In this document: positions 1-34,186 of the stretch, one piece after another | Numbering within the stretch: position 1 is the first letter of the stretch | Layout of the letters: each line of letters begins with the position of its first letter | Assembly: GCA_021405325.1 (NCBI GenBank) | Contig: QWII01000106.1 | Coordinates: forward strand, 1 to 34,186 | Length of the DNA stretch: 34,186 nucleotides | Reading direction: 5' to 3' | DNA from: Caldilinea sp. CFX5 | GTDB taxonomy: Bacteria > Chloroflexota > Anaerolineae > Caldilineales > Caldilineaceae | Made by a program: the position numbers and the translations under genes | The notes under the pieces: model-generated | Told to the model about the DNA's origin: nothing | Seen by the model: the letters and a program-made list of their open reading frames with translations, nothing else | Database searches by the model: none

Positions 1-1
1 T

Positions 2-112
2 TTGATCACAGCAAACCTTCCTGGCCTCACATTTCTTTCTGCTGATAACTTGCTGCTTGCCGCAGCGCAACAAGAAGCGCTCACCACTGATAACCCGGAC
101 TTATACCCATAA
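2..112 (+). CDS. C-terminal end of a PIN-domain protein (VapC-like toxin), cut by the window edge
   Basis: An open frame enters from the left edge and ends at TAA 110-112, giving 36 residues. It contains LTFLSADNLLLAAA followed by QQEALTTDNPDLYP, which matches the usual end of PIN-domain ribonuclease toxins (a strand, an SADxxLL-A-A helix, then a polar tail ending in N-P). The acidic D of SADN is the position of a conserved PIN metal ligand. The start and any partner antitoxin lie outside the window. The family call rests on the tail motif only, so it is fairly likely but not certain. Confidence 0.55.
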   Translation: MITANLPGLTFLSADNLLLAAAQQEALTTDNPDLYP

Positions 113-360
113 ACACTTCACCTTTTTCGCTTCTGGCAATGCTGCCGGTGTCGCTGGAAATCATGGGCTACCTCGCGTGCAAGGCACTGACCAGCCGATT
201 GGTGTGATGACAAAGTGGTCTTGGTCAGTGCCCGGGCGCCCTTAGGGCGCGCTGCCGTTTCCGCGTTCCGTTGGCTGTCGTCCTGGGGCGCCATCCAGCG
301 GGTTCCCGATCCAGTCGGCATGATGATGCGCAGCAGCGTCACAAGAATGATGGAAAGTAA
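113..360. other. Intergenic stretch with two small inverted repeats
   Basis: I see no convincing gene here; the frames on both strands lack ribosome binding sites and family resemblance. A perfect 11-bp inverted repeat (GGCACTGACCA 183-193 with TGGTCAGTGCC 222-232, 28-nt loop) is followed directly by a tight GCGCCC-TTA-GGGCGC palindrome (236-250). Either could help end transcription of the PIN gene, but there is no T-run. Confidence 0.4.
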
Positions 361-390
361 TTGACTGATAAGGTCATTTCGGCATATACT
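361..390 (+). promoter_or_regulatory. Sigma-70-type promoter of xisH, apparently giving a leaderless mRNA
   Basis: TTGACT at 361-366 and TATACT at 385-390 are separated by 18 bp. The ATG of xisH begins at 397, only 6 bases after the -10 box, where transcription would be expected to start. No Shine-Dalgarno sequence precedes the ATG. The 361 TTG could be read as a start codon, but it is part of the -35 box. Confidence 0.65.
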
Positions 391-396
391 GTAGTC

Positions 397-816
397 ATGG
401 CGGCACGCGATAAGATTTATGAACCGGTTCTCAAAGCCTTAGACAACGATCAGTGGACCATTACTGATGATCCGCTCATTCTTGGATATGAAGAGATCCG
501 TGGGCTAGTCGATTTGGGCGCAGAACGTATCATTGGCGCCGAGCGTGCAGGTGAGCAAATTGCGGTGGAAATCAAGAGTTTTATCGGCGCTTCGGTGGTG
601 CAAGATATTGAAGGCATGTTAGGTCAACACGCGCTTTACCAGTGGCTGCTGAAGAAGTTAGAATTGCAACGAAAACTCTATATTGCCATTAGCGAGCCAG
701 TGTATCTGACTATTTTTCAAGGCAAAGCCGTACAAGAACTGATCCAGGAATTGAAGATTGCTTTGGTTGTCGTGGATTTGGCAGAGAGGCGAATTGTCAA
801 ATGGATCGATACCTAA
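397..816 (+). CDS. xisH: XisH family protein (PD-(D/E)XK nuclease-like)
   Basis: This 139-residue protein matches XisH, named as an fdxN-element excision controlling factor in heterocystous cyanobacteria and widespread elsewhere as a XisH/XisI gene pair. The N-terminus MAARDKIYEPVLKALDND, then WTITDDPL and the core AVEIKSFIGASVVQDIEGMLG are typical. The D(x)n-E-x-K arrangement (VDLGAERI ... VEIKSF) is that of a PD-(D/E)XK endonuclease-like fold. The start at 397 is chosen because 361-390 is occupied by a promoter and XisH proteins begin at the MAA position. The 3' end overlaps xisI by 16 bases, so the two are co-translated. The role in a non-cyanobacterial host is unknown; a defence or toxin-antitoxin role is an inference from the neighbourhood. 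Confidence 0.9.
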   Translation: MAARDKIYEPVLKALDNDQWTITDDPLILGYEEIRGLVDLGAERIIGAERAGEQIAVEIKSFIGASVVQDIEGMLGQHALYQWLLKKLELQRKLYIAISEPVYLTIFQGKAVQELIQELKIALVVVDLAERRIVKWIDT

Positions 817-1157
817 CAAAAAATAAAATTAGTTATCAAGCCCTGCTCAAACAGATTTTTTCCGACTACGCAGCGCTGTTGAACCGGCGCCCACAACCGA
901 ATATCGAAACCGAGCTGGTGATCGATGAAGATCGGGGTCAGTATATTCTCCACACCTTGGGCTGGAAAGACAAGGCCCGTGTCTGGAACACCCCTTTGTA
1001 TGTCCGCCTGCACAATGGCAAGATTTGGGTGGAAACCGACTGGATTGAAGAAGGCGTGACAGAAAAATTATTGGCAGCCGGCGTGCCGAAAGAAGACATC
1101 GTCCTCGCTTTTCAACACCCTTCTTTGCGTTCTTTAGGGGAATTTGCTGTCACCTAG
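801..1157 (+). CDS. xisI: XisI family protein
   Basis: This 118-residue protein has the XisI hallmarks: an early YxxLLKQIFSDYAAL helix, the ELVIDEDRGQYILHTLGW strand pair, LYVRLHNGKIWVETDWIEEG, and the terminal IVLAFQHPSLRSLGEFAV. It starts inside the end of xisH (16-bp overlap), as XisH and XisI genes usually do, and shares its promoter. XisI is thought to act together with XisH; the biochemical role is not settled. The last 14 codons match, at protein level, a fragment about 380 bp downstream that is described separately. Confidence 0.9.
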   Translation: MDRYLTKNKISYQALLKQIFSDYAALLNRRPQPNIETELVIDEDRGQYILHTLGWKDKARVWNTPLYVRLHNGKIWVETDWIEEGVTEKLLAAGVPKEDIVLAFQHPSLRSLGEFAVT

Positions 1158-1435
1158 GCCATGAGGATAAAGTCTATGAGGAGTTTGCGCCCGATAGGCA
1201 CCCGCCACGTGCAAACTCCTCATGGACAATTTATCCTGGTACGCCACCTGTGTGGCGTGTGGAAACAGTGGTGCATTTGCGCGAGCGGCAGCAGGTCATT
1301 CCAGTTGGCCCGGTTGATGTAAATGCAATCACTGGCCAAGTGATTGCCCTTTCTCCTCGCCAACTCCAAAGCAGACGACAAAAGGTAGAACATGCTGCTT
1401 CCGCTGCGCAACTTTCGCCAACAAGAGCAGGCTGA
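1154..1435 (+). pseudogene. Possible remnant of an unrecognised small protein gene
   Basis: In one frame this interval reads as smooth protein-like sequence, including YPGTPPVWRVETVVHL, then ERQQVIPVGPVDVNAITGQV and a basic helix ending at TAG 1433-1435. There is no good start codon or ribosome binding site; the only in-frame candidate is GTG 1250. The reading frame runs through a 13-bp inverted repeat. I do not recognise the family. It sits between the intact xisI end and a second xisI end, so it may be a fragment brought in by rearrangement. Confidence 0.3.
1165..1236. repeat. Imperfect ~24-bp inverted repeat with a perfect 13-bp core, after xisI
   Basis: ATGAGGAGTTTGC (1176-1188) pairs with GCAAACTCCTCAT (1211-1223). 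The match extends imperfectly outward to GGATAAA (1165-1171) against TTTATCC (1230-1236). It starts 8 bp after the xisI stop codon and has no T-run, so it may be a transcript-stabilising or REP-like hairpin. Confidence 0.6.
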
Positions 1436-1477
1436 TTGTTTGGTGGCCTACCCTGCGCAAACAGAGTTTTTTCAACT

Positions 1478-1537
1478 ATTATTCTCACCTTTCAGCATCC
1501 TTCCTTGCGTTCTCTGGGTGAGTTTGCTGTTCCTTAG
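1478..1537 (+). pseudogene. 3' remnant of a second, diverged xisI
   Basis: The frame reads IILTFQHPSLRSLGEFAVP and stops at TAG 1535-1537. The intact xisI ends IVLAFQHPSLRSLGEFAVT. The 14 residues FQHPSLRSLGEFAV are identical, yet seven of those codons differ synonymously (for example TTA/CTG, GGG/GGT, GAA/GAG). This is therefore the tail of an older paralogue, not a fresh duplication. Similarity stops just upstream of 1478, so the rest of the gene has been lost. Confidence 0.7.
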
Positions 1538-1559
1538 TGCTGTATGGCAAGTAACTGTA

Positions 1560-1587
1560 TTGACTTTTCAGCCATTTGCTGTATACT
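1560..1587 (+). promoter_or_regulatory. Promoter of the RelB/YafQ operon
   Basis: TTGACT at 1560-1565 and TATACT at 1582-1587 are separated by 16 bp. The antitoxin ATG follows at 1628, with GGAAAGGAA upstream of it as ribosome binding site. Confidence 0.6.
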
Positions 1588-1627
1588 TGCATCAACATGT
1601 GTATTGAGCTGGAAAGGAACAGATACT

Positions 1628-1894
1628 ATGCAAACGATTGCCGTCCAAGCCAGGATTAAGAAAGAATTGAAAGAAGAAGCCGAAGAAATCTTGGATGCGA
1701 TGGGCTTAACCCTATCGGATGGATTTCGGCTCTTTTTGCAACAAGTGGTCAATACAGGGAGCCTACCGTTCCAGCCAACGATCAAGCGACCGAATGCTGA
1801 GACCCTTGCTGCTATGGATGAGCTAGAGCGCCGTGGCGGACAGCGCGCCAAAAGTGTGAAGGCCATGTTTGCCCAATTGGACGCAGCCGAATGA
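1628..1894 (+). CDS. RelB/DinJ family antitoxin
   Basis: This 88-residue antitoxin begins MQTIAVQARIKKELKEEAEE, the ribbon-helix-helix strand and first helix that bind DNA. GLTLSDGFRLFLQQVVNTGSL completes the fold and is the standard RelB/DinJ signature. The C-terminal half, rich in E, R and A, would wrap and neutralise the toxin. The ATG at 1628 is chosen because it lies behind a GGAAAGGAA ribosome binding site and matches the family start. It overlaps the toxin gene by 4 bases (ATGA). The operon is presumably autoregulated through the RHH domain at the promoter just upstream. Confidence 0.88.
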   Translation: MQTIAVQARIKKELKEEAEEILDAMGLTLSDGFRLFLQQVVNTGSLPFQPTIKRPNAETLAAMDELERRGGQRAKSVKAMFAQLDAAE

Positions 1895-2163
1895 CGTTAG
1901 ACGTGGTTTGGTCGACAGCGTTTGCGCGCGATTACAAACGCCTGCAAAAACAAGGAGCGCCTTTGCGTCAGTTGGAAACCGTGGTCGAGACCTTAGCGGA
2001 CCAGCAACCATTGGCGCCACGCCACCGCGACCACCCCTTAAAAGGCAACTGGCGTGGCTACCGTGAGTGTCATATCCAGCCGGATTGGCTGCTGATTTAC
2101 CGTGTCGTCGGCGACGAGTTACAGTTAGCCAGAACGGGCAGTCATGCCGAGTTATTTGGGTAA
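1891..2163 (+). CDS. YafQ-type mRNA interferase toxin (RelE superfamily)
   Basis: This 90-residue protein has the YafQ layout: STAFARDYKRLQKQG in the first helix, HPLKGNWRGYRECHIQPDWL in the central sheet, LLIYRVV, and the terminal ARTGSHAELFG. The histidine of GSHAELF corresponds to the catalytic C-terminal His of YafQ. The family cleaves mRNA on the ribosome. Overlap with the antitoxin through ATGA couples their translation. All key regions are present, so it looks active. A 15-bp perfect hairpin follows 3 bases after the stop. Confidence 0.88.
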   Translation: MTLDVVWSTAFARDYKRLQKQGAPLRQLETVVETLADQQPLAPRHRDHPLKGNWRGYRECHIQPDWLLIYRVVGDELQLARTGSHAELFG

Positions 2164-2166
2164 ACC

Positions 2167-2199
2167 AGCAGGCTGACTTTTGCCAAAAGTCAGCCTGCT
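2167..2199. terminator. Perfect 15-bp hairpin between convergent genes
   Basis: The arm at 2167-2181 (AGCAGGCTGACTTTT) pairs perfectly with 2185-2199 across a 3-nt loop. It lies between the YafQ stop (2163) and the end of the minus-strand gene at 2207, so it could end transcription from both sides. The outer T-run is weak; the U-rich part lies inside the stem. Confidence 0.65.
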
Positions 2200-2206
2200 G
2201 CCCATC

Positions 2207-2413
2207 TTACCGATGCGCCGGCGTTGGCTTACTGTCGGCGGCTGGCGTTCCTGGCGGTGGCGGCAACCGCTGTTCCATCTGCTCCAACCGCCGTTGCAAA
2301 GTGTTCAGGCGAGCCTGCTGGGCTTCCCCATGTTTCAACAACTGACCGATGACTTGAATCTCGGTCACCTGATCACGCTCCCACAACTTGATCAATTCTG
2401 CCCATTCGTACAT
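2207..2413 (-). CDS. Small coiled-coil protein with Pro-rich tail, function unknown
   Basis: This 68-residue protein begins MYEWAELIKLWERDQVTEIQ. It continues as an amphipathic helix (IGQLLKHGEAQQARLNTLQRRLEQMEQ) with heptad-like hydrophobic spacing, and ends in a Pro-rich tail (PPPPGTPAADS). AAAGGAG lies about 10 bases upstream of the ATG on the minus strand, and a perfect hairpin follows the stop, which together support a real gene. No family is recognised. It lies downstream of the ncRNA at 2518-2694 on the same strand, so read-through of that RNA's terminator could control it. Confidence 0.6.
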   Translation of the reverse strand: MYEWAELIKLWERDQVTEIQVIGQLLKHGEAQQARLNTLQRRLEQMEQRLPPPPGTPAADSKPTPAHR

Positions 2414-2452
2414 TCCCCGTTACTCCTTTCATTCTTCATCAATGATTGCTGA

Positions 2453-2483
2453 CTCGTAATTCGTAATTCGTGATTCGTAATTC
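2453..2483. repeat. Short direct repeats of TCGTAATTCG type
   Basis: The motif (A/C)TCGT(A/G)ATTCGT recurs about every 7-8 bases between the terminator of the ncRNA and the coiled-coil gene. It is one of several intergenic low-complexity stretches in the window. Confidence 0.5.
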
Positions 2484-2517
2484 CGTAGCCTCCTTTCTTG
2501 CGGCCGGCCAACCAATC

Positions 2518-2566
2518 AAAAAAACGGCCCTGCCCTCGCGACACGCTGTCGTCAGGTGGCCGTTTT
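2518..2566 (-). terminator. Intrinsic terminator of the ncRNA
   Basis: On the minus strand AAAACGGCC (2566-2558) pairs with GGCCGTTTT-type sequence ending in seven T (2524-2518). The internal part can form a further CGACA/TGTCG hairpin. The T-run supports minus-strand termination. Confidence 0.75.
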
Positions 2567-2694
2567 CTTGTACCCCTTCCGCAAAAAAGGTAGAATAAAC
2601 AGAGCCACCCAGACTGGCTGATACAGTTTGGGCGGTTAGGCCGCCTTCTGGATGATATGGTCATCCGGAGGGCGCCGTTTCTTGGATTGAATGT
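2518..2694 (-). ncRNA. Putative ~177-nt structured RNA with its own promoter and intrinsic terminator
   Basis: On the minus strand a consensus promoter (2701-2728) is followed by about 177 nt without a credible reading frame, then a strong terminator ending in seven U. The transcript can fold several hairpins: GGATGA-CCATA-TCATCC, GGCGG-CCTAA-CCGCC, and AGCCA/TGGCT around GTCTGGG. The early segment GAAACGGCGCCCT (2681-2669) can pair with the terminator's 3' arm (AGGGCCGTTT). It would thus either close the whole RNA into a 6S-like rod or compete with termination as an antiterminator. Size and isolation fit a 6S-type RNA. A leader regulating the gene at 2207-2413 is the main alternative. I cannot assign a family. 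Confidence 0.6.
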
Positions 2695-2700
2695 GTCTCT

Positions 2701-2728
2701 ATTATAGCGGAACCGGTTGCTTTGTCAA
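2701..2728 (-). promoter_or_regulatory. Full-consensus sigma-70 promoter of the ncRNA
   Basis: On the minus strand the -35 is TTGACA (2728-2723) and the -10 is TATAAT (2706-2701), with a 16-bp spacer. Both hexamers are perfect matches, the strongest-looking promoter in the window. Transcription should start near 2694. Confidence 0.8.
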
Positions 2729-2793
2729 GCGTCAGTTTTGGCTGCGCGCCACCTTGCCGCCGCTCTGCAACAACCGATCCGGGAGCATTAGCG

Positions 2794-3516
2794 ATGGATA
2801 CGCAGCCGACACGCAACCTATTGCGGTGGGGCGGATGGGGCGCTCTCTTTGCCGCCGCCGCTTTTCTTGTGACCTTGCTCTATGTCTTCGTCTTCCTGGC
2901 GAGCATGGGGCTGACGGAGGAGATGTTAGATACGCCGACCCAACTACTACCCTGGGTCGCGACCCATACCAATGCCTACAACGGCATCTATTGGATCTTT
3001 TTGTCTTCCGTCGTTGCCCTCTTACCCACACCGTTGGCGATCTACCGCTGGCTCAAGCCGCATAACACAGTCCTGGCACAGATTGGGGTGGCCGCCGGGC
3101 TAATTGGCGTGACGTTGGCGCTGATTGGCCCGCTGGTTAATGTCGGCATCACCGGTATCCTTGCCCGCGCGTCTGTCGACGTGGCGGTGGAACCGGCCAC
3201 CTTGTACCTCCTGAGCGAAATCGTCGGCGAGATGGGGTTGCTGCTACGCTTGAGCGCTGATCTCTTTCTGGGAATCTGGCTAGGGTTGACTGGCATCATC
3301 CTGATCGGGCGCGCTGATTCTAACCGTTGGTTGGGCTGGTACAATGGGTTGCTGGCGCTCTTGATTTTTCTCGTCGTCGTCGGCAAAGCCTTGACCCTAT
3401 TTGATCTAGAGCCGGTGCTGGCTCTCTTCCTGGCGCTTGCCTATGGCTGGGTCGGCTTTGTTTTGCTGCAAAAAGAGACCACCATGCAGGTGTTACAAGC
3501 GGAGGGGCGGTTATGA
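2794..3516 (+). CDS. Multi-spanning integral membrane protein, DUF4386-like
   Basis: This 240-residue protein has about six or seven hydrophobic segments: near the start (WGALFAAAAFLVTLLYVFVF), then around IYWIFLSSVVALLPTPLAIY, IGVAAGLIGVTLALIGPLV, LFLGIWLGLTGIILIG, LLALLIFLVVVGKAL and VLALFLALAYGWVGFVLL. The layout resembles DUF4386-type membrane proteins of unknown function. The ATG at 2794 is preferred over upstream in-frame codons because GGGAG lies about 12 bases before it and the extra N-terminal stretch is not protein-like. It overlaps the downstream oxidase by 4 bases (ATGA), so the two form an operon. Function is unknown. Confidence 0.75.
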   Translation: MDTQPTRNLLRWGGWGALFAAAAFLVTLLYVFVFLASMGLTEEMLDTPTQLLPWVATHTNAYNGIYWIFLSSVVALLPTPLAIYRWLKPHNTVLAQIGVAAGLIGVTLALIGPLVNVGITGILARASVDVAVEPATLYLLSEIVGEMGLLLRLSADLFLGIWLGLTGIILIGRADSNRWLGWYNGLLALLIFLVVVGKALTLFDLEPVLALFLALAYGWVGFVLLQKETTMQVLQAEGRL

Positions 3517-4718
3517 CTCACACCTGGTCGAACTGGTCCGGCAGCGTGACCTGCGCGCCACGCACTGTTGCCCTGCCAACCGACGAAACCGCCATCATCA
3601 CTCTGATCAAGCAAGCCGCCGCCGAACAGACAACCGTGCGCGTCGCTGGCACGGGCCATTCCTTTACGCCGCTCTGTGCGTCGGCTGGCGTGTTGATATC
3701 GCTGGATGGATTGCAAGGGGCGGTGTCCACCGATCACGAAACGGCGACCTTTTGGGCCGGCACGAAGTTACACCAGGTCGGCGATCCGCTCTGGGTAGCA
3801 GGGCTGGCGATGGCGAACATGGGTGATATTGACCGCCAAGCGTTAGCGGGCGCTATCAGCACCGGCACGCATGGCACTGGCCCCACGTTGGGTAACATTG
3901 CCACCCAAGTTGTCGGGCTGCGCCTGGCGCTGGCTTCCGGTGAGCTTGTCGATTGTTCACCAACCCAAGCGCCGGAACTTTTCAAGGCGGCACAGGTTTC
4001 GTTGGGTGTGCTGGGGATCATCACCCAAATCACCTTGCGTGGCCTACCCGCTTACCGTCTACACGAACGCACTTGGGTAGCCAGTTTTGACGAGTGCATG
4101 GCGCAGTTGGCTGGGTTGATTACCAACAACCGTCACTTTGAATTTTTCTGGGTGCCGAGCGAAGATGTTTGCGCCATGAAAACGCTCAACCCTACGACGG
4201 CGGAAACCCTCGAATCACCCAGTCAGCCAGTGATCACAGGCCGTTTAGCGCGGTACGTGCGCGATGAAAAAATCGACCGCAGCTATCGCATCTTCCCCTC
4301 GGAACGTAATCTCAAATTTAATGAGACCGAGTTTGCCGTACCAGCGGTGAATGGGCCTGATTGTCTACGGGAGATTCGCGAACTCATGCAGCGGCGCTAC
4401 CCGGCTGTCCTCTGGCCGATTGAGTACCGCACCCTAGCCGCCGATGACATTCCCCTCAGTCCAGCCTATGGGCGCGCAACGGTGACGATCTCCGTTCACC
4501 AGGCGGCGGAATTGCCCTATCAGCCCTTCTTTGCCGACGTGGAAGCCATCTTTCGCAACCACCAGGGCCGCCCCCACTGGGGCAAGATTCACACGCACAC
4601 TGCCCGTGAATTAGCGGCGCTCTACCCGGCTTGGGCCGCCTTTCAAACGGTGCGCGCCCAGGTTGACCCCGCTGGTTGCTTTTTGAATGAACATTTGCGG
4701 ACTATTTTGCTTGATTAG
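3513..4718 (+). CDS. FAD-linked oxidoreductase of the aldonolactone/alditol oxidase family
   Basis: This 401-residue VAO-type flavoenzyme has an N-terminal FAD-binding domain with VRVAGTGHSF. The His at about residue 49 is the position used for covalent FAD attachment in L-gulono-/D-arabinono-lactone oxidases and alditol oxidase. GDIDRQALAGAISTGTHGTG is the FAD diphosphate loop. The C-terminal ALO domain ends with PHWGKIHTHT (HWGK at about 355-358), a family signature near the active site. It probably oxidises a sugar lactone or polyol with O2 or another acceptor. It overlaps the upstream membrane protein gene by 4 bases, which suggests joint expression. The exact substrate cannot be told from sequence. 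Confidence 0.85.
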   Translation: MTHTWSNWSGSVTCAPRTVALPTDETAIITLIKQAAAEQTTVRVAGTGHSFTPLCASAGVLISLDGLQGAVSTDHETATFWAGTKLHQVGDPLWVAGLAMANMGDIDRQALAGAISTGTHGTGPTLGNIATQVVGLRLALASGELVDCSPTQAPELFKAAQVSLGVLGIITQITLRGLPAYRLHERTWVASFDECMAQLAGLITNNRHFEFFWVPSEDVCAMKTLNPTTAETLESPSQPVITGRLARYVRDEKIDRSYRIFPSERNLKFNETEFAVPAVNGPDCLREIRELMQRRYPAVLWPIEYRTLAADDIPLSPAYGRATVTISVHQAAELPYQPFFADVEAIFRNHQGRPHWGKIHTHTARELAALYPAWAAFQTVRAQVDPAGCFLNEHLRTILLD

Positions 4719-4732
4719 ACCAATTGAAAATA

Positions 4733-4795
4733 TTGGGTGACTGGGTGATTCGGTGGTTTCGACAAGCTCAACCACCGAATCACCCAGTCACCCAA
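4733..4795. repeat. Perfect 26-bp palindrome with 11-nt loop TCGACAAGCTC
   Basis: Arms 4733-4758 and 4770-4795 are perfect reverse complements, each built from GGTGA(C/T)TGGGTGATTCGG-like words. They flank the loop 4759-4769 (TCGACAAGCTC). Further copies of the word CACCCAATC follow the right arm. It lies between the oxidase stop and the MBL gene. The same loop with one base changed occurs at 11295-11305. Confidence 0.85.
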
Positions 4796-4825
4796 TCACC
4801 CAATCACCACAAGGGAGGAATAACT

Positions 4826-5785
4826 ATGGAAATCGCCCCAGGCATTCATCGCATTGTCGCCCCGTTGGGCGAACGCTTTGTCGCCGTCTATCTGCTGGTG
4901 GAGAATGGTGACGCCCTGCTCATCGACACCGGCATGGATGACACCCCGCGCAACTACATCGCCCCCTATCTCGACCAGATCGGCCTTGCGCCCAGTCGCA
5001 TTCGCTATGTCCTGACTTCGCACGCCGATTTTGACCATACGGCCGGCAACCTTTCCTTGCAGGAGATGAACCCCAACGCGCTCTTCCTCTGCCATGCGCT
5101 TGACCAGCCGATGATTGAAAACATTGAGGTCATGATCACCGAACGCTATGGCGAGTTTGCCGCTGATCATGGCATAGACGAAACCGAGGAGAGCAAGCAA
5201 TTTATTCGCAACTCTTCCCGCCATGTCCCGGTCAACGTGACAGTGAGCGGCGGCGAGACGATTCGTCTGGGCGCATTCTGGCAGGTCGAGATCTTGCACG
5301 CCCCCGGTCACAGCCGCGGCCATTTGAGCGTTTACGATGCACGCAGCCAAACCTTGATCATCTGTGACGCAACGCTGGGTAACGCTGTGCTTTTCCAGAA
5401 TGGCAAACCGGCCTTCCCGCCCACCTACCGCTATGTCGATAGCTATGTCGCTACCATGAACCGCTTCCGTGGCATGAATGTCAAGACATTGCTTACCAGC
5501 CACTATCCCATCTACACCGGCGCTGGCGTTGATGAATTTCTGGCCGAAAGTCGCGCCTATGTTGATCGGGTCGATCAGGCGGTGCTAACTGAATTGACCG
5601 GCGCCGCGACACCGCCGACCATGCGTGAATTATGCACAACCCTGAGTCCGGTGCTGGGTGAATGGCCGACGAGTTCCAGCATTTTTCTCGTCTATCCACT
5701 CCAGGGCCACCTGGAGCGCTTAGTGCAATATGGCGTCGTCAAGACTGGACGGCGTGATGGCTTGATGACGTACCAATTAAAGTAG
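4826..5785 (+). CDS. MBL-fold (metallo-beta-lactamase superfamily) hydrolase
   Basis: This 319-residue protein has the MBL metal motif HADFDH at residues 66-71, a further His in HAPGHSRGH (about 162), Asp in IICDATLG (about 181) and a last His in LLTSHYP. Both zinc sites are thus complete. After residue about 245 comes a helical winged-helix-like tail, as in LACTB2/glyoxalase-II-like hydrolases. The substrate is unknown; thioesters or cyclic esters are usual for this branch. AAGGGAGGAA five bases before ATG 4826 fixes the start; the in-frame stretch upstream is the palindromic repeat. It is followed 19 bp later by a Gfo/Idh oxidoreductase on the same strand. Confidence 0.85.
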   Translation: MEIAPGIHRIVAPLGERFVAVYLLVENGDALLIDTGMDDTPRNYIAPYLDQIGLAPSRIRYVLTSHADFDHTAGNLSLQEMNPNALFLCHALDQPMIENIEVMITERYGEFAADHGIDETEESKQFIRNSSRHVPVNVTVSGGETIRLGAFWQVEILHAPGHSRGHLSVYDARSQTLIICDATLGNAVLFQNGKPAFPPTYRYVDSYVATMNRFRGMNVKTLLTSHYPIYTGAGVDEFLAESRAYVDRVDQAVLTELTGAATPPTMRELCTTLSPVLGEWPTSSSIFLVYPLQGHLERLVQYGVVKTGRRDGLMTYQLK

Positions 5786-5804
5786 GAAGGATGGAGGCGG
5801 AAGG

Positions 5805-6851
5805 ATGAAGAAGGTGCGGATTGGCTTTATCGGTGCGGGGTGGTGGGCGACAACCAATCATATCCCCTTGCTGGCAAAGCGGGAGGATGTTGAGTTGGTG
5901 GGCGTCTGTCGGTTGGGCAAAGAGATGTTGCAGACGATCAAGGAGAGCTTTGGTTTTCCGTTTGCGACGGAAGATTATCATGAACTGTTACAACAGGGGT
6001 TGGACGGCGTGGTGGTGACCTCGCCCCATCACCTGCATTATGAACATGCGCGGGCGGCGCTAGAGGCTGGCTGTCATGTGATGGTTGAAAAGCCGATGAC
6101 GCTCTATGCCAAAGAGGCGTGGCATCTGGTGGAACTGGCGCAGGCACACAATCGCCATTTGCTCGTCCCCTATGGCTGGCACTACAAACCCTTTATCCAG
6201 CACGCCAAACGGTTGTTAGAGCAGAACGTAGTCGGCAAGATCGATTATGTCCTCTGTCACATGGCGTCGCCCACCATCAGCTTGATCGGCGGCAAGGGCG
6301 CGCCCCCTTCGCAATGGAAACCGACGCTGGCCGAACCGGATCCCAACACTTGGCAGAATCCGGCGCAAGGCGGCGGCTATGCGCACGGGCAAGTGACCCA
6401 CTCGTCGGCGCTCCTCTTCTGGTTGACCGGCCTGCGCGCCCAGGAAGTGACCTGTCGCATGACGGCGCCCAATGTGCAGGTTGATCTCTACAATGCCGCC
6501 ACCGTCACCTTCACTAACGGCGCGCTGGGGACTGTCTCCGGCGCCGCCACCCTGCCTGACGGCTCCAAATTTCAGGTGGACATCCGCCTCTTTGGCGATG
6601 AAGGCGTCCTCCTGATCGATGTCGAACGGGAACGGGTCGAGCTACACCGCCATGACGGGAAGAACGAATCGATCTCCATCCCCTTTAATGCCGGCGACTA
6701 CGAGTGCGATACCCCGCCCAACCGCTTCATCGAGTTGATCCAAGGGCGCGGCGTTAATGACTCGCCAGGGGAAGCCGCCGCGCGCTCGGTCGAACTGATC
6801 GATGCCATGTTCCGCTCGGCCATTGCGGGTGGTCAGCCGGTGACGGTGTAG
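5805..6851 (+). CDS. Gfo/Idh/MocA family NAD(P)-dependent oxidoreductase
   Basis: This 348-residue dehydrogenase has an N-terminal Rossmann fold (RIGFIGAGWWATTNHIP, residues 5-21). HVMVEKPMTL at about 91-100 carries the EKP motif typical of the family, whose Lys takes part in catalysis. The C-terminal alpha/beta domain follows, with HGQVTHSSALLFWLTG. Family members oxidise or reduce sugars, inositols or related polyols. The gene lies 19 bp after the MBL gene and near other sugar-acid-type enzymes, which fits carbohydrate use. The start ATG 5805 has AAGG directly upstream and matches the beginning of the Rossmann strand. Confidence 0.88.
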   Translation: MKKVRIGFIGAGWWATTNHIPLLAKREDVELVGVCRLGKEMLQTIKESFGFPFATEDYHELLQQGLDGVVVTSPHHLHYEHARAALEAGCHVMVEKPMTLYAKEAWHLVELAQAHNRHLLVPYGWHYKPFIQHAKRLLEQNVVGKIDYVLCHMASPTISLIGGKGAPPSQWKPTLAEPDPNTWQNPAQGGGYAHGQVTHSSALLFWLTGLRAQEVTCRMTAPNVQVDLYNAATVTFTNGALGTVSGAATLPDGSKFQVDIRLFGDEGVLLIDVERERVELHRHDGKNESISIPFNAGDYECDTPPNRFIELIQGRGVNDSPGEAAARSVELIDAMFRSAIAGGQPVTV

Positions 6852-6963
6852 GTAGTAAAGACTGATGAAGTTATTTAATTGTTTCGGTAATCCTTGGAAC
6901 TTGTCACGCCGGCGGCGATGACCTACAGGTACCGATTTATTTTCGTAACGTTCATCAGTCACC
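6852..6963. mobile_element. MITE-like element, copy A (about 112 bp)
   Basis: The left end GTAGTAAAGACTGATG...TTTCGGTAATC (6852-6892) matches, in reverse complement, the right end of a second copy at 21104-21249. The right end (GGTACCGATTTATTTTCG ... TCATCAGTC, to about 6960) matches that copy's left end at about 39 of 41 positions. The two inner cores are unrelated. No open reading frame is present. Confidence 0.65.
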
Positions 6964-7127
6964 GTCTGCCACAAAAAGCTGCCTTAAAACGCACTGAACC
7001 CCCGGTCTTCACCGCACAGGCTAACCTGGCTTTAGCAGGGTTTTATGTGGCAGACACGGGTTTCAACCCGTGGAGATGAGTTTCGCTTGACCCACAGGGA
7101 CGCCGGCAAGCGGACGCCCCTACGATG
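6964..7127. other. Intergenic stretch with a short palindrome
   Basis: No gene seen. It contains the palindrome CACGGGTT-TC-AACCCGTG (7055-7072) and a segment GGGACGCCGGCAAGCGGACG that looks like a dispersed intergenic phrase. Confidence 0.4.
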
Positions 7128-7156
7128 TTGACCGCTCACCGCTTTTGGCATATACT
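7128..7156 (+). promoter_or_regulatory. Promoter of the VapBC-like operon
   Basis: TTGACC at 7128-7133 and TATACT at 7151-7156 are separated by 17 bp. They are followed by AAAAAGGAGG and the antitoxin ATG at 7187. Confidence 0.65.
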
Positions 7157-7186
7157 CTGGATCGGGTGAGAAAAAGGAGGGTTGCC

Positions 7187-7624
7187 ATGAGTAATCGCAC
7201 TGTGGAGCAGGTGAAAGCGTTGATCACCGCCGATCTGTCAGTGGTGGAAAAGGCGCAGTTGATTGAGTGGCTAGGCGCTGGTCTGGGCCAGGAATTGATG
7301 GCTGATACACCGCTTCAACAACGTGTTGCCGGTGTCGATGAGTACAAGGGAATGCACCGGAACGGAACGAATGATTTCGCCAAAACAGACGAAGCGGTGC
7401 AGCCGCGCGAAATTCCGTGGGAAGAACAGCCGTGGACTGCGGAAGAGTTACGCGAACTCATGCGCCCTGATCCAAAGAGTGGCGCTGAGATCGCTGCCAT
7501 GATCGAATCTGGTGAAGTGGATACTAGCGTATGGGCGGCAATGGATATACCAGATGTAGTTGAATGGGTACAAGAGTTGCGCCGTCGAGAACGCATCGAA
7601 CGGGGTTTAGAAGAGAATGGTTAA
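7187..7624 (+). CDS. Antitoxin-like protein paired with a PIN toxin remnant
   Basis: This 145-residue acidic protein starts MSNRTVEQVKALITADLSVV, with a helical N-terminal part (VVEKAQLIEWLGAGLGQEL). A Trp/Glu/Pro-rich middle follows (EIPWEEQPWTAEELRELMRP), then a charged C-terminal helix (ELRRRERIERGLEENG). AAAAAGGAGG sits 8 bases before ATG 7187, which decides the start. It overlaps the downstream PIN frame by 8 bases, the usual antitoxin-toxin arrangement. I infer a VapB-like antitoxin from this context; no named DNA-binding fold is obvious. Its toxin has been internally deleted, so the antitoxin is an orphan here. Confidence 0.65.
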   Translation: MSNRTVEQVKALITADLSVVEKAQLIEWLGAGLGQELMADTPLQQRVAGVDEYKGMHRNGTNDFAKTDEAVQPREIPWEEQPWTAEELRELMRPDPKSGAEIAAMIESGEVDTSVWAAMDIPDVVEWVQELRRRERIERGLEENG

Positions 7625-7772
7625 GGGAGTTATCGACACGACGGTCGTAATTCATTTGTACCGAGGTGTTCAAGCTGCTGTTACATGGGTAAAGTCCGCT
7701 CCATTCTATACTCACAATATAAAGCACATGTTGCGTTTACTTGACCCACATCTTGTCATTCAACCTTACTGA
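7617..7772 (+). pseudogene. PIN-domain toxin with an internal in-frame deletion
   Basis: The frame reads MVKGVIDTTVVIHLYRGVQA and then WVKSAPFYTHNIKHMLRLLD PHLVIQPY, ending at TGA 7770-7772 (51 residues). The first part is the PIN N-terminal strand with its catalytic Asp (IDTTVVIHL). The last part is the PIN C-terminal end (YTHNIKHM, then VIQPY). About 80 central residues carrying the other acidic ligands are missing compared with the usual ~130. The frame is intact, so a non-catalytic mini-protein could still be made, but a nuclease could not. Confidence 0.7.
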
Positions 7773-7791
7773 GGATACTGCAATTAGTTCT

Positions 7792-8643
7792 ATGCTCAAT
7801 CCATCACCCATCGCCGCCATCGACTTTGGCATCAGCAACACCGACATTGTCGCCCAGATCAACGGCGAGACGCGCCGGTGGACCGAACCCTATACCGGCT
7901 ATCCCGACCCCGACCAGGTGCGCGCCATTTTGGCCAAAGGGGGCGTTGACCTGGCTGCCTTGCGCAAACTGGCCGTCACCGGTGGTCGCCATCGGCTGCT
8001 ACCAGCCCAGATCGGCGACTGTGTTGTCCAAAGCGTTGGCGAACTGGAAGCGATTGGCCGTGGCGGTCAGGCCATTGCCGCGCCCTTTGATGAAGCACAA
8101 CCGCTGCTGGTGGTCAGCGCCGGTTCGGGGACGGCGATGATCAAGGCGCAGGGTCGCAGCTACGGCCACTTCACTGGCACTGCCGTCGGCGGCGGCACCA
8201 TGTTGGGGTTGAGCCAGCTATTAATCGGCACGGTCGATCCGCAGGAGATCGATCAATTGGCGCAAAGCGGTAACTCAAACGGCGTCGATCTCAGTCTGGC
8301 CGATGTGATTACCGGGCCAATTGGCTCTTTGCCTGCCGAGGCGACCGCCGTCAACTTTGGTCGCATGGCCCGCTCGACGGCAACGCCCAACCGCGCTGAT
8401 CTGGCCGCCGGCATTATCACCCTCGTCGGGCAGACGATTGCCTTGATTGCCATCAACGCCGCTCGCGCCCTCCCCACCAACCAAATCGTCATCACCGGTC
8501 ATTTGACGGACATGGTCACCATCCGCCGTATGTTGACCGCTGTCAGCGCACTCTATGGTCAAACCTTCCAGATGCCGGCTGATGCGGGCTACGCCACCGC
8601 CCTGGGCGCGCTATTGACTGTGCAGGATCAGACTACGCCATAA
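7792..8643 (+). CDS. coaW: Type II pantothenate kinase (Fumble/CoaW family)
   Basis: This 283-residue ASKHA-fold kinase phosphorylates pantothenate in the first step of coenzyme A synthesis. The phosphate-1 loop IAAIDFGISNTDIV is at residues 7-20. LLVVSAGSGTAMI and GTAVGGGTMLGLSQLL are the hallmark glycine-rich segments of type II PanK. VNFGRMARSTA and QIVITGHLTDM complete the second actin-like lobe. The ATG at 7792 is preferred over an upstream in-frame TTG at 7741, which lies inside the end of the PIN remnant. No convincing ribosome binding site stands close to 7792, so the start is somewhat uncertain. A long palindrome follows the stop. Confidence 0.85.
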   Translation: MLNPSPIAAIDFGISNTDIVAQINGETRRWTEPYTGYPDPDQVRAILAKGGVDLAALRKLAVTGGRHRLLPAQIGDCVVQSVGELEAIGRGGQAIAAPFDEAQPLLVVSAGSGTAMIKAQGRSYGHFTGTAVGGGTMLGLSQLLIGTVDPQEIDQLAQSGNSNGVDLSLADVITGPIGSLPAEATAVNFGRMARSTATPNRADLAAGIITLVGQTIALIAINAARALPTNQIVITGHLTDMVTIRRMLTAVSALYGQTFQMPADAGYATALGALLTVQDQTTP

Positions 8644-8668
8644 TAGACCTCAGGAATCAACAAACCCC

Positions 8669-8743
8669 TTCTGTGTTCCTTCAATCCGTGTTTAGTCTTT
8701 AGGCAACCACAAAAGACTAAACACGGATTGAAGGAACACAGAA
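8669..8743. repeat. Perfect 32-bp palindrome with 11-nt loop
   Basis: Arm 8669-8700 (starting TTCTGTGTTCC) pairs perfectly with 8712-8743 across the loop AGGCAACCACA (8701-8711). It stands 25 bp after the pantothenate kinase stop and could end its transcript, though no T-run follows. Confidence 0.85.
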
Positions 8744-8762
8744 TATTTGTACCAATTTCTGG

Positions 8763-8870
8763 CTACCCGATGATTTGAATGCCATCCGTCGGGCACTCAA
8801 GTGTCTGGCAATCCTCACATAAAAGGTCGCTTCTTTTTCCCGGAACGGCTATCCTCTCCTTATTTGCGTC
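8763..8870 (-). pseudogene. Possible cysteine-containing coding fragment
   Basis: On the minus strand a short frame ends GKRSDLLCEDCQTLECPTDG then IQIIG and a stop at 8763-8765. The C-x2-C-x4-C-P spacing is suggestive of a metal- or Fe-S-binding end, but there is no convincing start or ribosome binding site, and the frame runs into the 5' region of the radical SAM gene on the other strand. It may be a remnant or chance. Confidence 0.2.
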
Positions 8871-8910
8871 ATCCCCTTGCGATATGCGCTGATAAGCGGA
8901 GGTTAACCCG

Positions 8911-10341
8911 ATGAAAGTCAAGCTGATCCTGCCCGCCCTCACCGAGGCCAAGAGTCCGCACTGGCGGCCCATCAAATATTCCCTTTTTCCACCACTGGGG
9001 TTGGCGACCCTGGCCGGCTACCTGGCGGCTGATGACGAGATTGAACTGCAAGATGAACATGTCGAAACGCTCAAGCTGGACGATGAGCCGGATCTGGTGG
9101 TGATTCAGGTCTATATCACCTCTGCTTTTCGTGCCTATGCCCTGGCCGATCACTACCGGCGCAAAGGCGCACATGTCTGCTTGGGCGGTCTCCATGTGAC
9201 TTCGCTACCGGAGGAAGCGGCCAACTATGCCGATACGATTTTCCTGGGACCGGGCGAAGATACCTGGCCCCAATTTCTGGCGGACTTCCGGGCCGGGCGA
9301 CCAGGCAAGCGCTACCAATCCCGGCTGCGCACTCTGGAACAGCTACCACCGATCCGCCGCGATCTGATCAAGCGACGGCTTTATCTGGTGCCGAACTCGA
9401 TTGTCGTTTCGCGGGGCTGTCCGCATGTGTGCGACTTTTGTTATAAGGAAGCCTTTTTCCAGGGCGGCAAATCTTTTTATACCCAGACAGTTGACGCGGC
9501 GCTGGCGGAGATTGATCGATTGCCTGGTCGCCATCTCTACTTTCTGGATGATCATCTCTTTGGCAACGCTCGTTTTGCCACTGCGCTCTTTGACGGCATG
9601 AAAGGGATGGGACGGCTCTGGCAGGCTGCGGGGACAGTGAAATCTGTCTTGCAACCAGACCTGTTGGAAAAGGCGGTGGCATCCGGTCTGCGCAGTCTCT
9701 TTGTCGGGTTTGAGACGCTCAACCCGGCCAATCTGACGGCGCAACGCAAATACCAGAACTTGAACCGGGATTACGGTGCGGCCATCCGTCGCCTGCATGA
9801 CCTGGGCGTCATGATCAACGGCAGCTTTGTCTTCGGCATGGATGACGACGACACCACTGTCTTTGACCGCACCGTCGAATGGGCGATTGAACAGGGCATC
9901 GAAACGGCTACCTTTCATATCCTCACGCCCTACCCCGGCACAGCTCTTTATGAACGGATGGCGACGCAAAACCGTCTCCTCCACGGCAACTGGGATCTCT
10001 ATGACACTCGTCACACCGTCTTTCAACCCAAACAGATGACACCCACCGAACTCGAAGCCGGTTACTGGCGCGCCTATCATGAGTTCTACCGCTGGTCGGC
10101 CATCTGGCGTGGGGCGAACGCCAAAAGCAGCCTCACGGCGCAGGCACGTCATATCGCCTACGCCGCCGGCTGGAAGAAATTCGAGCCGTTATGGGATTGG
10201 CTCATTCGAGCAAAGCGGGTGACGCAAGCGTTACCGGTGCTGGAAACGGTGCTGGATGGATTGGGCAGAAAGCCGCGGCAAGCGCAAGTCACTCCAATTG
10301 CGATCGCTCCGCCAAGCCAACCAGTGATTGAAGGAGAGTAG
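8911..10341 (+). CDS. B12-binding-domain radical SAM protein
   Basis: This 476-residue protein has an N-terminal cobalamin-binding Rossmann-like domain (residues about 1-140, with FPPLGLATLAGYLAADDE and LGGLHVTSLPEEA). It is followed by a radical SAM barrel whose CxxxCxxC motif is CPHVCDFC at residues 170-177. SVLQPDLLEKAVASGLRSLF and VGFETLNP are typical later strands. The C-terminus is helical and of unknown role. Such enzymes methylate or rearrange unactivated carbons, often in lipids or natural products; the substrate cannot be told. GGAGG seven bases before ATG 8911 supports the start. A 29-residue membrane peptide gene follows 13 bases after the stop. Confidence 0.88.
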   Translation: MKVKLILPALTEAKSPHWRPIKYSLFPPLGLATLAGYLAADDEIELQDEHVETLKLDDEPDLVVIQVYITSAFRAYALADHYRRKGAHVCLGGLHVTSLPEEAANYADTIFLGPGEDTWPQFLADFRAGRPGKRYQSRLRTLEQLPPIRRDLIKRRLYLVPNSIVVSRGCPHVCDFCYKEAFFQGGKSFYTQTVDAALAEIDRLPGRHLYFLDDHLFGNARFATALFDGMKGMGRLWQAAGTVKSVLQPDLLEKAVASGLRSLFVGFETLNPANLTAQRKYQNLNRDYGAAIRRLHDLGVMINGSFVFGMDDDDTTVFDRTVEWAIEQGIETATFHILTPYPGTALYERMATQNRLLHGNWDLYDTRHTVFQPKQMTPTELEAGYWRAYHEFYRWSAIWRGANAKSSLTAQARHIAYAAGWKKFEPLWDWLIRAKRVTQALPVLETVLDGLGRKPRQAQVTPIAIAPPSQPVIEGE

Positions 10342-10354
10342 AAGGAGGGTGATT

Positions 10355-10444
10355 GTGCTGATCGAACATGTGATCATTCTCATGCTGATCACCTTTATCA
10401 TCGGGTTGTTTACCGGCGTTTCCTTGAACCGACCGCGTGGGTAA
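10355..10444 (+). CDS. 29-residue single-pass membrane peptide
   Basis: A GTG start at 10355 lies five bases after a strong AAGGAGGG ribosome binding site. The frame codes for a short protein with one hydrophobic helix (HVIILMLITFIIGLFTGVS) and a basic end (LNRPRG). It begins 13 bp after the radical SAM stop, so it is probably co-transcribed and may be an accessory or anchoring subunit of that enzyme. The topology would be N-out or N-in with a short basic tail; no family is recognised. The good ribosome binding site and clean transmembrane composition argue that it is real. Confidence 0.6.
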   Translation: MLIEHVIILMLITFIIGLFTGVSLNRPRG

Positions 10445-10475
10445 ATCCATTACACCTCTGTGCCAAACTGCTGCA

Positions 10476-11246
10476 TTATGGGGTGGCGGGCTTCTCCGCC
10501 ACACACAACACACTCACTCCCACCGGCAGTGGCGTTCGTTCAATCAATTCCGCCTCCAGCCAGCCGACGCCATGCAGAATGGTGTTGGCCGGCTCCGGGA
10601 TTGGTTCCATTTCGACTTGATAGACCTTTTCGTCTTCGGTTAGATGGGGGCTTTCCAGTTGCGGCTGGTAGGGGCGCAAGAGGCGTAGACCGGCCACTAG
10701 CGGAAAGAGAAAGAAGTTGTTATAGCTCAAGCGTTTGACTTGAAAACCAGCCATTTCCAACTTGTGGCCCAACTCCGGGGCGGTGTAGCGGCGTTGATGG
10801 GCGTTGATCTCGTCGTTATAGCTCCACAACCACTGAAAGGCCGGCACGGTAATCAGCACCTTGCCCCCCGGTTTCAAGACCCGTCGCACCTCTTCCAATA
10901 CCCCAAATTCATCAGGAATATGCTCAATCGTATCGAGCAACGCCACCAGATCAAATTCATTGTCGGCAAAGGGTAACAGATCACCCGATCCTTGCAGCGC
11001 CATCAACCCGCGCAACCCGGCTACCGCCAATGGACGTGGGTTGGGGTCAAGCCCAATCACTTGCCCATAGTGGGCCAGGTGGTGCGCCATGTTGCCGGCG
11101 CCGCTGCCGATGTCCAGAATTTTGCGTGGCTGGCCCGGCTGCCAGGGGCCAAGTTCAGCATCCAAATATTTCTGAATCGCCCGTGTGCGCCCGGCAAACC
11201 AGGCGTGGCGATCTTCTTCCAAAACCGTTAAAACAGGCGTTGCCAT
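10476..11246 (-). CDS. Class I SAM-dependent methyltransferase
   Basis: This 256-residue methyltransferase has motif [17 protein letters not shown], the acidic loop [11 protein letters not shown], post-[22 protein letters not shown] and [20 protein letters not shown], typical of the Methyltransf_11 type. The later [17 protein letters not shown] is common in methyltransferases near lipid or glycan genes. It is transcribed with, and downstream of, trmB on the minus strand; a palindrome (11272-11328) lies between them. The acceptor is unknown. The radical SAM gene is convergent with it, so any functional link is speculative. Confidence 0.85.
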
Positions 11247-11271
11247 AAGAAATCCTTCAAAGAATAGATGC

Positions 11272-11328
11272 GTTCGTTGGTTGGTGCGTTGGTTTCGACA
11301 GGCTCAACCAACGCACCAACCAACGAAC
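11272..11328. repeat. Perfect 23-bp palindrome with 11-nt loop TCGACAGGCTC
   Basis: Arms 11272-11294 and 11306-11328 are perfect reverse complements made of GTTGGTTGGTGCGTTGG-like words. The loop 11295-11305 differs by one base from that of the palindrome at 4733-4795. It lies between two minus-strand genes. Confidence 0.85.
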
Positions 11329-11339
11329 CAACCAACCAA

Positions 11340-12158
11340 CTAACGCATCAACCGCTCAAAAAAATAAGCGTAGACCGGCCGGCCATGTTGTTGACACCAA
11401 TATTCGCGATGAGTGGGCGCAAACGGGCCGATTCGTTCGGCCAGCGCCGGGTCATGCGCAGAGAAGCTGCCTTGCGCTTCCACCAGGGCGCAGACCATCG
11501 CGCCGTACTCCTGCACATCACTTTTGAAGTGGAGTAACCCGCCCGGCTGTAATTTGCTCGCCAGCAGATCGACAAAGGGAGGCGAAAAGAGGCGCTTCAC
11601 CTTGTGTTGCGGTTTCCACCAGGGATCGGGAAAGAGAATGTGGAACATGGCGACCTGCCCGTCCCCAATCACGCGCGGCAGGCTAAAGCGACAATCATCA
11701 TCGCTGAGCCAGAGGTTCTGAAGCTGAAAGCGTTCGATGCGTTCCAAACAGAGACGAGTGGCTTTGGTCTTGGTTTCGTAGCCGATAAAGAGGCGCGCTG
11801 GGTGCTGCAACGCCCGATCCAGCAAAAAATCGCCGCGCCCGTAGCCGATCTCGATTTCGAGCGCCGTCGCCGCGGCTAACGCAGCCGTGAGCCGCTCTTT
11901 GTTGGCGCCTCGGCTGTCGTCCAGCGCCAGGGTGCGAAAGAAAGGCTGATCCAACCCCCACGGCGGTAATTGATAGGCGCCCGGACGATGACGCGGGTCG
12001 CCGCCGATCAAGCCGCGCCCGGCGGCCCAGTTGGCATAAGCTTTTTGGCGTTCTTCGGCTGTCCATTCTTCCCAGGCAAAGGCCATTTTGCCGGCGGAAA
12101 AGGTTGTCGAATGGTAATCTTGTAAGGGGGAAGGGTGGTAAGTGTTTGGTGAATCCAT
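11340..12158 (-). CDS. trmB: tRNA (guanine-N7-)-methyltransferase TrmB
   Basis: TrmB makes m7G46 in the tRNA variable loop with SAM. The protein (272 residues from ATG 12158) has the SAM-binding motif [14 protein letters not shown]. It also has the family signature [19 protein letters not shown], close to the canonical FPDPWPKxRHxKRR. A late TxREY-type segment ([20 protein letters not shown]) completes the domain. The N-terminal ~80 residues before the core are longer than in most TrmB. ATG 12158 and ATG 12086 (MAFAWEEW) are both possible starts, and neither has a clear ribosome binding site. A frame continuing further upstream to 12236 looks less protein-like. Confidence 0.88.
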
Positions 12159-12252
12159 AAAATCAGTAAAAATTACGAGAATTGAGCCGCTCAACCATCG
12201 ACAAAGACGATCATCATATGCTGATAATCTATACAATCTCGTAATTTAGTTG

Positions 12253-12258
12253 TATAAT
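12253..12258 (+). promoter_or_regulatory. Probable -10 box of the SARP/MalT-like regulator
   Basis: TATAAT at 12253-12258 is a perfect -10. A weak -35 (TATACA, 12230-12235) lies 17 bp upstream. The regulator's ATG is at 12351, leaving an untranslated leader of about 85 nt. Confidence 0.5.
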
Positions 12259-12350
12259 TTGCTGGCATCCCGTAATCGAAATGGCTTTCTTGTCCGACAT
12301 TGCTTGTACTAGTGACGGTCCTATGGTTCGCGTTTGTGGAGCATCCGTTT

Positions 12351-15300
12351 ATGAGTTACCAGGTTACGCGCACAAAAATTGTTTTGCCCAGACGTCGCTC
12401 CGATCTTTTGTCGCGCCCACGTTTAGTCAATCTACTGGAAGACCTGCTTGATTTTCGACTGGTTATTCTAATCGCACCGGCCGGATATGGCAAAACTTTT
12501 CTCCTGGTTGACTTTGCCCACCACCTGCAATGGCCGGTTTGTTGGTATGCACTCGATGCCCTCGATCGCGATGCCTATCGTTTCTGTAGCCATTTCATTG
12601 CCGCCATTCAGCAAAAATTCCCGGCCTTTGGGCAAGCTTCTCTGGCTGCTTTGCAGAGCATGGCAATTGAGCAACGACCGCTGGATCAGTTGGTGACAAC
12701 GATTGTCAACGAACTCTATGACCATGTGCAAGAGCATTTTGTGTTGGTGTTGGATGATTTCTATTTAATTGATGAGAACCCGGAGATCAACGCCTTTATC
12801 AGCCAGTTCATCCAACAGGTCGATGAAAATTGTCACCTGATCATCGCCTCACGCCGGTTGTTGAGTCTGCCGGACATGGCGCTCATGGTAGCGCGCGGCT
12901 ACGTCGGCGGTCTCGATTTTGAGGATCTCGCCTTTGCCGTCGATGAGCTACAGGAATTGAGCGCTAAAAATTTCAACCAGAGCATCTCGGCGGCAGACGC
13001 AAAGATACTGATTGAGGCCACCGACGGCTGGATCATTGGCTTGCTGCTCTCAACTCAGAGTAAGCTGCGCAATATTTCTGGCCGGATGCGGCACATGCGC
13101 GCCTCCGGCATCAATTTGTATGATTATCTAGCGGAACAGGTGCTCAACCAACAACCGCCGGTGATCCAGGAATTTCTGTTGCGCACGTCACTTTTGGAAG
13201 AATTTGACGCCGACTTATGCGCCGCCGTCTTGACTGAGGCGTGGTTGCCCCCTACCGGCGACTGGCAAGATCTAATTGACGAAGTCCTGCGGCGTAACCT
13301 CTTTGTCTTGTCACTGGGCGATAACGCCGCCTCCTTGCGCTACAACTACGTTTTTCAAGAATTTTTACAGCGGCGCATTGCGCGTGAACGCCCGACCGAA
13401 GAGCGCACCATTCTTGAACGGCTGGCCGCTTTGTACCAAGCGCGGGAAGAGTGGGAAAAAACCCATTACATGTTGACCCGGTTGGGCGAACCGCGCCAGG
13501 TGGTTGCCCTGATTGAACAGACTGGTGTTACGCTCTTGGAAGCAGGGCGTTTTTCTTTGTTGGGAAGCTGGTTGAAAGAGCTGCCGGTGGAAACCATCCG
13601 TAGCTACCCAATGCTGCTGATGGTGGAAGGCTTTGTCAAAGCGCGCCAGGGGGATGTCAAGGCTGGTTTAGTCTTGTTAGATGAGGCGCTGGCGGCCCAA
13701 TGGCCGGCAGATGCGGAAGTAGCGCGCGCGTATGCGCTCACACGGCGGTCCGTGGTTCATCGGTGGCTAGGCAATTATCAGGCATCACTGCATGATGTGG
13801 AAGCCGCCTTTCAGCATATCGCCCATTTTGACCAACAAGCGGTTGCCATCCTCTCCTTAAGCGCCATCGTCCAACGAACAAAAGGGTTTACCTTGTCCTA
13901 CTATATGGGCAAGACCGAAGAGGGCGCTTTCTGGCTGGAACGAGCAGTCGAGACCTATCGCCTGCTCAATCAGACACAAAACCTGGCCTTAACCTATTCC
14001 GATTTAGCGGTTGCTTATCTAAACACAGGCCGTTATCGCGCGGCGCAACATCTTTTTCAGGATGCTCTCGCCATCTGGCGCAACTTGAATGACATCGCTG
14101 AACAAGCAAGCACGCTCAATAATCTCGGTTACTTACATCATTTATTAGGTAAATATGAAGAGGCGTTGGCGTTTCTAGACGACACGTATGAATGCGCCAA
14201 ACGGAGCGGTTATTTGCGTGTTCATGCCTATGCTCTCGCCAGCATGGGCGATCTTTGTATGGATCTAGGACTTTGGGAGGTGGCGCAGGCGCTTTACCAG
14301 GACGCAATGGTCGTAGCACAGCGTTTGAGCGAACGCTTTTTGCTGGTCACTTTGGAATTGGCCCAAGCCAAAGTGGCGGCCCAGCAAAAGGAATGGAGCA
14401 AAGTTTTTACCGCGCTGGATGCCGCCGGTCATTTGGTGGTGGATGTCAAGGCGAGCGCTGAATGGGGGCTGTATCAACTGACTTTTGGTTACTGTCATCT
14501 GTTACAGGGGAAGGCCAAAGAGGCGATTGGCGCGCTGCAAAATGCTTGTGACTATTTCCAGACCAGCGACCAACCAATCGAGGAAGCGAATGCGCGCTTG
14601 CTGCTCTCTTTTGCCCACAACCAATCCAAACAAATAGAGTCGGCGCAAGAAGCATTACAACGTGCGCTGGATCTGGCCTTTGCCCTCGAAAGCCGTTACC
14701 CGCTCTTGTTTGCCTTGCGCGCAATCCAAAGCTATCTGGAAGATAAACGAACAGTAGCGTTAGATGAACGGCTTCTGAGCCTGAATTTGGAGCTGACTAA
14801 GATTGAAGAAACCATTCCCCAGATCAATCGACGCCTACGCCAGCAAGCGCCACCATTGTTGGCCGGCTTGCTCACCAAAGCGCCCCACTTGGTAATTCGC
14901 GCCTTAGGGCGGGCGGAAGTGGTCTTTAATAACAAAGTTCTCACCAATAGCGACTGGCAAACGTTGGTCTCACGCGATCTGCTGCTCTGTCTATTGGCGC
15001 ACCCGCGTGGTCTTTCCAAAGATGAGATCGGGCTGCTCTTCTGGCCCGATGCCTCCCCCTCTGAGTTGAAAACCCGTTTTAAGAACGCCATTTACCGGCT
15101 ACGGAGCGCAGTGAAAGAGGACGTTGTTCTCTTTGAAAATGATTTTTATACCTTTAACCGCACCATCGACTATGAATACGATGTCGAACTATTCTTGCGG
15201 AATGTGGAAAAGGCGCAACAGGCGGCCACGGCTGCCGAGCGGATGAGCGCTTGTCAGGCTGCTCTTGCGCTCTATCGCGGCCCCTATTTGCCGGAAGTCG

Positions 15301-15608
15301 AAGCTAGTTGGACCTGGAGCGAACGTGAGCGTTTGAGCCGGCTCTTTGCCGAATGCGCCTTGACTCTGAGCCAGTCACAACTCGATCAAGCCGATTATAA
15401 CGGGGCGCTGGAGAGCGTACAGCGTGTTCTCGCTGAAGATTCCTGTCAGGAAGATGCCCACCGTCTTGCCATGCGCATCTATGCCGCCCTGGGCAATCGC
15501 GCCGCCATTGCACGCCAGTACGCCCAGTGTGAGCAAGCCCTGCTGACCGAAATCGACGCTTCCCCTTCGCCCCAAACTGCGGATCTCTATCAGGCGTTGA
15601 TGCGTTAA
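12351..15608 (+). CDS. Large MalT-like STAND ATPase regulator with TPRs and a C-terminal SARP (winged helix plus BTAD) end
   Basis: This 1085-residue regulator has Walker A APAGYGKT at 42-49, Walker B FVLVLDDFYLI at about 130-140, and MalT-like NACHT/winged-helix regions to about 400. A long TPR array follows (for example ALTYSDLAVAYLNTGRYRAA and ASTLNNLGYLHHLLGKYEEA). At about 845-930 comes an OmpR-type winged helix (HPRGLSKDEIGLLFWPDAS, RFKNAIYRLR), then the bacterial transcriptional activator domain to the end (ALYRGPYLPEVEASWTWSER). MalT ends in a LuxR HTH; here a SARP module replaces it. STAND proteins switch on ATP and an inducer, often sensed by the TPRs. ATG 12351 is chosen over TTG 12300: GGAG lies about 10 bases before it and MSYQVTRTKIVLP is the usual start. 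Direct repeats fitting a SARP operator lie 83 bp after the stop. Confidence 0.88.
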   Translation: MSYQVTRTKIVLPRRRSDLLSRPRLVNLLEDLLDFRLVILIAPAGYGKTFLLVDFAHHLQWPVCWYALDALDRDAYRFCSHFIAAIQQKFPAFGQASLAALQSMAIEQRPLDQLVTTIVNELYDHVQEHFVLVLDDFYLIDENPEINAFISQFIQQVDENCHLIIASRRLLSLPDMALMVARGYVGGLDFEDLAFAVDELQELSAKNFNQSISAADAKILIEATDGWIIGLLLSTQSKLRNISGRMRHMRASGINLYDYLAEQVLNQQPPVIQEFLLRTSLLEEFDADLCAAVLTEAWLPPTGDWQDLIDEVLRRNLFVLSLGDNAASLRYNYVFQEFLQRRIARERPTEERTILERLAALYQAREEWEKTHYMLTRLGEPRQVVALIEQTGVTLLEAGRFSLLGSWLKELPVETIRSYPMLLMVEGFVKARQGDVKAGLVLLDEALAAQWPADAEVARAYALTRRSVVHRWLGNYQASLHDVEAAFQHIAHFDQQAVAILSLSAIVQRTKGFTLSYYMGKTEEGAFWLERAVETYRLLNQTQNLALTYSDLAVAYLNTGRYRAAQHLFQDALAIWRNLNDIAEQASTLNNLGYLHHLLGKYEEALAFLDDTYECAKRSGYLRVHAYALASMGDLCMDLGLWEVAQALYQDAMVVAQRLSERFLLVTLELAQAKVAAQQKEWSKVFTALDAAGHLVVDVKASAEWGLYQLTFGYCHLLQGKAKEAIGALQNACDYFQTSDQPIEEANARLLLSFAHNQSKQIESAQEALQRALDLAFALESRYPLLFALRAIQSYLEDKRTVALDERLLSLNLELTKIEETIPQINRRLRQQAPPLLAGLLTKAPHLVIRALGRAEVVFNNKVLTNSDWQTLVSRDLLLCLLAHPRGLSKDEIGLLFWPDASPSELKTRFKNAIYRLRSAVKEDVVLFENDFYTFNRTIDYEYDVELFLRNVEKAQQAATAAERMSACQAALALYRGPYLPEVEASWTWSERERLSRLFAECALTLSQSQLDQADYNGALESVQRVLAEDSCQEDAHRLAMRIYAALGNRAAIARQYAQCEQALLTEIDASPSPQTADLYQALMR

Positions 15609-15690
15609 CATACTAGCACAATTGTCACAGGACTCATCGCCTAATACGCACATCGGCGGCCATGCACCTACGTCGTTTAGCGTATTTTCG

Positions 15691-15734
15691 CAATGAGCCT
15701 CGAATGAGCCTGTTTTGAGCCTGCTTTGAGCGCC
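15691..15734 (+). promoter_or_regulatory. Four direct repeats at exact 11-bp spacing: probable SARP operator
   Basis: TGAGC starts at 15694, 15705, 15716 and 15727, each in an 11-bp unit of the form nWWTGAGC(C/G)(T/C)n. SARP regulators such as ActII-ORF4 and DnrI are known to bind tandem heptamers (TCGAG-like) with an 11-bp period. The array lies between the SARP-ended regulator and the small peptide gene. About 9 bp further is a possible promoter (TTCTGT 15744-15749, 17 bp, GACAAT 15767-15772). Confidence 0.65.
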
Positions 15735-15905
15735 CGCTGATGCTTCTGTTGATGCCTGCCCCGTGCGACAATGGGGACATCAGACACAAAGCAAGAAGCG
15801 ATGGCGCAACGACCGGTACGAGAGCAACGTACCTACCTGAATCACTGTTGTCGGCCATCAAGCATAGATGTTGAACGAATAGATAACCCAGAAGGAGATT
15901 CTACA

Positions 15906-16025
15906 ATGAAACAGTATCTGAACACCCTGCAAAGCAAGAAGCAAACCCGCCTGATCGTTGCGTTGACTGCGCTAGTCCTCTTTGTTCTGGGCGCTGGTGC
16001 GCCGGCAATTGGCGGCGGTCGCTAA
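15906..16025 (+). CDS. 39-residue peptide with a signal-peptide-like helix and a short Gly-rich tail
   Basis: A GAAGGAG ribosome binding site precedes ATG 15906. The peptide has a basic start (MKQYLNTLQSKKQTR), a hydrophobic helix (LIVALTALVLFVLGAGA) and ends APAIGGGR. A signal-peptidase-type A-x-A (APA) stands five residues before the end, so export and cleavage would release IGGGR. This layout is like the precursors of small signalling peptides (PapR/Phr type), but that is an inference; it could equally be a small membrane-anchored protein. It sits between the SARP operator and the DUF5317 gene, 68 bp before the latter, and is likely the first gene of the regulated operon. Confidence 0.6.
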   Translation: MKQYLNTLQSKKQTRLIVALTALVLFVLGAGAPAIGGGR

Positions 16026-16093
16026 ACCGTTGCGCGGATGAACATTATGGCTCTGCTTGCTTTCCGCACCACGTTCTGCAAGTGAGCTGATCT

Positions 16094-16681
16094 GTGATTT
16101 TACTGATTGCGGTTGTTCTCGGTCTGCTAGCCGGTTGGGTGCGAGCCTGGTATGGTGGCCGACACTTTGCAATACCAGATTTGCGCTTACCCTGGCTAGC
16201 AGCCGTCGCCTTCGTACCCCAATGGCTGGCTTTTTTCGGGGCAGCCACCCGCTCCCGCTTTTCGGATCGCGGCGCGGCCATTGCCCTGGTGACATCACAA
16301 CTGTTGTTGTCCGCCTTTGGTCTGGCGAATCGCCGGCACCCGGCTTTCAAATTATTAACCTTGGGCTTGTTGTTGAATCTGGCTGTCATTACGGCCAACG
16401 GCGGTTTGATGCCCATTAGCCCGGAGACGGTGCGCCGTCTTCTCCCCGATGGCGCGGACAAGCGCTGGCAAACCGGCAAACGCTTTGGTCATACGAAAGA
16501 CCGTGTGCTGGCTGAAGCGGATACACGATTCGCCTGGTTGTCGGATCGTTTTATTCTGGCCGGCTGGCTTCCCAATCGGGTGGCCTATAGTGTTGGTGAT
16601 GTAGTGTTGGCTGTCGGCGCCTGTTGGTTTCTATGGGCTGCCGGTGGCGTACAATCGGATGAGTCGACTGTAGATCAATGA
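16094..16681 (+). CDS. DUF5317 family integral membrane protein
   Basis: This 195-residue protein has about five hydrophobic segments: the N-terminus (ILLIAVVLGLLAGWV), then PWLAAVAFVPQWLAFF, AIALVTSQLLLSAFGLA, FKLLTLGLLLNLAVI and a last one near VGDVVLAVGACWFLWAA. The segment VITANGGLMPISPETVRRLL between helices is the family hallmark. Function is unknown. It starts at GTG 16094 with only a weak ribosome binding site, which suggests translation coupled to upstream reading. It lies between a small exported-type peptide and an Os1348-like protein. If that peptide is processed or transported, this protein is a candidate for the membrane step, but nothing in its sequence shows a protease or transporter motif. 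Confidence 0.8.
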   Translation: MILLIAVVLGLLAGWVRAWYGGRHFAIPDLRLPWLAAVAFVPQWLAFFGAATRSRFSDRGAAIALVTSQLLLSAFGLANRRHPAFKLLTLGLLLNLAVITANGGLMPISPETVRRLLPDGADKRWQTGKRFGHTKDRVLAEADTRFAWLSDRFILAGWLPNRVAYSVGDVVLAVGACWFLWAAGGVQSDESTVDQ

Positions 16682-16696
16682 AAGTGTGAATCGCTC

Positions 16697-17059
16697 ATGA
16701 CTAGCTTGACGCGCTATCCGCAATCGATGAATTATGAAGTGATTGCTCATTCCCTGCCATTGGAAGGGGAGCAAACCACCACACGGAACAATGTCGAGAT
16801 CAATCGGCTGCTGACGGCGGCGGTGGTAAATCGGCGGTTTTGTCGCTTACTACTGAGTAACCCCCTGGCCGCGCTGACCGGCGGCTATCGGGGTGAGGCG
16901 TTCAACCTAAATCCGGGTGAAGTCAAGCGCATTAGTGCGATTCGGGCGACCTCGCTGCGTGATTTTGCCCTGCAACTCCTGGTTACGCTGGAGACAGACA
17001 ATCCGACCGAGGGGGCATATAGTCACGAGCGACAGAGTACAGCTATCTTTGCTGTATAA
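16697..17059 (+). CDS. Os1348/NHLP-clan-like small protein
   Basis: This 120-residue protein contains the segment NRLLTAAVVNRRFCRLLLSN, then PLAALTGGYRG, LNPGEVKRISAIRATSLRDF and ALQLL. That is the pattern of Os1348/nitrile-hydratase-leader-like (NHLP clan) proteins: LL...F...LL-NP-AAL-GY...L...E...I.A.SL.DFA..L. In some bacteria this fold serves as the leader of ribosomally made modified peptides; in others it stands alone. The tail after residue 95 (TDNPTEGAYSHERQSTAIFA) could be a core or simply a disordered end. It starts 15 bp after the DUF5317 stop and closes the operon before the terminator at 17204. No dedicated modifying enzyme is adjacent. Confidence 0.6.
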   Translation: MTSLTRYPQSMNYEVIAHSLPLEGEQTTTRNNVEINRLLTAAVVNRRFCRLLLSNPLAALTGGYRGEAFNLNPGEVKRISAIRATSLRDFALQLLVTLETDNPTEGAYSHERQSTAIFAV

Positions 17060-17203
17060 AGCAGCCGCTTTACGCTGTGTTGGCGCTGACTCTACCTGAG
17101 ACGCCATTTATATTGCACGGCAGCCCATAAAGTAACCTATCTACACCTGAAAAAGTGTTACTTAATGGCGCCGTTGAATATATAACACATTGCTCTTTGC
17201 TTT

Positions 17204-17259
17204 AAAAACCGACTACACAATCTTGCGTATGGTCAGTCCTGGTTGTGGTCGGTTTTTTT
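17204..17259 (+). terminator. Intrinsic terminator closing the peptide/DUF5317/Os1348 operon
   Basis: AAAAACCGAC (17204-17213) pairs with GTCGGTTTTT, and the stem extends through TACA/TGTG. The right arm ends in seven T (17253-17259). It lies about 145 bp after the Os1348-like gene and before the histidine kinase. I saw nothing else in 17060-17203. Confidence 0.75.
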
Positions 17260-17398
17260 ACGCGTCTATCGTGCCGTGAAGTGTGACAGGTTTTTCTAGA
17301 AGTAGGCTTTATGCTGCCTTGCCTGCCTGATGGCGCTGTCACCCTCTGTTGCACGCTGTGTATCTGATTTCTAGGTTTGCTAGTTGCGAGTTTAGACT

Positions 17399-18280
17399 TT
17401 GCATACTTTATCATCTGTCTCCACCGCACCCGAATCTATTGGGGAGAGAAATGGCTATCATCCGCAACCCGCATCGCTCACCCTTTTGCCTGGTTCTTCC
17501 CACATTGTTAGCGCGCCGCCGCTGATCGACCCGGATGCCAAACCGGGCGAACGGTTGCCCTATGCCAAGCCTAGCGACTATGGCGATGATTGGCAGACCA
17601 GCGGTATTCTCCATGACTTTAATAATTTACTGGCCATTATCCTCAGCCACACCAATATTGCCCTCTCTAAACTCCCCAACGATAGCCCGTTGCGCCCGAA
17701 TTTGGAACGGGCTATGCGCGCCACCCGTCGCGCCGCCGATCTCTCAAATCAACTGGCGCTCAACCTCAGCCGCCGCCAGGATGAGGTTGCTTTTTGTGAG
17801 CCGAATGTGGTGGTGCAAGAGGTAATCGATCTTTTGGAACCCAAAATCGCCGCAAAAGCTGAACTTGAGCAGCATTTAGCGGCTGATTTATTTGCCGTTG
17901 CCGTACCCCGTTTGCGTCTACAACAGGTGCTGATGAATTTGGTCTTGAATGCCGTGGAGGCGATCCAAGCGCCGCCTGGCCTGATCACCATTGTCACCAC
18001 CAACCGTTTTTTGGAAGTACAAGGCCCCTTCCGCTTGGGACAGCCGGAGTTGCCCACGGGGCAATATGTCATGCTCCAAGTGAGTGACACGGGGATCGGC
18101 ATGAACCAAGCCATGCTCAACAACATCTTTGAACCATATTTCACTACCAAAGCCACCGGCACCGGCGTTGGCCTCAGCACAACGGTCGGCATTGTTCACA
18201 CCTACCAAGGTGTTATGCAGGTCACCAGCACGCCTGGCGTCGGCTCCACCTTTCGCGTCTTTTTCCCGGCCCTAGAATGA
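17399..18280 (+). CDS. Sensor-less NtrB-type histidine kinase
   Basis: This protein of about 293 residues carries the H-box ILHDFNNLLAIILSHTNIAL (phospho-acceptor His), an N-box QQVLMNLVLNAVEAI, G1 VSDTGIGM, F-box IFEPYFTTK and G2 GTGVGLSTTVGIVHTY. It is thus a complete catalytic core without transmembrane or PAS domains. It must receive its signal through partners or its short N-terminus. The start is unclear: the only in-frame option upstream of the core is TTG 17399, with no ribosome binding site. A well-placed GGGGAGAGAA stands before an out-of-frame ATG (17450) that opens a 24-codon ORF. No response regulator is adjacent. It is separated from the upstream cassette by a terminator. Confidence 0.8.
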   Translation: MHTLSSVSTAPESIGERNGYHPQPASLTLLPGSSHIVSAPPLIDPDAKPGERLPYAKPSDYGDDWQTSGILHDFNNLLAIILSHTNIALSKLPNDSPLRPNLERAMRATRRAADLSNQLALNLSRRQDEVAFCEPNVVVQEVIDLLEPKIAAKAELEQHLAADLFAVAVPRLRLQQVLMNLVLNAVEAIQAPPGLITIVTTNRFLEVQGPFRLGQPELPTGQYVMLQVSDTGIGMNQAMLNNIFEPYFTTKATGTGVGLSTTVGIVHTYQGVMQVTSTPGVGSTFRVFFPALE

Positions 18281-18348
18281 TGCGCCCAGCCCCAGGCAAT
18301 TGATAAAGCCATCAAGCAGCGCCACTACCGCCTACGATTATGCGGCGT

Positions 18349-19353
18349 CTATTCGCTTTTCTGCTGTAAGCGACAATTGGCGTTCGCCAACACCTGCGGG
18401 TTGACAATATGGGATGGCGTCTCGCCGCGCAGCGTCTCGGCCACTCGTTGGGCTGCCTTGCGGGCCAATTCGGCAATGGCGGCGCTGGAATAGAAGGCGG
18501 CGTGGGGCGTGACCAGCACATCACTGCGGTGGAGCAGTGGGTGATTCGGGGGTGGCGGTTCCTGGCTGAGAACATCCAAGGCGGCGCCGGCCAACCAGCC
18601 ATTATCAAGCGCCTTGGCTAACGCATTTTCATCGATGATCGCCCCGCGTGAGGTGTTGATCAGATAGGCGGTCGGTTTCATGTAGCGGAAGGCCCGCGCA
18701 TTGAAGAGATGACGGGTGGCCTCGGTCAACGGCGCGTGGATCGAGATGTAGTCGGCTTCTTGGAGGAGAAAGTCGAGATCCTGGGTGGCAATGTCGGGCG
18801 GGGGAAGGGCGTCAATGGCAATGCGCGGGGTATAGGCGATGATGCGCAAGCCAAAGCCGCGCGCTTTGGGTAACAACGCCTGCGCGCTATTGCCAAAGCC
18901 GATCAAGCCCAAGGTCTGGCCGCGTAACCGCGGCAGGGCGCCTTGGCCCTTGTTGTCCCAACGGCCCTGTTGCGTAGCGCGGTCAAAGCCGACAACGCCA
19001 CGGGCGCAGGCCAGCAGCAGCGCCATGGCATGATCGGAAACTTCCTCGACACAAAAGTCAGGCACGTTGGTGACGACAATACCCTGGGCCGTCGCCCGTT
19101 CGACGGCAATGTTGTCCAGCCCCACACCATAGCGGCTGATGTGGCGACAGCGGGTGGCGGCATCGACTACGGCGGGCGTCACCTGTTTCCAGCAAGTGAG
19201 AATGGCATCGGCCTGGGGCGCTAGTTGCACCAGTTCCGCCTCATCGCCACACTGGGCGACCAGCAGTTGCGCGTCAACGCGGTTGAGAATTGATTGTTCA
19301 ATGGCGAGGGTCGGCCAGGCATAATCGGTAATGAGAACTGTAAACCGGCTCAT
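18349..19353 (-). CDS. D-isomer-specific 2-hydroxyacid dehydrogenase (CtBP-like)
   Basis: This 334-residue NAD-dependent dehydrogenase has the nucleotide loop LGLIGFGNSAQALLPKARGF. The catalytic residues are at the expected sites: Arg in INTSRGAIIDE, Glu in DVLSQEPPP, and His in VTPHAAFYS. The substrate-domain segment SRYGVGLDNIAVERATAQGI is typical of the CtBP/phosphoglycerate-dehydrogenase branch. Substrate is unknown. Its ATG overlaps the stop of the upstream tfoX-like gene by 4 bases, so the two form a minus-strand operon. A second member of the same superfamily is encoded divergently at 19991. Confidence 0.85.
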   Translation of the reverse strand: MSRFTVLITDYAWPTLAIEQSILNRVDAQLLVAQCGDEAELVQLAPQADAILTCWKQVTPAVVDAATRCRHISRYGVGLDNIAVERATAQGIVVTNVPDFCVEEVSDHAMALLLACARGVVGFDRATQQGRWDNKGQGALPRLRGQTLGLIGFGNSAQALLPKARGFGLRIIAYTPRIAIDALPPPDIATQDLDFLLQEADYISIHAPLTEATRHLFNARAFRYMKPTAYLINTSRGAIIDENALAKALDNGWLAGAALDVLSQEPPPPNHPLLHRSDVLVTPHAAFYSSAAIAELARKAAQRVAETLRGETPSHIVNPQVLANANCRLQQKSE

Positions 19354-19724
19354 CGACTGCTCCGTTTCGGTTGGCGTTTGGCTTTGGGTGGGTGCGTAGA
19401 TGCGCGCCGGGCCGCATCATAGGCCAGTCTGGCCCAGTCACACATCTCGTCACTGCTGTCCATCGTCTCTTCGGGGGCGCGATAGTAGGACATCTGCATG
19501 GGTTTACCGGCTTTGCTGTAGGTAAAGGGTTCCAGCTCCCGTTCGATAAAGCGCGCCGCGGTTTGTTCGTCCACTTTGAAGTAGAGCGTGTCATCGGCCA
19601 CCAGACCAAACATCAGCCCATCCCGAAAGAGGCCATAGCCGCCAAACATTCGTTTGGCGCTCACCCCATCCAGCGGCGCCAGCAGTTCCAGCAGGTAATT
19701 GATAAAATCGCGATCAGTTGTCAT
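19350..19724 (-). CDS. TfoX N-terminal domain protein
   Basis: This 124-residue protein consists of the TfoX/Sxy N-terminal domain: LLELLAPLDGVSAKRMFGGY, GLFRDGLMFGLVADDTLYFK and PFTYSKAGKPMQMSYYRAPE, followed by a basic tail (KAKRQPKRSSR). The C-terminal TfoX domain of enterobacterial competence regulators is absent. Stand-alone N-terminal-domain proteins are common in environmental bacteria and their role is unknown; a link to competence should not be assumed. The gene is first in an operon with the 2-hydroxyacid dehydrogenase (4-bp overlap). The Lys/Arg-rich tail could bind nucleic acid. Confidence 0.85.
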   Translation of the reverse strand: MTTDRDFINYLLELLAPLDGVSAKRMFGGYGLFRDGLMFGLVADDTLYFKVDEQTAARFIERELEPFTYSKAGKPMQMSYYRAPEETMDSSDEMCDWARLAYDAARRASTHPPKAKRQPKRSSR

Positions 19725-19737
19725 GGTTTTGTATCAA

Positions 19738-19800
19738 ACGCGAGTAGTATCAGTAGTCCACAGTCGCGTGGTCGCGTAGTCCAGAGTCAGTCTAAGTGCG
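19738..19800. repeat. Low-complexity repeat with GACTACGCGAC words
   Basis: Read on the minus strand, this stretch has GACTCTGGACTACGCGACCA and repeats of GACT(A/G). It shares the word GACTACGCGAC with the stretch at 30635-30675. The remainder of the intergenic region to 19990 is AT-rich and holds the promoter region of the next gene (TATATT near 19963). Confidence 0.5.
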
Positions 19801-19990
19801 ATCTCGGCGATGTTGCGGTCTACTGAGTATAAAAGTACTAGGTTGTAATTATACTATAGTTATACATCATTCTGCGAACTGTTCAAAACGCTTTGACATC
19901 TATGGCTGAATGGGTAACAATATAGTTCATCCCGCCGTGATTTTTGTTATTCACCCAAAAATGCTATATTAGTTAGAAAGACAACAGCTC

Positions 19991-20956
19991 ATGAAACTAA
20001 AAGTGGTCATGCAGTTTGAGTTACGCATGGGGGCAACCGAGCGCATTCGCGAGGTGGCTGATGTGGTGATCGACCCAACGTTGGAACAAGCCGTCGGCGC
20101 TGACATTGTGGTTGCCGGGGGCGGGAAGTTTGACGCCGCCTTTATGGACAAGGCCGGCCCCAACCTGAAGGTGATTGCCAAGCCAGGGATTGGTGTGGAC
20201 AATGTGGATCTCGACGCCGCCACTGCTCGCAATATCTTGGTAGTTCACACGCCTGATGCGCCGACTGAATCCACGGCAGAACATGCCGTTGCCCTCTTGA
20301 TGGCCGTCGCCAAGCGGGTGATGGTGGGTGATATGTCCCTGCGCGGCGACAGCTCGATCCAGCGCAGCGAGATGACCGGCACGGAGTTGCTCGACCGCAA
20401 CCTAGGGGTGGTCGGCTATGGCCGCATTGGCCGGCGCGTGGCGGAAATTTGCGCCCTCGGTTTGCGTATGAAGGTGACCGTCTACGATCCTTATGTCAAG
20501 CTGGATCTGCCGACGCCGGAACGGGTGCGCTTGACGGATGATCTGGATGGCTTGCTGCGCCAATCCGACTTTTTGACGGTCCATGTGCCGTTGATGCCGG
20601 AGACGCGCCACTTCATCGGCGAGCGGGAGATGCGCCTGATGCCCCGTGGCTCCTACTTGATCAACGCCAGTCGCGGCCCGGTGATCGACGAAGCGGCGCT
20701 CATTCGCCTCTTGCAGGAAGGCCATTTCGCCGCCGCCGGTCTGGATGTCTTTGACCCGGAGCCGCCCAAGCCGGACAACCCGCTGCTGAAGATGAAGAAT
20801 GTGGTGGTCACGCCCCATATTGCTTCCAGCACCGATCGCGGCATCTATGCCATGATGCACGGCGTCGCCGACCAGGTGATCCAAATTTGCAACGGCGAAC
20901 GCCCGCCTTCTATTGTCAACAAGATCTGGCCAGGTCGCGTCAAGGCCAAAGTGTAG
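19991..20956 (+). CDS. Phosphoglycerate-dehydrogenase-like 2-hydroxyacid dehydrogenase
   Basis: This 321-residue enzyme has the substrate domain VIAKPGIGVDNVDLDAATAR, the Rossmann loop LGVVGYGRIGRRVAEICAL, and the catalytic Arg (INASRGPVIDE), Glu (DVFDPEPPK) and His (TPHIASSTD). It lacks the C-terminal ACT/regulatory domain of classical SerA, so it is a short, SerA-like 2-hydroxyacid dehydrogenase; serine synthesis or sugar-acid reduction are both possible. It is divergent from the tfoX/dehydrogenase operon, and an AT-rich region between them should contain both promoters. The start ATG 19991 fits the family. No strong ribosome binding site precedes it. Confidence 0.85.
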   Translation: MKLKVVMQFELRMGATERIREVADVVIDPTLEQAVGADIVVAGGGKFDAAFMDKAGPNLKVIAKPGIGVDNVDLDAATARNILVVHTPDAPTESTAEHAVALLMAVAKRVMVGDMSLRGDSSIQRSEMTGTELLDRNLGVVGYGRIGRRVAEICALGLRMKVTVYDPYVKLDLPTPERVRLTDDLDGLLRQSDFLTVHVPLMPETRHFIGEREMRLMPRGSYLINASRGPVIDEAALIRLLQEGHFAAAGLDVFDPEPPKPDNPLLKMKNVVVTPHIASSTDRGIYAMMHGVADQVIQICNGERPPSIVNKIWPGRVKAKV

Positions 20957-21103
20957 TCACCAACTGCATTCCTGGCTCTGCACGCAATGGCTGCGTAAGT
21001 CGTATTCAGAAAAGACTCCAGAAAACCAGGGAGACTTGTCTGTCATTCTGAAAGAATCTCAAGCTCATAATTACGTAGTGTTTTGTCAAATAAGTTGTGA
21101 TTG

Positions 21104-21249
21104 GTAGTAAAGACTGATGAACGTTACGAAAATAAAGCGGTAACTGTAGGTGCGGTTTGTAACCGCACGGTTCCCAGGGAGCAAGTGCGGTTACAAACCG
21201 CACCTACGATTACCGAAACAAATTCCTAACTCCCATTAGTCTTTCCTAC
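21104..21249. mobile_element. MITE-like element, copy B (146 bp), with internal 23-bp perfect palindrome
   Basis: Ends GTAGTAAAGACTGATG (left) and, reversed, GTAGGAAAGACTAATG (right) form imperfect terminal inverted repeats. The outer ~40 bp on each side match copy A at 6852-6963 in the opposite orientation. The core is a perfect 23-bp palindrome (21146-21168 with 21185-21207) absent from copy A. Confidence 0.65.
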
Positions 21250-21285
21250 AGTCAACTTGCCAAGACTTAGTTGATAGAACAATAG

Positions 21286-21416
21286 AAGCTGTTTGAAAAG
21301 TCATAATCAGGGGCTGCAAGAGTGCCGGGGACGGGCCAGAGATCGTTCACAATGACCAGATTGTTGCAGGCCCGTCCCCGACACTCTTGCTCGTTGTCCA
21401 CTTTATCAAACAGCTT
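21286..21416. repeat. Nested inverted repeats (11 bp outer, 22 bp inner)
   Basis: Outer arms AAGCTGTTTGA (21286-21296) and TCAAACAGCTT (21406-21416) enclose inner arms 21316-21337 and 21369-21390. The inner arms pair over 22 bp with one mismatch around a 31-nt loop. Confidence 0.75.
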
Positions 21417-21596
21417 TTTAGAGATTCTTTCAGAATGACAGGCAAGTCCTCTAGATTTTTTGCAAACCCCCTTGGCTACTGTGAAATAGCTTACCATTGG
21501 GCGGGTATAACCGCTTGAGCAGCAGCAGGGTGACGTAGTACAATCTAATTTCTCAATCTCATACGCTCATACATCGATTCAAAAGGAGTTATTGAC

Positions 21597-22091
21597 ATGA
21601 CGACCGCGGCGCCACGAATGCGCCAGTTAGTTGATTGGCGAGCCGCCGTGTGGGCGGGGCTGATCGCCGGCGCCATTTTTCTGTTGGTGAATCTCTTTGT
21701 AACGCCCTTAGTCATCGGCGGCAATGCTTGGGTGATGGTGCGCCTCTTTGCCTCGATCATCCTGGGCGAAGGCATTTTGGCGCCGCCGGCCACCTTTGAT
21801 GGAACGGCGTTACTCGTTGCGCTCATTACCCATTTTGTCCTCTCTGTGGCTTATGCGCTGTTGATCGCCTATATTATTCACCGGGGCGGCCTCATTGCCG
21901 GCATCATCGGCGGCGCGCTGCTGGGGTTGGCGCTCTATAGCATCAACTTTTATACGCTGACCTTTTTCTTCCCCTGGTTTTTTGCCATGCGCAGTGGGGT
22001 CTTTGTCGCCGCGCATCTGCTCTTTGGCGCGTTGGCCGGCGGCATCTACGAAGCGTTCGAAGTCGAAACCTTTGTCCCAGCCAATAATTAA
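21597..22091 (+). CDS. Four-helix integral membrane protein, function unknown
   Basis: This 164-residue protein has about four hydrophobic segments: AAVWAGLIAGAIFLLVNLFV, ALLVALITHFVLSVAYALLI, GLIAGIIGGALLGLALYSIN and GVFVAAHLLFGALAGGIYEA. A hydrophilic loop with a short hydrophobic stretch (MVRLFASIILGEGILAPPA) lies between the first two. No enzymatic motif is seen. AAAGGAG stands ten bases before ATG 21597. It precedes an M48 protease by 73 bp; a small hairpin (AATTAATGG 22086-22094 with CCATTAATT 22120-22128) between them may separate the two units or tune read-through. The family is not recognised beyond being a conserved-looking membrane protein. Confidence 0.7.
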   Translation: MTTAAPRMRQLVDWRAAVWAGLIAGAIFLLVNLFVTPLVIGGNAWVMVRLFASIILGEGILAPPATFDGTALLVALITHFVLSVAYALLIAYIIHRGGLIAGIIGGALLGLALYSINFYTLTFFFPWFFAMRSGVFVAAHLLFGALAGGIYEAFEVETFVPANN

Positions 22092-22164
22092 TGGAAAACA
22101 ATGAATGATTAATTATTGTCCATTAATTGCTGTTACGCCTAATAAAGTGTAGGAGGAATCAGTT

Positions 22165-23004
22165 ATGGTTTCGCGACGTCCGATGCACTATCGCCCTGCA
22201 CCGGGGGGCCGGAGCGGCGGCGGTGGCCGCCTGTTGATCGCCCTGGTCATGGTGGCGATTGCTCTCTTTTCCTATTTTTCATCCAGCGTCTTCAACCCGG
22301 TGACCGGCGAAAATCAACATGTGAGCATTACCCCCCGCCAGGAAATTGCGTTGGGCTTGCAGGCCGTACCGGAGATGATGCAACAATTTGGCGGCGAATA
22401 TCCTGATCCGGAATTACAAGCTTATATTGATCAAGTGGGCCAGCGCATCGTGCAAAACAGCGCGGCGAAAGATACGGAATGGCAATTTGACTTTCATCTC
22501 CTGCGCGACCCGGAGACGCTCAATGCCTTTGCGCTGCCCGGTGGACAAATTTTTATTACCGCGGCGCTCTATCAACAGATGACGACGGAAGGGCAACTAG
22601 CCGGCGTGTTGGGTCATGAAATCGGCCACGTTGTCGCCCGGCATGGCGCCCAACGCATTGCCAAACAGGAGTTGACGGAAGGATTGACCGGCGCTGTGGT
22701 GGTCGCCTCCGGGGATGCGCGCACCGCGCAAATGGCCGCTATGGTCGGCCAGATGGTCAATATGAAGTATGGACGGGATGATGAATTGCAATCGGATCGG
22801 CTGGGTGTGCGCTTTATGAGCGAAGCCGGCTATGATCCACGCGCCATGATTGATGTGATGAAAATTTTGGCTGCTTCGCGCGGCGGCGCTGAACAACCGG
22901 AATTTTTCAGCACCCACCCCAACCCGGAAAATCGCATCGCCCGCATCGAAGAGGCGATTGCCGAACTCTTCCCGAATGGGGTGCCGAATAACTTAGAGAA
23001 GTAG
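22165..23004 (+). CDS. M48 family zinc metalloprotease, membrane-anchored
   Basis: This 279-residue protein has an N-terminal transmembrane anchor (LLIALVMVAIALFSYFSSSV, about 22-41) that would place the catalytic domain outside the cytoplasm. The zinc site is HEIGH at 151-155, with the third ligand Glu in DDELQSDRLGVRFM (about 208). NAFALPGGQIFITAALYQQM is the conserved active-site strand of the BepA/YfgC and Oma1-like branch. It probably takes part in quality control of envelope proteins. TAGGAGGAAT before ATG 22165 supports the start. It converges with the EF-G-like gene, and an imperfect palindrome serves as spacer and likely terminator. Confidence 0.9.
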   Translation: MVSRRPMHYRPAPGGRSGGGGRLLIALVMVAIALFSYFSSSVFNPVTGENQHVSITPRQEIALGLQAVPEMMQQFGGEYPDPELQAYIDQVGQRIVQNSAAKDTEWQFDFHLLRDPETLNAFALPGGQIFITAALYQQMTTEGQLAGVLGHEIGHVVARHGAQRIAKQELTEGLTGAVVVASGDARTAQMAAMVGQMVNMKYGRDDELQSDRLGVRFMSEAGYDPRAMIDVMKILAASRGGAEQPEFFSTHPNPENRIARIEEAIAELFPNGVPNNLEK

Positions 23005-23007
23005 GAC

Positions 23008-23085
23008 AGTAAGACAGTGAGACAGTAAATCAGTGGATAGTGCTGTTTTGGCTGGCCTACTGACTTACTGTCTTACTGTCTTACT
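23008..23085. terminator. 27-bp palindrome between convergent genes, probable two-way terminator
   Basis: Arms 23008-23034 and 23059-23085 pair over 27 bp with two G/T-type mismatches and consist of repeated ACAGTAAG-like heptamers. The loop is 24 nt. The element starts right after the protease stop and reaches into the stop codon region of the EF-G-like gene. Confidence 0.65.
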
Positions 23086-25147
23086 AATGATGCTCTTGTT
23101 CTTCCTGCTTGAACTGGGCGATCACATCGGCGGCCAGGTTGCCCGGCACGGGATCATAGTGGTCGAATTCAATCGAGTAGAAGCCACGGCCCTGGGTCAT
23201 GGAGCGGAGTTCGGTGCTGTAGCGCAGGATCTCGGCCAGGGGCACAATGGCATGAATGATGGTGCGATTGCCCTTTTGTTCCATCCCCTGGACGCGGCCC
23301 CGGCGCGTGTTGAAATCACCCATGACATCACCCATGTATTCCTCAGGAACGGTGACATCGACGCGGTAGATTGGCTCTAACAAGACCGGCTTGGCTTGTT
23401 GAACCGCCAGTTTGAAGACTTCGCGCCCGGCGGTCTGGAAGGCAATGTCCTTGGAGTCCACCGGGTGTTCCTTGCCGTCAAAGACCACGGCCCGGATGCC
23501 GGTGACCGGGAAGCCGGCCAACACGCCGGTGGACATGACCTGGCGCACGCCCTTTTCAATCGAAGGCAGGTAGACGCCGCTAATGGCGCCGCCAAAGACC
23601 TCGCTCTTGTATTCAAAGTCGCCGCCCTGGAAGGGTTCGACGCGCATATGAACTTCGGCAAATTGACCGGCGCCGCCCGTCTGCTTCTTGTGGCGGTATT
23701 GGGCCGAAGCCGTGGCGCTCACCGTCTCCATGTAGGGCACTTTGGGGTCGTGGGTTTCAACCTTGACGCCAAACTTGGTCTCCAAGCGGCGGATTGCCAC
23801 ATCGACGTGGGTGTCGCCCATGCCTTGGAGCAGCGTCTGCTTGGTGGCGGTAACATTTTCGATCTTCAGCGTGGGATCTTCTTCGGTCAAGGCGTGGAGC
23901 GACGTGCCTAATTTGGCGCTGTCGGCTTGCGTGGCGGGCGCAATGGCAACGGAGAAGAGCGCCTGCGGATAGACCGGCGGCGCCACCTTGATGGCCGGAT
24001 CAGCCGATAGGGTGTCGCCCGTCAACACATGCTCCAACTTGGTAATGATGCCAATATCACCGGCGACCAATTCACTGACACCCTGCAACTCTTTGCCGCG
24101 GGCGCTGTTGAGGTTAGCAATGCGCAAACTTTGGCCGGTGCGGGTGTTGGTCAGTTGGCTATCTTTGGTGACAACGCCGGAGTAGACACGGATATAGCTC
24201 ATGCGCCCGACAAAGCGGTCGATAATCGTCTTGAAGACAACGGCGACCGGCGTACCGTTGGGGTCACTGGCTAATTCAATCTCGCCGTCGCCCTTGGCGG
24301 CGGTGATGGGGTGGGCGCTGGGGATCGGCACATAGCGACCGAGCGCTTGCAACAGGCGATCCATGCCGATGGCTTTGGTGGCGGCGCCGCAATAGATGGG
24401 CGCAATCTTGCCTTCGAGGACGCCCTTGCGTAGACCGGCGCGCACCTCTTCGGCTGTTAGCTCTTCGCCATCCAAATATTTCATAATCAACTCATCATCC
24501 GCTTCAGCGGCGGCTTCGACCATCGCCAGCCGCACAGCTTCCACCTCATCACGCATGGCATCAGGGATGGGCGCTTCTTTGCCATCCTTACCCATGTAGG
24601 CTTTCATGGTGACAAAGCTGACGACGCCTTGAAAATTTTCAGCGGAACCAATGGGGAGTTGCATGGGGATAAAGCGCACGTCGGTGAAGGTCTGCCGTAG
24701 GTCCTCAACCGTGCGCTGGAAGTTGGCATTCTCGCGATCCATCTTGTTGACAAAGATAATGCGCGGCTTCTTGCGTTCGTTGAGATACTCCCACGCCAAC
24801 TCGGTGCCGACTTCGACGCCGGCCACGGCGTCCAGCACAAGCAGCGCCGCTTCAGCCACATGCAGCGCGCTGAGTACTTCGCCGACAAAATCCTGATAAC
24901 CGGGAACATCAATCAAGTTGATCTTTAACCCATCGACCTCGATTGGGATAATGGACTGGTTGATTGAAATCCCACGGCGTTGTTCTTCTGGGTCCCAATC
25001 GGAAACGGTTGAGCCATCTTCGACACGACCCATGCGCGAAGTGATCCCCATCTTCAATAACAAGGCTTCGGTCAAAGAAGTCTTGCCGGAACCACCGTGT
25101 CCAAGAATGGCAACATTGCGTATCTGATCGGTGCGAAACTTCGCCAT
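23084..25147 (-). CDS. Elongation factor G paralogue (EF-G2-like translational GTPase)
   Basis: This 687-residue protein has the full EF-G layout: a G domain (P-loop GHGGSGKT at 16-23, DVPGYQDF at 80-87, NKMD at 134-137), domain II (GTPVAVVFKTIIDRFVGRMS), domain III, domain IV (KKQTGGAGQFAEVHMRVEP, YKSEVFGGAISGVYLPSIEK) and domain V (YRVDVTVPEEYMGDVMGDFN, RRGRVQGME). The usual DTPGH has Tyr instead of His at residue 84, as in the EF-G2-like branch, so GTP hydrolysis may be slow or triggered differently. It is probably not the main translocase; a canonical fusA would sit in a str operon elsewhere. AAGGAGG precedes the ATG at 25147. Confidence 0.88.
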   Translation of the reverse strand: MAKFRTDQIRNVAILGHGGSGKTSLTEALLLKMGITSRMGRVEDGSTVSDWDPEEQRRGISINQSIIPIEVDGLKINLIDVPGYQDFVGEVLSALHVAEAALLVLDAVAGVEVGTELAWEYLNERKKPRIIFVNKMDRENANFQRTVEDLRQTFTDVRFIPMQLPIGSAENFQGVVSFVTMKAYMGKDGKEAPIPDAMRDEVEAVRLAMVEAAAEADDELIMKYLDGEELTAEEVRAGLRKGVLEGKIAPIYCGAATKAIGMDRLLQALGRYVPIPSAHPITAAKGDGEIELASDPNGTPVAVVFKTIIDRFVGRMSYIRVYSGVVTKDSQLTNTRTGQSLRIANLNSARGKELQGVSELVAGDIGIITKLEHVLTGDTLSADPAIKVAPPVYPQALFSVAIAPATQADSAKLGTSLHALTEEDPTLKIENVTATKQTLLQGMGDTHVDVAIRRLETKFGVKVETHDPKVPYMETVSATASAQYRHKKQTGGAGQFAEVHMRVEPFQGGDFEYKSEVFGGAISGVYLPSIEKGVRQVMSTGVLAGFPVTGIRAVVFDGKEHPVDSKDIAFQTAGREVFKLAVQQAKPVLLEPIYRVDVTVPEEYMGDVMGDFNTRRGRVQGMEQKGNRTIIHAIVPLAEILRYSTELRSMTQGRGFYSIEFDHYDPVPGNLAADVIAQFKQEEQEHH

Positions 25148-25732
25148 GCGTCCTCCTTCACAAACAGTGCGAGTATTAAGTTTTTAGCTCGCCAGCGGGT
25201 TGCGGGAACGGGCCGGTTAATGACATTTCACCAGGTAATCCACTTACGCTCTGTTCACTTGCTTGGTCTGGTCATCATGCGTTTTTCCCACCCACTATGG
25301 CCGAGCCAGGGTCTAGAGTTGTTGTGGCGGCCTGAACAGCGTTGAATATTAGCACGGACTGTGCAGGTCAGCACAAAGCAATGGCAGGTTGACCGTGCGG
25401 GGCCAGCAACAGTGGCAAAGTGTTCTGGTTGCGGTCACTGCGATAGCTACTAATGATTGTACAGAAAAAGCGCATCTCTGTCAATGCGCGTGAATCGCAT
25501 AGCGATCTGTGGGTGCGTCGGGGAGAACTTGCGCAATCGATCTTAAAATTGCGCAAATAACAATTTGGTAATGGGTAAGCAATTTGGTATCATCACCTTC
25601 AATTGGGGCGTATGATCAACCAACGCACCGCTTGCCTACGCCATGCGGGTTGATCAATTGAAAAGAATGCGAACGAGACCGTCTGCTGCCTGCTATACCA
25701 ACGAGCGCCGGCAAGTAACACTTTATCCATAT
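25148..25732. other. Intergenic region with paired short motifs
   Basis: I see no gene. The palindrome TTGCGCAA occurs at 25529-25536 and again exactly 20 bp later at 25549-25556. CAATTTGGTA occurs at 25561-25570 and 25580-25589 (19 bp apart). An 8-bp inverted repeat GATCAACC/GGTTGATC lies around 25614-25655. Spacing near two helical turns suggests operators, but no promoter is clearly attached. Confidence 0.4.
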
Positions 25733-25908
25733 ACGCACCTCTGCGAGCAGGTGCGCATGTAGAAGAGTACTGGATTGCGCACCTCTGCGAGCAGGTGCGC
25801 ATGTAGAAGAGTACTGGATTGCGCACCTCTGCGAGCAGGTGCGCATGTAGAGAGTACTGGATTTGCGCACCTCTGCGAGCAGGTGCGCATGTTAGAGGGG
25901 TACTGGGT
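25733..25908. repeat. Tandem array of four 44-bp repeats, each with an 8-bp hairpin
   Basis: Units start at 25733, 25777, 25821 and 25865. Each has the hairpin GCGCACCT-CTGCGAGC-AGGTGCGC and a 20-nt linker ATGTAGAAGAGTACTGGATT containing the palindrome AGTACT. Linkers are almost identical, so this is a minisatellite-like array, not a CRISPR. It ends about 20 bp before the -10 box at 25931. Confidence 0.9.
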
Positions 25909-25930
25909 TACTTTCTGGGCTGCCTGTGAG

Positions 25931-25936
25931 TATAAT
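25931..25936 (+). promoter_or_regulatory. -10 box upstream of the phosphatase-like/methyltransferase gene
   Basis: TATAAT at 25931-25936 is a perfect -10; a weak -35 (TTACTT 25908-25913) lies 17 bp before it. Transcription would start near 25943, only a few bases before ATG 25949 of a short leader frame. Confidence 0.5.
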
Positions 25937-25948
25937 TACGCCCTGCCT

Positions 25949-25996
25949 ATGGAGGAACAGTCGTCAATACCCACGAGAGTGATCAGTCAACCGTGA
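25949..25996 (+). CDS. Possible 15-codon leader peptide
   Basis: ATG 25949 opens MEEQSSIPTRVISQP and stops at TGA 25994-25996, which overlaps the GTG start at 25993 of the next gene (GTGA). Such overlap would couple translation of the main gene to the leader. No separate ribosome binding site is seen before the ATG, so translation would be near-leaderless. Confidence 0.35.
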   Translation: MEEQSSIPTRVISQP

Positions 25997-27495
25997 GCGC
26001 AACCAATCCATTGTTCATTGCCCCACCGCCGCACTCGTTACCCGCAAATGGCAAGACGCCGGAGATCCGCCTGCTCTTGATCTGTCAAGCCGAAGGTTTG
26101 CAAAGCCGTTATTCAGAATTAAGCACGGAGGATAGCGGCTTAACGGCCCACGGTTGGGAACAGACCAACCTGCTGGCGACCTGGATGGCAACCCATGAGA
26201 AGATCGATGTCTTACTTAGCGCGCCCCAATTGCGTAGCCGGTTAACGGCGCAACGATTGGGCCAGGTGTTGGGAAAGCCGGTGGTCGTGAGCCGCGATCT
26301 GCCCTATCATGCGCGCGTCGGCGCCAGCACCACCAAAGCAAACAACGAACAACATTACCTCTTCTCCCCCCTCCATTATCAGGAACAATTTCCTGACCCA
26401 GCCAAATACGAACCCTTTCGGCAAAGTTTAACCGATACCGTGCAAAAGATCACCCATGAACATTGGGGCAAGAGCGTCGCCCTGGTGTTGGACGGCAACG
26501 CCATTTCCACCCTGTTGCTGCACTTTTGCCAGGCCAGCAATATCGCCTTTTCGATCAATCACACGAGTATCTCGGAAGTGAATTGGCATAGTGGTGAATG
26601 GTGCATTGTTTATACCAACCGCCTGGAACACAACCCGGCGCCCGCGCTGGCCCAGCCGCCGGCGACCCCACAGCCGACCGATGTCACCGTTGTCAGCGCC
26701 AAGGATGAAGATTTGGTACATGTATTGAATGTCTATAACCGCGTGTTGACGGCGGATGTCGATCTCTATGACCAGACGCGCGAACAGCGCATCCGTCACC
26801 TGTTGAAATTTGCCAACCTGCCCAAAAATCTGCGCACCCTGGATGTAGGCACCGGCACGGGGCGCCTCGCCTTGCTGTTGGCCGAAGAAGGGGCGAGCGA
26901 AGTGGTGGGGGTGGATATTAGTCCGGCCATGTTGGAAATGGCCGAATATTTGCGCCTCAGCAGCGCTTCCCCGGCGGCCAGTCGAGTCAGCTTTCGCTTG
27001 GCGGCTGCGCAACAGATGCCCTTCCGCGGCGAAAGTTTTGACGCCATTGTCTGTCGGCTGGTGCTGAATCATACGCACAAACCGGAGCAGCTTATCCAAG
27101 AGTTTGTGCGGCTGCTCAAGCCGGGGGGCATTCTCATTCTGGCCGAACTGCTTGGCGCCGACGATCCGGTCAAGCGGGCCACGCAAAACACGATTGAAGC
27201 GCGCCGCAACCCCAGCCATGCCGCCGCCTTAAGCGCCGAACAGTATCGTAAACTGGTGACGAACGCCCGTTTAACCATTGAAGCTGAAACCGTGGCCGTC
27301 TATGAACAAGATTTGGAAGAGTGGCTGACCGATCTCCAGTCTAACCCCGCCACCCGCAGCGTTGTGCGCGAGATGATGGAAGCCGGTCTCGAAACCGACG
27401 CGGCTGGTCTCAAGGTGCGCCGGCATAGTGGGAAGTTGGTCTTTGACCGCCGCTTAATTTACATCCGTGCAGCAAAACCGGCAGCCACCGCCTAA
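25993..27495 (+). CDS. Fusion of a degenerate histidine-phosphatase domain with a SAM-dependent methyltransferase
   Basis: This 500-residue two-domain protein has, at about 24-210, the phosphoglycerate-mutase fold (DSGLTAHGWEQTNLLATWMA, DVLLSAPQLRSRLTAQRLGQ). The catalytic RHG is CQA (LLLICQAEG, 31-33), and the second catalytic His is Asp in LVLDGNA (about 167); only Arg 81 of SxxxxRxxxTA remains. This half cannot be an ordinary phosphatase and may bind a phosphorylated ligand instead. After a Pro-rich linker (PAPALAQPPATPQPTD) comes a class I methyltransferase: motif I LRTLDVGTGTGRLALLL (about 279-295), VVGVDISPAMLEMAEYL, MPFRGESFDAIVCRLVLNH and LLKPGGILILAELL. GTG 25993 lacks a good ribosome binding site but overlaps the stop of the leader frame. 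Confidence 0.8.
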   Translation: MSATNPLFIAPPPHSLPANGKTPEIRLLLICQAEGLQSRYSELSTEDSGLTAHGWEQTNLLATWMATHEKIDVLLSAPQLRSRLTAQRLGQVLGKPVVVSRDLPYHARVGASTTKANNEQHYLFSPLHYQEQFPDPAKYEPFRQSLTDTVQKITHEHWGKSVALVLDGNAISTLLLHFCQASNIAFSINHTSISEVNWHSGEWCIVYTNRLEHNPAPALAQPPATPQPTDVTVVSAKDEDLVHVLNVYNRVLTADVDLYDQTREQRIRHLLKFANLPKNLRTLDVGTGTGRLALLLAEEGASEVVGVDISPAMLEMAEYLRLSSASPAASRVSFRLAAAQQMPFRGESFDAIVCRLVLNHTHKPEQLIQEFVRLLKPGGILILAELLGADDPVKRATQNTIEARRNPSHAAALSAEQYRKLVTNARLTIEAETVAVYEQDLEEWLTDLQSNPATRSVVREMMEAGLETDAAGLKVRRHSGKLVFDRRLIYIRAAKPAATA

Positions 27496-27568
27496 TACCG
27501 CTGTTCTACCAGGCGCAGCGGAATGCATGAGTTGCTGACTGACCGTCTCACCGTGTGACCGGCTTACA

Positions 27569-27697
27569 CTAATAAAGCTCAGGCATTTCAATCGGTTCGG
27601 GTTGCGGTTTGCAGACGTTGCACCAGAGGGCGTCGCCGCCGACGATGGCTTTGGGCGTATCGTGTTCGCCGACATAGATGGTGATGATGTAGGGCAT
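27569..27697 (-). CDS. 42-residue CxxC protein
   Basis: On the minus strand ATG at 27697 opens MPYIITIYVGEHDTPKAIVG, then GDALWCNVCKPQPEPIEMPELY and TAG. The composition is protein-like and contains a C-N-V-C pair after a Trp, as in small metal-binding or redox modules. A perfect -10 TATAAT lies upstream on the minus strand (about 27753-27748), although its -35 is weak, and the ribosome binding site is poor. It is transcribed convergently with the fusion gene. The family is not recognised; I rate it as probably real because the frame is clean up to the preceding stop and the sequence is not repetitive. Confidence 0.45.
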   Translation of the reverse strand: MPYIITIYVGEHDTPKAIVGGDALWCNVCKPQPEPIEMPELY

Positions 27698-28015
27698 CCG
27701 GTCTTTCTGGCGACGAACTCGTCTTGCGTAAGTCTATGGCCGTCATTATACCTGCCGCTTTCGTCATGCTGCTAATTGTCGGCCAGCACTATAGACAATG
27801 ACAGCCTGTCGGCACAAAGACAATGTCAGCCCGCCATCGTGTGGCTGACAGACTTCTATCAGGCGCCCGCCGCCCATCGGCGCGATCCTAATAGTTGTTG
27901 AAGGGTGACAGAAGAACAACCCTGCTTTTAGGTCACTTCTGTTGCGAAACAGAAAATGATATAATGTAGGTCAATCCACCGACAACTACGCTTACCAAGC
28001 AATCAGGAGGAAGCT
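27698..28015. other. Intergenic region with short repeats and the promoter of the SDR cluster
   Basis: The word GACAATG(A/T)CAGCC occurs twice (about 27794 and 27819). TGTCAGCC (27824-27831) pairs with GGCTGACA (27843-27850) across an 11-nt loop. TATAAT at 27960-27965, with a weak -35 (TTCTGT 27937-27942, 17-bp spacer), is the probable promoter of the SDR gene at 28016. Confidence 0.45.
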
Positions 28016-28810
28016 ATGCCGAACAGCAACCGTGTCGCCTTAGTCACCGGCTCTCGTCGCGGGATTGGCCGCGCCATCGCCTTGACCCTGGCCCGTGACG
28101 GTTATGATATTGTCGTCAACGACTATGCCATTGACCACCTCGCCGAACAGACCGCCGCCGATATTCGCGCCTTAGGCCGCCAGGCCCATTTGCTTGCCGC
28201 TGACCTGGGCGACACCGCCTCGACCAAGGCATTGGTACAGGGAACCGTCGCCCACTTTGGCCGGCTCGACGTGCTGGTCAACAACGCCGCCACTTGGGAG
28301 TGGGATGATTTTGTCGATGTGCCGGAAGCGCACTGGGATAAAATGTTGGCGGTCGATCTCAAGGGGCCGTTTATCTGTTCGCAGGAAGCGGCCAAACAGA
28401 TGATTGCGCAGGCCACTGATCAGCGACGGGGCGGCGCGATTGTCAGCATTAGCTCGGTCCACAGCTACCGCGCTTGGCCGCAGGATACAGTCTATGGCAT
28501 CTGCAAAGCGGGCATCATCCGCCTGACCGAGAGCATGGCCTTTGAATTGGGGCCGCACGGCATTCGGGTCAACGCCGTTGCGCCCGGCTATATCGACAGT
28601 CGCGTCCCTAACCCCAACGAGCCGCCCATTGGTCAACCGGACTATGCCAAGCCGGTCATTCCCGTCACCCCCATGCGCCGCATTGGCTTGCCGGAGGATA
28701 TTGCTGAAGCGGTGGCCTTCTTTGTGTCGGATCGGGCGTCGTTTATTACGGGGCAATGTTTGTTGGTCGATGGCGGGTTCTTGTTGGGGGGCACACCCCA
28801 AGGAGGGTAA
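28016..28810 (+). CDS. Short-chain dehydrogenase/reductase (classical SDR)
   Basis: This 264-residue SDR has the cofactor motif TGSRRGIG (11-18), the NNAAT form of NNAG (VLVNNAATWEWD), the active-site Ser in VSISSVHSYRA, and Tyr/Lys in VYGICKAG. The C-terminus ends with the usual GQCLLVDGGFLLGG. Substrate is unknown, but the gene opens a cluster with a PhyH dioxygenase, another SDR and an enolase-superfamily enzyme, which suggests sugar-acid or polyol catabolism. AGGAGG before ATG 28016 is a strong ribosome binding site. TATAAT at 27960-27965 is the likely promoter. Confidence 0.88.
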   Translation: MPNSNRVALVTGSRRGIGRAIALTLARDGYDIVVNDYAIDHLAEQTAADIRALGRQAHLLAADLGDTASTKALVQGTVAHFGRLDVLVNNAATWEWDDFVDVPEAHWDKMLAVDLKGPFICSQEAAKQMIAQATDQRRGGAIVSISSVHSYRAWPQDTVYGICKAGIIRLTESMAFELGPHGIRVNAVAPGYIDSRVPNPNEPPIGQPDYAKPVIPVTPMRRIGLPEDIAEAVAFFVSDRASFITGQCLLVDGGFLLGGTPQGG

Positions 28811-28814
28811 ACCG

Positions 28815-28841
28815 ATGGACTTTGCAATACAAAACAAGTGA
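28815..28841 (+). pseudogene. Eight-codon remnant resembling the start of an SDR gene
   Basis: A perfect AAGGAGGG ribosome binding site, within the end of the preceding SDR, stands seven bases before ATG 28815. The frame reads MDFAIQNK and stops at TGA. The SDR at 29875 begins MDLQNKT, and many SDRs begin MDxxLxxK. This could be the start of a deleted SDR gene, or a chance micro-ORF. Confidence 0.3.
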
Positions 28842-28872
28842 TAGATTGCACACAATAGGAGCAACGCAGCTT

Positions 28873-29727
28873 ATGGAAAGAATGGGCTTTTACCCACCCC
28901 CGGCCAAAATCATCCCCAACCAGGAACAACTGGGGCAGTTGGAACGCCGTTTACAGTTCCACCCCAGCGCCACTACCAATCCCAAGGCGTTAACCCGCGA
29001 CCAGATTGCAACGTACAACCGGGAAGGCTATCTCAAAGGCTTCCGCATCTTTAGCGCCGACGAGATGGTCGAACAGCGCCGCCGCTTTGACGAAGTGCTG
29101 GCCGCCGTGTTGGCCGCCGGCGGCAACAGCTACTCGATCATTTCGGCCCACATAAAATATGGCTTTGTCTATGACCTGCTCACCCACCCGCGCATTGTCG
29201 CCTATGTCAAAGATATTCTGGGCGACGAAGTTGTCGGCTGGGGGGCGCACTACTTCTGTAAGTTGCCGCGCGACGGCAAGATTGTCTCTTGGCACCAGGA
29301 TGCCAGCTTCTGGCCGTTGACCCCGTCAAAAACCGTCACGGTCTGGCTGGCAATTGATGACGCCGACCAGGAAAATGCTTGTATGCGCTTTGTCGCCGGT
29401 TCGCACCACCTGGGCCACCTCACCTACCGGATGAGCGAGGACGCCGAGGCCAGTGTCTTGAATCAAACCGTGGACAATGTCGAGCAATTCGGCACGATTG
29501 TCTATGATGAACTCAAAGCCGGCGAGATTTCCTTGCATAGTGACCTACTATTGCACGGTTCACTGGCGAACCAGTCGGATCGACGGCGCTGTGGCTTGAC
29601 GCTGCGCTATTGTGCGACCGATGTTTGGAGTGACCCCTCCTATGGCTGGAATCGTGAAGGGGTGATCATCAGCGGCAGCGATCCGAGCGGGCACTGGGCG
29701 AATCCGGCGCGACCGAGTAACAATTGA
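28873..29727 (+). CDS. Phytanoyl-CoA dioxygenase (PhyH) family Fe(II)/2-oxoglutarate oxygenase
   Basis: This 284-residue oxygenase has the iron-binding H-x-D in SWHQDASFWPLTPS (His 141, Asp 143) and the distal His in LHSDLLLHGSLANQ (about 228), followed by an Arg-rich strand (RRRCGLTLRYCA) that would hold 2-oxoglutarate. ENACMRFVAGSHHLGHL is the typical PhyH strand after the facial triad start. In bacteria these enzymes hydroxylate diverse small molecules. ATG 28873 is chosen over upstream in-frame codons because AGGAGC lies 10 bases before it and the extra stretch overlaps the SDR. The gene follows the SDR by 62 bp in the same cluster. Confidence 0.85.
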   Translation: MERMGFYPPPAKIIPNQEQLGQLERRLQFHPSATTNPKALTRDQIATYNREGYLKGFRIFSADEMVEQRRRFDEVLAAVLAAGGNSYSIISAHIKYGFVYDLLTHPRIVAYVKDILGDEVVGWGAHYFCKLPRDGKIVSWHQDASFWPLTPSKTVTVWLAIDDADQENACMRFVAGSHHLGHLTYRMSEDAEASVLNQTVDNVEQFGTIVYDELKAGEISLHSDLLLHGSLANQSDRRRCGLTLRYCATDVWSDPSYGWNREGVIISGSDPSGHWANPARPSNN

Positions 29728-29750
29728 GGCAGAGAAGTAACGAATCCGAT

Positions 29751-29844
29751 CGCAGAGCGACTCAGAGGTCTCACAGAGATACACAGAGAAGGTGTTACCG
29801 TTTCTCTCGGTGGATCTCTGCGCCACCTCTGCGTTGCTCTGTGA
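29751..29844. repeat. ~40-bp imperfect palindrome of CACAGAG words with 11-nt loop
   Basis: The left arm 29751-29790 (CGCAGAGCGACTCAGAGG and so on) pairs imperfectly with 29802-29844 (TTCTCT ... CTCTGTG) around the loop 29791-29801. It separates the PhyH gene from the next SDR. Confidence 0.7.
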
Positions 29845-29874
29845 ACCTTGCATAAGCAATGAGGAATAAACTAG

Positions 29875-30606
29875 ATGGATTTGCAAAACAAAACGATTCT
29901 CGTCGTTGGGGGTGCGACCGGCATTGGACAGGCCACGGCAAAACTCTGCGCCGAACGCGGGGCCAGCGTGATTGTGGCCGATTTCAGTGAAGCCGCCGGC
30001 GCGGCCACGGCACAGGCGATCAACGGAACCTTTATCCAGGTCGATGTGACCAACGAAGCCAGCGTGCAGAGCATGTGTCGGCGCATTGAGCAAAGCCACG
30101 GCAAACTGGACGGCTTGATCCAGACTGCCGGTATCCTTAAGGGAGCTTATGTCGATATTGAGGAATTTACGCTGGAAACCTTCCGCGAGGTGCTGGATGT
30201 CAACACAGTGGGCAGCTTTCTTTGCGCCAAATATGCGGTGCCGCTGCTCAAGCGGGGGCGGTTGCCGGCGATTATTCTGATCTCGTCACCGGCGGCGTAT
30301 GGCGTTAGCTCGTCCTATGCCTATGCCGTGAGCAAAGGGGGCGTCAGTGCGCTGGGGACGACGATGGCCGGCAAACTTGCGCCGGAAGGGATTCGGGTGA
30401 ACACGGTCTTCCCCGGCGGCATCAACACCTTTATGAAACGTTCGGTGATCGAAGCCGACGCCATCCGCCAGGGGCAAGATCCCCAAGCCGCCGTGAATGC
30501 CGCCATCGACGCCGGTCTGGGCGACCCCATCGGCGTCGCCAGAGTGCTGGCCTGGTTGGTCAGCGACGAAGCCGATTATGTACGTGGCTCGGTTACAACG
30601 CGGTAG
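29875..30606 (+). CDS. Short-chain dehydrogenase/reductase with shortened C-terminus
   Basis: This 243-residue SDR has GGATGIG (12-18), an altered NNAG (IQTAGILKG), Ser in ILISSPAAYG and the YxxxK motif YAVSK (150-154). PEGIRVNTVFPGGINTFMKR is the normal following loop. The protein ends at YVRGSVTTR, without the usual -G-x-x-x-x-VDGG tail, so it is about ten residues short, either naturally or through a late mutation. GAGGAATAAACTAG before ATG 29875 gives a fair ribosome binding site. It lies between the PhyH and enolase-superfamily genes. Substrate is unknown; a hydroxy sugar-acid intermediate is plausible. Confidence 0.85.
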   Translation: MDLQNKTILVVGGATGIGQATAKLCAERGASVIVADFSEAAGAATAQAINGTFIQVDVTNEASVQSMCRRIEQSHGKLDGLIQTAGILKGAYVDIEEFTLETFREVLDVNTVGSFLCAKYAVPLLKRGRLPAIILISSPAAYGVSSSYAYAVSKGGVSALGTTMAGKLAPEGIRVNTVFPGGINTFMKRSVIEADAIRQGQDPQAAVNAAIDAGLGDPIGVARVLAWLVSDEADYVRGSVTTR

Positions 30607-30634
30607 GCTGATGACTGACGACCGACCAATTAAA

Positions 30635-30675
30635 CACTTACACGACTACGCGACTACGCGACTAAACGACCAAAG
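30635..30675. repeat. Short repeats CGACTACG/CGACTAAACG
   Basis: CGACTACG, CGACTACG and CGACTAAACG follow one another in the gap before the enolase-superfamily gene. The word GACTACGCGAC also occurs, inverted, near 19770. Confidence 0.55.
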
Positions 30676-30685
30676 GACACAACCA

Positions 30686-31945
30686 ATGAAGCTGATTGTC
30701 ACCGATATTGAACGCATCACCGTGCGCGCCCCGATGACGCCGCGCTGTGAGGAATGGAATGCCCGTGAGGTCTGGCAGTGGTGCATCTGTGAGATCGTCC
30801 GCGTGACGACTGATGCGGGGCTGGTCGGCTATGGTGAGACGTTGCCCCATTACACCTGGGGGCGGGTTTCGGATGAGGCGGTGGCGCGGGTCAAAGGCAA
30901 AAACGCCGCCGACTTTCTGGGCGATGATTCACTGGGCGCGGGCTTGCAGATGGCGATCTATGATGTCGTGGGCAAGGCGCTGGGGGTGCCGGCCTATCGC
31001 CTCTTCAACCAGCCCAAGGTGCGCGAAGCCGTGCCGATTGCCTGGTGGAATATCGACTTTCCGCCCGAAGCGCTGGCCGAAGAAGCCAAAGATGCGCTGG
31101 CCAAAGGCTACACTGCGCTCAAAACCAAGGCGCGCCCCTGGTGGGATGTCTATGAGCAGGTGGACCAGATGAGCAATGTCACCCCGCCCCACTTCAAGAT
31201 CGACATGGACTGGAACCAGATGTTGATCAACGCCAGCAACGCCGCCCCCGTCCTCAGCGAGTTGGACAAGCAGGAGCGGGTCGCTCTCTATGAGTCGCCC
31301 ATTTTCCAGCGCGATGCTGAGGGACAGCGCCAGTTGCGCCAGAAGATCAAGAAAGCTATCGCCCTCCACTTTGGCGATCCCCCTTTCCCGACCGCAGTGC
31401 GCGACGAAGTGTGCGATGGCTTTGTCATCGGCGGCGGCGTGGCGCGCGTCCTCCGTGACGGGACGCTGGCGGCGCAGTTTGACAAACCCTTCTTCCTACA
31501 AATTGTCGGCGCGGGCCTTACCACCGCGCTCTCGATCCAACTGGGCGCGGTCTTGCCGATGGCGCAGTGGCCGGCGGTCAACTGTCTGAATAACTACGCC
31601 GATGATCTGATTGTCCATCCCATCCAGGTTTCAGAGGGCTACGCTCATGTGCCGGAAGCGCCGGGGCTGGGTGTTGAGGTGGACGAGGCGGCCTTGATGA
31701 AATACAAGATGGAACCGCCCTACGAGATCCCACGGGCAAAGCTCCTGCTCTCCATCGCCTGGCCGGGCAACCGCGTGCGTCATTATGCCAACATCCAACA
31801 ATGCTGGACCGATGCTTTTGCCGGCAACATTCCGGTGCAAGATCGCGGGGCGCGGATGCACGTCCGGCGCGACGATGGTTCCCCCGGTTGGGCCGAGATG
31901 GTGGCGCGGGCGGCGGCAGCGCCGTTCTGGAGCAGTTCGTTATAA
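30686..31945 (+). CDS. Enolase superfamily enzyme (mandelate racemase/muconate lactonizing type)
   Basis: This 419-residue protein has the capping domain (VTDIERITVRAPMTPRCEEW, VGYGETLPHYTWGR) and a barrel with a K-x-K motif (LKTKARPWWD, Lys 146/148). Metal ligands are in FKIDMDWNQM (Asp 173 or 175) and ALYESPIFQRD (Glu 203). The third ligand is less clear: the strand after AVRDEVCDGFVIGGGVAR lacks the usual Asp/Glu-rich end. The family abstracts an alpha proton from carboxylates, commonly as sugar-acid dehydratases. The context with SDRs and an oxygenase fits sugar-acid catabolism. ATG 30686 is preferred because the upstream frame overlaps the SDR gene and a repeat. Confidence 0.8.
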   Translation: MKLIVTDIERITVRAPMTPRCEEWNAREVWQWCICEIVRVTTDAGLVGYGETLPHYTWGRVSDEAVARVKGKNAADFLGDDSLGAGLQMAIYDVVGKALGVPAYRLFNQPKVREAVPIAWWNIDFPPEALAEEAKDALAKGYTALKTKARPWWDVYEQVDQMSNVTPPHFKIDMDWNQMLINASNAAPVLSELDKQERVALYESPIFQRDAEGQRQLRQKIKKAIALHFGDPPFPTAVRDEVCDGFVIGGGVARVLRDGTLAAQFDKPFFLQIVGAGLTTALSIQLGAVLPMAQWPAVNCLNNYADDLIVHPIQVSEGYAHVPEAPGLGVEVDEAALMKYKMEPPYEIPRAKLLLSIAWPGNRVRHYANIQQCWTDAFAGNIPVQDRGARMHVRRDDGSPGWAEMVARAAAAPFWSSSL

Positions 31946-32047
31946 CCAGGTAGGCCAGCATTCCGCGAATGGGTCAGCATCACCCTGAATTAGAGCGATG
32001 GCTTGACCCATTCCGGGAACGTGAGCAGGTTTTCAAGACAAATTGCC

Positions 32048-32076
32048 TTGACTTGGCGCTACCTCTACGTTATCAT
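32048..32076 (+). promoter_or_regulatory. Promoter of the DUF433/DUF5615 pair
   Basis: TTGACT at 32048-32053 and TATCAT at 32071-32076 are separated by 17 bp, about 90 bp before the antitoxin ATG. Upstream, GAATGGGTCA (31967-31976) and TGACCCATTC (32004-32013) form an inverted repeat. Confidence 0.55.
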
Positions 32077-32167
32077 ATCAATTATAAATTAACGCTGGCA
32101 TCCTCTCTTGGTATTGGTGATAGAGCAGATTGCAAACGGAGCGTTGTATCAGTTTCAGGAGTCAAGC

Positions 32168-32416
32168 ATGATGAATCCTACCTATTTCGATGTCATTGTC
32201 CGTGATCCGCAAATCTGTGGGGGTCAACCGGTCGTGCGCGGAACGCGTGTTACGGTACGTACAATTCTGGCTAGTTTGGCAGAAGGCGCGTGGATCGATG
32301 AAATTTTAGCAGATTTCCCAACCGTGACAGAGGCGCAAGTGCGTGCAGTCATCGCTTTCGCCGCTGCTTCGGCTGAAGAAGATTTGCCAATGTTTGCTTT
32401 ACCGACGCCAGCATGA
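32168..32416 (+). CDS. DUF433 family antitoxin
   Basis: This 82-residue protein has the DUF433 pattern: DPQICGGQPVVRGTRVTVRT, ILASLAEGAWIDEILADFPT and VTEAQVRAVIAFAAASAEED. DUF433 is a winged/helix-turn-helix-type DNA-binding antitoxin that usually pairs with a DUF5615 PIN-like toxin, exactly as here. CAGGAG stands 6 bases before ATG 32168. It overlaps the toxin gene by 4 bases (ATGA). It is expected to repress its own promoter and neutralise the toxin. Confidence 0.9.
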   Translation: MMNPTYFDVIVRDPQICGGQPVVRGTRVTVRTILASLAEGAWIDEILADFPTVTEAQVRAVIAFAAASAEEDLPMFALPTPA

Positions 32417-32787
32417 AGATCAAACTTGACGAAAACATGCCGGTCGCACTGGCCGAGCAACTACGCGACTTGGGCCATGATGTGCATACCGTACCGGAAG
32501 AGTCACTAACGGGGCAAAGTGATCCTAATATTTGGCGAGCAGCGCAGGATGAAGAGCGTTTTCTGATTACGCAAGATTTGGATTTCTCCGATACGCGCCG
32601 GTTTGTACCCGGCACACATGCCGGTATTTTGCTAGTACGCTTGCACAATCCTGGGCGGGTTGCATTATTAAACGTTGTTGTTCGCGCGTTTACGGATGAA
32701 AACGTGTCAGCTTGGTCGGGATGTGTTGTTGTCTTGACTGAACGTAAGATCCGCATTAATCGTCCATTGTTGCCCAGCAAACGCTAG
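32413..32787 (+). CDS. DUF5615 PIN-like toxin
   Basis: This 124-residue protein starts MKIKLDENMPVALAEQLRDL, the N-terminal strand with the acidic pair (Asp 6, Glu 7) of the PIN-like Mut7-C/DUF5615 family. GHDVHTVPEESLTGQSDP and FLITQDLDFSDTRRF (Asp 55, Asp 57) complete the probable metal site. It is thus a likely nuclease toxin, paired with the DUF433 antitoxin through a 4-bp overlap. All expected motifs are present. The pair stands between two sugar-metabolism genes on the same strand and probably entered as a unit. Confidence 0.88.
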   Translation: MKIKLDENMPVALAEQLRDLGHDVHTVPEESLTGQSDPNIWRAAQDEERFLITQDLDFSDTRRFVPGTHAGILLVRLHNPGRVALLNVVVRAFTDENVSAWSGCVVVLTERKIRINRPLLPSKR

Positions 32788-32882
32788 TATTCAAGAGAAT
32801 GACTCCCCTTTAACGCTCTGTCATTTTCTTACTCTACCGTCTCTTAATCTCATCATCAACTCATAAGAAAAGGAACAAGCGT

Positions 32883-33773
32883 ATGCGTATTGCCGTAACC
32901 GGGGGCAGTGGTGCGATCGGTGGTTACGTCTGCGATGAACTAGCCCGCGCCGGTCATGATGTCGTTTCGATTGATCGAATGCCGCCACCTAATGGCGTTG
33001 GCTTTATCAAGGCTGACTTGCGCAATCTAGAACAAAGCTGCGCTGTACTGACCGGCTTTGACCAAGTGATCCACCTGGCCGCCATCCCCGATCCCTATAA
33101 TGACCCGCCGGTGGCGGTGATCAGCATCAACACCGCCATCAACTTTACCGTTTTTGAAGCGGTGCGGCTGAATGGCATTCCGCGCATTGTCTATGGCTGT
33201 AGCGATTCCAGCACCGGCTTTGGCATCCACAACAGCCCGCTCAAGCCGCTCTATGTGCCGATTGACGAGGAACACCCGCTTTGGCCGCACGAGAGTTACA
33301 GCCTCTCCAAGCACTTTGGCGAGCGCATGGCGGAAACGTATGCCAAAGCTTATGGGATTGAAGCCATCTCCCTGCGCTACAACTGGGTTTGGGTCAAACG
33401 CTGGCGCGAAAAGGCGGCGCGCACGGTAGCCGATGCCCGCGCTGGTCACTTTGATAAGGAAAGCGCCTGGCTCGGCGGCTACATCTCCGTGCGCGATGTC
33501 GCACGGGCTTGTCTGGCCGCAACGGCCTATCAATTCCCGGCGGCGCAAGCCGAGCGCTACGAGGCATTCTTCTTCACTGCTGCCAACACCAGCTATGGCA
33601 TCCCAACTCTGGACTTATTACAGGCGATCTATGGCGAACTGCCACCCCTCAAAGAAGCCGATCATTACCAGAAGAATCCCTACGCCTCGGTCTTTGATCT
33701 GCGCAAAGCGGAGCGGCTCCTTGGCTGGACGCCCCAAGATAGCTGGCAAAATTTTGAACAACTGGAATTTTAA
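32883..33773 (+). CDS. NAD-dependent epimerase/dehydratase (extended SDR, possibly uronate-dehydrogenase-like)
   Basis: This 296-residue protein has the Rossmann motif VTGGSGAIGGYV (5-16), the acidic partner SIDRM, HLAAIPDP, the active-site Ser/Thr region (CSDSSTG) and Y-x-x-x-K as SYSLSKHFGE. The C-terminal RKAERLLGWTPQDSW is usual in nucleotide-sugar epimerases and in uronate dehydrogenases. The short length and the sugar-acid cluster nearby favour a hexuronate dehydrogenase or similar, which is inference. AAAAGGAAC precedes ATG 32883. A 7-bp GCGCCTG/CAGGCGC hairpin follows the stop (33775-33791), without T-run. Confidence 0.82.
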   Translation: MRIAVTGGSGAIGGYVCDELARAGHDVVSIDRMPPPNGVGFIKADLRNLEQSCAVLTGFDQVIHLAAIPDPYNDPPVAVISINTAINFTVFEAVRLNGIPRIVYGCSDSSTGFGIHNSPLKPLYVPIDEEHPLWPHESYSLSKHFGERMAETYAKAYGIEAISLRYNWVWVKRWREKAARTVADARAGHFDKESAWLGGYISVRDVARACLAATAYQFPAAQAERYEAFFFTAANTSYGIPTLDLLQAIYGELPPLKEADHYQKNPYASVFDLRKAERLLGWTPQDSWQNFEQLEF

Positions 33774-33797
33774 AGCGCCTGAACCAGGCGCAGCGTT

Positions 33798-34070
33798 CTA
33801 TAGGGCCTGATTGTCCATCTGTGGATATTGCATGGGGAAGAGGAACGGCAAGAGTTGTTCGGCATCACCACCAAGCGTAATCCCCGCCATCTCTACCACC
33901 TCATCGGCGGCTTCGGCGCCGAGGATCAGTTGTGCCAGCGCTTGCCCACCGCGGACAAAATGCGGCGTCGTCACAACAGGGGCGACCGTCACTTGGCCGG
34001 CGCTGCTATCGAGCATAACTTCGGTGGTATAGATGGCCTCGCTGTGGTTGGCGCGGTTCGGGGCGATCAC
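33798..34070 (-). CDS. Short or truncated protein resembling a C-terminal domain
   Basis: This minus-strand frame of 90 residues starts at GTG 34070; an in-frame stop lies six codons upstream. The body VTVAPVVTTPHFVRGGQALA, QLILGAEAADEVVEMAGITL and LLPFLFPMQYPQMDNQAL resembles the end of GNAT/SCP2-like (Eis-type) proteins rather than a complete domain. No ribosome binding site is evident. The upstream region (to 34186) has repeated AAGTCCT words and a palindrome, so the N-terminal part may have been lost by rearrangement. Assignment is tentative. Confidence 0.35.
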   Translation of the reverse strand: MIAPNRANHSEAIYTTEVMLDSSAGQVTVAPVVTTPHFVRGGQALAQLILGAEAADEVVEMAGITLGGDAEQLLPFLFPMQYPQMDNQAL

Positions 34071-34134
34071 CGCCAGGACTTCTCGCTAAAGTGCTGATCT
34101 AGGACTTCCGCAAGACGCAACCGGCCAGACCGCC

Positions 34135-34186
34135 GGGAGGTGGGCACATGAACTTTCTCTGGTACAATAGCTTGTGCCCACCTCCC
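34135..34186. repeat. Perfect 14-bp inverted repeat at the right window edge
   Basis: GGGAGGTGGGCACA (34135-34148) pairs with TGTGCCCACCTCCC (34173-34186). The 24-nt loop contains TACAAT (34163-34168), a possible -10 box. The repeat ends at the last base of the window and may continue beyond it. Confidence 0.75.

Follow-up and report, generated by a model that had tools for sequence, protein, structure and literature searches.

In Streptomyces, the regulator AfsR combines SARP, NTPase and TPR modules in a single protein and activates the gene afsS, and the promoters targeted by SARPs carry direct repeats, the 3' repeat lying 8 bp from the -10 box (PMC10936776). In Firmicutes, the RRNPPA systems consist of a regulator with TPRs and, encoded immediately downstream of it, a short propeptide that is exported; multiple or repeated propeptides are known (PMC9765709). 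A different route is followed by Listeria pPplA and enterococcal cAD1, in which signal peptidase II and then a further protease generate the pheromone (PMC4379056). The protein Os1348, of the NHLP clan, has been linked to antibiotic activity (PMC7726476).

The cassette in Caldilinea and its relatives

The window analyzed here is the 34,186-nucleotide stretch at positions 1-34,186 of the forward strand of contig QWII01000106.1 of Caldilinea sp. CFX5 (assembly GCA_021405325.1). On its + strand lie, one after another, the genes for a STAND/TPR/SARP regulator, a micro-peptide, a membrane protein of the DUF5317 family and an Os1348-like protein. Related Chloroflexota have them in the same arrangement, often with an HD-GYP or histidine-kinase gene behind them, and for this reason the cassette is unlikely to be a chance assembly. 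An initial annotation had listed the regulator, an operator-like array, the small gene, DUF5317, the Os1348-like gene and a terminator, all of which were recovered when profile matches and coordinates were re-read; it had also proposed that loss of the small ORF or of the gene order in relatives would speak against a functional unit, and both turned out to be conserved. We consider with moderate confidence that this is a peptide-signaling cassette, in which the regulator switches on the operon that encodes a pheromone-like peptide destined for export, together with its accessory proteins. The regulator, promoter and membrane-protein parts of the earlier reading find support in the sequence, whereas its suggestion that the Os1348-like protein is a source of the signal does not.

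The regulator

The regulator gene (12351..15608, +) encodes 1085 aa between an ATG at 12351 and a stop at 15608 and has orthologues in relatives; the mechanically called ORF opens earlier, at TTG 12300. A putative sigma70-like promoter, TATACA-17-TATAAT, was located 5' of it at 12230..12258 (+) by consensus match alone (10/12). The N-terminal half is MalT-like (NCBIfam MalT, 5.5e-62, 210 bits, under the cut-off of 537) and is accompanied by a TPR array (TPR_12, 4e-22) and a C-terminal SARP module (BTAD, 1.1e-18). The AfsR structure 8hvr matches 210 of the last 241 aa (residues 31-240 of this segment, 4.4e-6), and the BTAD and AfsR matches together represent the OmpR-type DNA-binding and BTA domains that define a SARP; Pfam gave no separate match for the DNA-binding half of the module. 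Like AfsR, the protein unites SARP, NTPase and TPR parts and its SARP part can be aligned to AfsR, but in AfsR, a large SARP, the order from the N-terminus is SARP-NOD-TPR, whereas here the SARP module is C-terminal. The combination of a TPR regulator with a candidate propeptide gene downstream resembles RRNPPA, whose peptides are bound in the TPR groove; however, RRNPPA transcription factors have an N-terminal HTH in place of the MalT-like NTPase found here, and they differ from the present system in its STAND NTPase and SARP modules, the membrane protein in the operon and its occurrence in Chloroflexota.

In 23 of the 24 carrier genomes one regulator orthologue stands far above the other homologues, and in 22 it is located at the cassette, which argues for the dedicated regulator proposed at the outset. 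In one genome (G266) the orthologue is on a different contig, yet the repeats precede the peptide gene.

The operator-like array and the peptide promoter

Between the regulator and the micro-peptide, an operator-like array of direct repeats (TGAGCC / TGATGC[CT], period 11-12 bp) extends over 15694..15756 (+), with TGAGCC starting at 15694, 15705 and 15716 (spacing 11 and 11) and more repeats up to 15756. It is the sole place in the window that fits the operator core pattern with at most three mismatches. A -10-like hexamer, GACAAT (15767..15772, +), lies 10 nt past the last GCC. Among relatives the -10 box is found at one constant distance from the repeats in 24/28 promoters, a count in which the L093 row, anchored on the wrong repeat, is scored as a miss and L122 is replaced by the three units of L201, where the promoter-peptide unit is present three times. 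Direct repeats occur upstream in 20/23 loci vs 10/6900 shuffles, as counted with a looser pattern; a version with one extra leading base missed repeats. At three loci (L203, L256 and L257) both repeats are altered in the same way, to TTTTGCATCC. The arrangement resembles the published SARP layout, suggesting that the array is a candidate operator of the peptide promoter and that, as anticipated by the initial annotation, a linked operon lies behind a SARP-type promoter. The repeat period is mostly 12 bp across loci, in contrast to the 11 or 22 bp of known SARP targets.

A genome-wide search of the 24 carrier genomes with the operator pattern gave 27 matched places in 17 of them, 16 at cassettes (14 genomes) and 11 elsewhere, with zero matches for the reversed control pattern; in seven genomes the pattern was unmatched, and in G130, G038 and G047 it failed to match the cassette's own repeats. 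Some off-cassette matches stand in front of genes for giant secreted proteins of RHS/SpvB-like type, of a kinase gene or, as read by eye, of a LuxR-type gene. These matches are too few, and therefore no regulon was called.

The micro-peptide

The micro-peptide gene (15906..16025, +) follows a ribosome-binding site, AAGGAG (15892..15897, +), read from the sequence. Its 39 aa comprise a basic N-terminus, a hydrophobic helix, LGAGAP and the tail AIGGGR, and the same architecture is found across relatives (basic N-terminus, hydrophobic helix, GxGAP and a variable Gly-rich tail), the helix and GAP being the most conserved segments. Purifying selection computed in relatives points to a gene that is conserved and translated. 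Strong peptide matches were found in 16/400 Chloroflexota genomes, all 16 with DUF5317, and 18/19 such matches adjoin DUF5317, although 13 of these 16 genomes had fed the profile.

The N-side of the peptides carries 66 Lys/Arg vs 7 Asp/Glu and the tail 12 vs 19, a bias consistent with N-in/C-out insertion. This bias and the hydrophobicity of the peptide are at odds with an AfsR/AfsS-like circuit, in which the small protein, instead of signaling to the regulator, would act as its effector inside the cell. Such a circuit is suggested by the same three modules in AfsR, by its activation of afsS (PMC10936776) and by the same promoter geometry, but we regard it as rather improbable; other differences from AfsR-AfsS are the predicted membrane-inserted target with its DUF5317 and Os1348-like genes, the repeats mostly 12 bp apart and the different phylum.

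The tails are diverse (22 different ones among 26 peptides), but in two-copy loci they are identical in 4/4 cases, in two of which the N-terminal parts differ. At two loci, L254 and L258, the Gly-rich tail is kept and the helix is gone. Since the peptide at L258 is without a helix but carries its tail three times over, the tail appears to be the working part. The short, Gly-rich peptides, together with a Cys-containing peptide at L254 followed by a gene that by eye resembles an ABC ATPase, could also be taken to indicate a bacteriocin or toxin, with DUF5317 or the Os1348-like protein in immunity or export; this we consider quite improbable, as 10/10 downstream proteins scanned are signaling enzymes. 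These enzymes and the tandem peptide copies were absent from the initial annotation.

DUF5317 and its likeness to LspA

The membrane protein (16094..16681, +) has five long predicted helices and matches PF17248 (DUF5317) at 8.4e-30 (104.2 bits vs a gathering cut-off of 25); in Pfam this was its only match, without PF01252 (LspA). Its LspA-like features, also absent from the initial annotation, are centered on Asp151 and Asp169, in the motifs LxD151 and SxGD169, with both Asp present in 35/37 and 27/27 sequences. The corresponding aspartates of LspA lie in VxD and FNxAD, so that the motifs are alike (hxD and [SN]xxD) but not the same. In 31 of the 35 DUF5317 proteins having both, the Asp-Asp spacing is 18, equal to that of Asp118-Asp136 in S. 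aureus LspA. In contrast, DxxxK, NxGxAFG and GGAxxNxxDR, invariant in the LspA alignment, are absent from that of DUF5317, which with its five helices forms a separate Pfam family, and the peptide has no Cys at the lipobox position of LspA substrates.

Two DUF5317 models weakly match LspA (5dir) over the last three helices in second-look alignments, in which helical proteins of no known relation reach similar scores. Homology to LspA by Foldseek alone was rejected, there being no match at E<=0.001. Profile comparison of the two families gave a probability of 27 with full alignments and 9.6 with trimmed ones; the score of 25.5 exceeded those of 60 block shuffles (<=20.4) and of reversed profiles (14.9 and 17.3). 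Searched against PDB sequences, the DUF5317 profile gave one match (E 0.11), which was not LspA. Based on the two Asp in LspA-like motifs and the weak structural match, DUF5317 may release the peptide tail; these features would suit the processing role proposed for it initially.

For 44 loci classed by eye for GAP and adjacent DUF5317 (leaving out L264, of divergent layout, and L204, an unlinked match in G437, and scoring L201, where one peptide of the three carries GAP, as having it), GAP is kept in 29/32 with DUF5317 vs 1/12 without (Fisher 5.2e-7, kinship ignored). In the regulator tree, DUF5317-less loci occupy two places within a well-supported 29-row clade (five rows, support 90/78, and L254), and thus only about two events are represented there.

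The loss of GAP along with DUF5317, the stronger conservation of the helix and GAP, and the presence of DUF5317 next to HD-GYP genes even where the peptide is absent would also suit an uncleaved small regulatory membrane protein that binds DUF5317 (or the kinase or HD-GYP protein), the regulator sensing something else. MalT, for instance, senses maltotriose. This explanation is less likely; it is opposed by the helix-less loci that keep the tail and by tails that vary between genomes while being identical within loci.

A model for peptide signaling and its significance

In the signaling model that we favor, peptide export, processing and sensing would proceed as follows. The SARP domain of the regulator would bind the repeats and recruit RNA polymerase; the peptide would insert N-in/C-out via its hydrophobic helix, and the variable tail, which in the window reads GAPAIGGGR, would be set free. 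The most likely agent of this release would be DUF5317, working as an aspartyl protease of LspA-like type that cuts between x and G-A-P in L-[GS]-x-G-A-P. The tail, or its uptake product, would then act on the TPR domain of the regulator, closing a feedback loop, with nearby HD-GYP or kinase proteins as further outputs. Lipoprotein-derived pheromones, in contrast, come from the signal peptide itself, whereas here the proposed source is the tail after the helix.

More tentatively, and with the odds against it, the cassette may represent a novel type of peptide-based quorum sensing in Chloroflexota, with STAND/TPR/SARP proteins as intracellular pheromone receptors and DUF5317 as an LspA-like intramembrane aspartyl protease that cuts the micro-propeptide at this site; DUF5317 proteins beside HD-GYP genes elsewhere would in that case be an unrecognized family of signaling proteases. 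The literature searched contained no paper on DUF5317, and among the papers listed none deals with peptide signaling by such a regulator in Chloroflexota. If the model is correct, STAND/SARP regulators gain a concrete candidate ligand encoded adjacent to them, DUF5317 gains a testable biochemical role, and the operator allows target genes to be predicted from sequence.

The Os1348-like protein and downstream genes

The last gene of the cassette (16697..17059, +) encodes a 120-aa Os1348-like protein of the NHLP clan (NF038399, 2.6e-6; 27.4 bits, below the curated cut-off of 40). That 21/24 members of its family match NF038399 at E<=0.001, and that Os1348 is linked to antibiotic activity (PMC7726476), could favor a precursor role for the protein, with a RiPP made from it as the signal. 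The family, however, has a single conserved domain, after which many members end directly, with no variable core, and its PDB profile match reaches just E 0.025. A RiPP origin of the signal is therefore very improbable, and the signal is probably something other than the Os1348-like protein. This protein has the NHLP-clan domain in common with the Os1348 family, but its companions are signaling genes, and RiPP enzymes were not noticed in the cassettes. Elsewhere in the window, a Pfam search located a B12/radical-SAM gene at 8911-10341, and no Rfam family was matched.

The cassette is followed by a predicted intrinsic terminator hairpin at ~17204..17258 (+; -19.2 kcal/mol, z -3.04); it escaped a simple terminator scan in which loop length was restricted to 3-8. 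Beyond it, and outside the stretch covered by the initial annotation, lies a HisKA/HATPase kinase gene (17399..18280, +) with no recognized sensor domain; at L092, L095 and L101, too, the cassette has a similar gene behind it.

Conservation of the cassette

All of the parts named in the initial annotation were found in the window, where the regulator has its own sigma70-like promoter and is preceded by a TrmB-like methyltransferase gene in the opposite orientation. In the order Caldilineales, DUF5317 occurs in 11 of 46 genomes; at all 11 loci a similar small ORF lies ahead of it and an Os1348-like gene downstream, and the regulator is located upstream in 10, the contig of the remaining locus (L095) starting just before DUF5317. 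In the phylum, 119 of 400 Chloroflexota genomes encode DUF5317, the loci of about 30 of the best matches being inspected and the remainder assessed by profile alone. The Os1348-like gene was present in 28 of 29 loci scanned, and the sole miss (L204) is not a cassette.

A peptide profile (A3) built from 26 peptides produced 19 matches at E<=1e-5 in 16 of the 400 genomes, in a search that was not blind, as 13 of these genomes had contributed to the profile, leaving three new ones (G068, G347 and G409). DUF5317 is present in all 16 genomes and adjoins 18 of the 19 matches; strong matches remote from DUF5317 are nearly absent. The exception (L204; G437, contig C134, 12375-12482; E 5.8e-7) is a peptide-like match apart from both DUF5317 and the cassette. 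Weaker matches, down to E 0.01, were detected in 17 further genomes, mostly within long frames, and are probably due to chance; those of G105, G170 and G274 sit just after a regulator orthologue.

The regulator of the window clusters with the Caldilineales loci, and the window most likely derives from this order. With scoring confined to the top two candidates of each genome, regulator matches at E<=1e-95 were obtained in 33 of the 400 genomes, in 20 of them below 1e-190. Of 24 carrier genomes compared, 23 have an orthologue that scores far higher than other homologues. It maps to the cassette in 22 genomes, as two pieces in G001 and G427, and to a different contig in G266; G409 showed no close orthologue (best 1e-81).

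The micro-peptide

The peptide (39 aa in the window, 15906-16025) displays a basic N-terminus, a hydrophobic stretch and GxGAP or SAGAP, and ends in a tail of 5-16 residues that is rich in Gly. All 26 aligned peptides contain GAP, an invariance that is partly circular because most of them were chosen by eye for this motif. The N-terminal side holds 66 Lys/Arg vs 7 Asp/Glu and the tail 12 vs 19, a charge distribution that suggests an N-in/C-out topology. Nine pairs were compared for selection, dS not being estimable in three. All nucleotide changes between the copies of L098 (4) and of L102 (9) are silent, and dN/dS values were 0.04/0.48 (L101), 0.13/1.05 (L093), 0.05/0.38 (L096-L097) and 0.23/0.74 (L108-L115); the gene is thus translated and under purifying selection. 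Twenty-two different tails occur among the 26 peptides; each of the four two-copy loci has the same tail in both copies. The three peptides of L201 (2056-3754), where three promoter-peptide units stand in tandem ahead of a single DUF5317 gene, have differing tails and run counter to this within-locus identity.

A SARP-like promoter

At 20 of 23 loci the peptide is preceded by repeats of TGA(N)GC[CT] in steps of 11-12 bp, vs 10 of 6900 dinucleotide shuffles, a contrast somewhat flattered because the pattern was derived from the same sequences. The hexamer 10 nt past the last GCC shares four or more of its six bases with TATAAT in 24 of 28 promoters; at other offsets in the range 3-21, a TATAAT-like hexamer is found in at most 7. 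With a 12-bp repeat unit the distance from repeat to -10 is 8 bp, the same spacing as that given for SARP targets in a published account (PMC10936776). Three loci (L203, L256 and L257) have TTTTGCATCC in both repeats, and in G266 the repeats are present with no regulator adjoining. Copies of the cassette operator also precede genes for RHS/SpvB-like giant, secreted-looking proteins of 4067 and 3382 aa in two genomes (L248:377-12580 and L249:2398-12546), which are possible members of a regulon.

Downstream genes and loci without DUF5317

Among the 16 loci L188-L203, the downstream protein was scanned in 10; nine contain HD-GYP (HD_5), some also with PAS/GAF, and the tenth, from L199, is a histidine kinase with PAS. 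Among the Caldilineales loci, the cassette is followed by a short kinase gene in the window, L092 (frame split), L095 and L101, and by a 681-aa ORF on the same strand, matching kinases more weakly, in L093; no downstream same-strand ORF of at least 110 aa was found in L094, L098 and L100.

In 44 loci classed by eye, the GAP peptide was found in 29 of 32 with DUF5317 (all except L189, L262 and L263) vs 1 of 12 without it (L269). Two loci lacking DUF5317, L254 and L258, keep the regulator, the same kind of promoter and a Gly-rich peptide. The L258 peptide (4316-4438, minus strand), MNNKLFLYTPSDGGVGGRRSPSDGGVGGRRSPSDGGAGGR, lacks a hydrophobic helix and carries its tail three times, and recalls the multi-pheromone propeptides that occur in RRNPPA systems (PMC9765709). 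In L254 (3435-3897) a 38-aa peptide that contains Cys comes after the regulator, and then a frame, ABC-ATPase-like as judged by reading the sequence, that ends at the contig edge. These replacement peptides are telling.

Five scanned loci have DUF5317 adjacent to HD-GYP genes, and in two (L207:496-2415 and L208:322-2307) a fusion of DUF5317 with an MFS-type transporter domain is encoded beside such genes; the role of DUF5317 is therefore wider than the cassette.

Overall reading

Sequence evidence for the cassette, the micro-peptide and the predicted SARP-like promoter is solid. The best explanation is that the peptide acts as the signal, a reading we hold to be evenly balanced between right and wrong. 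An LspA-like protease role for DUF5317 is a bold, testable proposal and a rather doubtful one. In a literature search that covered few subscription journals or preprints, no paper on DUF5317 was found, and none of the matches listed for SARP/STAND, RRNPP, Os1348 or Chloroflexota small-peptide signalling describes this cassette.

Elsewhere in the window are XisH and XisI genes (361-1157), a weak SLATT_2 match below the Pfam cut-off (7145-7624), a B12-binding radical-SAM gene upstream of the cassette (8911-10341), a chlorinating-enzyme-like gene next to an SDR gene (28756-29727) and an EF-G paralogue (23084-25147) whose closest relative, at 69% identity, is from a Caldilineaceae MAG.
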